Shown here: one piece after another, positions 1 through 50,384 of the stretch | How positions within the stretch are numbered: position 1 is the first letter of the stretch | Layout: every line of letters begins with the position of its first letter | From: Pseudomonadota bacterium | GTDB taxonomy: Bacteria > Pseudomonadota > Gammaproteobacteria > Acidiferrobacterales > Acidiferrobacteraceae | Length of the DNA: 50,384 nucleotides | Direction: 5' to 3' | Assembly: GCA_021841585.1 (NCBI GenBank) | Contig: JAKBUS010000011.1 | Coordinates: 1 to 50,384, forward strand | Notes under the pieces: model-generated | Database searches by the model: none | Seen by the model: the letters and a program-made list of their open reading frames with translations, nothing else | Told to the model about the DNA's origin: nothing | Position numbers and translations under genes: made by a program

Positions 1-127
1 TCCTTCCAGGTGCCGGAGACGCCCTTCACGCGCGCCTGCCCGCCAAGCTTCCCCTCGATGCCCACCTCCTTGGCGACGCGCGTGACCTCGGCCGCGAACG
101 AGCGCAGCTGGTCGACCATGGTATTGA
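1..127. repeat. Direct repeat copy 1 (HAMP unit coding)
   Basis: Bases 1-127 are identical to 277-403, an offset of 276 bp or exactly 92 codons. This is one HAMP repeat unit of the sensor gene. The copy may continue to the left of the window. Confidence 0.95.
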
Positions 128-896
128 TGGTGCTCTTCAACTCGAGGATCTCGCCGCGCGCATCGACCGTGATCTTCTGCGAGAGGTCGCCCTTTGCGAC
201 CGCGGTGGTCACGAGCGCGATGTTGCGCACCTGCGAGGTGAGATTGCCGGCCAACTGATTGACGTTTTCGGTGAGGTCCTTCCAGGTGCCGGAGACGCCC
301 TTCACGCGCGCCTGCCCGCCAAGCTTCCCCTCGATGCCCACCTCCTTGGCGACGCGCGTGACCTCGGCCGCGAACGAGCGCAGCTGGTCGACCATGGTAT
401 TGACCGCCCGGCCGACATGTATCAGGTCGCCCTTCACCGGCCGACCGGCGACATCGAAAGGCACGGATTGCGACAGATCGCCATCGGCAACCGCGCGGAT
501 CACGCGCGAGATCTCGAGTATGGTATGCACCAGGTCGTCGACGGCGCTGTTTTGGGCCTCGATCATGGTCGCCCATGCGCCCTGCATGCCTTTGAGAGAG
601 GCGCGCTCGGCGATCCGGCCCCGGCGTCCCACGAGATTCGCCACCCGCCCAAATTCCCGGGTCAATCGCTGGTTATGGCGGGCCAAGGAGTTGAAGATCC
701 GGGCAATTTGCTGGGCGCGGCGGCCCTCCCGTAATCGCAACCGCACGCTAAAATCGCCATCATGCAGCCGCTTAAGACCGACGAGCAGGCGCTGAAGATC
801 ATCATCCTCGCCCTCGGCCTTCGGTGTCCGCGACCGGTCACGCCCCGAACCCTGCGGCAGCACGCGCCCGCTCTTGCTTTTCAATCGTGTGGCCAC
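1..896 (-). CDS. Poly-HAMP sensor protein, N-terminal part (probable hybrid histidine kinase)
   Basis: The reading frame runs through the left window edge, so only the first 298 codons are present. It starts at GTG 896 with GAGGAGGAG at 901-909 as ribosome binding site. After a basic, unstructured N-terminus come HAMP-type units: a divergent one near residues 35-125, then units with the signatures [10 protein letters not shown] and [10 protein letters not shown], each followed by [20 protein letters not shown] and [19 protein letters not shown]. The period is 92 residues, as in Nik1/group III hybrid histidine kinases, where stacked HAMP units transmit osmotic or other cytoplasmic signals. No membrane segment is seen, which fits a soluble poly-HAMP kinase. 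The kinase and receiver domains would lie outside the window, so kinase is an inference; a methyl-accepting protein is a less likely alternative. Confidence 0.85.
277..403. repeat. Direct repeat copy 2 (HAMP unit coding)
   Basis: Exact copy of 1-127. Identity stops abruptly at 404, where the upstream, diverged HAMP unit begins. Identity at the nucleotide level implies recent duplication or gene conversion. Confidence 0.95.
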
Positions 897-909
897 GAAA
901 CTCCTCCTC

Positions 910-1363
910 AACGATCAGCGTTCGATTCATCGAGAGCGAGCGGTTGCCAGGGATACGGGGCAGCGGCCGCCGCGACCAGGCGCGGCAACGTCCCGGGCCC
1001 ATGACGCCCGTTGCTCGTTGCTTCGACAGCGGCCCGGCCTGTATGAAGGAGGTTTTGGATGGTCCGGTGCCGCCTCCGCCCCGCGCGTATTGTACTGAAC
1101 GGCATCACCTCCCGCAAAGTGCGACGCCATCATCGGCCTTGCCCTGTCGTTCGGCCCGCTTTTCGTCTTGTAGGCGATGGCAAGATACTGAATACTATCG
1201 ACGGTGCCGGCCCTACCAAGCGGCGTCCGCGGGCCCGCCTAAGGGACTCGCGGGCCATAATAGGCGGCGGTTCGGGAAATACCCCGGCCGGACCGCCGGC
1301 ACCGGCCCTGCGACCGGACCCGTCCGGTCCCCCTGAGAACAATCATCGGAGAGTGGACGCGAA
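910..1363. other. Intergenic region, 454 bp
   Basis: This lies between the divergent sensor gene and bcp. I see no convincing gene. Reading frames here are rich in Arg and Pro, as expected of non-coding high-GC DNA. One plus-strand frame (1059-1367) has AAGGAGG upstream and its stop overlaps the bcp start, but its composition is not protein-like. A weak promoter-like sequence lies around 1168-1200. Confidence 0.5.
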
Positions 1364-1840
1364 ATGAGCAAAATCGAAGTCGGCGGACGTATCCCCGATC
1401 TCGTGGTGCAAGCGACGGATGATCAAGGCTTTCGACTGTCGGAGCTGCGCGGCCGCAACGTGGTCTTGTATTTCTACCCGAAAGACAACACCCCCGGCTG
1501 CACGACCGAGGGACAGGATTTTCGTGATCACTACGAGGAGTTCGAAAAACTGAACACCGTCGTCCTGGGCGTGTCACGCGACGACCTCAAGTCTCACGAG
1601 TCCTTCAAGAGCAAACAGTGCTTTCCGTTCGACCTCATTGCCGACACCGACGAAGAGCTTTGCCAAGCATTCGACGTCATCAAGGAAAAGAACCTCTATG
1701 GGAAAAAATCCATGGGGATAGAACGAAGCACTTTCCTTATAGATGAGCAAGGGGTCTTGCGCCGGGAATACCGCAAGGTCAAGGTCGACGGCCATGTGCT
1801 CGCGGTATTGCGGGATCTGCGCGAGATCGTTGCACGGTAA
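1364..1840 (+). CDS. bcp: Peroxiredoxin, Bcp/PrxQ family
   Basis: Thiol peroxidase that reduces H2O2 and organic hydroperoxides in the cytoplasm with thioredoxin-type reductants. The product is 158 residues, full length for the family. The peroxidatic cysteine is C46 in TPGCTTEG, after the FYPKDNTPG loop. Escherichia coli Bcp has its resolving cysteine five residues later (PGCTVQACGL); here that position is not cysteine. The other cysteines are C86 and C100, so the enzyme is either 1-Cys or uses one of these. Start ATG 1364 has GGAGAG about 10 bases upstream. Its stop codon shares a base with the next start (TAATG), so it is translationally coupled to the PIN-PhoH gene. Confidence 0.93.
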   Translation: MSKIEVGGRIPDLVVQATDDQGFRLSELRGRNVVLYFYPKDNTPGCTTEGQDFRDHYEEFEKLNTVVLGVSRDDLKSHESFKSKQCFPFDLIADTDEELCQAFDVIKEKNLYGKKSMGIERSTFLIDEQGVLRREYRKVKVDGHVLAVLRDLREIVAR

Positions 1841-3228
1841 TGACCGGGCATCGCAAGATCTTCGTGCTCGACGCGAGCGTCCTGATGCACGATCCGGCGG
1901 CGTTGTACCGGTTCGAGGAACATGACGTCTATGTCCCGGTCGCGGTGCTCGAGGAGCTAGACGTCCACAAGCAGGGCGGCTCCGAGATCGCCCGCAATGC
2001 CCGCCAGGCCAGCCGCTTTCTCGATGAGATCCTGGTGGCGGGACCCGCTGACCTGGCCGCCGGCGCGCCGTTGCCGCATGCCGATGGCGCCGTTGGCGGA
2101 CGACTTTTCATTCCCCTTGAGGTGGCGCCTCGCGAGCGCGTGAAGGGGCAGCCGGCATCCGGGGTCGGGGGCGCATTGCTGGCCATCACGCGCGAGCTTG
2201 CCCGCGAACACCCGGGCCGCGAGGCGGTGCTTGTCAGCAAGGATATCAACGTGCGCATCAAGGCGCGCGCCCTGGGCCTTAGGGCCGAGGACTATACGAG
2301 CGAGCAGGTGCTGGACGATGCCGACCTTTTGTACAGCGGGATCGGGGCACTGCATCTCACGCCCGCGGACACAGTCTTGTCGCTTGCGGCCGGGGAATCC
2401 CGGCGCCCGGCCTTCGAGGTCCGCGGTAACGCCCCCGCGAGCTGGTTTGTGGGCCAGTTCCTGCCCGGGGGCGAGGCCTCGCTGCCCGACACCATCGTCC
2501 GCGAGATCGGCGCGGGGCGTGCGCGCCTCGAGGCCGTGCTCGATTACACGAAAGAGGAGCGCACGGTCTGGGGGGTGCGGGCGCGCAACCGCGAGCAGAA
2601 CTTCGCGCTGAACCTGCTGATGGATCCGGACATCGACTTTGTGACGCTGCTAGGCCACGCCGGCACCGGCAAGACCCTGCTTACGCTCGCCGCGGGTCTT
2701 GAACAGACGATAGAGCAGCAGCGTTACAGCGAGATCATCATGACCCGCGTCACCATCCCGGTGGGCGAGGATATCGGCTTTCTGCCCGGGACCGAAGAGG
2801 AAAAGATGAGCCCCTGGATGGGGGCCCTGGAGGACAACCTCGACATCCTGAACCAGGGAGAGACCCGCGGCCATGGCCGGTCGCAATGGGCGCGCGCGGC
2901 GGCCGGCGATCTGATTCGCGCGCGTATCCGCGTCAAAAGCCTCAACTTCATGCGCGGCCGGACATTCCTGCGCAAGTTTATCATCATCGACGAGGCGCAG
3001 AATCTGAGTGCCCGGCAAATGAAGACGCTCATCACCCGCGCGGGGCCCGGCAGCAAGGTCGTGTGCCTCGGGAACATCGCGCAGATCGACAGCCCCTACC
3101 TGACCGAGACGACCTCCGGCCTCACCTATGTGGTGGATCGCTTCAAGGGCTGGGCGCACGGAGGGCATATCACGCTCGAGCGAGGCGAGCGTTCACGTCT
3201 CGCCGACCACGCCACCGCCGCCCTATAG
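1840..3228 (+). CDS. PIN-domain / PhoH-like ATPase
   Basis: Predicted RNA-acting protein of 462 residues. The N-terminal PIN nuclease-like domain (about 5-150) begins FVLDASVLMHDP with acidic D11, and the C-terminal PhoH-type P-loop ATPase (about 240-460) has Walker A GHAGTGKT at 272-279 and Walker B IIIDEAQN with D384/E385. This PIN-PhoH architecture is known from PhoH2/YlaK-type proteins, some of which unwind and cleave RNA. It overlaps bcp by one base, suggesting co-expression with the peroxide defence gene. No independent ribosome site is obvious, consistent with coupling. The physiological substrate is unknown. Confidence 0.9.
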   Translation: MTGHRKIFVLDASVLMHDPAALYRFEEHDVYVPVAVLEELDVHKQGGSEIARNARQASRFLDEILVAGPADLAAGAPLPHADGAVGGRLFIPLEVAPRERVKGQPASGVGGALLAITRELAREHPGREAVLVSKDINVRIKARALGLRAEDYTSEQVLDDADLLYSGIGALHLTPADTVLSLAAGESRRPAFEVRGNAPASWFVGQFLPGGEASLPDTIVREIGAGRARLEAVLDYTKEERTVWGVRARNREQNFALNLLMDPDIDFVTLLGHAGTGKTLLTLAAGLEQTIEQQRYSEIIMTRVTIPVGEDIGFLPGTEEEKMSPWMGALEDNLDILNQGETRGHGRSQWARAAAGDLIRARIRVKSLNFMRGRTFLRKFIIIDEAQNLSARQMKTLITRAGPGSKVVCLGNIAQIDSPYLTETTSGLTYVVDRFKGWAHGGHITLERGERSRLADHATAAL

Positions 3229-3255
3229 GGCGCGGACCACCCTCCCCCGCGCGGA

Positions 3256-4572
3256 TCACCCTGGCCCCAGGTAGCGCAGCCACAGCGCGAGCGCCGTCAA
3301 TGTCGTCAACAGCACCGCCGGCGTCATGATGAACCCGGCGCGCATGTAGGTCCGCCACGAAATGGTCTCCCCCTTGCGCGCCAGCACGTGCAGCCAGAGC
3401 AGCGTGGCAAGACTCCCGATCGGCGTGAACTTCGGCCCAATGTCGCAGCCGATGACGTTGGCGTAGATCATCGCCTCACGCGTGGCCGCCGGAATGGCCA
3501 CGGCATCGTGGATGGCAAGGGAACCCACGAGCACGGTCGGCATATTATTCATGACCGCCGACAGGAGCGCGGTCATGAACCCCGTGCCTATGGTGGCCGT
3601 CATGAGCCCGTGGGCGGCAAGCCATTGAAACAGCCGCGCGAGCCATATCGTAAGCCCGGCATTGCGCAGACCAAAGACGACGAGGTACATGCCGAGACTG
3701 AATACGACGATCTGCCACGGGGCCTCGCGCAGCACGCGCCCGACCGGCACCACGGCCCCCTTCCCCGCCCGCCAAACGCGCGCCGCGACCAGCAGAAGGA
3801 TCGTTGCCGCAAGTCCGGTAAGCAGCGATACCGGGACATGCAGGCGTCCGGCCAGGAAATAGCTGGCGAGCAGCACGGCGAGTACCGGCCACGACAGACG
3901 AAAGAGCAACGGGTCCTTGATCGCCGCCACCGGATCCTCGAGTCGCCCCAGGTCGTAGTCCTGCGGGATATCGCGCCGAAAGTAGATCCAGAGCATGACG
4001 AACGTCGCAAGGCCGGCGACCACGTCCACCGGCACCATGACCATGGCATAGCGCCGAAACGGGATGGCGAAGAAGTCGGCCGAGACGATATTGACGAGAT
4101 TGGAGATCACAAACGGCAGTGAGGTGGTGTCGGCAATGAACCCCGTGCCCATGACAAAGGCGAGCGCCGCCACCGGCGAAAAGCCGAGCGCCACGAGCAT
4201 GGCCAGCACGATGGGCGTCAATATGAGCGCCGCGCCATCATTGGCAAAGAACGCGGCGACCAAGGCCCCCAGGAGAATGATGAGAGGGAAGAGCCGCCGG
4301 CCGCGCCCACCCCCGGCGCGCGCCATGTGCAAGGCCGCCCAGTGGAAGAACCCGGCCTCGTCTAGCACGAGCGAGATGATGATAAGCCCCACGAAGGTCA
4401 AGGTGGCATTCCAGACGATGCCCCACACCGTGGGGATGTTCTGGACGTGCACGACACCGAGCGCCAAGGCCACGACCGCGCCTATGGTCGCGCCCCAACC
4501 GATGCCAAGCCCCTTGGGCTGCACGATCACCAAAAAGAGCGTGAACACAAAGACCGCCACCGCCAATACCAT
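3256..4572 (-). CDS. arsB: Arsenite efflux pump ArsB (ArsB/NhaD superfamily)
   Basis: Polytopic inner-membrane carrier that exports arsenite or antimonite using the proton motive force. About 438 residues with 10-12 hydrophobic segments; family-typical stretches include [18 protein letters not shown] near residue 110 and [12 protein letters not shown] in the second half, the two symmetric halves of the family. ATG 4572 is preferred over GTG 4578 because GGAGG sits 7 bases before the ATG and almost touches the GTG. It lies 205 bp downstream of arsR on the same strand, and its 3' end faces the PIN-PhoH gene. No arsC or arsA is in the window. General ion transporters of the same superfamily are possible, but the arsR neighbour supports arsenic. 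Confidence 0.88.
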
Positions 4573-4777
4573 TCCCACCCCTCCCTATGCGGCCCAATCG
4601 CCCGCAATTGCCCTTCGATGTCCCGGCCGCGCGCCGCCCATCATCCCAAAGCCCCTTCGTGGTGTCGCGCATCCATGCCGGTCGCACGCAGGCAAAGGAC
4701 CGCGCTGGAACACCATTTCCGGACAAAGACCGGGCGAATGGATGGGCGCGCGGCGCATTCGGATCGAGCCCACCAGT
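4573..4777. other. arsR-arsB spacer
   Basis: 205 bp between arsR and arsB on the same strand. No gene is recognised. It holds the arsB ribosome site GGGAGG just upstream of 4572. Whether arsB has its own promoter cannot be told. Confidence 0.4.
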
Positions 4778-5134
4778 TCATCGGTCACCAGTGTCGCAGG
4801 ACACCGGCCCGGACCGCCGCCGCGCCCCAAGGCGTCGCGCATCATCAACGTATGCATCGCCGCCCGGGGCCGCGCGCAGGGCGGCGATGACCGCTGCCAC
4901 CCACGGCGCGAGGCCCGGGCGGCACCGGTAGTACGCCCATGTGCCATGCTTGCGCACGGCCACAAGTCCGGCGGCGCGCATCGCCGCAAGATGGCGCGAG
5001 ACGACCGCCTGCGGCATGTCCACGGCGATGGTGAGATCGCATACGCAAAGCTCCCCGAAGGCCTCGAGCAACATAAGGAGGCGTCGCCGGATGGCGTGGC
5101 TCAATACCGGAAAGAGATCGTCCTCGGTCGTCAC
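4778..5134 (-). CDS. arsR: ArsR-family metalloregulator
   Basis: Winged-helix repressor of 118-119 residues that releases DNA on binding As(III)/Sb(III). The wHTH covers about residues 8-85 (DLFPVLSHAIRRRLLMLL, then SRHLAAMRAAGLV and a TWAYYRC beta wing). The metal motif ELCVCDL is intact, with C30 and C32 in the recognition helix region as in E. coli ArsR. An in-frame extension reaches TTG 5170 and ATG 5152, but a TTGTCA-18-TATAAT promoter lies inside that extension, so GTG 5134 is the likely start, only six bases after the -10 box. The mRNA would then be leaderless or nearly so. It probably regulates itself and arsB. Confidence 0.9.
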   Translation of the reverse strand: MTTEDDLFPVLSHAIRRRLLMLLEAFGELCVCDLTIAVDMPQAVVSRHLAAMRAAGLVAVRKHGTWAYYRCRPGLAPWVAAVIAALRAAPGGDAYVDDARRLGARRRSGPVSCDTGDR

Positions 5135-5140
5135 GCGCCC

Positions 5141-5170
5141 ATTATATTCCATTTTCCATATATATGACAA
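5141..5170 (-). promoter_or_regulatory. arsR sigma-70 promoter overlapping an AT-rich dyad
   Basis: On the minus strand, -35 TTGTCA at 5170-5165, an 18-base spacer, and a perfect -10 TATAAT at 5146-5141. The spacer contains CATATATATG, an AT-rich palindrome suited to ArsR binding. The expected transcription start is at or next to GTG 5134. Confidence 0.75.
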
Positions 5171-5293
5171 AGAATATATAAATTGCCAAACGGGACCGCT
5201 TGCAACCCCGCCGGCGATGGCGGCGGCCGCCCCGCCACTAGCCTAAAGGCCCCGGGCCCCGGGCGATGGCGGCCCGGCCCGCGCACAAGCGAT

Positions 5294-6091
5294 TCAGCCG
5301 CTGAGCGGCAACCCGGCACCGACCACACCCCGGGACACGGGGATGTCGTAGCGCTCGGGATACTCGACGGCCTCGAGATAGAGGCCGTGCGGGGGCGCGG
5401 TAATACCGCCCATGGCGCGCTCGCGGGTGGCGAGCACCTCGCCCGCCCAAGCCACTGGACGCTCGCCCGCGCCGATCGCCGCCAGCACGCCGGCAATGTT
5501 ACGGACCATGTGGTGGAGAAAGGCATCGGCGTGTATCACCATGACGATGAGCGGCCCGTGGCACTCGATGACCAGCGAATGGACCGTGCGCACGGGGGTC
5601 TTGGCCTGGCACTGCGCGGCCCGAAACGCGGTGAAATCGTGGCGCCCGATGAGCGAGGCGGCGGCCGCCTGCATGCGCGCGGCATCGAGCCTGCGGTAGT
5701 CGAAACTGAGCTGATCGCGAAACAGCGCCGGGCGTGCCCGCCGGTTCAACCACACATAGCGGTAGCGGCGCGCGCGCGCCGAGAAGCGGGCGTGGAAATC
5801 GTCGGGCACCACGCGCGCCCACAACACCGCCACGTCATCGCCGAGGTGGGCATTGGTGCCGCGCACGAAGGCCTCGGGGCGGCGCTCGGCGTCGCTATCG
5901 AAGTGCACCACCTGGCCCAACGCATGCACCCCGGTATCGGTCCTGCCGGCGGCGATCACCCGTACAGGCGCGCACGCCACTTTGGCGAGCGCCTGTTCCA
6001 GGGCGTCCTGCACGGTCGCGACGCCGATCTGGCTCTGCCAGCCGCAAAACCGCGCGCCGTCGTACTCGACACCGAGCGCCCAGCGGGTCAC
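5294..6091 (-). CDS. truA: tRNA pseudouridine(38-40) synthase TruA
   Basis: Isomerises U38-U40 in the anticodon arm of tRNAs. 265 residues, normal length for the family. The catalytic aspartate is D52 in [11 protein letters not shown], and the family motifs [10 protein letters not shown] and [17 protein letters not shown] are present. Start GTG 6091 overlaps the parC stop (GTGA), so it is the last gene of the string from parE. Its own ribosome site is not obvious, which suggests coupling to parC. GC-rich dyads follow at 5245-5275 and could act as a processing or termination hairpin, although no T-run is present. Confidence 0.97.
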
Positions 6092-8294
6092 GGCCCGGCG
6101 GACAGATCGATCAGACCGCGCACGGCCTCCGGCAAGGCCTTGCCGCGCGTCGCGCGCGCCCCCTGGAAGCGGCGCCGATCAGCGGGAGACAGGGTGAGCG
6201 TGCGGCGCGGACCGACCAGCACGAGCGGCTGCGCGGGGGCGCCCGAGGCCACGGCCACCACCTTTTCCCCCTGCGCGTCCAGAAGCTTCACGCCACGCCC
6301 CTTGGGCATCACCGGCAGATCGGCCTCGGCCAGCACCAAAAGGCGGCTCGCGGTGGCGCATGCCACCCAGCCACCCTTGACCACTAGCACGGGCCTCAGA
6401 AGCGACGCCCCCTCCTCGAGCCGCACGACCGCCTTGCCGGCCTTGGCGCGCGTCTGGAGATCGGCGAGAGGGACCTTGAAGCCGTACCCGCCATCGCCGA
6501 CCATGAGCGCTTCGTCCGTGTCCTCGCCCATCAACACGCCCTGGAACGCCACCCCGGCACCCGGCTCCAGGGTCTTTGACAGCGGCTCGCCAAAGCCCCG
6601 CGCCGACGGCAGCTTGTGGGCAAGCACCGCGTAGCTGCGTCCGGCGCTGTCGAGAAAGATCGCGGCTTGCGTGCCCCGGCCGCGCGCCGCCTGACGGAAG
6701 CCATCGCCGGTGCGGTACGACAGCGCCGCGCCATCGACCTCGTGGCCGCGCGCCTGGCGCACCCAGCCATTGGCCGAAAGCACCACGGTCACGGGCTCGG
6801 CGGCAAGATCACCGGGCGCAATCGGACGGGCCGCCGGCCTCTCGCGCAGCGGCGAGCGGCGTTCGTCGCCATAGTCCTTGGCGTCGCGCACGATCTCGTC
6901 TTTCACAAAGCGCCGCAATCGCGTCTGGGAACCGAGCAAGCGCTCCAGACCGGCGCGCTCATGGGCAAGCCGGTCATGCTCCTCCTTGAGCTTGATCTCC
7001 TCGAGGCGGGCGAGCTGGCGCAGGCGCATCTCCAGGACCGCGTCGGCCTGGCGCTCGCTTATGGAGAACCGCGCCATGAGCGCCTCACGGGGCTCGTCCT
7101 CGCTGCGAATGATACGTATGACCTCCTCGAGGTGGTCGAAGATCGTGAGCAGCCCCTCGAGAATGTGCAAGCGGTCGCTGATCTTGTCGAGACGGAAGGT
7201 AAGCCTCTTGCGGACCGTATCCACGCGAAACACGAGCCACTCTGAGAGCAGGTCGCGCAGACCATAGACACGCGGCCGCCCGTCCGACCCTATGAGATTC
7301 AGATTGACGCGATAACTCTTTTCAAGATCGGTGGTCGCAAACAGATGACCCATGAGCGCCTCGACATCCACGCGGCTTGTGCGTGGCACGATGACGAGCC
7401 GCGTCGGATTCTCGTGATCCGATTCATCGCGCAAATCCTCGACCATGGGCAACTTCTTGTTGCGCATCTGCTCGGCGATCTGTTCCAGTATCCGCGATCC
7501 CGACGCCTGGTGGGGCAGGGCGGTGACGACAATGGCGCCATCCTCCTGCTCCCAGGTGGCGCGCGCGCGCACGGATCCGCTGCCGCTCCGGTAGAAGGCG
7601 ATGATGTCCTCGCGCGGCGTCACGATCTCGGCGCCGGTCGGATAATCGGGTCCCAGCACGTGTTCGCAAAGCGCCTCCACGGACGCCTTGGGATCATCCA
7701 GGAGCCGCACGCAGGCCGCGGCAATCTCGCGCGCATTGTGCGGCGGGATATCGGTGGCCATGCCAACGGCGATGCCGGCCGCGCCGTTTAGCAAGACATG
7801 CGGCAGGCGCGCGGGCAGGACGCGCGGCTCCTCCAGCGTCGCGTCGAAATTCGGCACCCAATCGACGGTGCCCTGCCCGAGCTCGGCTAACAGCACCTCG
7901 GCAAACCGCGACAGGCGCGCCTCCGTGTAGCGCATTGCCGCAAACGACTTGGGATCGTCCGGCGATCCCCAGTTGCCCTGGCCGTCCACGAGCGGATAGC
8001 GATAACTGAAGGGCTGGGCCATGAGCACCATGGCCTCGTAGCACGCGGTGTCGCCGTGGGGATGGAACTTGCCTAGGCAATCGCCGACGGTACGCGCCGA
8101 CTTCTTGAACTTGGCGCCGGCGGCGAGCGCAAGCTCGGACATGGCGTAGACGATGCGCCGCTGCACGGGCTTCAAGCCATCGCCGATATGAGGCAGGGCG
8201 CGGTCCAGGATGACGTACATCGAGTAGTCGAGATAGGCCTTCTCGGTAAAGGCCGCAACCGGCATGCGCTCGCTCAAAAGTTCGCTCTGTTCCA

Positions 8295-8295
<1 letters not shown>
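6088..8295 (-). CDS. parC: DNA topoisomerase IV subunit A
   Basis: Breakage-reunion subunit that decatenates replicated chromosomes together with ParE. 735 residues (E. coli ParC is 752). The catalytic tyrosine is Y123 in [11 protein letters not shown]. The quinolone-determining region reads [12 protein letters not shown], so Thr83 sits where E. coli has Ser80, and Glu87 matches Glu84. The C-terminal part has the beta-pinwheel repeats of ParC. ATG 8295 shares its A with the parE stop codon (TAATG), and the stop overlaps the truA start by four bases. The short C-terminal domain and the parE neighbour favour ParC over GyrA. Confidence 0.97.
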
Positions 8296-10768
<2,473 letters not shown>

Positions 10769-10790
10769 AAAGCCCTCGTCCTCAGCCGAT

Positions 10791-11087
10791 TCAGCCGTGC
10801 TCCTTGGCTACGATACTGCCGTCCTTGAAGAGATACTTGCGCAGTTCGCGGTCGAACACCGGGTCATGGCGCCGAATCCATTCGAGTGCCATGGCCGCGT
10901 GTTCCTTTTCCTCGTCGCGGTTGTGGGCAAGGACTTTTCGCAGCTCCTCATCCCGACAGGCGTCCACCCGCTGCTGGTACCAATCGACGGCCTCCAATTC
11001 CTCCATGAGCGAAATGATCGCCCTATGCATCTCGCGGGTCGCCTCGGTAAGCTCCGATGCCGTCTCGTGCAAATCCTCGTGTGCCAT
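10791..11087 (-). CDS. Encapsulated-ferritin-like (EncFtn) protein
   Basis: 98-residue two-helix ferritin-like protein closely matching the EncFtn family (Rhodospirillum rubrum type), which forms annular decamers with ferroxidase centres at subunit interfaces. The signatures MEELEAVDWYQQRVDA and AHNRDEEKEHAAM are present. Putative iron ligands are E30, E32, W36/Y37 and the pair E60/H63, two positions earlier than in the R. rubrum protein. ATG 11087 is chosen over longer in-frame starts because GGAGG lies 8 bases upstream and similarity begins there. The C-terminus ends DGSIVAKEHG and lacks the usual encapsulin-docking LTVGSLR-type peptide. No encapsulin gene is in the window. Confidence 0.88.
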   Translation of the reverse strand: MAHEDLHETASELTEATREMHRAIISLMEELEAVDWYQQRVDACRDEELRKVLAHNRDEEKEHAAMALEWIRRHDPVFDRELRKYLFKDGSIVAKEHG

Positions 11088-11125
11088 GCCTTTACCCTCC
11101 CCTAGCTCAGGTGGATGTTGGTCAA

Positions 11126-12475
11126 TCAATCGATCCCGTAAGCGCGGCGCAAGAGCGCATAACGCGAGATCGGCGCGGTCCGCGCGTCCAGGCCCTGGGC
11201 CAGGTGATGGCCGGCTATCGGGCAATCGCTCATGAGATGGTCGGCATCGGCCGCGCGGATACGCGTCACCACCGGCCGCCCGATCTTGACCGCGTCCTCG
11301 TAGAACTCGGTCTTCACGCCATAGGTTCCGTCGTGCCCGGAACAGCGCTCTATCACCTCGATCGTGGTCCCCGGCACCATCAGGAGGAGATCACGGGTCT
11401 TCAGGCCGATGTTCTGCACGCGCTGATGACAGGGGACATGATAGGCGATCTTGCCGAGCGGGTTGCGAAAATCCGTTTTCATGCGTCCGGCCTTGTGGCG
11501 CAGGAGCAGGTACTCGAAGGGATCGAACATGGCCTTTTGGACCTTAGCCACGGCCTCATCCTCGGGAAAGAGGAGCGGCAGCTCCTGCTTGAACATGAGC
11601 ACGCAGGACGGTACAGGAGAGACGATATCGTAGCCCTCGTCGACGAGCGCGGCAAGCCCTGGGATATTCGCCTCCTTCAGGGCGGCGACGCCATCGAGGT
11701 CGCCCACCTCGAGCTTGGGCATGCCGCAGCAACGCTCGGAGTCGTAGAGGCATACACCGATGCCGTTGTGCTCCAGCACGCGCGCGAGATCGGTGGCGAG
11801 CTCGGGTTCGTTATAGTTGCCATAGCATGTCGCGAATACGATCACCCGACCCTTGGTCTCGGGGGTCGGTTCGGGGGTCAGGGGCGCGGATTGCCAGCTC
11901 TTATGGAAGGTCCGGCTATGATAGGCCGGTAAATGCGCGCGTGCGTCCACGCCGAGCGCGGACTGTAAAAGGGCGCGCGCCGCGCCGTTGCGGTTGGCGG
12001 CATTGACCACCTGCGTGACGATCGGGATACCCGCGAGCCTCCCGACGGCATCGGTGCTGGTCAAGACGCGATCGCGCAGACGCGTCTTGCCGGCGCGGAA
12101 TTTCGCGCTTTTGGCACGCAGCATAAGGTGCGGGAAATCCACGTTCCAGGGATGCGGCGGCACGTATGGGCATTTCGTCATGTAGCACATATCGCACAGA
12201 TAGCACTGATCCACGACCTTCGCGTAATCCGCATGATCGACGCTCTTCACCTCCATATCCGCGGAGTTGTCTATGAGATCAAAGAGCGTGGGGAATGCCT
12301 GACAGAGGTTGAAGCATCGGCGACAACCGTGACAGATATCAAAAACTCGGGTCAGTTCGGCATCAAGGGCGGCGGGATCGGTAAAAAGCGGATCGCGCCA
12401 AGCGATGGGATGGCGCGTCGGCGCGTCGAGATTCCCCTCACGATTGACCAGGGCCTTGTCCTCTTCTTTTTCCAT
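11126..12475 (-). CDS. HdrD/GlpC-like iron-sulfur oxidoreductase
   Basis: 449 residues. The N-terminal di-cluster ferredoxin domain carries C48-x2-C51-x2-C54-x3-C58 and C91-x2-C94-x2-C97-x4-C102, enough for two [4Fe-4S] clusters. The C-terminal half has CCG-type domains: [10 protein letters not shown] then [10 protein letters not shown], and [11 protein letters not shown] then [11 protein letters not shown], where the second CCG has become CSG. Related proteins (HdrD, GlpC) pass electrons between quinones or thiols and partners. Next to rubrerythrin it may supply electrons for peroxide reduction; this is inference. ATG 12475 follows GGGGAGGGG; an in-frame extension to 12526 would run into the hairpin at 12498-12518 and is unlikely. 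Confidence 0.88.
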
Positions 12476-12497
12476 CTCCCCCTCCCCGGAAAGAAGA

Positions 12498-12518
12498 CGG
12501 GCCGACAGTGCCGGCCCG
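12498..12518 (-). terminator. Hairpin between rubrerythrin and Fe-S gene (possible attenuator)
   Basis: On the minus strand, stem CGGGCCG / CGGCCCG with a 7-base loop, followed by TCTTCTTTC at 12497-12489. It resembles a weak intrinsic terminator. Placed between the first and second gene, it could lower downstream expression relative to rubrerythrin or protect the rubrerythrin mRNA. Confidence 0.5.
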
Positions 12519-12543
12519 CTTCGCACATGACGTATTTAAAGAC

Positions 12544-12963
12544 CTACTTACCGAGGCCGTCGAGCGCCTTTTGGAACCGGTTGGCGTGCGAGCGCTCGGC
12601 CTTGGCGAGCGTCTCGAACCAGTCGGCGATCTCGTCAAATCCCTCGCTGCGCGCGGTCTTGGCCATGCCTGGGTACATGTCCGTGTACTCGTGGGTCTCG
12701 CCAGCAATGGCCGACTTCAGGTTGTCCGCGGTGCCGCCAATCGGCAGATCAGTGGCCGGATCGCCGACCGCCTCCATGTACTCGAGATGACCGTGGGCAT
12801 GGCCGGTCTCCCCTTCCGCAGTGGAACGAAACACCGCCGAGACGTCATTGTAGCCCTCAACGTCGGCCTTGGCGGCGAAATAGAGATAACGCCGATTGGC
12901 CTGCGATTCGCCGGCGAACGCGGCCTTGAGATTATCGTGAGTTTTGGTACCTTTCAGATTCAT
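12544..12963 (-). CDS. Rubrerythrin-type diiron protein (no rubredoxin domain)
   Basis: Non-haem diiron peroxidase of 139 residues, containing only the four-helix erythrin domain. Candidate ligands follow the family spacing: E19 in [13 protein letters not shown]52/H55 in [12 protein letters not shown]89/E92 in [14 protein letters not shown], and E123/H126 in [10 protein letters not shown]. The C-terminal rubredoxin domain of classical rubrerythrin is missing, as in sulerythrin, so an external electron donor is needed; the downstream Fe-S protein is a candidate. It is the first gene of the string reaching to truA. ATG 12963 has GGAGCAAGACG just before it. Confidence 0.93.
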
Positions 12964-12987
12964 CGTCTTGCTCCGTGTGGGTGTGGA

Positions 12988-13025
12988 TTTAGAATTAGTC
13001 TAAATTATACCTTGTATCCGGTCAA
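12988..13025 (-). promoter_or_regulatory. Rubrerythrin promoter with Fur/PerR-like box
   Basis: On the minus strand TTGACC at 13025-13020 is a good -35. TAGACT at 13002-12997 is the -10 at 17-base spacing, and a perfect TATAAT lies at 13009-13004 in a less favourable position. The -10 region overlaps an AT-rich inverted repeat: plus strand TTAGAATTAGTCTAA at 12989-13003, a 7-1-7 dyad with six of seven pairs matching, close to the PerR consensus TTATAATNATTATAA. Repression by a Fur-family peroxide sensor is inferred. Confidence 0.6.
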
Positions 13026-13122
13026 GGGTTAGCTGTCCGATGAATAAGGACTGGCTAAGTACGCCAAGTTGGCTACTATGATAACCATCTCGACATGATA
13101 TCGGGCAAGTGAATCTGTACCC

Positions 13123-14856
13123 ATGGCGACAGTCAATCCAATGGCAAATGACGGCGTATTGTTGACAGGGCTTGCGGCGCGCCTCGTGCGCGACCACCTG
13201 TTGACGCAAGCCGAGGCCGAGCGCCTGAACGCCGAATCGCTGACCAACAAGGTCTCGTTCGTGACACGGCTGGTGGAGAGCAAGAAGCTCGATGCCCTGA
13301 CCATCGCCAAAGTCGCCTCCGAGGAATTCGGTATTCCTTTACTCGACATCAGCGCCTTTGACAACGAGACCTTCCCGATCAAGCTTGTCGACGCCAAGCT
13401 CATAAGGCGCCACCGCGCGCTGCCGATCTTCAAGCGCGGGAATCGCCTGTTCGTGGCCGTGGCCGACCCCACCAACCTGACAGCGCTAGACGAGATCAAG
13501 TTCAATACCGGGCTGCTCCCGGAGCCTTTGCTGGTCGAGGAAGGCAAGCTTGGGCAGCTCATAGACCGCAGCCTCAGCAACACCGACGACTCGCTGGCCA
13601 ACATGGCGGCGAGCGAGTCCTTGGAAAACATCAATCCCGTCGGGGAGACGACCGAGCCCACCGACGCGGCCGCCGAAGACGACGCCAGCGACAAGCCGAT
13701 CGTCCGGTTCGTCAACAAGATCCTGCTCGACGCCATCAACCGCGGGGCCTCGGACATCCACATAGAGCCCTACGAGCGGATCTACCGGGTGCGGTTTCGG
13801 ACCGACGGTGTCTTGCAGGAGGTCGCCGCTCCGCCGATCGCGCTCGCCGCGCGCATCGCCGCGCGCGTCAAGATCCTGGCGCGGCTCGACATCTCCGAGC
13901 GCCGTATTCCGCAGGATGGGCGCATGAAGATCCGCGTATCGAAGGCGCGCGCGATCGATTTCCGGGTCAGTACCCTGCCGACGCTGTTCGGCGAAAAGGT
14001 TGTGATGCGCCTGCTCGATCCGGCATCGGCGTCGCTCGGCGTCGACAAGCTCGGCTTCGAACCCGATCAGAAGGCCATCTACCTGGAGGCGATCGAGCGA
14101 CCCTACGGCATGGTGCTCGTCACCGGACCAACCGGAAGCGGCAAGACCGTCACCTTGTATACCGCGCTCAATATCCTGAACACCTCGGATCGCAACATCT
14201 CGACCGCCGAGGACCCCGTCGAAATCAACCTCGCCGGCATCAATCAGGTCAACATCAACGAGCGCGCCAAGCTGACCTTCGCGGCCGCGCTACGCGCCTT
14301 CCTTCGTCAGGACCCCGACATCATCATGGTCGGCGAGATCCGCGATCTCGAGACCGCCGAGATCGCCATCAAGGCCGCGCAGACCGGTCATATGGTGATC
14401 TCGACTTTGCATACCAATGATGCCCCCCAGACCCTCGGGCGGCTCGTGAACATGGGCGTACCCCCCTTCAACATCGCCTCGGCGGTCAATCTCATCATCG
14501 CCCAGCGCCTGGCGCGGCGACTGTGCGTGCACTGCCGCAAGCCCCTGGAGCTCCCGGAAGCCGCCCTGCGCCGGGCGGGCTTCCGCGCCGAGGACATCCC
14601 GGGCCTCAAGATCTTCGGCCCGCACGCAGAGGGCTGCGATCAATGCAACGGGGGTTACAAGGGCCGCGTCGGTATCTATCAGGTCATGCCGGTGAGCCCG
14701 GCGATCGGGCAGATCATCATGAACGGCGGCAATGCCAACGACATCGCCGCGCAGGCGCAAAAAGACGGGATTTCCGACCTACGCCAATCAGGCCTGAAAA
14801 AGGTGCGCGAAGGCATCACGAGCCTCGAGGAAGTGGAGCGCGTGACCAACGAATAG
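13123..14856 (+). CDS. pilB: Type IV pilus extension ATPase PilB
   Basis: Hexameric AAA+ motor that powers pilin polymerisation at the inner-membrane platform. 577 residues, typical. MshEN/N-terminal domain about 15-150, ATPase domain about 190-560 with Walker A GPTGSGKT at 335-342, Asp box TAEDPVEINLAGINQVNIN, Walker B DPDIIMVGEIRD and His box TGHMVISTLHTNDA. The zinc tetracysteine is CVHC...CDQC near the C-terminus, a PilB/GspE hallmark absent from PilT. ATG 13123 gives the longest frame; the internal ATG 13141 (MANDGVLLTG) matches the usual PilB N-terminus and may be the true start, since neither has a clear ribosome site. pilC, which normally follows, is absent. Confidence 0.95.
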   Translation: MATVNPMANDGVLLTGLAARLVRDHLLTQAEAERLNAESLTNKVSFVTRLVESKKLDALTIAKVASEEFGIPLLDISAFDNETFPIKLVDAKLIRRHRALPIFKRGNRLFVAVADPTNLTALDEIKFNTGLLPEPLLVEEGKLGQLIDRSLSNTDDSLANMAASESLENINPVGETTEPTDAAAEDDASDKPIVRFVNKILLDAINRGASDIHIEPYERIYRVRFRTDGVLQEVAAPPIALAARIAARVKILARLDISERRIPQDGRMKIRVSKARAIDFRVSTLPTLFGEKVVMRLLDPASASLGVDKLGFEPDQKAIYLEAIERPYGMVLVTGPTGSGKTVTLYTALNILNTSDRNISTAEDPVEINLAGINQVNINERAKLTFAAALRAFLRQDPDIIMVGEIRDLETAEIAIKAAQTGHMVISTLHTNDAPQTLGRLVNMGVPPFNIASAVNLIIAQRLARRLCVHCRKPLELPEAALRRAGFRAEDIPGLKIFGPHAEGCDQCNGGYKGRVGIYQVMPVSPAIGQIIMNGGNANDIAAQAQKDGISDLRQSGLKKVREGITSLEEVERVTNE

Positions 14857-14994
14857 CGCGGCGCGGCCACCGGTAAGGGCTTACGGCATTGCCCGCGCCG
14901 GACACTCAGGACGCGCCCGCGCATGCGGGTACGCCAAGACCATGCGGGCCCACGATTCCATGAGACGACACAGAGCCCGGACCACCATACCATC

Positions 14995-15861
14995 ATGAAT
15001 TCCACCCCGTTCGTGTCCGACCCCGTCATCGGCTATCTGTTCGTGGCCATCTTCGGCGCAGTCATCGGAAGCTTTCTCAGTATGCTCGTCTATCGCCTGC
15101 CGATCATCCTGAAGCGCCAATGGGAACGCGACTGTCGCGAGGCGCTGGCTCAACCGACGACCGACACCGCCGAGACTTTCAATATCGCCTGGCCCGCCTC
15201 GCACTGCCCGCAGTGCCACGCGCCCCTCAAGATCCGTGACAATATTCCGCTTTTTGGATACCTGCTGCTGCGCGGCCGCTGCCGCCATTGTCAGGCGCCC
15301 ATTCCACGCCAATACATCCTGATAGAGGCACTGACGACGCTTGCCGCCATCGTTTCGGTCGCGCATTTTGGGATGGGCGCGCGTGGCGGGTTCGCCTTTG
15401 TGCTCAGCGCCGCGCTGATCGCCTTAACCTTCATCGACAGGCGCGAGCAGATCCTGCCGGATACCATCACCCTGCCGCTCCTCTGGCTCGGGCTGCTCGT
15501 GAATCGCGCCGGACTTTATGCATCGCTTGGCTCGGCGGTCGTGGGCGCCGCGGCGGCCTATATGTTCCTCTGGCTGGTGTTTCACGTGTTCCGCCTGATC
15601 ACCGGCAAGGAGGGCATGGGCCACGGGGACTTCAAGCTGTTTGCCCTCGGCGGGGCGTGGCTTGGCTGGCCATTACTGCCGTTCGTGCTGCTGTTTGCCT
15701 CTCTGACCGGCGCCCTCTACGGGGGCGCGCTCATCGTCACGGGGCGCCAGGCGCGCTCGGCCCCCATGCCCTTCGGTCCGTTCCTGTGCGCGGCGATCTG
15801 GCTTGCGCTCTTCTATGGCTGGCCGCTTACGACTTTGTATCTGCGCAGCGCCCATGGCTAG
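14995..15861 (+). CDS. pilD: Prepilin peptidase / N-methyltransferase PilD
   Basis: Bifunctional integral membrane enzyme that cleaves the leader of type IV prepilins and methylates the new N-terminus. 288 residues. The N-terminal cytoplasmic zinc tetracysteine is C71-x2-C74 and C96-x2-C99. Aspartyl protease residues are D148 in LTFIDRREQILPD and D212 in GMGHGDFK (GxGD motif). About seven further hydrophobic segments. ATG 14995 is chosen because the sequence from MNSTPFVSDPVIGYLF on is family-like, while the upstream extension is not. No ribosome site is evident. It follows pilB after 138 bp and overlaps coaE by 8 bp, preserving the common pilD-coaE order. Confidence 0.95.
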   Translation: MNSTPFVSDPVIGYLFVAIFGAVIGSFLSMLVYRLPIILKRQWERDCREALAQPTTDTAETFNIAWPASHCPQCHAPLKIRDNIPLFGYLLLRGRCRHCQAPIPRQYILIEALTTLAAIVSVAHFGMGARGGFAFVLSAALIALTFIDRREQILPDTITLPLLWLGLLVNRAGLYASLGSAVVGAAAAYMFLWLVFHVFRLITGKEGMGHGDFKLFALGGAWLGWPLLPFVLLFASLTGALYGGALIVTGRQARSAPMPFGPFLCAAIWLALFYGWPLTTLYLRSAHG

Positions 15862-16453
15862 CTACCGCGTCGCGCTGACCGGCGGCGCGGGCGTCGGCAA
15901 GTCGGCCGCCGCCCAGGTCTTCGCTGAATGTGGCGCCACCGTTGTCGATGCCGATCAGATCGCCCACGAACTCCTGGAGCCGGGGCAGGCCGCCAACGCC
16001 GCCGTACGCGCGACCTTCGGCGACGATGTCGCCGACAGCGAGGGGCGCATCCTGCGTCCGCGGCTGCGCGAGCGCGTATTCTCCGATCCCTCCGCGCGCA
16101 AGACCCTGGAGACCATCCTGCACCCCCTGATCCAGAAACTCATGAGGGCCCGGTCCGAGGGCGCGCGGCCCTACGCCGTGCTCGTAATCCCGCTGCTTGC
16201 CGAGACCGGGCGTCCGCCCTGGATCGACCGCGTCCTCGTCATCGACGCCGAGCCTGCGGCGCAGCAACGCAGGCTGCGGGACCGGGGACTGGATCCGATC
16301 AGCATAGAGCGGCTGCTGGCCATCCAGGCATCGCCCGCCGCGCGGCGCGCGTGCGCGGACGATGTCCTCGAAAATACCGGATCGCTGCAGGCCTTGGCGG
16401 AGGGCGTGCGCGCCCTCCACGCGCGCTATGGGGCACTGGCGACGGCGTTTTAA
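15854..16453 (+). CDS. coaE: Dephospho-CoA kinase
   Basis: Phosphorylates the 3'-hydroxyl of dephospho-CoA, the last step of coenzyme A synthesis. 199 residues, standard length. P-loop GGAGVGKS near residues 10-17, then ADQIAHELLEPG and HPLIQKLM with the conserved DAD-type substrate motif (VVDADQIAH). The lid region RRLRDRGLDPISIERLLAIQ is intact. ATG 15854 overlaps the end of pilD by 8 bp; longer in-frame starts lie within pilD. The gene is followed by short GGATTCC repeats. Confidence 0.95.
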   Translation: MASYRVALTGGAGVGKSAAAQVFAECGATVVDADQIAHELLEPGQAANAAVRATFGDDVADSEGRILRPRLRERVFSDPSARKTLETILHPLIQKLMRARSEGARPYAVLVIPLLAETGRPPWIDRVLVIDAEPAAQQRRLRDRGLDPISIERLLAIQASPAARRACADDVLENTGSLQALAEGVRALHARYGALATAF

Positions 16454-16456
16454 ACA

Positions 16457-16490
16457 GGATTCCGGATTCCGGATTCCGGGTTCCGGGTCC
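16457..16490. repeat. Short tandem repeat, GGATTCC unit
   Basis: Three perfect 7-bp units GGATTCC (16457-16477), followed by the variants GGGTTCC (16478-16484) and GGGTCC (16485-16490), directly after the coaE stop. A microsatellite-like tract. Confidence 0.85.
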
Positions 16491-16984
16491 GCCGGACGAT
16501 GGCCATCACGCCCCGCCTCCCACAAGCATGCGGCAAGCATGATCACCCGGTAGCACCTGCCATGGCCGCGCCATTCCTCGTCCATATCCCGGATCTTCCC
16601 CCGCGCGCGATGCATGCCGCTTGGGGCAGATCCACGATCGCCGCCGCCGGCGCGCCTATGTATGGAGGCCGCCTTTATTGCGCCAGGGCCCGCGACCTTG
16701 GCTCCGATATCCACATCGACCAATCCCTCAGGGTAGGACGCCCGTCCCCCGCTTCGGCCTATGAACAGCAACCGGTCGTGGGTCAATGAGCCTTTCCATG
16801 ACGACGCGTACGGCCACTCGCCCTGCAGAAGCGCGCCCATGATCGTCACACCCGCGTTTTGCCGTTCCGCGCTCGCCACCTTGCCATTGGGGCGCGCTCA
16901 CCTGGCCCGCCAAGACTCATAATACCTTCCTGGACGTGTACCGGCAGGCATCCGCCGGCGCACGATCATTGGCGATCGCCTTTT
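16491..16984. other. Intergenic region, about 490 bp
   Basis: Between coaE and the convergent roadblock gene. A minus-strand frame (16879 leftward, running on through coaE) and a plus-strand frame (16499-16789) are open, but neither resembles a known family or has a convincing ribosome site. No RNA gene is recognised. It could be decayed coding DNA. Confidence 0.4.
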
Positions 16985-17392
16985 TCAATCGGGCTGATCG
17001 AGCAGCGCTCGAATACGCGCCGCGACCTTGGTGGCCTCGAGAAACACCATGCCGAGATTGACGGTTTGCCGCGCCGCCACCGCGAGAACACCGTCGTCAC
17101 CGGCCTGAACGAGCAGCATCGTGCCATGTTCGCCCTCAATCATGACGCGCTTTAGTCGCCCGCGATATACCTCTTGCGCGGCCCGCTCGGCGAGCGCCAA
17201 AAGCGAGGCACACATGGCGGCGTAACGGTCGGTGTCGATATGCGGATCGAGCATCGACGCGAGCATGAGTCCATCACCGGATATGACGGCCGACGCCTCG
17301 ATATCGGCGGACAAGGCATTTAGGCCCCGGAGTGCGGACCTCAGCCGGCTCGACTGATTTAAGGACGATTCCTGCACCGCTTGAGCAAACAT
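16985..17392 (-). CDS. Roadblock/LC7 domain protein (MglB/CvnB-like)
   Basis: 135 residues forming a single roadblock/LC7 fold: SADIEASAVISGDGLMLAS is the typical first strand-turn-strand, followed by the helix with YAAMCASLLALAERAAQEV and strands RVMIEGEHGTMLLVQAG and GVLAVAAR. Members act as GTPase-activating or anchoring partners of small Ras-like GTPases such as MglA or CvnD. ATG 17392 has AAGGAGA six bases upstream; a longer frame to 17434 lacks such a site. It is the last gene of the five-gene operon that encodes a GTPase two genes upstream, its likely partner. Cytoplasmic. Confidence 0.85.
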   Translation of the reverse strand: MFAQAVQESSLNQSSRLRSALRGLNALSADIEASAVISGDGLMLASMLDPHIDTDRYAAMCASLLALAERAAQEVYRGRLKRVMIEGEHGTMLLVQAGDDGVLAVAARQTVNLGMVFLEATKVAARIRALLDQPD

Positions 17393-17447
17393 GGCAGTCT
17401 CCTTAGTGATCGAATTGATGGAGGTGCGGTCCATACGTGGCAGCGTT

Positions 17448-17858
17448 TCACACGACCGACTCGATATCCGGAAGCGCCGTGCGCGCCTTCATGATCGCCA
17501 TTCCCAGGTTTGCGGAACGACGGCACACGAAGACGACTACATGATCGGTATGCGTCTTGCCCCTCAGGAAGATATGCAGGAGGTTATCGCTCGTAATGAT
17601 CATCTCCTGAAAGTAGTGATAGTTCCCGTCAGCCGGCAGTCCGCGGGCCTTTTTGAAGAGGTTTTCTATGGTCACGACGTTGGTCCCCTGAAACAGATCC
17701 GACGTGGCGGCTGAGAGCAGTTCCAAGACCTCCTGAGGATGTGAATCCACGGTGCGGATACCAAGCAGCATGCCTGTGCTCAAATCAACATAGCCCGCCG
17801 CCACGCACTCCGGGATCGACACAACGGCTCTTTGAAGGTGGCCTTCTAGATCGGACAT
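17448..17858 (-). CDS. Second roadblock-like protein
   Basis: 136 residues, compatible with a roadblock/MglB-type fold but more diverged: an N-terminal helix and strand (RAVVSIPECVAAGYVDLSTGMLLGI), a long helix (EVLELLSAATSDLFQG), and beta segments EMIITSDNLLHIFLR and DHVVVFVCRRSANLGMAIMKAR. ATG 17858 is chosen because AGGAAAGG lies upstream and the preceding in-frame sequence is the shadow of the phosphatase gene. It starts four bases after the ABC-phosphatase stop and precedes the other roadblock gene by 55 bases. The two could form a heterodimer. The family assignment is by pattern only. Confidence 0.65.
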   Translation of the reverse strand: MSDLEGHLQRAVVSIPECVAAGYVDLSTGMLLGIRTVDSHPQEVLELLSAATSDLFQGTNVVTIENLFKKARGLPADGNYHYFQEMIITSDNLLHIFLRGKTHTDHVVVFVCRRSANLGMAIMKARTALPDIESVV

Positions 17859-17862
17859 ATCG

Positions 17863-19218
17863 CTACCTTTCCTGTGGGGAATGATCGGGAATCGAATGCG
17901 AGCGGCAGGTGACCGATCGCGCGAAGTCCTCGAGGAACTGCGCCTGGGACTCCGACTGGATCCAACGCGCTTCGATGCGACGCGCGCCCTCCACGGCATC
18001 GAGGGCGCTGGCACCCTTCCATATGAGGTAAGCGGCAAGTACGGTCCCGGTTCTGCCAAGGCCGGCGTGGCAGTGCACCGCAATGACGTCGCCGCGGGCC
18101 AGGAGCTCATCGAGCGTCCGGCAGATCTCGCCGGCCTGATCCGTCGTGGGAGGCTCCCTGTCGGGTATCGGGAACCACAGTGCGCGCAGATCATGGGCAC
18201 TCAATGCCGCAGTCTCGATCGGCGTCTCGGTCAGCGACACGAGCACCGTGACACCGACGCGACGCAAGGCGCGCAGGTCGTGGTCGATGTCGAGGAATAC
18301 CCCGGGCTGAGGCATGCCGGCGAGCCGATTCTTATAGAGCCAGAGAAAGCCGCGCGGCCCGCGGGCGGTGCCGGTTGCGTCCCTGCCGGCCCTTGGTATC
18401 GTGGCCGGCAGAGGGGCCGCGAGATCCAGGTCGTCCGATGGCGTGCCCGGCGCCGGCACGGCACACGTCCCGGTTCGCACATAGGCCTGCCCGGCATCGG
18501 TGAGCGGCATGGCAAAAAAGGCATGCGTGGCACGGGCCTCCTGCACGACACCTCCGGCCAGTAACACCACTCGGTCGGCAAGGAAGCGGGCATGGCGCTG
18601 ATTATGGAGGGCCACGAGTACCGCGCGCCGCCGCGCCTCCCCCTTTAGGAAGACCAATAAGCGCAACGCATCGTCCTCATCGAGGCCAGTAGTCGGTTCG
18701 TCGACAAAAAGGACCTGGGGGTCGCCGTTGAGTACCCGCGACACCGCCAGCATCCGCTGCAAGACAAGCGGCAGCCCGGCGGCTGGTTCCTGCAAGCGGC
18801 TTGTGAGTTCCGCGAGCCCCGAGCGCTGAAGGCGTTCCCGGGCCCACGCACACTGCTGTTGGCGGGTCATTTGCGCGCGCGATGCCAGGCCATGCACGAG
18901 ATTGTCGAGCACGCTCGCCGTGATCATGCGCGCGCTCTGGGATACCAGGGCAGGCCTAGCCATGTCGCCCGTCGCAACGCCCGCGAGGCGCGCCTCACCC
19001 CAGACGCGCAGGGATGGGTTGGCATCGTTGAATCCCGCGAGCGTCCTGAGGAGCGTCGACTTGCCGGTCCCGGCGGGACCCAAAAGCGCGGTCGCGCCCG
19101 TTTTCGCCAATGCCATATCCACGAAACTCAAGACCACGCGCCCTCCAAACGCGACCCCGTAGCCACGTAAATCGAGGGCATGGTCATGTAAGTCGCGATG
19201 GCCGGACGCCGCGGTCAT
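17863..19218 (-). CDS. PstB-like ABC ATPase fused to a dual-specificity phosphatase
   Basis: 451 residues with two catalytic modules. Residues 14-250 are an ABC ATPase most like PstB: Walker A GPAGTGKS 47-54, a GFNDANPSLRVWGE segment, Q-loop Q94, Walker B VLFVDE 169-174, D-loop TGLDED, H-loop H205, and a PstB-like end FFAMPLTDAGQAYVRTG. The signature LSGGQ is degenerate (GLPLVLQR 148-155). After a linker, residues 290-437 are a dual-specificity/tyrosine phosphatase: general acid D353 in IPDREPP and the P-loop HCHAGLGRT with C383 and R389. The ATG overlaps the GTPase stop (ATGA). No transporter permease is nearby, so a signalling role is likelier than transport. Confidence 0.85.
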   Translation of the reverse strand: MTAASGHRDLHDHALDLRGYGVAFGGRVVLSFVDMALAKTGATALLGPAGTGKSTLLRTLAGFNDANPSLRVWGEARLAGVATGDMARPALVSQSARMITASVLDNLVHGLASRAQMTRQQQCAWARERLQRSGLAELTSRLQEPAAGLPLVLQRMLAVSRVLNGDPQVLFVDEPTTGLDEDDALRLLVFLKGEARRRAVLVALHNQRHARFLADRVVLLAGGVVQEARATHAFFAMPLTDAGQAYVRTGTCAVPAPGTPSDDLDLAAPLPATIPRAGRDATGTARGPRGFLWLYKNRLAGMPQPGVFLDIDHDLRALRRVGVTVLVSLTETPIETAALSAHDLRALWFPIPDREPPTTDQAGEICRTLDELLARGDVIAVHCHAGLGRTGTVLAAYLIWKGASALDAVEGARRIEARWIQSESQAQFLEDFARSVTCRSHSIPDHSPQER

Positions 19219-19757
19219 CGGCGCAGACTCGGATCGAGCATCGCGAGCAGGACCTTAAGGAGCGTGGCAATATCCTCGCGTGATCGCGCATCCGCCGTAA
19301 GAATCGGCATACGAAAGCCGTGCGCCGAGGCCCACATCTGATAGGCGGTGATGGAAGGCTTAGGCTGGATGTCTGTGCGCGTGACACCGACGGCCACCGC
19401 CGTCCCGGTAATCGCGTTATTGAAGGCATCCAGATAAAAACCCAGGTCCGCAAACGGATCGGGGCGCGCATTATCCATGAGCAGGACGACACCCAGGCTT
19501 CCCGTCGCGAGAATGTCCCACATGAAGCGAAACCGCTCCTGGCCGGGGGTCCCGTAGAGGTGCAGTTTGCGCCCCCCATCCAGCATGATGAGACCGTAGT
19601 CCATGGCAACCGTGGTGCGGCTCTTGCGCATCGCCACGGCATCGCTGGCGCGCGCCTCGGTAGCCACCACCGGTATGTCGCTGATGGCGCCTATGGCGGT
19701 GGTCTTCCCGGCACCGACCGGACCGGCAAACATGATCTTGTGTTCGACGTCCGCCAT
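19215..19757 (-). CDS. Small Ras-like GTPase (MglA/CvnD-like)
   Basis: 180-residue P-loop GTPase. G1 is GPVGAGKT at 12-19, G2 probably T48/T49, G3 GTPGQERF at 69-76 with the switch II glutamine. G4 reads TRTD (126-129), keeping only the aspartate of the NKxD guanine motif. The family includes CvnD of Streptomyces conservons and MglA polarity switches, whose partners are roadblock proteins like those encoded downstream. ATG 19757 follows immediately after the stop of the upstream gene. The gene overlaps the ABC-phosphatase gene by four bases, so tight stoichiometric coupling is likely. Confidence 0.85.
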   Translation of the reverse strand: MADVEHKIMFAGPVGAGKTTAIGAISDIPVVATEARASDAVAMRKSRTTVAMDYGLIMLDGGRKLHLYGTPGQERFRFMWDILATGSLGVVLLMDNARPDPFADLGFYLDAFNNAITGTAVAVGVTRTDIQPKPSITAYQMWASAHGFRMPILTADARSREDIATLLKVLLAMLDPSLRR

Positions 19758-20387
19758 CTAGCGCCCCGCCAGCCGCTGTAGGATCAGGCTGAAAACATTG
19801 CGCTTGGCATGGGGACGCAACACCGGTGCCTCTGGTTCACGATTCAGAAGGCGCGTGAGACCCGCGCAGTGCGCCGCCGAATACAGCCGATAGATATCCG
19901 GCGCCGCGATGTCGAGCACGTGGCTTGCAAGAATAATGGAGGTGGGATGCCGGCTTAGGAGTGCCGCCAATCGGATAGCTTGGTCGGCCGCGGGCAGGCG
20001 CGTGACGTTCGGCCAGCGCACGAACTCCACGACATCGTAATGGTAACAGTCTTTGACGAGCCGACCTTGCGACGCATGGTAGGCGGCCTGCCATAAGAGC
20101 TCGGCGACATCGTGGCGACCCCCATCCCCGTCGTCGGCGGACACCACCTTGACACGGAAATACGAGGCCGGGAGCGTGCAAAACGTCGCCATATCGTCAA
20201 TGTCGGCGGCAAAGGTCCCTTCGCCCCCGAACACCTTGAGCGTACCACCATCGTCGAGCGCGACCTCGACCGTCTGCCGGTTGGCGACGGCGCGTTGAAT
20301 ATGATGCAACACATGGTCCTCGGGATTGAAATGCGGCGTCTCGCGACGCACGCCGATATCCATGTCGGTCCTCTGTACCGGATTCAT
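19758..20387 (-). CDS. Unrecognised first protein of the GTPase operon
   Basis: Up to 209 residues; I do not recognise the family. The N-terminal half is acidic with beta-rich stretches (TVEVALDDGGTLKVFGG, SYFRVKVVSADDGD). The C-terminal half is helical with WPNVTRLPAADQAIRLAALL and ends in a basic tail HAKRNVFSLILQRLAGR. This could be an effector or a DNA- or protein-binding module. Two starts are possible: ATG 20387, and ATG 20363, which has the better placed AGAGGA. No signal peptide or membrane segment. The stop abuts the GTPase start, so it belongs to the operon. A sigma-54 type promoter lies 80 bases upstream. Confidence 0.75.
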   Translation of the reverse strand: MNPVQRTDMDIGVRRETPHFNPEDHVLHHIQRAVANRQTVEVALDDGGTLKVFGGEGTFAADIDDMATFCTLPASYFRVKVVSADDGDGGRHDVAELLWQAAYHASQGRLVKDCYHYDVVEFVRWPNVTRLPAADQAIRLAALLSRHPTSIILASHVLDIAAPDIYRLYSAAHCAGLTRLLNREPEAPVLRPHAKRNVFSLILQRLAGR

Positions 20388-20466
20388 AGCCCCCTCGACA
20401 TCCCTCGTGCCCTGCGGCGGTTACCGCTCCATGGTCACGACGGGCTCATCTATGGATAAACGCCAC

Positions 20467-20482
20467 TGCAAGGAATATGCCG
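20467..20482 (-). promoter_or_regulatory. Candidate sigma-54 (-24/-12) promoter of the GTPase operon
   Basis: The minus strand reads CGGCATATTCCTTGCA. GG at 20481-20480 and GC at 20469-20468 are separated by exactly 10 bases, and 9 of 12 defined positions match the consensus TGGCACG-N4-TTGCW. Transcription would start near 20456, leaving a 70-90 base leader. The gene next upstream on the same strand encodes a sigma-54 activator. Confidence 0.6.
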
Positions 20483-20908
20483 CCGGGTCCGGGCGCCATG
20501 GGCAACTCGCGTCATGCCCGTAAAATGGGGCGCGCGGGATACGCTTTCATTGAGGCCTCAGTCTGCCCCTGATCTTTGCCAGCCAAGCTTTGAGGTCGAT
20601 GGTGTCGGCGCCACGCCTGGTCCCGCTCATGGCATGGTCGCTTCCACGGGACTTTGTGAATATCAACAATTTTCCTCAGGCCCTGGCTACTTTAAGACCG
20701 CTGAGGATTTGCCCATGAGTCCGCGCGCGACCGAGATACGCCATACCTTGGGCCTTTTTGGCGCACACATATTCTGCTTTGGTGCATCACCACAGGCCGC
20801 GCGTGATTGACGGGCATGCCGCGGGGCCCTGCCTAGGGTTTGCCGGCGGCTGGCGACTCGCCAGGATGACGCGGGTCTTGGTTTATTGGTCGACACCCAT
20901 ACGGGCCT

Positions 20909-20926
20909 TTGTCGGGTAACCGACAA
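20909..20926. promoter_or_regulatory. Palindrome TTGTCGG-N4-CCGACAA
   Basis: Perfect 7-bp inverted repeat with a 4-base centre (TTGTCGGGTAACCGACAA), 44 bases past the activator stop and about 430 bases upstream of the -24/-12 promoter. A related TGTCGA lies at 20895-20890 on the minus strand. It could be an activator binding site. A terminator is less likely because no T-run follows. Confidence 0.45.
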
Positions 20927-20969
20927 TCCGCAAATGACGTGCGACAGCGAGAGGCCCGAAGTGCGGCGG

Positions 20970-22571
20970 CTATCGGCGGGTCGCGCGCCCGTCGCACCGG
21001 TAGGGCGCCGCCGGCAATGCGTAGCGCTTCAACTTCTGATGGATCGCCCGGCGCGTAATCCCCATCTCACGCGCCATGGCGGTCACATTGCCATGATGAC
21101 GCTCAAGCGCATCTTGGAGCATGCGGGTCTCGATGGTGCGCGTGGCCCTGCCTCGGACGGCATGCAACAGCCCGCCGGTAGCCGGCCCCGCGCGCGGCGC
21201 GTCGAGGGCTGTGCGGTCGCGCAATTCGACATCGTCGATGACGCGGCCGGGCGTGAACAAAAACGCGCGCTCCAGGACATTTTCCAGCTCGCGGACATTG
21301 CCGGGCCAGGCATGGCCCATCACCTGTCCCCAGGCGCGATCGCTCAGGGACTTGAGCGGGCCGTCGTGGCGCCGCGCCAAAGCCGCGAGCAAATAATGGA
21401 CCAGACCGGCCACATCCTCTGGGCGCTCCCGCAGGGGCGGGATATAGACCGGCACCACGTTCAGCCGGTAGTAGAGGTCGCTGCGGAATTGGCCGGCGTC
21501 AACCAATGATTCGATCGACTTATTGGCGGCCGCCACCACCCGCACATCGACATGGTGCGTTTGGCCGCCGCCAACCCGCTCATACTCGCCCTCCTGCAAG
21601 ACGCGCAGCAACTTGGCCTGCGAAAAGAGCGGGAGACTATCGATCTCATCTAGAAACAGCGTGCCTTGATCGGCGCGCTCGAAAAGACCACGGTGCAGGC
21701 TATGGGCGCCCGTGAATGCGCCCTTTTCGTGGCCGAAGAGCGTCGTTTCTATGAGGTTGTGCGGCACGGCGCCGCAGTTGACGGCCAGAAACGGCCGGGG
21801 ACTGCGCGGGCTCAGCGTATGGACGGCGCGTGCTATGACCTCTTTGCCGACCCCGGTCTCCCCACTGATGAGGACGCTCGCGCGCGTCGGCGCAACCTGC
21901 TCCACGGCCCGCAGGATCTCGCGCATGGCGCGCGATTCGGCCACGATTGACGGGCGCGTATGCGCGTCTTGCTTGCGCCCGGCCGGACACAGGGCATGGG
22001 CCATCTTTTCGGCAACACGCGTACGGACGTCCGCCAAGGCTTGTCGGGAGACGATCGTCTCGCCCTCGCTTACATACTCATCGCCCATCTGCCCCTCGGC
22101 GATTTCGCGATCCGTGTAGATACACACCTCGCATCGATCATCGCGTAAGGCGATACGCCTTTTTAGCTCGACCTTTGCATAGCCGAAGTTGCGCGCGGCA
22201 ATGCCACCGAAGACCGACGCCGTGGTGCGACACAGCTCCGGGGCATCTTGCACGCGCGCGCCGAATGGGCAGCGCCGATTTTCAACATAAACGACACCAG
22301 GCCCGGCGACCACGGACCGGAACTCCCCGCCGATGGCGTTCTTGATATAGACGATGAGATCGGCATATTGTTCTCGATTCATGCGCTCCGGAAGCTGCAT
22401 CTGATTCCTGGCGTAGAGCTCAAGGCAACTACTGGCCGTAAGCCCCAGATATTCGATGGCCTCGGCACGTACGGCCCCCGACGCCGACCCGGAGAGTTTT
22501 ATGCTTTGCGTCACAAACATCTGCAGGAATGAAAGCGGACTCAAGTCCGCGAGCGGGTCCTTGGTGGGCAT
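20970..22571 (-). CDS. Sigma-54 dependent transcriptional activator with cysteine-bearing sensor domain
   Basis: 533-residue bacterial enhancer-binding protein. Residues about 35-155 form a sensor domain resembling methanogen-output/V4R-like ligand domains, with cysteines C101 (CPFG), C114, C147 and C150 (CEVC), a plausible metal or Fe-S site. The AAA+ core has Walker A GETGVGKE 237-244, the sigma-54 contact loop GAFTGA 284-289, Walker B LFLDEI 305-310 and the R-finger region FRSDLYYRLNV. A Fis-type HTH ends the protein (GNVTAMAREMGITRRAIHQKLKRY). ATG 22571 (MPTKDPLADL) is preferred to 22643, whose extension looks non-coding; GAGGA lies upstream. There is no receiver domain, so it senses a signal directly. 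The downstream GTPase operon is its probable target. Confidence 0.88.
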   Translation of the reverse strand: MPTKDPLADLSPLSFLQMFVTQSIKLSGSASGAVRAEAIEYLGLTASSCLELYARNQMQLPERMNREQYADLIVYIKNAIGGEFRSVVAGPGVVYVENRRCPFGARVQDAPELCRTTASVFGGIAARNFGYAKVELKRRIALRDDRCEVCIYTDREIAEGQMGDEYVSEGETIVSRQALADVRTRVAEKMAHALCPAGRKQDAHTRPSIVAESRAMREILRAVEQVAPTRASVLISGETGVGKEVIARAVHTLSPRSPRPFLAVNCGAVPHNLIETTLFGHEKGAFTGAHSLHRGLFERADQGTLFLDEIDSLPLFSQAKLLRVLQEGEYERVGGGQTHHVDVRVVAAANKSIESLVDAGQFRSDLYYRLNVVPVYIPPLRERPEDVAGLVHYLLAALARRHDGPLKSLSDRAWGQVMGHAWPGNVRELENVLERAFLFTPGRVIDDVELRDRTALDAPRAGPATGGLLHAVRGRATRTIETRMLQDALERHHGNVTAMAREMGITRRAIHQKLKRYALPAAPYRCDGRATRR

Positions 22572-22661
22572 GGCAGGGGTCCTCGGCGGGCCCGTCCCCA
22601 GCGCGCCGGGGACGGGGCGATGCGTGCAGTATAAGGCGGCCAAACCGGGGCGGAAAGCAGA

Positions 22662-22901
22662 CTAACCGTGCCGGCAGGATGTCCGGCACGCGGGGCAAGT
22701 CGCGCTACGGGATGACTCGAGCAGGCGTACCGCTTCCTCGCGGCCACGGGCGCCGTGGCCGTGGAAGGCGGGCGCCGCCGATATGACCCGGCGCAACGGG
22801 CCTTCGCAGCGGGGACAACAGGGTCGCGACGCGTTTATCGGATGCCGGATCGTGAAATGGTTAGCACATTGCGGACAGTGATAATCATAGCTCGGTGCCA
22901 T
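22662..22901 (-). CDS. FmdB-family zinc ribbon protein
   Basis: 79 residues. The N-terminal FmdB/CxxC zinc ribbon has YDYHCPQC...CCPRC spaced as in the family, binding one zinc. It is followed by a low-complexity linker and a second cysteine-containing tail, CPACRTSCRHG. FmdB was named as a putative regulator of formamidase, but its function is not established. ATG 22901 has GGGAG seven bases upstream. The gene lies 75 bp downstream of the carbonic anhydrase gene and could share its transcript. The sigma-54 activator follows about 90 bp further on. Confidence 0.8.
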   Translation of the reverse strand: MAPSYDYHCPQCANHFTIRHPINASRPCCPRCEGPLRRVISAAPAFHGHGARGREEAVRLLESSRSATCPACRTSCRHG

Positions 22902-22976
22902 GGCTGCTCCCGAAACGAAATGCGTGGAACGGAAAAGCGACAGGGACGCCGCCTGCGCGCCCCTGTCGGGCGCCTC

Positions 22977-23630
22977 TTAAGCCCAGCGCGGCGGTTGCCG
23001 GCCGCCGACCCCGAAGTCCGCGGTGGTCGCGTCGGTGCCCTCGCGCGCGGTCTTATCGCGGCGCGGGGCGCGCAGGCGCCGTGTCTCGACCTCCCAGATC
23101 CAGCCGCTGATAGTCACATCCTTCGGGATAAGCGGGTGCGCGCGGAAGGCCTCAATGGTCTTGAGGCAGGTCTCATCCACATCATCCATCATGCCGATCC
23201 ATTTGGCGAATGCGCCTTTTGCCAGCGTGAGCTCCGGCAAGCTCGGGTCGAGCGTCAGCGAGTCGGGGTTCACGCCCCGCTCGCGCAGGGTCTTCTCGAG
23301 GTCGCGCGCGTTGGCTGAGAGCATCCCGCATTGGGTATGCTGAACGATCACGATCTCGCGCGTGCCGAAAAACTGGCAGGTGAGCATGGCCGAGCGGATG
23401 GCATCGTCGGTCACGATCCCGCCGGCATTACGAAAGCAATGCGCGTCACCGCCGCCTGCCGGGGTATCCACGCGGATGCCGAGCGCCTCGTCGACGGGCA
23501 GGCGCTCATCCATGCACGCCAACACCCACAGCCGGCGATTGTTGGGGCCGTCGGCGCCGTACCGGCGCCGCTTGGCCCAGGTGTCGTAGGCGGCAACGCG
23601 CGCCGTCAATTGTTCAGTCAATGTCGTCAT
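22977..23630 (-). CDS. Beta-carbonic anhydrase family protein
   Basis: 217 residues. Zinc ligands C39 (LACMDERL), H98 and C101 (QHTQCGM), and the Asp-Arg dyad D41/R43, are all in place; the class with CMDER resembles the shorter clade D beta-carbonic anhydrases. It would interconvert CO2 and bicarbonate in the cytoplasm, useful to an autotroph. CS2/COS hydrolases of Acidianus, Acidithiobacillus and Thiobacillus belong to the same superfamily and cannot be excluded from sequence alone. ATG 23630 has AAGGAG eight bases upstream. The C-terminal stretch after about residue 185 is basic and probably flexible. It is divergent from the acetyltransferase gene. Confidence 0.88.
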   Translation of the reverse strand: MTTLTEQLTARVAAYDTWAKRRRYGADGPNNRRLWVLACMDERLPVDEALGIRVDTPAGGGDAHCFRNAGGIVTDDAIRSAMLTCQFFGTREIVIVQHTQCGMLSANARDLEKTLRERGVNPDSLTLDPSLPELTLAKGAFAKWIGMMDDVDETCLKTIEAFRAHPLIPKDVTISGWIWEVETRRLRAPRRDKTAREGTDATTADFGVGGRQPPRWA

Positions 23631-23959
23631 GGACGATACTCCTTATGTAGGGGATGATAAGGGCGCGTCGTTTAGCCCGGCACCCCAGCGCCATTGGGGC
23701 AAGGAACGTGCCGAGCCGCGGTTCATGAAAATACAAGCGCTTGCCGCCCGCTTGTGGGAAGTTTTGCTACGCGGAGTTCCGCCCCGCCGCCGTCGACGGC
23801 CGGCATGGCGACGTATTTCGACTGGGAAGTCCCGGTTCACACTAAGAAGGAGATGATCGCGGTGCTCGGCGGTCATGGCGGTTGCGACAGACTGGCCGGT
23901 ACAATCATGAGGCGAGGGGCCGGGCACGCGGCGCCGCGTGCCCGGCGAGGATATTTACC
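23631..23959. other. Divergent intergenic region, 329 bp
   Basis: Between carbonic anhydrase (minus) and acetyltransferase (plus). It contains a 28-bp perfect palindrome near the acetyltransferase start, and a stretch around 23850 with GGAG followed by ATG, but the frame there is not convincing as a gene. No strong promoter hexamer pair was found. Confidence 0.45.
23919..23946. repeat. 28-bp perfect palindrome in acetyltransferase leader
   Basis: The 14 bases from 23919 (GCCGGGCACGCGGC) are followed at once by their reverse complement up to 23946. It ends 13 bases before the ATG at 23960 and touches the ribosome site GAGG (23946-23950 region). It could be an operator or an RNA hairpin that limits translation. 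Confidence 0.85.
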
Positions 23960-24463
23960 ATGGAGCACTCAAGGGCGGGTGATGCGGGGCCTGGGGATTT
24001 GCGGGCGGGACCCCGCATTCGACTTCTCAACGACGACGAGCTTGAGATCATCCTGCCGTTCGTTCAGGCCCTCAACCCTGAGGTGGCGCCGGGGACACTG
24101 GCGGCGCGCCTAAAGGACATGCGCAAAAACGGCTATGGCTGTGCCGCGGCGTATGCCGGCGGGCGCTGCGTGGGGGTCGCCGGCTTGTGGTTTGGGACAC
24201 GCTTCTGGTGCGGGCGCTATGTCGATATCGACAATGTCATCGTCGCAGAGTCATGGCGCGGACGAGGCATCGGACAGGCGCTCATCGGCTGGATCGAGGA
24301 CTACGCCCGGCAGAAAGGCTGCGAGAAAGTGGTGCTCGATGCCTATACCACCAACGAGCGCGCCCACGCCTTCTACCTGCGGCTCGGGTACCGGATCGTC
24401 GGCCTCCATTTCGATAAGGATCTAAGGCCGGCCGGTGACCAGAAAGGGGCGGCGGATACATAG
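23960..24463 (+). CDS. GNAT family N-acetyltransferase
   Basis: 167 residues with one GNAT fold. Motif A is VDIDNVIVAESWRGRGIGQALIGW, containing the acetyl-CoA binding RxxGxG (RGRGIG), and motif B is NERAHAFYLRLGYRI. The substrate is not predictable. ATG 23960 has GAGG about 10 bases upstream; a longer in-frame start at 23882 would pass through the palindrome at 23919-23946 and looks non-coding. It transfers an acetyl group from acetyl-CoA to an amine in the cytoplasm. The convergent neighbour is arfB. Confidence 0.88.
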   Translation: MEHSRAGDAGPGDLRAGPRIRLLNDDELEIILPFVQALNPEVAPGTLAARLKDMRKNGYGCAAAYAGGRCVGVAGLWFGTRFWCGRYVDIDNVIVAESWRGRGIGQALIGWIEDYARQKGCEKVVLDAYTTNERAHAFYLRLGYRIVGLHFDKDLRPAGDQKGAADT

Positions 24464-24523
24464 CCGGCGCGTCGACCACATTTGTCCTTGAGGACGCCGG
24501 GTACCAGCACCCGGAGGACGCGG
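24464..24523. terminator. Possible bidirectional terminator hairpins
   Basis: The short convergent gap between the acetyltransferase and arfB has two small dyads near 24484-24518, GTCC-TTGA-GGAC and CCGGGT-N6-ACCCGG. There are no T-runs, so termination is only suggested. Confidence 0.3.
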
Positions 24524-24946
24524 TCAGTCTCCCTGGGCGACTGGCCGGCGCCGCTCCTTCACCGCGCCGCGGGCGTGCTTGTCAGCGAGACGGCGGCGGC
24601 GCACGGCGGCACTCGGACGGGTCGCGACTCGGCGCTTTGGGACCTCGAGGGCGCGGCGTATCCAATGGACCAGGCGCTCGCGGGCCTCGCGGCGGTTGCG
24701 CTCGCGGGTCCGGAAGGTGTGCGCGCGGATCACAAGGTATCCCTCCTGCGTGATCCGCGGGCGCGCCAGGCGCAATAGACGCGCGCGGACATCCGGCGGC
24801 AAGGCCGCGCTGCCCGCGATGTGAAAGCGCAACTGTACGGCGGTGGCGACCTTGTTCACATTCTGTCCGCCGGGCCCCGGCGAACACATGAATCGCTCCT
24901 CGATCTCATCCTCGGGAAGCGACATATTGGCGGTGATCATGATCAT
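24524..24946 (-). CDS. arfB: Peptidyl-tRNA hydrolase ArfB (ribosome rescue)
   Basis: 140-residue class-I release-factor-like protein that frees ribosomes stalled on non-stop mRNAs. The GGQ motif is at 26-28 within SPGPGGQNVNKVATAVQLR, and there is no codon-recognition domain. The C-terminal third is a strongly basic tail (ARERL...RRRLADKHARGAVKERRRP) that would enter the empty mRNA channel. ATG 24946 (MIMITANMSLPEDEI) fits the E. coli N-terminus MIVISRHV better than GTG 24955; ATG 24940 is also possible. No ribosome site is clear. It is 108 bp downstream of the Nudix-ThiE gene. Confidence 0.93.
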   Translation of the reverse strand: MIMITANMSLPEDEIEERFMCSPGPGGQNVNKVATAVQLRFHIAGSAALPPDVRARLLRLARPRITQEGYLVIRAHTFRTRERNRREARERLVHWIRRALEVPKRRVATRPSAAVRRRRLADKHARGAVKERRRPVAQGD

Positions 24947-25054
24947 GGCCGCCACGATACGCGCGGCGGCCTAGCCCTTCAAGAATCGCGCCACGCGGTA
25001 GCGGGCCGTGGGTGCGCGGCCGCAGGCGGGGGCCTCGACCTGTGCCAGCGTGCC

Positions 25055-26023
25055 TTAGGATGCGCCTAGCCCGGCGTCTTTACCGAAGATCCCGCTGCGC
25101 ACCGCCACACCCTGGGCGAGATGGGTCTCGGCCGTGGCCCGATCCGCGGTGGTCATGCCGCCCAGCGCATAGACCGGCAGCAGCACCCCGGCCGCCAGCT
25201 CGCAAAAGCGCGCCCAGCCAAGCGGTGTCGCGTCGGGATGGCTTGGGGTCGGCTTCACCGGCGAAAGCACCGCAAAATCGCAACCCATGGCCGCCGCGCG
25301 TTGCAATTCCTCGGCATCATGACAAGAGGCCCCGACGAGCGGTGCCGGTGGCCGGGCGTCGAGGCGCGCCAGGCGCGCGGCCGACAGGTGGACCCCGTCG
25401 GCACAGCCCATGAGCTCGCGCGGATCGCCATTGACTACGCAGCGCCCGCCGTAGGGGGCCAGAAGCGCGCACAGGTGCTGGGCATAGGCGCGCAGACGCG
25501 AGGCCGGCCACGGTTCACGCAGCTGCAGGAGGAGGGTGTCGCGAGCCGCGGCGCGCGCGAGCCGCTCCTCGAACAGGGCCTCACCGAGATGATCGACATC
25601 ACTGACGAGATAGAAAGACGGCAGGCGCAGGCGCGCGAGGATCGGGCGATCGGCGGGCAAAAACGGCAGATCCGGCAGCATGTCCGGCGGGCACCAGCGA
25701 ATCTCCTGACCCTCGCGCCCGCGCGCCACGCCCTCGTAGGCATCGACCCGCCAGAACGCAAGATCAATCCCCGGCGGCGCGGCCGCGCGATAATGCGGCA
25801 GAAAGGTGCAGGCCCCGACTGCGATATCGAGCTCCTCATGGAGCTCGCGCCTTAGGGCCTCGCTCTGCGACTCCCCCGGGGCAATCTTTCCGCCAGGAAA
25901 TTCCCAGAGCCCCGCGCCCCTCTTGCCTTCGGGTCTACGGGCGACCAGCACCCGTCCGCCGCCATCCTGGATGATGGCAGCGACGACATGCTCAGGTCCG
26001 GTAGGACCCGTTGATACGCACAT
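25055..26023 (-). CDS. Nudix hydrolase fused to ThiE-like domain
   Basis: 322 residues. The N-terminal MutT-type Nudix domain (about 10-130) has the box GGKIAPGESQSEALRRELHE with EE following, at 44-66, suited to cleaving 8-oxo-dGTP. The C-terminal TIM-barrel domain (about 138-320) is like thiamine phosphate synthase: FYLVSDVD, VNGD, GVHLS, LSPVKPTPSHPDA and YALGGM. This MutT-ThiE fusion is known in gammaproteobacteria; the ThiE part may act in damaged-nucleotide or thiamine metabolism. ATG 26023 lies inside the argJ end (32-base overlap), so translation is probably coupled to argJ. Longer frames extend only into argJ shadow sequence. Confidence 0.88.
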   Translation of the reverse strand: MCVSTGPTGPEHVVAAIIQDGGGRVLVARRPEGKRGAGLWEFPGGKIAPGESQSEALRRELHEELDIAVGACTFLPHYRAAAPPGIDLAFWRVDAYEGVARGREGQEIRWCPPDMLPDLPFLPADRPILARLRLPSFYLVSDVDHLGEALFEERLARAAARDTLLLQLREPWPASRLRAYAQHLCALLAPYGGRCVVNGDPRELMGCADGVHLSAARLARLDARPPAPLVGASCHDAEELQRAAAMGCDFAVLSPVKPTPSHPDATPLGWARFCELAAGVLLPVYALGGMTTADRATAETHLAQGVAVRSGIFGKDAGLGAS

Positions 26024-27209
26024 AGTCGTAGGAAAAGTCACAGGTGTGCACGACCGCGCGCCCGGCGCCCTGGCCGAGATCGACGCCGACCGTAATGTCC
26101 GGGGCCGCCAGGGCCTTTTGGCCAACCTCTTCACGATAATCCGGATCGACCGCGCCGTGACAAAACACCCGCACACCATTTAGGCTCACGGTCACGCGAT
26201 TTGGGTCATCGAGGGCGATGGGCGCGCGCCCCACGGCCATGAGGATACGGCCCCAGTTGGGATCGCTCGCAAACAAGGCGGTCTTCACGAGCGGCGAGGT
26301 GGCGATGGTATCGGCCACGGCACGCGCCTCGTCGTCGGACTTGGCGCCGGAGATCTCCACGCGCACGAACTTGGTTGCGCCCTCGCCGTCGCGGACGATG
26401 GCCTGCGCAAGCTCGCCACAGACCTGCTCCAAGGCCGTGCAAAATTCACTAAAGGCCGGACCTTCGGCGGCCGTCAGGCGCACGCCCGAGCGGCCCGTGG
26501 CGAGCACCACCAAGGCATCGTTTGTCGAGGTGTCACCATCCACGGAAATGGCATTGAAGGTGGTCTTCACGGCGCGCGAGAGCGCCGCCTGTAAAACGGG
26601 ACGCGCCGCTTCGATGTCGGTCGCCACGAACGAAAGCATGGTCGCCATGTTGGGGTGGATCATGCCCGACCCCTTGGCGATACCGGTGATTCGCACCGAC
26701 TTGCCCCCCATCGCGATCTCGCGCGTCGCGCCCTTGGGCACCGTATCGGTCGTCATGATGCCATGCGCCGCGTCCCCCCACCCGTCGGCGGAGGCCGCGC
26801 TCACGGCCGCCGGGATAGCGGCGATCACCGCAAAGGCCGGCAGGCGCTCGCCTATGACCCCGGTCGAGAACGGCAACACCTCGTCCGGGCGGCACCCGAG
26901 CGCCTGCGCAAGGGCCTGGCAGCAGGCGTGCGCATCAGCGAGACCCGGCTCACCGGTCGCGGCATTGGCATAGCCGGTATTGATAATGAGCGCGCGCGGC
27001 TCGGTCTGCCGCCAATGGGCCTTGGCAACGATCACCGGCGCGGCCGCGAAATGACTTTGGGTAAAGACCGCCGCGGCCGTGGTCCCAGGATCGCACTGGA
27101 TGACCACGAGGTCACGCCGATCGGCCTTGCGGATCCCAGCGGCCACGGTACCGAGCCGCACACCGGCAACGATCCCAAGCGGCGGCATAGCCTTGACTCC
27201 CACGGCCAT
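25992..27209 (-). CDS. argJ: Bifunctional ornithine acetyltransferase / N-acetylglutamate synthase
   Basis: Transfers the acetyl group from N-acetylornithine to glutamate and so recycles it in arginine synthesis. 405 residues. Self-cleavage and catalysis depend on T190 in IHPNMATMLSF, and the glycine-rich GIAKGSGM before it forms the oxyanion region. The C-terminal SPNWGRILMAVGRA-type motif is present as SDPNWGRILMAVG. ATG 27209 has AAGGAG five bases upstream, so it is chosen over GTG 27215. It lies nine bases after the secA stop on the same strand. Confidence 0.97.
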   Translation of the reverse strand: MAVGVKAMPPLGIVAGVRLGTVAAGIRKADRRDLVVIQCDPGTTAAAVFTQSHFAAAPVIVAKAHWRQTEPRALIINTGYANAATGEPGLADAHACCQALAQALGCRPDEVLPFSTGVIGERLPAFAVIAAIPAAVSAASADGWGDAAHGIMTTDTVPKGATREIAMGGKSVRITGIAKGSGMIHPNMATMLSFVATDIEAARPVLQAALSRAVKTTFNAISVDGDTSTNDALVVLATGRSGVRLTAAEGPAFSEFCTALEQVCGELAQAIVRDGEGATKFVRVEISGAKSDDEARAVADTIATSPLVKTALFASDPNWGRILMAVGRAPIALDDPNRVTVSLNGVRVFCHGAVDPDYREEVGQKALAAPDITVGVDLGQGAGRAVVHTCDFSYDYVRINGSYRT

Positions 27210-27218
27210 AATCACTCC

Positions 27219-29903
27219 TTAGACAAGACGCCCGTGACACTGTTTGTATTTCTTTCCCGAGCCACAGGGGCACGGGTCGTTGCGGCCTACCTTGGGCGCG
27301 CCGCGCACCACGGTCTGCACCATAAGATCCGAGTCCGCCTCAGCGGCGGCATCGAGGCTCGGGTGATCATAGAACGTGACCCCCTGCTGGCGGCGCTGCT
27401 CGTCGATCAAGTCGATATCGCTCTCGTCCTGGATCTCGACCTGGGCGATGGTGGTGATCACCTCGCGCTTGATGCGGTCGAGCATCTCCGAGAACAGCTC
27501 AAAGGCCTCGCGCTTGTACTCCTGCTGCGGACTCTTTTGCGCATAACCCCGCAGCTGTATGCCTTGGCGGAGATGGTCCATGGCCGCCAGGTGGTCCTTC
27601 CATTGCAGATCGAGGACCTGGAGCATGATGGCCTTCTCCAGATGCCGCATGGTTTCCTCGCCGATCTGTTCGGTCTTCTCCCGGTAACGGTCTTCGGCCT
27701 CTTTCTGGATGCGGGCCCGCAGACCGTCCTCATCGAGGCTCGTGTCATCCTTAAGCCATTGGTCGACGGGAAGACTCAGGCGCAGCTCGCGGTCGAGCGT
27801 GGCCTTCAGCCCATCGATATCCCATTGCTCCTCGAAGCTGCCTGGCGACACATGCTCGCTTATGAGGGCATCGACGACATCACGGTGGATGGCCGAGACG
27901 CTTGCGCTGACATCCTCGGCCGCAAGCAGCTTGTTGCGCTGCTCGTATATCACCTTGCGTTGATCGTTCGCGACGTCGTCATATTCAAGCAATTGCTTAC
28001 GAATATCGAAGTTGTGCGCTTCCACCTTGCGTTGCGCATTCTCGATGGCCTTCGTCACCCATGGATGTTCGATAGCATCGCCCGCTTCCATGCCAAGCTT
28101 TTCCATAAGCCCGGCCACGCGATCCGAGCCAAAGATCCGCATGAGATTGTCTTCAAGCGAGAGATAAAAACGCGTCTCGCCCGGATCGCCCTGACGCCCG
28201 GAGCGGCCACGCAACTGATTGTCGATTCGCCGCGACTCGTGCCGTTCGGTCCCGATCACTTTGAGGCCGCCCGCGGCGATCACGCGATCATGCCGCGCCT
28301 GCCATTCGGCGCGGACCCCTTCGCGCGCCGCCTCGTCTGGATCGGCCCCCGGCGCCGTATCGGGGTTGCCTCCGAGCACGATATCGGTGCCGCGTCCGGC
28401 CATGTTCGTGGCGATCGTGACGGCGCCCTCGCGGCCTGCCTGCGCGATGATGTGCGCCTCGCGCTCATGATGCTTCGCGTTCAACACCTCATGAGGGATG
28501 TTCGCCTTCTTCAAGAGCGCCGATAGGCTCTCCGAACTTTCTATGGAGGCCGTACCGACCAGCACGGGTTGCCCCTTCTTGTGGGCCTCCCCCACATCGG
28601 CGACGATCGCCACATGCTTTTCAGCGGTGGTTCGATAGACTTGGTCGCCATGATCCTTGCGGATCGCCGCCCGGTGCGTCGGGATCACCGTCACCTCGAG
28701 GTTGTAGATCTCCTGGAATTCAAAGGCCTCTGTATCGGCCGTACCGGTCATGCCCGCCAATTTGTCGTAGAGCCGAAAATAATTCTGGAAAGTGATCGAG
28801 GCAAGCGTCTGGTTTTCGTTCTGGATCTCGACACGCTCCTTGGCCTCGACGGCCTGGTGAAGGCCATCGGACCAGCGCCGCCCCGGCATCATACGCCCGG
28901 TAAACTCATCGACGATCACGATCTGGCCGTCTGTCACGATATAATCAACTTCGCGGTGATAGATGGCGTGCGCGCGCAAGCCCGCATTCAAATGATGCAG
29001 AAGGCCCATGTTCCCAAGATCGTAGAGACTTTCACCCTCGGCAAGCAGGCCGGCCGCGGCCAGTAGGCGCTCGGCGGTCTCGTGCCCCTCCTCCGTCAGG
29101 TAGACCTGCTTGGCCTTCTCGTCGACCGTGTAGTCCCCAGGACCTCCCTCCACCTCCTGCCTTTTCAGCCGCGGGATGATGGCGTCGATCTTGACGTAGA
29201 GATCGGTATTCTCCTCGGTGGGGCCGGATATGATGAGCGGCGTGCGGGCCTCGTCTATGAGAATGGAGTCGACCTCGTCTACGACCGCGTAATGCAGGCG
29301 GCGCTGCACGCGCTCATCGGCGCTGAAGGCCATGTTGTCGCGCAGGTAATCGAAGCCGAACTCGTTGTTCGTCCCGTAGGTGATATCGGCATTGTAGGCG
29401 TCGCGGCGCGCCGGCCCTTCGAGCGTCGACACGATGGTCCCGACCGTAAGGCCCAGGAAACGGTAAAGACGCCCCATCCACTCGGCATCGCGGGAGGCGA
29501 GGTAATCGTTCACCGTCACCACGTGCACGCCTAAACCCGGCAGGGCATTCAGATAGGCGGCGAGCGTGGCCACCAGGGTCTTGCCTTCGCCGGTACGCAT
29601 CTCGGCGATCTTGCCTTCGTGCAAGACCATCCCGCCGATCAGCTGGACGTCGAAGTGGCGCATGCCTAGAACCCGGCGCGAGCCTTCACGCACGACCGCA
29701 AAGGCCTCGGGGAGCAGCGCCCCCAAGGGCTCGCCATTTTCCAGCCGTTGCCGGAACGCCGCCGTCTGGCCGCGCAGCTCGTCATCCGACAAGGCCGCGT
29801 AACGCGACTCGAGGCCGTTGATCGCCGCCACCTTCTGGCGCATGCGCCGCACTATGCGATCATTGCGGCTACCGAAAAATTTACTCAGGACGTTGGCGGC
29901 CAT
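27219..29903 (-). CDS. secA: Preprotein translocase ATPase SecA
   Basis: Motor of the Sec system that pushes unfolded preproteins through SecYEG. 894 residues (E. coli 901). Walker A MRTGEGKT 102-109, [19 protein letters not shown] as the DEAD region, and the IRA/HSD region [16 protein letters not shown]. The C-terminal zinc finger [14 protein letters not shown] (C878, C880, C889, H890), which binds SecB and ribosomes, is intact. ATG 29903 has AGAGGG six bases upstream and its own promoter (TTCAAG-17-CATAAT). Confidence 0.99.
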
Positions 29904-29932
29904 AGCCCTCTGAACCGGTCGGAAAAACTCGC

Positions 29933-29961
29933 ATTATGGCCGAAAAGGGGGTTTACTTGAA
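29933..29961 (-). promoter_or_regulatory. secA promoter
   Basis: On the minus strand -35 TTCAAG at 29961-29956, a 17-base spacer, and -10 CATAAT at 29938-29933, 30 bases before the ATG at 29903. It lies just after the M23 peptidase gene. Confidence 0.55.
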
Positions 29962-29972
29962 CACTTTTCCGC

Positions 29973-30887
29973 TTAGTGCCGATCGGCGAGCCGCAGAAAA
30001 CCGATGGGATTGATGGGTACGCCGTGGAGCATCACCTCAAAGTGCAGGTGCGGGCCCGTGGAATAGCCGGTATCCCCCACGCGCCCCAAGAGTTCGTGCT
30101 TGTGAACGACCTCCCCGACGTGCACATAGCGTGCGCTCAGGTGGGCATACATGGTGACCTCGCCATGACCATCGGCGACCTTCACGAGCCGCCCGAAGCC
30201 GCCGTCGCCACCGGCAAAGATCACGATCCCGGCGGCCATGGCGCGTACCGGGGTCCCTATGGGGGCGGCGATGTCGACACCGGGGTGGAAGCCGGGCCGG
30301 CCGGTGAAGGGATCCGGACGCGGGCCGAAGGGAGAGGAGATCCAGCCGCCACGTACCGGCCACCCCCCCGGGGTGGTGAGGGCCATGACCCGGCGCGCGG
30401 CCAACACCGATGCAAGCACCGTCATCTCCGCCGAGCGCCGCATGAAATCCGCCTTCAGATTCTGCGCCACGGCCTTGAGGCCGGCCACGGTCCAGTCCGC
30501 GCCGGCCATCGGCGCGGCCGGGGCCGTCGTGAATGCCGCGCGCATCGCCAGCGGCTGGCCGCGCAACGCGGCGAGCGTCCCGAGGCGCGCCGACAAGGCA
30601 TCGAGGCGACTCGCGCGCGCGCGCAGCCGCCCTACCGTGGCCGAAAGCCGTGATAGATCGGCATGACTGATCTGGGCAAGCCGGCGGGCCTGGCCCAAAG
30701 CGGCCGTCGGGACGCCAGCCGCGGCAGACGCGCCAGGATCGTAGGCGGCGACCAGCCAGAACGCGAGCGCCCCAAGGGCCAGCGGCAGCACACCAAACAA
30801 TGTCAAGGCGCCGACCACCATGGCGCGCAGGCTCACGCTGACGGGACGCGAACGGGCGTCGCCTTCCCGTAAAACGATGATGTTCAT
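29973..30887 (-). CDS. M23 (LytM) family peptidase, membrane anchored
   Basis: 304 residues. One membrane segment at about 24-48 (VVGALTLFGVLPLALGALAFWLV), a periplasmic helical stretch with alanine, leucine and arginine heptads (about 65-130), then the M23 domain with HPGVDIAAPIGTPVRA and GPHLHFEVMLHG carrying the zinc-site histidines and aspartate. The enzyme or its inactive form would act on peptidoglycan cross-links or regulate amidases. ATG 30887 is chosen since it overlaps the upstream stop (ATGA); the longer frame is shadow sequence. M23 genes between lpxC and secA are common in gammaproteobacteria. Cognate partner: the preceding membrane protein. Confidence 0.88.
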   Translation of the reverse strand: MNIIVLREGDARSRPVSVSLRAMVVGALTLFGVLPLALGALAFWLVAAYDPGASAAAGVPTAALGQARRLAQISHADLSRLSATVGRLRARASRLDALSARLGTLAALRGQPLAMRAAFTTAPAAPMAGADWTVAGLKAVAQNLKADFMRRSAEMTVLASVLAARRVMALTTPGGWPVRGGWISSPFGPRPDPFTGRPGFHPGVDIAAPIGTPVRAMAAGIVIFAGGDGGFGRLVKVADGHGEVTMYAHLSARYVHVGEVVHKHELLGRVGDTGYSTGPHLHFEVMLHGVPINPIGFLRLADRH

Positions 30888-31381
30888 AGCGCCCGACGCC
30901 TGTGGACCGCGGGCGCAAGCCGCTGCGCCAAGGCATGGAGCTTTGTGATCAGGCGCGAGGAATCGGGCGAGGACACCGGCAGGGCGCGCATCGCTAAGGC
31001 GCCCGTATGGGCGCGTGCAAGCGAGATGCCGGTTGAGTGGACCAGCTGGCGCTCCAGGCGCGCGAGCTGCACGGCGTTGGCATTGAGCGCGCCAAGCTCG
31101 ATGGCAATGACGTCGAGACCGGCGGTGGTATCGCGGGCCAGAGATGCCACCTCGGCGTGCGCCGCCGCAACCGGCGCGACGCCAGTCCCGCCGCCAAACG
31201 AGTCGGGGGCCACGGTCCGCAAAAGTCCGTAGACGCCAAACGCCAGCAACAGGGGAATCACGCCCACGCCCACGCCGATGGCAATCTGCCATTGGCGTGG
31301 GCTCAAACGCCACTGGCGATTCAAGCGGCTTCTATGACCCACGATCCGCAATGTCACGTTCGCCGGCTTGCGCTCTTTCAC
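30884..31381 (-). CDS. Single-pass membrane protein upstream of M23 peptidase
   Basis: 165 residues of unrecognised family. A basic cytoplasmic N-terminus (KERKPANVTLRIVGHRSRLNR) is followed by one membrane helix at about 31-55 and a periplasmic region rich in Ala and Leu that includes a likely coiled coil (LGALNANAVQLARLERQLVH). The topology parallels the N-terminal half of the M23 protein encoded immediately downstream, so the two may associate. Start GTG 31381 has AAGGAT six bases upstream. The stop overlaps the peptidase start by four bases. It lies 40 bp after lpxC. Confidence 0.75.
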   Translation of the reverse strand: MKERKPANVTLRIVGHRSRLNRQWRLSPRQWQIAIGVGVGVIPLLLAFGVYGLLRTVAPDSFGGGTGVAPVAAAHAEVASLARDTTAGLDVIAIELGALNANAVQLARLERQLVHSTGISLARAHTGALAMRALPVSSPDSSRLITKLHALAQRLAPAVHRRRAL

Positions 31382-31421
31382 ATCGTTATCCTTGAGGTCG
31401 TAACGCCGTCAACGGGGTCCG

Positions 31422-32333
31422 TTAAACCGCGGGCACCGTCCTGGCAAACGATATGGCCGGCCTATCGGTCTCCTCGAACGAGACGATCTCCCAGGCATCG
31501 CTGTCCGCCACCAACACACGCAGCAGGCGGTTATTCAGGGCATGCCCGGACTTACAGGCACTGAAAGCCCCTATCAACGGATGGCCCAGAAGATAAAGAT
31601 CGCCTATCGCATCCAGGATCTTATGCTTGACGAATTCATCCTCGTAACGCAATCCGTCTTCGTTCAGGATGCGAAAATCGTCCATCACCACGGCATTGTC
31701 GAGGCCGCCCCCGCGGGCGAGGCCGTTTTGCCGCAGGGCCTCGAGCTGGCGCATGAAACCGAAGGTGCGCGCGCGGCTGATCTCCTTCACGAACGAGGTC
31801 GTGGAGAAGTCGATACAGGCTACCTGAGTGGAGTTGCGAAAGATGGGGTGGTCGAAATCAATCGTAAACGACACCTTGAATCCGTCCCACGGCTCGAACC
31901 GGACCCATTTGTCGCCATCCTGGATCTCGATGGTCTTGCGAAGCCGAATGAATCGCTTGTGGGCTGATTGTTCTTCGACACCGGCCGACTGGATCAGAAA
32001 AACGAAGGGGCCCGCGCTGCCGTCCATGATCGGGACCTCGGGCGCGGTCAGGTCGACATAGGCATTGTCGATTCCAAGACCGGCAAACGCCGACATCAGA
32101 TGCTCGACCGTCGAGACACGCGCGCCATTATGCTCAAGCGTGGTCGAAAGCCGCGTATCGCTCACATTCTCGGGGCAGGCTCGTATTTCCACGACCTGCG
32201 GCATATCGACCCGGCGGAAGATGATACCGCTATCGACGGGGGCCGGGCGCAGGGTCAGGTAAACCTTCTCTCCGGTGTGTAGCCCGACGCCCGTGGCACG
32301 AATTACGTTCTTTAACGTACGTTGCTTTATCAT
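31422..32333 (-). CDS. lpxC: UDP-3-O-acyl-N-acetylglucosamine deacetylase LpxC
   Basis: Zinc amidase that commits UDP-acyl-GlcNAc to lipid A. 303 residues (E. coli 305). Zinc ligands H78 (TVEHLMSAF), H237 and D241 ([12 protein letters not shown]) are present, and the catalytic H264 (KSGHALNN) is intact. The conserved MDGSAGPFV loop is at about 103-111. ATG 32333 lacks a strong ribosome site; the 172 bp upstream hold possible regulatory dyads. It follows ftsZ in the usual order for this phylum. Confidence 0.98.
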
Positions 32334-32416
32334 GAGACTTCCGCGCTATGAAGCACACTAGCACCCTGCTGACGACGCCGGACGTCCCTGTACGGCCGCC
32401 GGGCCAAGTTCCGGCA

Positions 32417-32438
32417 TTGTCTTAAACAATAAAGACAA
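32417..32438. promoter_or_regulatory. Inverted repeat upstream of lpxC
   Basis: TTGTCTT, an 8-base AT-rich loop, then AAGACAA: a perfect 7-bp dyad about 84 bp before the lpxC start and 70 bp after the ftsZ stop. It may be an operator, or part of a hairpin between the two genes. A GC-rich dyad at about 32462-32482 follows the ftsZ stop and could be its terminator. Confidence 0.4.
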
Positions 32439-32506
32439 AACGCCATTCTGTCCAGGTCGGTGACGGCCGGCGGCCGTGGCCGGCCTCTTTGTCCCGACAA
32501 ACGGAC

Positions 32507-33658
32507 CTAATCGGCCTGGCGGCGCAAGAACGCCGGGATGTCCAGATAATCGGCCGCCCGGGCATCAGGCTTCTCGCCGACCCGCCGATTACGGATCACG
32601 GTCGGGGTATCGAGATCATCATAGTTCGGGGCCGCGGCGGCCACCCCCGCCGGACCGCCTCCCTTGGCGACCTTGATGGCCACCGCCGCGGCGCGCTTGT
32701 GGCCACCGCCGAGACCGGTGGCGACGACCGTGACACGCATCTCGTCATCCATGCTCGGGTCGATGGCCGTCCCTATGACCACGGTGGCGTCCTCCGATGC
32801 GAACTCCTTGATCGTGTCGCCGACCTCGGCGAACTCACCGAGGGACATGCCGGCGCCGGCCGTGATGTTGACAAGCATACCGCGCGCGCCGGCAATATCC
32901 ACATCCTCCAAAAGCGGGCTCGAGATCGCCGCGCGCGCCGCCTCGCGCGCCCGGTCCGACCCGCGCGCGACCGCAGACCCCATCATGGCCATGCCCATCT
33001 CGGACATGACCGTACGCACATCCGCGAAGTCGACATTGATGTGACCGGGGCGCGTTATGAGCTCCGCGATACCCTGCACCGCCCCCTGCAAGACCTGATT
33101 GGCCTTGCCGAAGGCATCGAGCAGCGTCATGTCCCGACCCACCACCGCAAGCAGCTTCTCGTTCGGGATCGTAATGATGGAATCCACGTATTCAGCCAGA
33201 TCGCGGATCCCCTGCTCGGCGACGCTCATGCGCTTCTTGCCCTCGAAGGGAAAGGGCTTTGTGATCACCGCAACGGTGAGAATGCCCTGGTCCTTGGCCA
33301 CCTGCGCGACGATGGGTGCCGCGCCGGTGCCGGTACCGCCACCCATCCCGGCGGTGATGAACACCATGTCGGCGCCCGCGAGGGCCTCGGCGATGCGCTC
33401 CCTATCCTCCATGGCGGCCTGCCGGCCGATGCCGGGATCCGCGCCGGCCCCCAGCCCCTTCGTCAGATTGGATCCGAGCTGCAAAACGACGTTGGCGGAA
33501 GACCTCTTGATGGCCTGGGCGTCGGTATTGGCGACAATGAACTCCACGCCATCGATATTGGAATTCATCATGTACTCGATGGCGTTACCGCCCCCACCAC
33601 CCACCCCTATGACCTTGATTACGGCCTGCTGGCCGCTTGCCTCTACGATTTCAAACAT
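32507..33658 (-). CDS. ftsZ: Cell division protein FtsZ
   Basis: Tubulin-like GTPase forming the Z-ring. 383 residues. N-terminal IKVIGVGGGGGNAI nucleotide loop, the signature GGGTGTG at 106-112, and the T7 loop region. The C-terminal conserved peptide DYLDIPAFLRRQAD, the tether for FtsA and ZipA, is almost identical to E. coli. A flexible linker (about 320-365) carries Ala/Gly repeats. ATG 33658 has ACAGGAGAG upstream. It is 48 bp downstream of ftsA, in the standard order ftsQ-ftsA-ftsZ. Confidence 0.99.
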   Translation of the reverse strand: MFEIVEASGQQAVIKVIGVGGGGGNAIEYMMNSNIDGVEFIVANTDAQAIKRSSANVVLQLGSNLTKGLGAGADPGIGRQAAMEDRERIAEALAGADMVFITAGMGGGTGTGAAPIVAQVAKDQGILTVAVITKPFPFEGKKRMSVAEQGIRDLAEYVDSIITIPNEKLLAVVGRDMTLLDAFGKANQVLQGAVQGIAELITRPGHINVDFADVRTVMSEMGMAMMGSAVARGSDRAREAARAAISSPLLEDVDIAGARGMLVNITAGAGMSLGEFAEVGDTIKEFASEDATVVIGTAIDPSMDDEMRVTVVATGLGGGHKRAAAVAIKVAKGGGPAGVAAAAPNYDDLDTPTVIRNRRVGEKPDARAADYLDIPAFLRRQAD

Positions 33659-33706
33659 GGCCCGCTCTCCTGTCCTGTATGTGATGTCCGCACTGACTTT
33701 CCATGA

Positions 33707-34948
33707 TCAGAAATTTCCTTGAAACCAACTTTTCATGCGATTCAATATTTCCGTAAACCGTCCAGTAGCCTGGCGGCCGACAGGCGCCATGCTGGGGCCC
33801 GCGGTGTGTTTGTGTCCGTACAAGACGAGACCCACGCCGGTCGCGAAAATGGGGTTGTGGACGACTCCGCTCAAGCCCCCCACATACTGCGGCACCCCCA
33901 GGCGCACCGGCATGTGAAACACCTCTTCGGCCAACTCCACCATGCCTTCCATCTTCGCGCTCCCCCCGGTAAGCACAATGCCCGATCCTAGAAGATCCAT
34001 GAACCCGCTCTTGCGCAAATCGTCTCCGATCAGTTCATAAAGTTCCGTTATGCGCGGCTCGACGACCTCCGCGAGCGTCTGCCGCGACAGCTTGCGTGGC
34101 GGCCGGTCGCCAACACCGGGAACCTCCACCACGCCATCCTCCACGCCCTGACCAGACGCACAGGCCCATTGTTTCTTGATATCCTCCGCGTATTGGGTCG
34201 GCGTGCGCAGCGCCACTGCGATATCGTTAGTCACTTGATCGCCGGCAATGGGAATCACGGAGGTATGACGGATCGCGCCCTGTGTGAACACCGATATGTC
34301 GGTCGTGCCGCCGCCGATGTCGACCAGGCATACGCCAAGTTCCTTCTCGTCTTCAGTCAGCACCGACAGGCTCGAGGCGAGCTGCTCCAAGATGATGTCG
34401 TCGACCTCGAGCCCGCAACGGCGCACGCACTTGACGATGTTCTGGGCGGCACTCACCGCGCCTGTCACGATGTGGACCTTGGCCTCCAGACGCACGCCGG
34501 ACATGCCGATCGGCTCGCGAACACCCTCCTGGCGGTCGATGATGTACTCCTGCGGCAGGATATGGAGGATCTTCTGATCAGCGGGAATGGGCAGGGCGCG
34601 CGCCGCCTCGAGCACGCGATCCACATCACCTTGCCCGACCTCCTTGGTCTTGATGGCAACGATCCCGTGGGAGTTGACGGAATTGATGTGGCTCCCCGCG
34701 ATCCCGGCATAGACCGAATGGATCTGGCAGCCGGCCATGAGTTCGGCCTCCTCGACGGCGCGCTGAATCGACTGCACGGTCGACTCGATATTGACGACCA
34801 CGCCTTTCTTGAGGCCCCGCGATGGTTGATGGCCGACCCCTATGATTTCGACCATGCCGTCGCGCCCGATCTCGCCTACGATCGCAAGCACCTTGGAGGT
34901 GCCGATATCAAGCCCCACCACAAGCCGAGCGTCACCCTTTCTGGTCAT
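33707..34948 (-). CDS. ftsA: Cell division protein FtsA
   Basis: Actin-like membrane tether of FtsZ. 413 residues. Phosphate 1 loop GLDIGTSKVLAIV at about 12-24, phosphate 2 LVDIGGGTTDISVF, and adenosine site GIVLTGGSAKMEG. The C-terminal amphipathic helix FTEILNRMKSWFQGNF, which binds the inner membrane, is complete. ATG 34948 overlaps the ftsQ stop by four bases (ATGA). The 1C domain (about 85-160) is intact. Confidence 0.98.
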   Translation of the reverse strand: MTRKGDARLVVGLDIGTSKVLAIVGEIGRDGMVEIIGVGHQPSRGLKKGVVVNIESTVQSIQRAVEEAELMAGCQIHSVYAGIAGSHINSVNSHGIVAIKTKEVGQGDVDRVLEAARALPIPADQKILHILPQEYIIDRQEGVREPIGMSGVRLEAKVHIVTGAVSAAQNIVKCVRRCGLEVDDIILEQLASSLSVLTEDEKELGVCLVDIGGGTTDISVFTQGAIRHTSVIPIAGDQVTNDIAVALRTPTQYAEDIKKQWACASGQGVEDGVVEVPGVGDRPPRKLSRQTLAEVVEPRITELYELIGDDLRKSGFMDLLGSGIVLTGGSAKMEGMVELAEEVFHMPVRLGVPQYVGGLSGVVHNPIFATGVGLVLYGHKHTAGPSMAPVGRQATGRFTEILNRMKSWFQGNF

Positions 34949-35721
34949 TTCTTATCCCCCGAGCCCGTCTTCCAGCCTATGGCAAAGCCGTTCGTGTACC
35001 GCAAATCGACCTGTCGCATCGCGCTACGCCTAGCGGCGAGCTGGGGAAACACCGTCAAAAAGCGTGCAAGCCGCGCGTAGGCCTTGTGCCCCAGAACGAG
35101 CTGGGGGCCGCCGCGCAGCGCCACCCGCCAGGTGCCGCGCTCAGACAGATCCAAGGCCGTGATGACAAGCCCCGCGGGCTTTAAAAGCGCCTGGAGTCGT
35201 CCATAGTGAACCCACATCTCCCGCTCGCTGCCGGCCGGCCCCTGGAAGACCGGGAGCCCCGCCGGCGGCTCGTAGCCTCGCAGATGGGCATGCCCGCCAC
35301 CGGCATCGACCCATCCGCCGCGCGCCCAGCGCGCGGCAAGGCGCATGCGTCCCACATAAATCACAAGGGCACGCGGGAAGCGCCGCTCGACGCGCACCGA
35401 CCCGACCCACGGCACGCTCGCCACGGCGGCGCGCACGGTGCCAAGGGGCAGGGTATAAAAATTCCGGTACAGGAATGGCTGCACCGCCGCCACGATAAGG
35501 GGCTGCGGTATATGCCCGAGATGACCGATGACGCGCACCGAGCGCACCGGGAACCGGTTGGGGGCCAGCAGCGCGCGCGCCCCCATGGCCACTGCCACCG
35601 CCGCAACGATCGCAAGCGCGACGCGCGCGTGGCGGCGGTCGAGGCGCCGCGCCGGACCGGTTGCGCGCAAGCCGCGGCGGTCGGGAGCCAGCCGTGTCCT
35701 GATATCCGCCCCGATGCTCAT
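34945..35721 (-). CDS. ftsQ: Cell division protein FtsQ
   Basis: Bitopic membrane protein linking early and late divisome proteins. 258 residues: a basic cytoplasmic N-terminus of about 30 residues, a membrane helix at about 33-52 (VALAIVAAVAVAMGARALL), the POTRA domain FPVRSVRVIGHLGHIPQPLIVAAVQ-like start (about 58-125), then the beta domain ending with WRVALRGGPQLVLGHK. ATG 35721 has GGAGG four bases upstream and overlaps the ddl stop (ATGA). Confidence 0.95.
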   Translation of the reverse strand: MSIGADIRTRLAPDRRGLRATGPARRLDRRHARVALAIVAAVAVAMGARALLAPNRFPVRSVRVIGHLGHIPQPLIVAAVQPFLYRNFYTLPLGTVRAAVASVPWVGSVRVERRFPRALVIYVGRMRLAARWARGGWVDAGGGHAHLRGYEPPAGLPVFQGPAGSEREMWVHYGRLQALLKPAGLVITALDLSERGTWRVALRGGPQLVLGHKAYARLARFLTVFPQLAARRSAMRQVDLRYTNGFAIGWKTGSGDKK

Positions 35722-36623
35722 GGCGCCTCCAGGGTTTCGGACAGGATCGCAAGCACCAGGTCCTCGAAGGACAGGCCTGCGGCGCGCGACGCCATCGGCA
35801 CGAGGCTGTGGTCGGTCATGCCCGGGACGGTATTCAGCTCAAGCACGTACGGTGCGCCATCCGCGCCCGCCATGATATCGACGCGCCCCCAGCCGCGCGC
35901 GCCGAGCGCCTTGAAGGTCGCCCACGCCAGCGCCTGCATGGCTTGTTCGTCTTGCGCCGACAGACCAGACGGGCAGTGGTAGCGCGTGGTGTCGAGCAGG
36001 TACTTGGCGTCGTAATCGTAGAACGCCTGCGAGGTCTCGAGCCTTATGACCGGCAGGGCTCGGTTGCCGAGGATGGCGCAGGTATATTCGGGACCCGTGA
36101 TGCACGCCTCGGCAAGGACCGGACCGTAGGCATGCGCCTTGCGAAAGGCCTGGGCGAGATCGGCCGGCGACAAGACCTTGCTGACCCCGATGCTCGAACC
36201 CTCGGAGACCGGCTTCAAGATGAGCGGAAAGCCGAGCGCCTCGACCGTGGCGAGATCCTGCTCGGAACGAAGCAGGCGAAAGTCGGGCGTGGGCAGGGAC
36301 GCGGCGCGCAAGACCGCCTTGCTCAACATCTTGTCCATGGCCACTGCCGAGGCCGCCACCCCGCTACCCGTATAAGGCATGCCCATCACCTCGAGCAGGC
36401 CTTGTACACAACCGTCCTCGCCGAAACGGCCGTGGAGCGCGATGAAGGCGCGGTCGTAACCCTCGGCGAGGCGCGCCGCGAGGTCGCGTCCCACATCGAT
36501 CCCGTGGGCATCGACGCCGCGCGATCGCAAGGCCGCCAGCACCGCCTGACCGCTTTTCAGGGACACGGCGCGCTCCGAGGACATGCCCCCATGCAGGACT
36601 GCGACCTTTCCATAACGACTCAT
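35718..36623 (-). CDS. ddl: D-alanine--D-alanine ligase
   Basis: ATP-grasp enzyme making D-Ala-D-Ala for the peptidoglycan stem, substrate of MurF. 301 residues. N-terminal VAVLHGGMSSERAVSLKSG, the ATP-grasp loop KPVSEGSSIGVSKV, and the C-terminal metal site ELNTVPGMTDHSLVP are all present. ATG 36623 is chosen because it overlaps the murB stop (ATGA) and the enzyme's typical N-terminus begins there; a longer frame is not protein-like. The Y and K residues of the omega loop (DAKYLLDTTRYHCPS) fit the D-Ala-D-Ala rather than the D-lactate type. Confidence 0.98.
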   Translation of the reverse strand: MSRYGKVAVLHGGMSSERAVSLKSGQAVLAALRSRGVDAHGIDVGRDLAARLAEGYDRAFIALHGRFGEDGCVQGLLEVMGMPYTGSGVAASAVAMDKMLSKAVLRAASLPTPDFRLLRSEQDLATVEALGFPLILKPVSEGSSIGVSKVLSPADLAQAFRKAHAYGPVLAEACITGPEYTCAILGNRALPVIRLETSQAFYDYDAKYLLDTTRYHCPSGLSAQDEQAMQALAWATFKALGARGWGRVDIMAGADGAPYVLELNTVPGMTDHSLVPMASRAAGLSFEDLVLAILSETLEAP

Positions 36624-37507
36624 GCCGCGTCTCCCACGATCTTGACCTCGGGACTCAATAGGATGCCGGTGCGCTGCTGGACAAGCGCCTGGACCCGGCC
36701 GATCAGGCATTCGATGTCGGCGGCGGACGCCGTACCCTCATTGATGATGAAATTGGCATGGCGTGGCGAAACCACCGCGCCCCCTTCACGCAAGCCCTTG
36801 AGGCCCGCGCTCTCGATCAGACGGCCGGCGTGGTCACCCGGCGGGTTACGAAAGACCGACCCGGCGTTGGCGGTCTGCATGGGCTGAGTGCGATTACGGA
36901 TCGCCAGGTGCTCCCGGATACGCGCCATGCCGGCCTCGGTATCGCCGGCCGGTAAAACGAAGGAGGCGCTCACGAACCATTCCTCGCGGGATGATGCGGC
37001 GCGCCGATAGGCGATCTCGAAATCGGCGCGCGTGCGCGTGTCGACCCGGCCGTGCCGGTCGATGGTCTCGACGGCGGCGACATACTCCCAAATCTCGTGT
37101 CCGCCGGCACCGGCATTCATCGCCAAGGCCCCGCCCACCGTGCCGGGTATCCCCGCCAGAAACTCGAGGCCCGCGTAACCGGCCTGGGCGCAAAAACGCG
37201 CCAGTTTGGCGAGTGGCACGCCGGCCTCGGCGCGCACGGTCGCGCCCGCGAGCGTGAGATCGCCAAGGCCGCCCGCGGTGACGATGGCCGCCCCCCTGAA
37301 TCCACCATCACGCACCAGGGTGTTGCTGCCAAGACCGAGCCAGAGCAGGGGGCGATCGCGATACGCGGACAGAAATGCCGCCAGCGCCGCGATCGTAGGC
37401 GGCACATAGAAGAGATCGGCCGGCCCGCCGACGCGCCAGGTGGTCCGCCCCGCGAGGCGTTCGCCGTAACGCACGGTGGTGTCGGCCTCGGGGATCAAGG
37501 CGCTCAT
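36620..37507 (-). CDS. murB: UDP-N-acetylenolpyruvoylglucosamine reductase
   Basis: FAD and NADPH dependent reductase that makes UDP-MurNAc. 295 residues, of the shorter type II class, as suggested by its length. FAD-site motifs [14 protein letters not shown] and [21 protein letters not shown] (about 58-140) are clear, and the C-terminal [20 protein letters not shown] with the catalytic glutamate is present. [12 protein letters not shown] holds the proton-donor serine. ATG 37507 overlaps the murC stop by four bases, and the gene is joined to ddl by another ATGA. Confidence 0.98.
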
Positions 37508-38895
37508 TGTTCCCTCCTGAGCGCATCCGGAAGGGTCAAGGCCGCCTGACCGATGTTGCCGGCGCCAAGCGTCAACACGAGATCATGGGCGGCCACCACC
37601 GGCGCCAGTATGCGCGGCAAGTCGGCCAGGCTTTCGACAAATACCGGGTGGCGCCCACGGGCCCGCAGCGAGCGGCACAAGGCGCGGCCGTCGGCGCCGC
37701 TGATGGGGGCCTCGCCGGCCCCGTAGACCTCGGTCACGAACAGATTGTCGACATCCGCCAGGGCCGATGCGAAATCCTCAAGCAGGTCGTGCGTGCGCGT
37801 GTAACGGTGCGGCTGAAAAATCACCACGAGCCTGCGATCGGGCCAGCCCCCGCGCGCGGCGGCAAGCGTTGCCCTGATCTCGCGCGGATGGTGGGCATAG
37901 TCGTCGACAAACAAGACATCGCCGTCCGGGAGCTCCGAAAGGGCATTGATCTGAAAGCGCCGGCCTATGCCCGAGAAGGTCCTGAGACCCCGGGCGATAT
38001 CTTCACGCTTGGCGCCCAGTTCATGGCCGGCGGCGATGGCGGCGAGCGCGTTCAAGACATTGTGGCGGCCCGGATGACGCAGCGATGCCGTAAGCCACGC
38101 CTCCTCGCCCTGGTAGGCGACCGTAAAATGCATGTTCTGTCCTTCCTGAACGATGGCATGAGCGCGCATCTCGGCATCCTCGCTCACGCCATAGGTAAGC
38201 ACCGGCTTGTGGATGTCCGGCAACAGTTCACGAATCACCGGATCATCGACGCATACGATGGCAAGCCCATAGAAAGGCAGGTTGTGCAGGAACGCCAAAA
38301 ACGCCCGCTTCAGACGCTGGAAATCCCCGCCGTAAGTGGCCATGTGGTCGGAATCGATATTCGTGACGATCGCGATCAAGGGCTGGAGATGCAGGAACGA
38401 GGCATCGCTTTCGTCGGCCTCCGCCACCAGGTAGCGGCCGCGCCCAAGCCGCGCGTGACTGCCTATGCTGTTCAAGCGGCCACCGATGACGAACGTGGGA
38501 TCGAGCCCGGCCTGCCCGAGGACGCTCGCCACAAGGCTCGTGGTCGTGGTCTTGCCATGAGTGCCGGCAACCGCAACCCCTTGCTGTAGGCGCATGAGCT
38601 CGCCCAGCATCTCGGCGCGCGGGATCACCGGGATCTTGGCCGCGCGCGCGGCCAAGACCTCGGGGTTCTCGGGCGCGATCGCGGAAGACACGACCACCAC
38701 GTCCTGCGCGCACACGAGGCCCTGATCGTGGCCGATATGGACCTTGATTCCGAGGCTTGCAAGCCGCCTAGTGGTGGCGCTCTCGGCGGCATCCGACCCC
38801 GACACCTCGAACTTGAGATTATGAAGAACCTCGGCGATACCGCACATGCCGGCCCCGCCTATGCCCACGAAATGAATGCGATGGACATTATGCAT
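37504..38895 (-). CDS. murC: UDP-N-acetylmuramate--L-alanine ligase
   Basis: Adds L-alanine to UDP-MurNAc. 463 residues. N-terminal Rossmann loop [18 protein letters not shown]-loop [16 protein letters not shown], the metal-binding [14 protein letters not shown], and C-terminal [19 protein letters not shown] with the ligand histidines. ATG 38895 is preferred over TTG 38901 because GGAGG sits six bases before it, inside the end of murG. The gene therefore overlaps murG by 8 bases. Confidence 0.98.
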
Positions 38896-39964
38896 GAGCA
38901 ACCTCCAGGCATGTGGCCACGATACGTTGAGTGGCGTCAGGCATGGCGCACACGCGACTGCGCTCGGCCATGCGCATGCCTACCTCCGGCGAACGCGCAA
39001 AGCCCTCGATGAGTTCCGCGACATGAGACGGGGAAAATTCCGCCTGCGGGACGCACAAGGCCGCCTCGCGATCCACGAGGAAACGGGCATTGGCGGTCTG
39101 GTGGTCATCGGTGGCGTACGGAAAAGGAACGAGCACGGCGGCGATTCCCACCGCGCACAATTCCGCGATCGTCATGGCGCCCGCGCGGCATACGACGACA
39201 TCCGCCCACTCGTATTCGACGGCCATGTCATCGAGGAATGCCGTGACCCGCGCCTCGATCCCACGCGCCGCGTAGGCCTCCCTGGTGGCGCCAAGCTCGC
39301 GATCCCCGGTCTGATGATGGATGACGGGGCGCCACGCCGGATCGATCAATGCCACGGCCTGCGGCAAAACGCTGTTTAATATCGAAGCCCCCTGGCTCCC
39401 CCCCACCACGAGCACGCGCAAGGGCGGGACGCGGCCCTTGAGACGGGTCTCGGGATGCGCGACGTTCAGGATCTCCGGACGCACCGGATTGCCGGTGTGC
39501 ACGGCCCCAGGCAGCGAGCGGAATGCCTCGGGAAAACCGCACAGTACGCGATCGGCGACGAGCGCGAGCCAGCGGTTGGTGAGGCCGGCCAGCGCGTTTT
39601 GCTCGTGCACGACAAGCGGGGTGCGCGTAAGCCAGGCGACAAGGCCACCGGGGCCGGCGACGAAACCGCCGAGCGCGAGCACTACATCCGGCCGCCGCTG
39701 CCGGAAGATGCGGTAGGTCTGCCAGAGCGCGATGGCCAGACGCCCTGGCAGAAACGCCAGATCGCGCAGCGACCCGCGCCGCAGCCCCTGAATCGTGATC
39801 CGGTCCACGCAGAAGCCGGCGGCCGGCACCACGCGCGCCTCAAGACCGCGCGCCGTGCCGATCCAGGCGACCGCCACCCCCTGGGCACGCAGGGCACGGG
39901 CCACGGCTAGCGCCGGGAAGACATGCCCCCCGGTGCCGCCGGCGGCAATCAGGACGGTCTTCAT
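38888..39964 (-). CDS. murG: UDP-GlcNAc : lipid I N-acetylglucosaminyltransferase MurG
   Basis: Peripheral inner-membrane GT-B glycosyltransferase that converts lipid I to lipid II. 358 residues. N-terminal loop [17 protein letters not shown] and the second glycine loop [16 protein letters not shown] are family signatures; the donor motif [23 protein letters not shown] ending in [10 protein letters not shown] is intact. ATG 39964 overlaps the ftsW stop (ATGA). Longer in-frame starts fall inside ftsW and show shadow sequence. Confidence 0.98.
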
Positions 39965-41109
39965 CGCGAGGCCCCCTGAGCCTTGCGCTCGCGATCGATG
40001 CGCAGCAAAAGTCCAAGCGCGGTGCAGCTCATCAAGGTGCTCGAACCGCCATAACTCAAAAGCGGCAATGCCAATCCCTTGGTCGGCAAAACCCCCATGT
40101 CGACCCCCATATTGATGATCGCCTCCAGGCCGATCAGGATGGCGACCCCTTGAGCGACATAACACGAGTAGAGATCGCCGTCCTGGCGCGCGGCCTCGGC
40201 GATCTGGAAGGCGCGCACTACGAGCACGGCAAAGAGCCCAATCACAAACAGCACGCCGACAAGCCCGAACTCCTCGGCAATGATCGCAAACAGAAAATCG
40301 GTATGCGAGGCTGGCAGATAATAAAGCTTCTGGATACTGAGGCCGAGGCCGCGGCCCAACCACCCGCCGCGTCCGAAGGCCATGAGCGACTGGACCAGCT
40401 GATAGCCATCGCCCTTGGCGCGCGCGAAGGGGTGCAGGAAACCTATCACGCGGTCCTCGCGATAGCGCGACGCCAGGATCAACAGCACGCCGGCACCCAC
40501 GCCCGCAAGGACCACCGCCACGAAATGGCTCAGGCGGACACCTCCGACGAACAGCATGCCAAAGGCGACCGCCCACAGGATCACCTCGCTGCCCATGTCG
40601 GGCTCGAGCAGCAAAAGGACTCCAGTCACCATGAGCAGCGTGGCTACCGTCAGGATGCCATGGGTGAATTCACTCAGGCGATCCTGGCGGCGCACGAGAT
40701 AGCCGGCGAGATAGAGGACCAGGAACAATTTCAGAAATTCCGAGGGCTGGATATTGATCACGCCCAAGGACAACCAGCGCGCCGAGCCATTGACGCGCAC
40801 GCCCAGGTGCGGGATCAGCACCAGCACCAGGGCCACGAGCCCCCCCATCAAGAGGTAGGGGGACATCCGGCGCCATACCACGGTAGGGATCCGCACCACC
40901 ACGGTGAGCGTGATGATGCTGATCGCGGTATTCACGGCATCGTGCCAGAGATAATAGGAGCTGTAGCCGACCTCATGCACCGCCACGAATGCCGATGCCG
41001 AGTACACCATAATAAGTCCAAACCCGAGCAATGTGAGCAGGGTGTACAAAAGCACGGAGTCCAGGGGTGGCGGGCGGCGCGTGACCGTGGTGTCCTTGAC
41101 GTCAGCCAT
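39961..41109 (-). CDS. ftsW: SEDS-family peptidoglycan polymerase FtsW
   Basis: Divisome glycosyltransferase that polymerises lipid II with FtsI. 382 residues with about 10 membrane segments starting at about 20 (LLYTLLTLLGFGLIMVYSAS). The conserved periplasmic and core motifs WLSLGVINIQPSEFLKLFLVLYLA, LLLEPDMGSEVI and the C-terminal PLLSYGGSSTLMS are present. The catalytic aspartate lies in the large loop of the SEDS fold. ATG 41109 (MADVKDTTV) overlaps the end of murD by 8 bases; the longer frame is shadow sequence of murD. Confidence 0.98.
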   Translation of the reverse strand: MADVKDTTVTRRPPPLDSVLLYTLLTLLGFGLIMVYSASAFVAVHEVGYSSYYLWHDAVNTAISIITLTVVVRIPTVVWRRMSPYLLMGGLVALVLVLIPHLGVRVNGSARWLSLGVINIQPSEFLKLFLVLYLAGYLVRRQDRLSEFTHGILTVATLLMVTGVLLLLEPDMGSEVILWAVAFGMLFVGGVRLSHFVAVVLAGVGAGVLLILASRYREDRVIGFLHPFARAKGDGYQLVQSLMAFGRGGWLGRGLGLSIQKLYYLPASHTDFLFAIIAEEFGLVGVLFVIGLFAVLVVRAFQIAEAARQDGDLYSCYVAQGVAILIGLEAIINMGVDMGVLPTKGLALPLLSYGGSSTLMSCTALGLLLRIDRERKAQGASR

Positions 41110-42451
41110 GGGCACCCCCCGGGCCGCCCAGGACGAGCCGCTCGACCGCGTCCACGAACACCTCGCCGCGATGAGCATAATTCCGGAACATGTCGAAGCT
41201 CGCGCACGCCGGGGACAGCAATACCTGGTCTCCGGCTTGCGCCTGCCCGCGCGCCATGAGTACCGCCTCGTCCATGTCGCGCGCATGGATGATCGGGCAA
41301 CAACCGTGCAAGGCCTGTTCGATGCGCGCGGCATCGCGCCCGATCAACACAACCGCCCGCGCCTTGCCACGCACGGCCGCGGCGAGCGGCGCAAAATCCG
41401 CCCCCTTGCCATCACCGCCTACGATCAGCACTGTCGGACCGCTCAGACCGGCCATGGCCGCAGCGGTCGCGCCCACGTTCGTGCCCTTGGAATCATCTAT
41501 CCAGTCGATGTCGTCACGGCGCGCGACGATCCGGGTCCTGTGCGGGAGACCCTGGAACGCCCGCACCGCCTCCGCCATCGCCGCGAGATCGCGGGTCACG
41601 GCGGTCGCGAGCGCGAATGCGGCCAGGACATTGGCGACATTGTGGCGTCCGGGGACCGGCACGGCGGCCTCCGGCATCAAGGGCTGACGCCCATAGGCAA
41701 GCCACGATTCACCGGCGTGGTCGATCAACCCGAAATCGTGTCCTATCGGGCGCCCGAGCCCAAAGGTGACGACCTCCCGATCTTCATGCGCCATGGCGAT
41801 GACCCACGGGTCGTCGCGGTTGACGACCATGCGCCCGACCCCGCCAAAAATGCGCGCCTTGGCATGCGCGTATTCAGACAGGTCCTCGTAACGATCCATG
41901 TGATCGGGGCTTATGTTCAAAATCGTCGCCGCCTGGGCATTCAAATTCTCGGTCGTTTCGAGCTGGAAGCTCGACAGCTCGAGCACATAGACATCAGGCA
42001 CCGGCCGATCCAGGAGCGACAGTGCGGGGATGCCGATGTTGCCGCCCACGGCGACCTGAAAGCCGGCGCGCGCCAGCATGTCGCCGACTAGAGTCGTGAC
42101 GGTGCTCTTGCCATTGGAGCCGGTGATGGCAATAACCGGCGCGAGGCAGGCGCGCGCGAACAATTCGATGTCGCCGACCACGGCAACGCCCATGCGCCGC
42201 GCGGCGGCGATGGCAGGCTCCTTCAGCGACAGGCCGGGGCTCACCACCAACAGATCGGTGCCGACCAGGAGATCTTTGCGGAACTCCCCGAGCAGTACCC
42301 GCACCTGCGGGTGATGGGCGCGCAGCGACTCCAAAAACGGGGGGGCGGGGCGTGTGTCACACACCGTAACCTCGTAATCCTGGGCACGCAGATAATTCAC
42401 GCACGACAGGCCGGTCTCGCCTAGCCCAAGGACGATGGCCGCCCGCGTCAT
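41102..42451 (-). CDS. murD: UDP-N-acetylmuramoylalanine--D-glutamate ligase
   Basis: Adds D-glutamate to UDP-MurNAc-L-Ala. 449 residues. N-terminal Rossmann motif [20 protein letters not shown]-loop [31 protein letters not shown] metal-binding segment, and C-terminal [18 protein letters not shown] and [15 protein letters not shown] 42451 overlaps the mraY stop (ATGA). In-frame sequence further upstream belongs to mraY in another frame. Confidence 0.98.
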
Positions 42452-43524
42452 GGCCGCCCCCCGAGGGTCGAGAGCCCGATCAGCACGAGAATGACGGTGG
42501 CAATCCAAAAGCGCACGATCACGCGCGGCTCCGGCCACCCCTTGAGCTCGAAATGGTGATGCAAGGGGGCCATCCTGAAGACCCGCCTGCCCGTGAGCTT
42601 GAACGATCCGACCTGCAACATGACCGAGAGGGTTTCGGCCACGAACACGCCCCCCATGATAAAGAGCAGGAGCTCCTGGCGGATCACTACCGCCACGATA
42701 CCCAAGGCGGCACCCAAGGCCAGGGCGCCGACGTCGCCCATGAACACCTGCGCGGGATAGGTGTTGAACCATAGAAACGCCAGCGTCGCCCCTATGATGG
42801 CGCAGCAAAAGACCAGCAGCTCGCGTGCCCCGGGCACGAAGGGGTGACCGACCTGCGCGGCGAGATGCGGAGAACCCGCGACATAGGCCAGCACACCCAG
42901 GGCGCCCGCCACGAGCGCGGTCGGGAAGGCGGCAAGCCCATCCAGCCCATCGGTGAGATTGACGGCATTGCTGGCGCCGGTGATCACAAGAAAGCCGAGG
43001 AGCACGAACGAGAACGCCCCAAGCCGGACCAGCGGATGGGTCATCCACGGGAGATAGAAGTCGGTGTCCGCGCCCTTGTGCGCCACCGCATAGACCGCGG
43101 CGGCGGCCGCAATCGAGACCAGGGTCTGGGACACGAACTTTGCGCGTGCCCCTATTCCCCGGGGGTTTTTGTGGAGAAGCTTCACGTAGTCGTCGGCCCA
43201 GCCGATGGCGCCAAATAGCAAGAGGGTGGCGAGCGCGATCCATGTGGCGCGGTTGTCGGGACGCATCCATAGGACCGTCGAGGCGGCAATCGCAAACAGC
43301 ATGAGCAGTCCACCCATGGTCGGCGTGCCGGCCTTCTGATAGTGGCTTTGCGGGCCATCCTTGCGAACCGTCTGGCCGATAAGTCTCGCGGTGAGCCTGC
43401 GGATCATGGCCGGACCCACGGCGACCCCCAGGCCAAAGGCCGTCAGAAACGCCAACAGGGCGCGCCAGGCCAGCCGATCGGTGGCCGGTGTGGCGGCAAA
43501 TGCCTTCATGATGAGCAGAAACAT
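42448..43524 (-). CDS. mraY: Phospho-N-acetylmuramoyl-pentapeptide transferase MraY
   Basis: Polytopic enzyme that links UDP-MurNAc-pentapeptide to undecaprenyl phosphate, forming lipid I. 358 residues (E. coli 360), 10 membrane segments. Signatures: [28 protein letters not shown] with the DD motif, [13 protein letters not shown], and the HHH motif [23 protein letters not shown] near the C-terminus. ATG 43524 lies seven bases after the murF stop; an internal ATG at 43509 (MKAFAATP) is also possible. Confidence 0.98.
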
Positions 43525-43531
43525 CCAGCCC

Positions 43532-44872
43532 TCAGCTCGCGCGTAAGGCGGATACGATGCGCTCCATGCGCATGCTCCGCGACCCTTTGACCAACACCAC
43601 GGCGTCCTCATGGAGTGCCGCCCTAAGATCTTTCGAAAGCGCCTCGTGATCCTCGTAATGCCGTCCACCGGCACCGAAGGCGCGGCTGGCCTCGGCGGCC
43701 AACGGACCCAGCGTCCACAGGTGCTCTATGCCGGCGGCGGCCGCGGCCTCCCCAAACGAGCGGTGGAGGGCATAGCCGCCCTCACCAAGCTCGCCCATGT
43801 CACCCAAAACGAGCCAGCGCTCGCCGGGTAGGTCGGCGAGCACGGCGAGCGCGGCGAGCGCCGAATCCGGGTTGGCATTGTAGCTGTCGTCGATGAGGCG
43901 CGAGCCGGCGCATCCCACCGCCCCTTCCAGGCGTCCGGCAACCGGGACGGCCTTAGCGAGGCCCGCGGCTATGGCGTCGCGCGACGCGCCAACGGTCAGG
44001 GCCAGCGCGGTGGCGGCTAGGGCATTGGCCACGTTGTGCCGCCCCAGCATGGCAAGCCGCACGGGCAGCGGGTCCGCCCAACCACGCGCGGTCATGACCA
44101 CGTCCGCGCCATCAGCCGTCAACGTAAAGCGCGCCGTCACATCCGCCGACGCGCGCAGACCATAAGTCAGTACCGGTCCGCGGGCAAGGCCACGCCAATA
44201 CGGGGCATAGGCATCGTCGGCATTGATGACCGCGACGCCCTGATCACCAAGGGCCGGGTACAGCGAGCCCTTCTCGTGAGCCACCGCCTCGATGGTCCCG
44301 AGGCCGGCGAGATGCGCGCGCCCGGCGTTGGTGACCAAGGCCACGTCCGGGGCCGCGATGGCCGCCAGCGTGGCGATCTCGCCGGGCCGGTTCATGCCCA
44401 TCTCTATGACGGCATGGCGATGCTCGGGCCGCAACCGCAGGAGCGTGAGCGGCACGCCGATGTCGTTGTTGAGATTGCCTTGGGTCGCGATACCCGGGTT
44501 CTCGCGCGCGAGTATGCGTGCCGCCATCTCCTTCACGCTCGTCTTGCCATTGCTGCCGGTCACCGCGAGCACCCGGGCATTCATCTTGCGCCGCCAATGG
44601 GCGGCCAGCCGCCCCAAGGCCAGACGCGTATCCGGCACCGTAAGACAGGGGGGCCAACCCGCCTCGCACGGTCGGTCGGTGATCGCCGCCAGCGCCCCAC
44701 GGCTGGCGGCCTCGCGCAAAAAGGCATGGCCATCGAAACGCGTGCCCCGCAAGGCGATGAAAAGGCAACCGGGCGCCATGGTGCGGGTGTCGGTCGCGAC
44801 ACCCTCGATGTGTCCCGGGACCGCCGCGGACTCGGCGCCAATGGCCATGGCGACCTCGGCTACGGTCATCAT
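43532..44872 (-). CDS. murF: UDP-MurNAc-tripeptide--D-alanyl-D-alanine ligase
   Basis: Adds D-Ala-D-Ala, finishing the pentapeptide precursor. 446 residues. Substrate-binding N-terminal domain with [21 protein letters not shown]-loop [35 protein letters not shown] and C-terminal [21 protein letters not shown] 44872 overlaps the murE stop (ATGATGA); a second ATG follows at 44869. It receives dipeptide from Ddl encoded later in the same cluster. Confidence 0.98.
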
Positions 44873-46326
44873 GACGCCCCCAGCAGCTGACGGGCGGTGA
44901 GGCGATCACTGTATGGAACCCGCCTGTCGCCGAACTGTTGATATTCTTCGTGACCCTTGCCGGCGATCACCACGACATCCCCTGCGGACCCCTCGCGCAG
45001 CGCGTGCGCAATCGCCGCTTGGCGATCGCCCATGACCGTAAGGCGCGCGCGTGCCTCGTCGGGGACCCCCTTCAGGATATCAGCGATGATGCGCTCCGGG
45101 TCTTCGTGGCGGGGATTGTCGTGGGTCACGATGGCAAGGTCACTGTAGCGGCAAGCACACGCCCCCATGAGCGCGCGCTTGCCGCGGTCACGGTCCCCGC
45201 CGCACCCAAAGACGCAGATCACCCGCCCCGTGGCATGGGCGCGGGCCCCGGCCAGGGCCTTCTCCAGGGCATCGGGGGTATGGGCATAGTCGACCACCAC
45301 GAACGGCTGATCGGCCCGCCCCGGCACGGGCTCCATGCGTCCCGGAATGGGGGTGGCGCCCGCCAAGGCATCGGCGGCGTCACGCGCCCGCCAACCCGAC
45401 GCCAGCAGCGCGGCAAGCGCGGCCGCCAGATTATAGACGTTGAAATGGCCGATCAAGGCGCTCTTTAGGGTCACAGACCCTTCCGGGGTAACGAACACGA
45501 TCTCGAGACCCCTCGCGGTCGCCTGGACGTCCCGGATGCGCACCTCGCCCGCGCTCCCGTAGCGCCATGCCCGAACCCCGGACGCCAAGCGGCCCTGCAA
45601 GACCTCGCTAAATGCGTCGTCGCCGTTCAGGACCGCAAATGCCATGTCGGGCCATGCAAACAGCCGTGCCTTGGCCTCGCCATAGCGCGCCATATCCCCG
45701 TGATAATCCAGGTGATCGCGCGTGAGATTCGTAAAGACCGCACCGGTGAAGCGCACCCCCTCGACCCGGCCTTGATCGAGCGCATGCGAGGACACCTCCG
45801 CCGACACCGCGCTCGCCCCCTCGCGCCGAAAGCGCTCCAGCCAGCGATGCATGGATATGGCGTCCGGCGTGGTGCGCTCGGCCGGCAACAGCGCGCCGGG
45901 GAAGCCGTTACCGAGTGTCCCGATCAAGGCGCATGGACTACGGACGTTCATGGCGTGGGCTATGAGATGGCTGGTGGTGGTCTTGCCGTTGGTCCCGGTC
46001 ACTCCGATGATCGATAGCGCCCGCGATGGGCTTCCATAGAAACGGTCAGCCATGACGCCAACCTGATAGCGCAGACCGGGGCAGACGATGACCGGGACCG
46101 TGCCCAACCGGGCATCATCCCCGTCCTCGGTCACGACCGCGGCCGCGCCACGCGCCACCGCATCACTGATGAAGCGGCGCCCATCCTGGCTCGTGCCGGC
46201 CAGGGCCATGAACAAGGCACCCGGCACCACCGTGCGGCTGTCGAGGCTCAAGGCCGAGATCGGCCGGTCGGCGCCCGGCTCGAGTTCGCGGATACCCTGC
46301 AAAAGTGTGGCGAGCGTAGCCGTCAT
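44869..46326 (-). CDS. murE: UDP-MurNAc-L-Ala-D-Glu--meso-diaminopimelate ligase
   Basis: Adds the third residue of the stem peptide. 485 residues. LSLDSRTVVPGALFMALAG in the N-terminal domain, P-loop GVTGTNGKTTTSHLIAHAM, and the DNPR motif in VTHDNPRHEDPERI, which marks meso-diaminopimelate specificity as in Gram-negatives. ATG 46326 is preferred over GTG 46332 because GAGG lies five bases upstream of it and it overlaps the ftsI stop by four bases. Confidence 0.98.
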   Translation of the reverse strand: MTATLATLLQGIRELEPGADRPISALSLDSRTVVPGALFMALAGTSQDGRRFISDAVARGAAAVVTEDGDDARLGTVPVIVCPGLRYQVGVMADRFYGSPSRALSIIGVTGTNGKTTTSHLIAHAMNVRSPCALIGTLGNGFPGALLPAERTTPDAISMHRWLERFRREGASAVSAEVSSHALDQGRVEGVRFTGAVFTNLTRDHLDYHGDMARYGEAKARLFAWPDMAFAVLNGDDAFSEVLQGRLASGVRAWRYGSAGEVRIRDVQATARGLEIVFVTPEGSVTLKSALIGHFNVYNLAAALAALLASGWRARDAADALAGATPIPGRMEPVPGRADQPFVVVDYAHTPDALEKALAGARAHATGRVICVFGCGGDRDRGKRALMGACACRYSDLAIVTHDNPRHEDPERIIADILKGVPDEARARLTVMGDRQAAIAHALREGSAGDVVVIAGKGHEEYQQFGDRRVPYSDRLTARQLLGAS

Positions 46327-48047
46327 GGCCACCTCGTTTGCGCACGCGCCATGGTGGTAACCGGGTTATCGGGCGGAATATTCAGTATCCGCAGGGCGCC
46401 GGTCATGACCTTGCGGAACACTGGGGCCGCGCACTGCGCTCCATAATAGCCATGCTTGCGGGGATCGCGGATGTCGACGAAGATCACGAGCCGCGGATCG
46501 GAGGCCGGCGCAAATCCCCCAAAAGAGGCGACATAGCGGTGCTTATGATACCCCCCGGCGTCGGCAATGTGCGCGGTCCCGGTCTTGCCGGCCACGCGAT
46601 AATTCACCACATCGGCATTGGCCCCGGTACCGACCGGGCTTGCCGCGAGTTCCAGCATGTGGCGTATCTCGCTCACCACCGTCCGCGAAAAGACCCGCCG
46701 CCCCGGCGACCGCGCCGGCGCCTTCAAGATGCTGATCGGCCTCAATACCCCGCCGTCGGCGAATACGGTATAGGCGCGCGCCATCTGCATCGGCGTCACC
46801 GAGATGCCATAACCAAACGCCAAGGTCGCCTTTTGGATCGGTTCCCAAGTCTCCGGCGGACTCAGGAATCCGGCCGACTCGCCTGGCAGGCCGCTGTGCG
46901 TCGACTGGGCGAACCCCAGGCGCAGGAAATTGTGGTACATGGCGCGGCGCGTCAGGGTCGTGAGCGCGATCTTGGAGGCCCCCACGTTGCTCGATTCGGC
47001 AATGACGTGTGACACATCGATGAGCCCGAAATCCCCGACATCACTGATCTTGTCGGGCCCCACCCAGTAACTGCCGGGGGACGTGCTGATCAATGTGTGA
47101 GGGACGATGCGCCCGGATTGCAGCGCCAGCGCGATCGTAAACGGCTTCAGGGACGACCCGGGCTCCACGACATCGGTCACGGCGCGGTCGCGATAATAAC
47201 TGCTATCGAGATCGCTGCGGGTATTGGGATTGAAGCTCGGGACATTGGCCAAGGCCAGTATCTTGCCTGTGCGCGGATCTAGAACGATCACCGAGCCACT
47301 ATTCGCGTCATGGTAGCGCACCGCCTTCAAGAGCTCGCGGTAGGCCAGATACTGGATGCGCTCATCGATGCTCAATACCAGGGTATGGCCCGGACGTGGC
47401 GGCTTTCTCCCGCGCCGCACGGCGATCGGCTCGCCCAGGCCATCGCGAACCACGATGGCCCGTCCGCGACGCGGACTCAAGAAGGAGTTGTAGGCCAACT
47501 CCAGCCCGTCCTGGCCCTGGTCATCGATGTTGGTAAAACCGATCACGGTCGCGGCCACCGCCCCCGCCGGGTAGTAGCGGCGATACTCCCGCTGCGAGGC
47601 CACTCCGGGTATGCGCAAGGCGAGTACGTCCTGCGCATAACGCGGGTCCACCTGACGACGCAGGTACATGAATTGCTCGTGCCTTTGAGCATCGAGGGCC
47701 CGCTTGAGCATGGCCGTGCGCCATCCGATGGCATGCGCCAGGCGCGGCCAGACGGCCGGCTCTTTCAAGAGAATATGGGGGTTCGCCCATAGCGAATCGA
47801 CGGGCGTGCTGATCGCAAGCGGCTGGCCATGGCGATCCACGATCATGCCCCTATGCCCCTCTTGCTGCACGGTCTCGATCGCCTGGCGCCTGGCCTCATG
47901 GCGCAGGAAAGGCGCGTCCAGGACCTGCAGGTAGAAGGCGCGCACGGCCATGAGGGCGAGCGCGGCCAGCATGAGCGTCATCACGAACCCGGAGCGCCCG
48001 AAACCGGCCTGACCGGTGACCATGAAGCAATGGCTGGGCCCGGTCAT
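46323..48047 (-). CDS. ftsI: Peptidoglycan D,D-transpeptidase FtsI (PBP3)
   Basis: Septal class B penicillin-binding protein, partner of FtsW. 574 residues. A membrane anchor at about 20-38 (GFVMTLMLAALALMAVRAF), the pedestal domain, then the transpeptidase domain with S298-x-x-K301 in VEPGSSLKPFTIA, the SxN motif ESSNVGASK, and K488-T-G in VAGKTGTAHI. ATG 48047 overlaps the ftsL stop (ATGA); the longer frame is not protein-like. The C-terminus ends shortly after NIPPDNPVTTMARAQ. Confidence 0.98.
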   Translation of the reverse strand: MTGPSHCFMVTGQAGFGRSGFVMTLMLAALALMAVRAFYLQVLDAPFLRHEARRQAIETVQQEGHRGMIVDRHGQPLAISTPVDSLWANPHILLKEPAVWPRLAHAIGWRTAMLKRALDAQRHEQFMYLRRQVDPRYAQDVLALRIPGVASQREYRRYYPAGAVAATVIGFTNIDDQGQDGLELAYNSFLSPRRGRAIVVRDGLGEPIAVRRGRKPPRPGHTLVLSIDERIQYLAYRELLKAVRYHDANSGSVIVLDPRTGKILALANVPSFNPNTRSDLDSSYYRDRAVTDVVEPGSSLKPFTIALALQSGRIVPHTLISTSPGSYWVGPDKISDVGDFGLIDVSHVIAESSNVGASKIALTTLTRRAMYHNFLRLGFAQSTHSGLPGESAGFLSPPETWEPIQKATLAFGYGISVTPMQMARAYTVFADGGVLRPISILKAPARSPGRRVFSRTVVSEIRHMLELAASPVGTGANADVVNYRVAGKTGTAHIADAGGYHKHRYVASFGGFAPASDPRLVIFVDIRDPRKHGYYGAQCAAPVFRKVMTGALRILNIPPDNPVTTMARAQTRWP

Positions 48048-48325
48048 GGGATGTTCGACGGCTGAGTATAAATGAGCACGATGCGCCGCGGATCGGGCAT
48101 CGTCATGTCGAGACGATGCCGCGCGATGCGGTCGATCCGCCGGTGCGCGGCCAGCGTCCCCTGCTCCAGCAACAGCCGCCCCCACTCCACGTGCAAGGCG
48201 TCCTTTTGGCCGACCAGATGCTCCTCATGGTCAAAAAGCAACAAATAACGATTGCGCACATCGACGAGCGCCAAGGACGACACGATCAGGGCCACGAGCC
48301 AAAATATCGTGACGCGGCCTGTCAT
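48044..48325 (-). CDS. ftsL: Cell division protein FtsL
   Basis: Small bitopic protein, 93 residues, that bridges FtsQ/FtsB with FtsWI. The N-terminal cytoplasmic part is very short, followed by a membrane helix at about 5-22 (VTIFWLVALIVSSLALV) and a periplasmic leucine-zipper-like coiled coil, starting NRYLLLFDHEEHLVGQKDAL and continuing VEWGRLLLEQGTLAAHRRID. Sequence identity in FtsL is low, but size, topology and place between rsmH and ftsI are diagnostic. ATG 48325 overlaps the rsmH stop. Confidence 0.93.
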   Translation of the reverse strand: MTGRVTIFWLVALIVSSLALVDVRNRYLLLFDHEEHLVGQKDALHVEWGRLLLEQGTLAAHRRIDRIARHRLDMTMPDPRRIVLIYTQPSNIP

Positions 48326-49260
48326 GAGGAATCTCCCAGGCGCTGCGCGACGCGCAAAATAGCGCTTCGCGACCGGGGATTCGCGGTCAGTTCGGCGGGG
48401 CCCGCCCGCAGCGCCCGGCCCAGCACCCGCAAACGCGGCGCGAGCCAGGCCTGCGGCACCGGCAGGCGCGTCGGATACGAGTCCCCACGCGACTCGTGCA
48501 CGAAAAACTGTTTGACGATGCGGTCCTCGAGCGAATGGAAGCTGATCACCACGAGCCGGCCGCCCGGCCGCAACAGGTCGCGCGCCGCCGGCAGGGCGCG
48601 CGTCAATTCGCCGAGCTCGTCATTGATCCGTATGCGCACGGCCTGAAAGGAGCGCGTCGCCGGGTCCTGTCCAGGCTCCCGCCGTGGGATCTCGCGGGCG
48701 ACAAGCGCGGCGAACTGCGCGGTGGTGGCAAGCGGCGTAACGGCGCGCGCGGCGACTACCGCGCGCGCGATACGGCGCGCGTAGCGCTCCTCGCCGAAAT
48801 CACGCAGGACTTGGGCAATCTCGGCCTCGGGGGCGCCGTTCAGCCACTCGGCCGCCGACGGGTGCGCGTGCCGATCCATGCGCATGTCGAGTGGCCCTTC
48901 GCGCCGGAAGCTAAAACCGCGGGTAGCATCGTCCAGCTGGGGCGACGAAACCCCCAGATCGAATAAGATGCCATCGAAGCCTCCTTGCCATGGCGCCTCC
49001 TCTCGATACCGTTCGATCATGGAGAAACGCCCTTTTACTATCGTCATACGCGGGTCCTCCCCGAAACACCGCGTGGCCACCTCGATCGCCTGATCGTCGC
49101 AATCCATCGCGACGAGTCGCCCGCCTGGCGCGAGCCGCGCCAATATCGCCGCGCTATGCCCGCCACGGCCGAAGGTGGCGTCGAGGTAACGCCCATCCGG
49201 CCGCACCGCAAGCGCCTTCAGGGTCTCGGCCAGAAGAACCGGCTCGTGACCCCCGGTCAC
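48322..49260 (-). CDS. rsmH: 16S rRNA (cytosine(1402)-N4)-methyltransferase
   Basis: SAM-dependent enzyme (MraW) that makes N4-methyl-C1402 in the ribosomal P site. 312 residues. N-terminal [18 protein letters not shown]-binding [36 protein letters not shown] and the C-terminal [17 protein letters not shown] and [11 protein letters not shown]-type ending ([13 protein letters not shown]). Start GTG 49260 overlaps the mraZ stop (GTGA). Second gene of the dcw cluster. Confidence 0.98.
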
Positions 49261-49706
49261 AGCGACAGGGACTGCAACTCGGCGGGCAACTCTTCGCCGT
49301 CAGTCTGCGCCAGCCATTCGGCGCGGCGCGCATCCCATGTCGCAGCATCCCATAGTTCGAACTTGTTTCCCTGTCCGATCAACATGATATCCTTATCCAA
49401 CGTTGCAAAAGCGCGCAACGGCGCAGGCAACAAGATGCGCCCCGCCCCATCCATGTCGCACTCCGTCGCGTGCCCGATCAAGAGGCGCTGAAGGCGCCGC
49501 GTATGGGGGTTGAAACTCGACAGACCGACGAGTTTGGCCTCTATGACCTCCCATTCCGGAAGCGGGTAAAGCAGCAGGCAATGGTCGCGGTCGACCGTCA
49601 TGATGAGTCGGCCTTGGCAGTGACTGCGCAGATCCTCCCGATAGCGAGTGGGGATGGCGATTCGCCCCTTGCTGTCGAGACTCACGCTGTTTACGCCGCG
49701 GAACAT
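49257..49706 (-). CDS. mraZ: Transcriptional regulator MraZ
   Basis: AbrB-fold DNA-binding protein that represses the dcw promoter. 149 residues with two repeated MraZ/SpoVT-AbrB halves: [16 protein letters not shown] at about 9-24, and [18 protein letters not shown] at about 83-100, both containing the DxxGR core. The protein forms ring-shaped oligomers that bind tandem GTGG-type repeats; three such repeats lie 19-43 bases before this gene. ATG 49706 is chosen because the family begins MFRG; longer frames pass through the promoter. Confidence 0.97.
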
Positions 49707-49724
49707 GTGTCTTCGCGCCCCTAT

Positions 49725-49749
49725 CCCACAAATATCCACTTTAGCCCAC
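49725..49749 (-). promoter_or_regulatory. MraZ operator, three direct repeats
   Basis: On the minus strand GTGGG (49749-49745), GTGGA (49739-49735) and GTGGG (49729-49725) recur with a 10-bp period. This matches MraZ binding boxes known from E. coli and Mycoplasma. They lie just downstream of the -10 box. Confidence 0.75.
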
Positions 49750-49757
49750 TTAATGAC

Positions 49758-49787
49758 ACTATAGAGACGCACGAAAAGCGAAGTCAA
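49758..49787 (-). promoter_or_regulatory. dcw cluster promoter (PmraZ)
   Basis: On the minus strand -35 TTGACT at 49787-49782, an 18-base spacer, and -10 TATAGT at 49763-49758. The start of transcription would be near 49751, about 45 bases before the mraZ ATG, with the MraZ repeats at the very beginning of the transcript. Confidence 0.75.
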
Positions 49788-49894
49788 GCGCGGGCGATGA
49801 AATGTGGGTGGTGGGCGATCACGGGCGGCATCCGGCGCCCCCGCGGCCATCACCCGCCGCGTCGGCTTCTAAGAAAGGGGCTTCGTGGATAAAG

Positions 49895-50236
49895 GAGGTG
49901 GGAGTCGGCCGATAAGCCGGGTTCTGTCGTGGACAGTCATTCCTCTGGGACGCCCGTCACCGGACGCCTCTAGCAACCTACCCGGGGACAACGCGGGCCG
50001 CGCCATGGTCCCCCTATTCGGTCTTGCTCCAGGTGGGGTTTGCCCTGCCACCGATGTTGCCACCGGCGCGGTGCGCTCTTACCGCACCATTTCACCCTTA
50101 CCCGTCACGACGGGCGGTATATTTTCTGTGGCACTTTCCGTAGGCTCGCGCCTCCCAGGCGTTACCTGGCACCTTGCCCTGCGGAGCCCGGACTTTCCTC
50201 TGCCTTGCAGCAGCGACTGTCTAGCCGACTCCCATC
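49895..50236 (-). ncRNA. rnpB: RNase P RNA, bacterial type A
   Basis: Catalytic RNA that removes 5' leaders from tRNA precursors. It is identified by the conserved 5' element GAGGAAAGTCCGGGCTCC (50200-50183), the internal segment GGGTAAGGGTGAAATGG followed by GTGCGGTAAGAGCGCACCG, and the 3' element ACAGAACCCGGCTTATCGG ending near 49907. The ends pair as helix P1 (GGGAGTCGGC with GCCGACTCCC). Boundaries are estimated within a few bases. About 340 nucleotides, usual for proteobacteria. Strand is the same as the dcw genes downstream. Confidence 0.97.
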
Positions 50237-50239
50237 ACC

Positions 50240-50245
50240 AGTATA
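50240..50245 (-). promoter_or_regulatory. rnpB -10 element
   Basis: TATACT on the minus strand, four bases before the estimated 5' end of the RNase P RNA. No good -35 lies at normal spacing; TTGACG at 50280-50275 is too far (29 bases). Confidence 0.45.
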
Positions 50246-50268
50246 CCCGCTTCTGGGGGGCGCCGGGC

Positions 50269-50384
50269 TTATATCGTCAAGATACCCTTTTTGTGGGCAA
50301 GCCGCGCGGTCAATGCCTGATAGGACCGCAGAAACGAGGCAAGCCCTTCGTCGAGGAGCGTATCGAGTATCTGCGGCAGGTCTA
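50269..50384 (-). CDS. 3' end of an unidentified gene (possibly transaldolase)
   Basis: The last 38 codons of a gene entering from the right edge. The visible segment DLPQILDTLLDEGLASFLRS continues into QALTARLAHKKGILTI and ends in TAA at 50271-50269. A helical tail with LLDEGLASFLRSYQAL resembles the C-termini of bacterial transaldolases (pattern EDEGVxxFxxSFxxLL), but the fragment is too short to be sure. It ends about 33 bases upstream of the RNase P RNA, on the same strand. Confidence 0.55.
   Translation of the reverse strand, partial: DLPQILDTLLDEGLASFLRSYQALTARLAHKKGILTI

Follow-up and report, generated by a model that had tools for sequence, protein, structure and literature searches.

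What does an ABC ATPase do when it is built into one polypeptide with a phosphatase? The question is raised by a gene in the window, the 50,384-nucleotide stretch of DNA analysed here. The first-pass annotation had placed an uninterrupted 451-codon frame at 17863-19218 and read it as an ABC ATPase fused to a phosphatase in one chain. The span is exact and the frame is a single unbroken one, but it lies on the minus strand, which that annotation had left unstated, with its start ATG at 19218 and its stop at 17865-17863; read on the plus strand, the same span runs into stops. A Pfam architecture search, which the annotation had proposed as a check, placed both ABC_tran (residues 33-177, E 8e-11) and DSPc (residues 316-402, E 1e-8) above cut-off. 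Two further phosphatase models, Tc-R-P (residues 300-403, E 7e-23) and PTP-SAK (residues 288-414, E 7e-19), were above cut-off as well. We refer to the protein as ABC-DSP; it and its parts are listed below.

17863..19218, minus strand: ABC-DSP fusion protein, 451 aa (frame, Pfam and homologues)
18469..19176, minus strand: ABC ATPase domain, residues about 15-250 (Pfam ABC_tran, NCBIfam ABC matches, alignment to solved ABC ATPases)
18361..18468, minus strand: linker joining the two domains, about residue 251 to 286 (length varies among members; dN/dS 0.50)
17899..18360, minus strand: DUSP23-type DSP/PTP phosphatase domain, about residue 287 to 440 (Pfam, match to solved structures)
18160..18162, minus strand: D353, predicted general acid, invariant in 16/16 members
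18046..18075, minus strand: HCHAGLGRTG, the phosphatase P-loop (residues 382-391) that contains C383 and R389; HC-x-AG-x-GRTG in 16/16 members

The ABC part of a predicted model of the fusion had a pLDDT below 50 and was unusable. Promoters and terminators were predicted in numbers near those obtained for shuffled sequence.

The phosphatase domain retains its predicted catalytic residues. D353, C383 and R389, all named in the first-pass annotation, are present, and the check set there, conservation of C383 and D353 in homologues, found both invariant (16/16). H382, G386, G388, R389 and T390 likewise never vary among the unbroken copies, and the HCx5R-type P-loop and general-acid aspartate by which the DSP/PTP superfamily is recognised are present in every one. 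Compared with DUSP23-type phosphatases (2img, 4erc) and with 25xa, the domain is alike over nearly its whole length, P-loop and general acid included, but those chains have 150-162 residues, whereas in ABC-DSP an ABC ATPase is attached to it. We did not take the label of the Tc-R-P model, "polymorphic toxin system," as a function, since it names a phosphatase subfamily and the cassette has no sign of a toxin system.

The fusion is found well beyond this genome. Homologues spanning both domains, with 38-84% identity, occurred in genomes of 11 family codes and in a Gallionella MAG (51% identity), and the fusion is therefore not a chance event. Genomes with an ABC-DSP match numbered 8/60 among relatives (a figure that includes the window's genome and G008, whose copy is broken), at least 7/370 in the class and at least 4/397 in the phylum (the window's genome counted in each), and at least 4/300 in the order of G583 (G583, the centre of that search, counted). 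The samples overlap, and the class, phylum and order counts may be low because at most four or five candidates were scored per genome. We compared 17 loci, 16 with an unbroken copy (one of them, L029, at a contig end with the N-terminal part missing) and one with a broken copy, L034, which was left out of the ABC-DSP alignment (16/17). A further alignment, A2, held 13/17 (without L030, L034, L105 and L106). Every one of the 13 members scanned matched ABC_tran, Tc-R-P and PTP-SAK, and 11 matched DSPc (E up to 1e-5). Ratios of dN/dS between the window and G004 (ABC domain 0.18, phosphatase domain 0.16, 35-residue linker 0.50) indicate purifying selection on both domains, with the linker much less constrained. 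Relative to the window, the broken copy (L034 6998-8350, in G008) lacks two bases at one site and one base at another, and it has glycine in place of the Walker B aspartate. No plasmid-borne homologue was found at E 1e-20, and a literature search, with most subscription papers outside its reach, returned no description of the ABC-DSP fusion.

The strongest clues to function are the operon setting and a constant partner with a predicted roadblock fold, both missed by the first-pass annotation. Four genes accompany ABC-DSP in the window.

19758..20387, minus strand: HYP209, 209 aa, no Pfam match; putative counterpart of the Group 3 conserved protein, from position and conservation
19215..19757, minus strand: Ras-like (MglA-family) GTPase, 180 aa (Pfam ATP_bind_1 and Ras); in 13/16 loci that extend this far
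17448..17861, minus strand: X137, predicted roadblock/LC7 fold, 137 aa; next gene after ABC-DSP in 17/17 loci, dN/dS 0.039
16985..17434, minus strand: second roadblock/LC7 protein, 149-aa frame (Pfam Robl_LC7, E 2e-17); in 13/17 loci

The order is HYP209, GTPase, ABC-DSP, X137 and roadblock protein, all on the minus strand. The GTPase and ABC-DSP genes overlap by 4 bases and the other gaps are 0, 1 and 13 bases when the X137 start is set at the ATG of 17861, although the open frame continues further upstream. The same five genes occur in identical order in 11/17 loci, one of them with the broken ABC-DSP. Among the remainder, L033 has a different gene order and a doubled X137, L035 is without the second roadblock protein and L029 is cut at the contig end. 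At L033 (3573-9286), the two X137 genes stand in tandem after ABC-DSP, and genes for a histidine kinase and an ANTAR response regulator lie upstream.

X137 follows ABC-DSP directly, on the same strand, at every locus, and no other gene of the cassette is as strongly constrained. No Pfam family matched it at E up to 1, Robl_LC7 included. Its predicted roadblock fold comes from one single-sequence model of moderate confidence, the best of five (mean pLDDT 63.6, the other four 36-38). The PDB matches of this model, among the 50 listed, were all roadblock proteins (3kye, MglB) or Rag, Ragulator and EGO chains, with a best E of 8.6e-6, and its order of helices and strands is what we take to be that of the roadblock fold. 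Matches to X137 were found in 22/341 class genomes. Those with at least 62% identity were exactly the seven genomes carrying ABC-DSP in the class samples, which differ in size (370 for ABC-DSP, 341 for X137) and may overlap only in part; the other 15 genomes held only distant X137 relatives (28-35% identity). We looked at 12 loci of distant X137 relatives (26-34% identity by BLAST): 11 of the 15 distant-only genomes were represented, and G389, a carrier, contributed its second X137 locus. A GTPase of this kind was nearby in 9/12 and an ABC-DSP match in 0/12, so the module of GTPase, roadblock protein and X137 is the wider one and ABC-DSP goes with one X137 subfamily. The X137 beside the broken ABC-DSP of G008 is 97% identical to that of the window, and X137 may therefore have a separate role in that genome.

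The gene content and motifs of the operon resemble those of a described class of MglA systems. In the main text of Wuichet and Sogaard-Andersen (PMC4316618), Group 3 MglA systems, which are almost exclusive to beta- and gamma-proteobacteria, comprise an MglA homologue, one or two homologues of MglB and a conserved protein whose N-terminus is receiver-like and whose C-terminus is a winged helix, and their GTPases have an unusual G4, often missing its lysine, and a DAR motif at G5. Like a Group 3 system as described there, the window operon contains a Ras-like GTPase, a Robl_LC7 protein and X137 (a roadblock protein by predicted fold), and its GTPase has TRTD, without the lysine, at G4 and DAR at G5. 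D-x-R is present in 13/13 aligned GTPases. HYP209, a putative counterpart of the receiver-like and winged-helix protein, is conserved at the corresponding place in the operon; Pfam matched nothing in it, and longer homologous frames of 343-384 aa occur in L033, L035 and L037. We liken the operon to the Group 3 type by these motifs and this gene content, not by tree position. It differs from Group 3 as described in that main text in having an ABC-DSP gene and a special X137 subfamily; there, "phosphatase" does not occur, and the mentions of "ABC" that were examined refer only to ATPases filtered from the GTPase search (PMC4316618). The actinobacterial conservons, in the same text, also bring together a roadblock protein, a protein of unknown function and a Ras-like GTPase, but a histidine kinase is among their core members and ABC-DSP is absent from the description. 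In Snodgrassella, according to a passage of PMC11112851, mglA is assigned to Group 3 and mutation of an orphan mglB is tied to gut colonisation, possibly via type IV pili.

The reading that we favour, with slightly better than even confidence, is that ABC-DSP acts as a signalling phosphatase of the Ras-like GTPase operon and works with X137 as its dedicated roadblock-fold partner. The substrate would most likely be a Ser/Thr/Tyr phosphoprotein. Proteins matching Pkinase (PF00069) were found in all 14 of the carrier genomes searched, which allows for phosphoprotein substrates, but 8/14 control genomes were over the cut-off too, so this lends the reading little weight.

Rather unlikely, in our judgement, is that ABC-DSP and X137 work by themselves as a two-protein enzyme for which the GTPase operon is just a frequent neighbourhood. 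Such an enzyme would fit the presence of X137 at 17/17 loci, and also L038, L039 and L054, which hold ABC-DSP and X137 only and, having no adjoining GTPase, count against the favoured reading; the genomes of these loci have GTPase matches elsewhere, at 48% (G583), 40% (G210) and only 33% identity (G263). However, both the GTPase and HYP209 stand alongside the pair in 13/16 judgeable loci, 12 of these with the second roadblock protein, and the distant X137 relatives, which lack ABC-DSP, are found near the GTPase in most loci as well. L038 and L054 are loci of one genus, and in both a putative two-component pair, recognised by shared clusters and read by eye, follows ABC-DSP and X137 (L038 4177-6284, L054 4208-6330).

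The ABC domain bears on how such a phosphatase could be controlled. Its motifs are as follows.

19054..19080, minus strand: Walker A GPAGTGKST (residues 47-55), with K53 and S54 unchanged in all 15 members covering the site
18937..18939, minus strand: Q-loop Q94, invariant in 16/16
18754..18774, minus strand: residues 149-155 (LPLVLQR), where the ABC signature has been lost; LSGGQ absent in 16/16, register against the PstB chain 9k3x_C
18697..18711, minus strand: Walker B LFVDE, residues 170-174, with D173 and E174, invariant in 16/16 unbroken members
18604..18606, minus strand: H-loop H205, invariant in 16/16

Walker A, Walker B and the H-loop are thus where the first-pass annotation had seen them, and K53, S54, Q94, D173, E174 and H205 show no variation among unbroken copies wherever the site is covered. 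Its degenerate ABC signature is real and a trait of the family, with LSGGQ in none of the 16 unbroken copies aligned and the first of its two glycines substituted in all of them, in the register given by 9k3x_C. Its D-loop was too strong a claim: the window has the motif TGLD, but the aspartate is kept in just 5/16 members. In an ordinary ABC ATPase, ATP bound by one subunit is met by the signature of its partner. The residues for ATP within the subunit are kept and LSGGQ is lost, and therefore the within-subunit site appears to be retained and the cross-dimer contribution lost. ABC-DSP has Walker A, Q-loop, Walker B and H-loop in common with PstB and other ABC importer ATPases, and differs from them in lacking LSGGQ, in its degenerate D-loop, in its C-terminal phosphatase and in forming a long-stemmed clade of its own. 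At the level of sequence, then, the family combines a fusion, an intact phosphatase site, an intact within-subunit ATP site, loss of LSGGQ, pairing with X137 and a Group 3-type setting. A role in anti-phage defence was considered and rejected; PADLOC matched ABC-DSP four times, in each case along only a portion of the ATPase region, and did not match the GTPase, X137 or HYP209 at all.

The invariant catalytic residues E174 and H205 (16/16) raise the alternative of a hydrolysing ABC ATPase for which a heterodimer partner or X137 supplies what is missing and which remodels the target of the phosphatase, as pure binding would presumably need neither residue. We consider this improbable, since no second ABC protein recurs at the loci, among the matches listed, and no residue replacing LSGGQ was identified.

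The first-pass annotation had also proposed that the ABC domain descends from PstB, the ATPase of the phosphate transporter. The resemblance holds, as no NCBIfam model fits the window protein better than that of PstB, which matches 13/13 members scanned with the top E-value in the NCBIfam list, where phosphate-importer models lead. Descent does not follow from it: the window protein scores 104.5 bits, below the cut-off of 343.2, and the genomes that carry the fusion have many further ABC ATPases with higher scores on this model than the fused ones. In a tree of 15/17 fused members (without L029 and L034) and 28 ABC domains of other proteins, drawn from five carriers (28/30 loci, L121 and L136 being dropped as too short), the fused domains formed one clade with 100/100 support and a long stem, which indicates a single origin of the fused ABC domain within this sample. 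PstB rows formed their own clade without fused rows, and the two clades made up one side of a branch with 56/26 support only. With model scores this unspecific and the grouping at that support, we did not adopt descent from PstB. That ABC-DSP is part of a transporter, its ABC domain energising a permease encoded elsewhere and its phosphatase domain regulating it, is very improbable: ABC_tran is above cut-off and phosphate-importer models top the list, but LSGGQ is lost in 16/16 members and the D-loop aspartate in 11/16, a separate PstB above the model cut-off is present in each of the five carrier genomes tested, and the neighbours recurring across loci, among the matches listed, are GTPase, roadblock, HYP209, regulator and globin genes and, in line with the first-pass annotation, not permeases (neighbours seen at one locus are mostly unannotated).

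If ABC-DSP is the signalling phosphatase of the GTPase operon, the following mechanism could be proposed. The ABC domain would bind ATP, and the usual head-to-tail closure of a homodimer would not be possible; because of this, the domain would serve as a nucleotide-dependent conformational element and not as the motor of a pump. X137 would dock on the ABC domain and relay the state of the GTPase and roadblock module, so that the phosphatase domain would dephosphorylate a partner in one nucleotide state only. Nucleotide control of the ABC-DSP phosphatase, an idea of the first-pass annotation, is plausible, and ATP binding and X137 are likely controls of the predicted activity. It would mean that an ABC ATPase domain has been reused as a regulator of a phosphatase and that a roadblock-fold protein partners an ABC-type NTPase. 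A more specific version, in which the roadblock fold of X137 controls both the Ras-like GTPase and the signature-less ABC ATPase and thereby gates a protein phosphatase, we offer only tentatively, as possible but doubtful; if true, the operon would join GTP and ATP switches to the dephosphorylation of a target, with an oxygen- or NO-binding globin as input in some lineages. Most prokaryotic MglA-type GTPases are described in the main text of PMC4316618 as uncharacterised, and the link of Group 3 to transcription as predicted only. One version of a Group 3-type operon carries an enzyme whose predicted activity can be read, so the output of its GTPase module may be testable by a simple phosphatase assay.

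The globin is part of a ferredoxin/reductase/globin fusion that, in 6/17 loci (as a globin alone in one), is encoded on the strand of the ABC-DSP cassette and downstream of it. These six loci represent five family codes and the Gallionella MAG.

L009 8425-9990, same strand as the cassette: ferredoxin/reductase/globin fusion
L030 3851-5701, same strand as the cassette: ferredoxin/reductase/globin fusion
L031 3645-5300, same strand as the cassette: ferredoxin/reductase/globin fusion
L035 4326-5918, same strand as the cassette: ferredoxin/reductase/globin fusion
L105 8707-10356, same strand as the cassette: ferredoxin/reductase/globin fusion
L037 5888-6526, same strand as the cassette: globin alone

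At least 59/341 class genomes match the ferredoxin/reductase/globin fusion at E 1e-40, a search in which at most four candidates were scored per genome and weaker globins are missed. Among the matches scored, the globin part was covered in G028, G240 and G169, all three of which carry ABC-DSP; the match in G090 reaches residue 368 only and is interrupted by stops. Eight other carriers were searched (G008 with its broken copy included), and the globin part was found elsewhere in the genome in G024 and G839, while the window's genome and the remaining carriers of the eight matched in the reductase part only. With the globin at 6/17 loci and the window without it, we interpret the globin as an optional partner.

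Additional genes were noted around the operon and elsewhere in the window's genome. A regulator of the sigma-54 type lies upstream of the operon, at 20970-22643 of the window; it matches MetOD1, and G004 and G008 have it too. A second GTPase of the same kind, 52% identical, occurs with a roadblock protein on another contig of the window's genome (L055 5507-6951, G000 contig C9), with no ABC-DSP match within 12.5 kb. Downstream of the window operon and on the opposite strand are genes that, read by eye, we take to be pilB and pilD, and the same arrangement is seen in L028, L029 and L034, the loci of three relatives of the same genus as the window.
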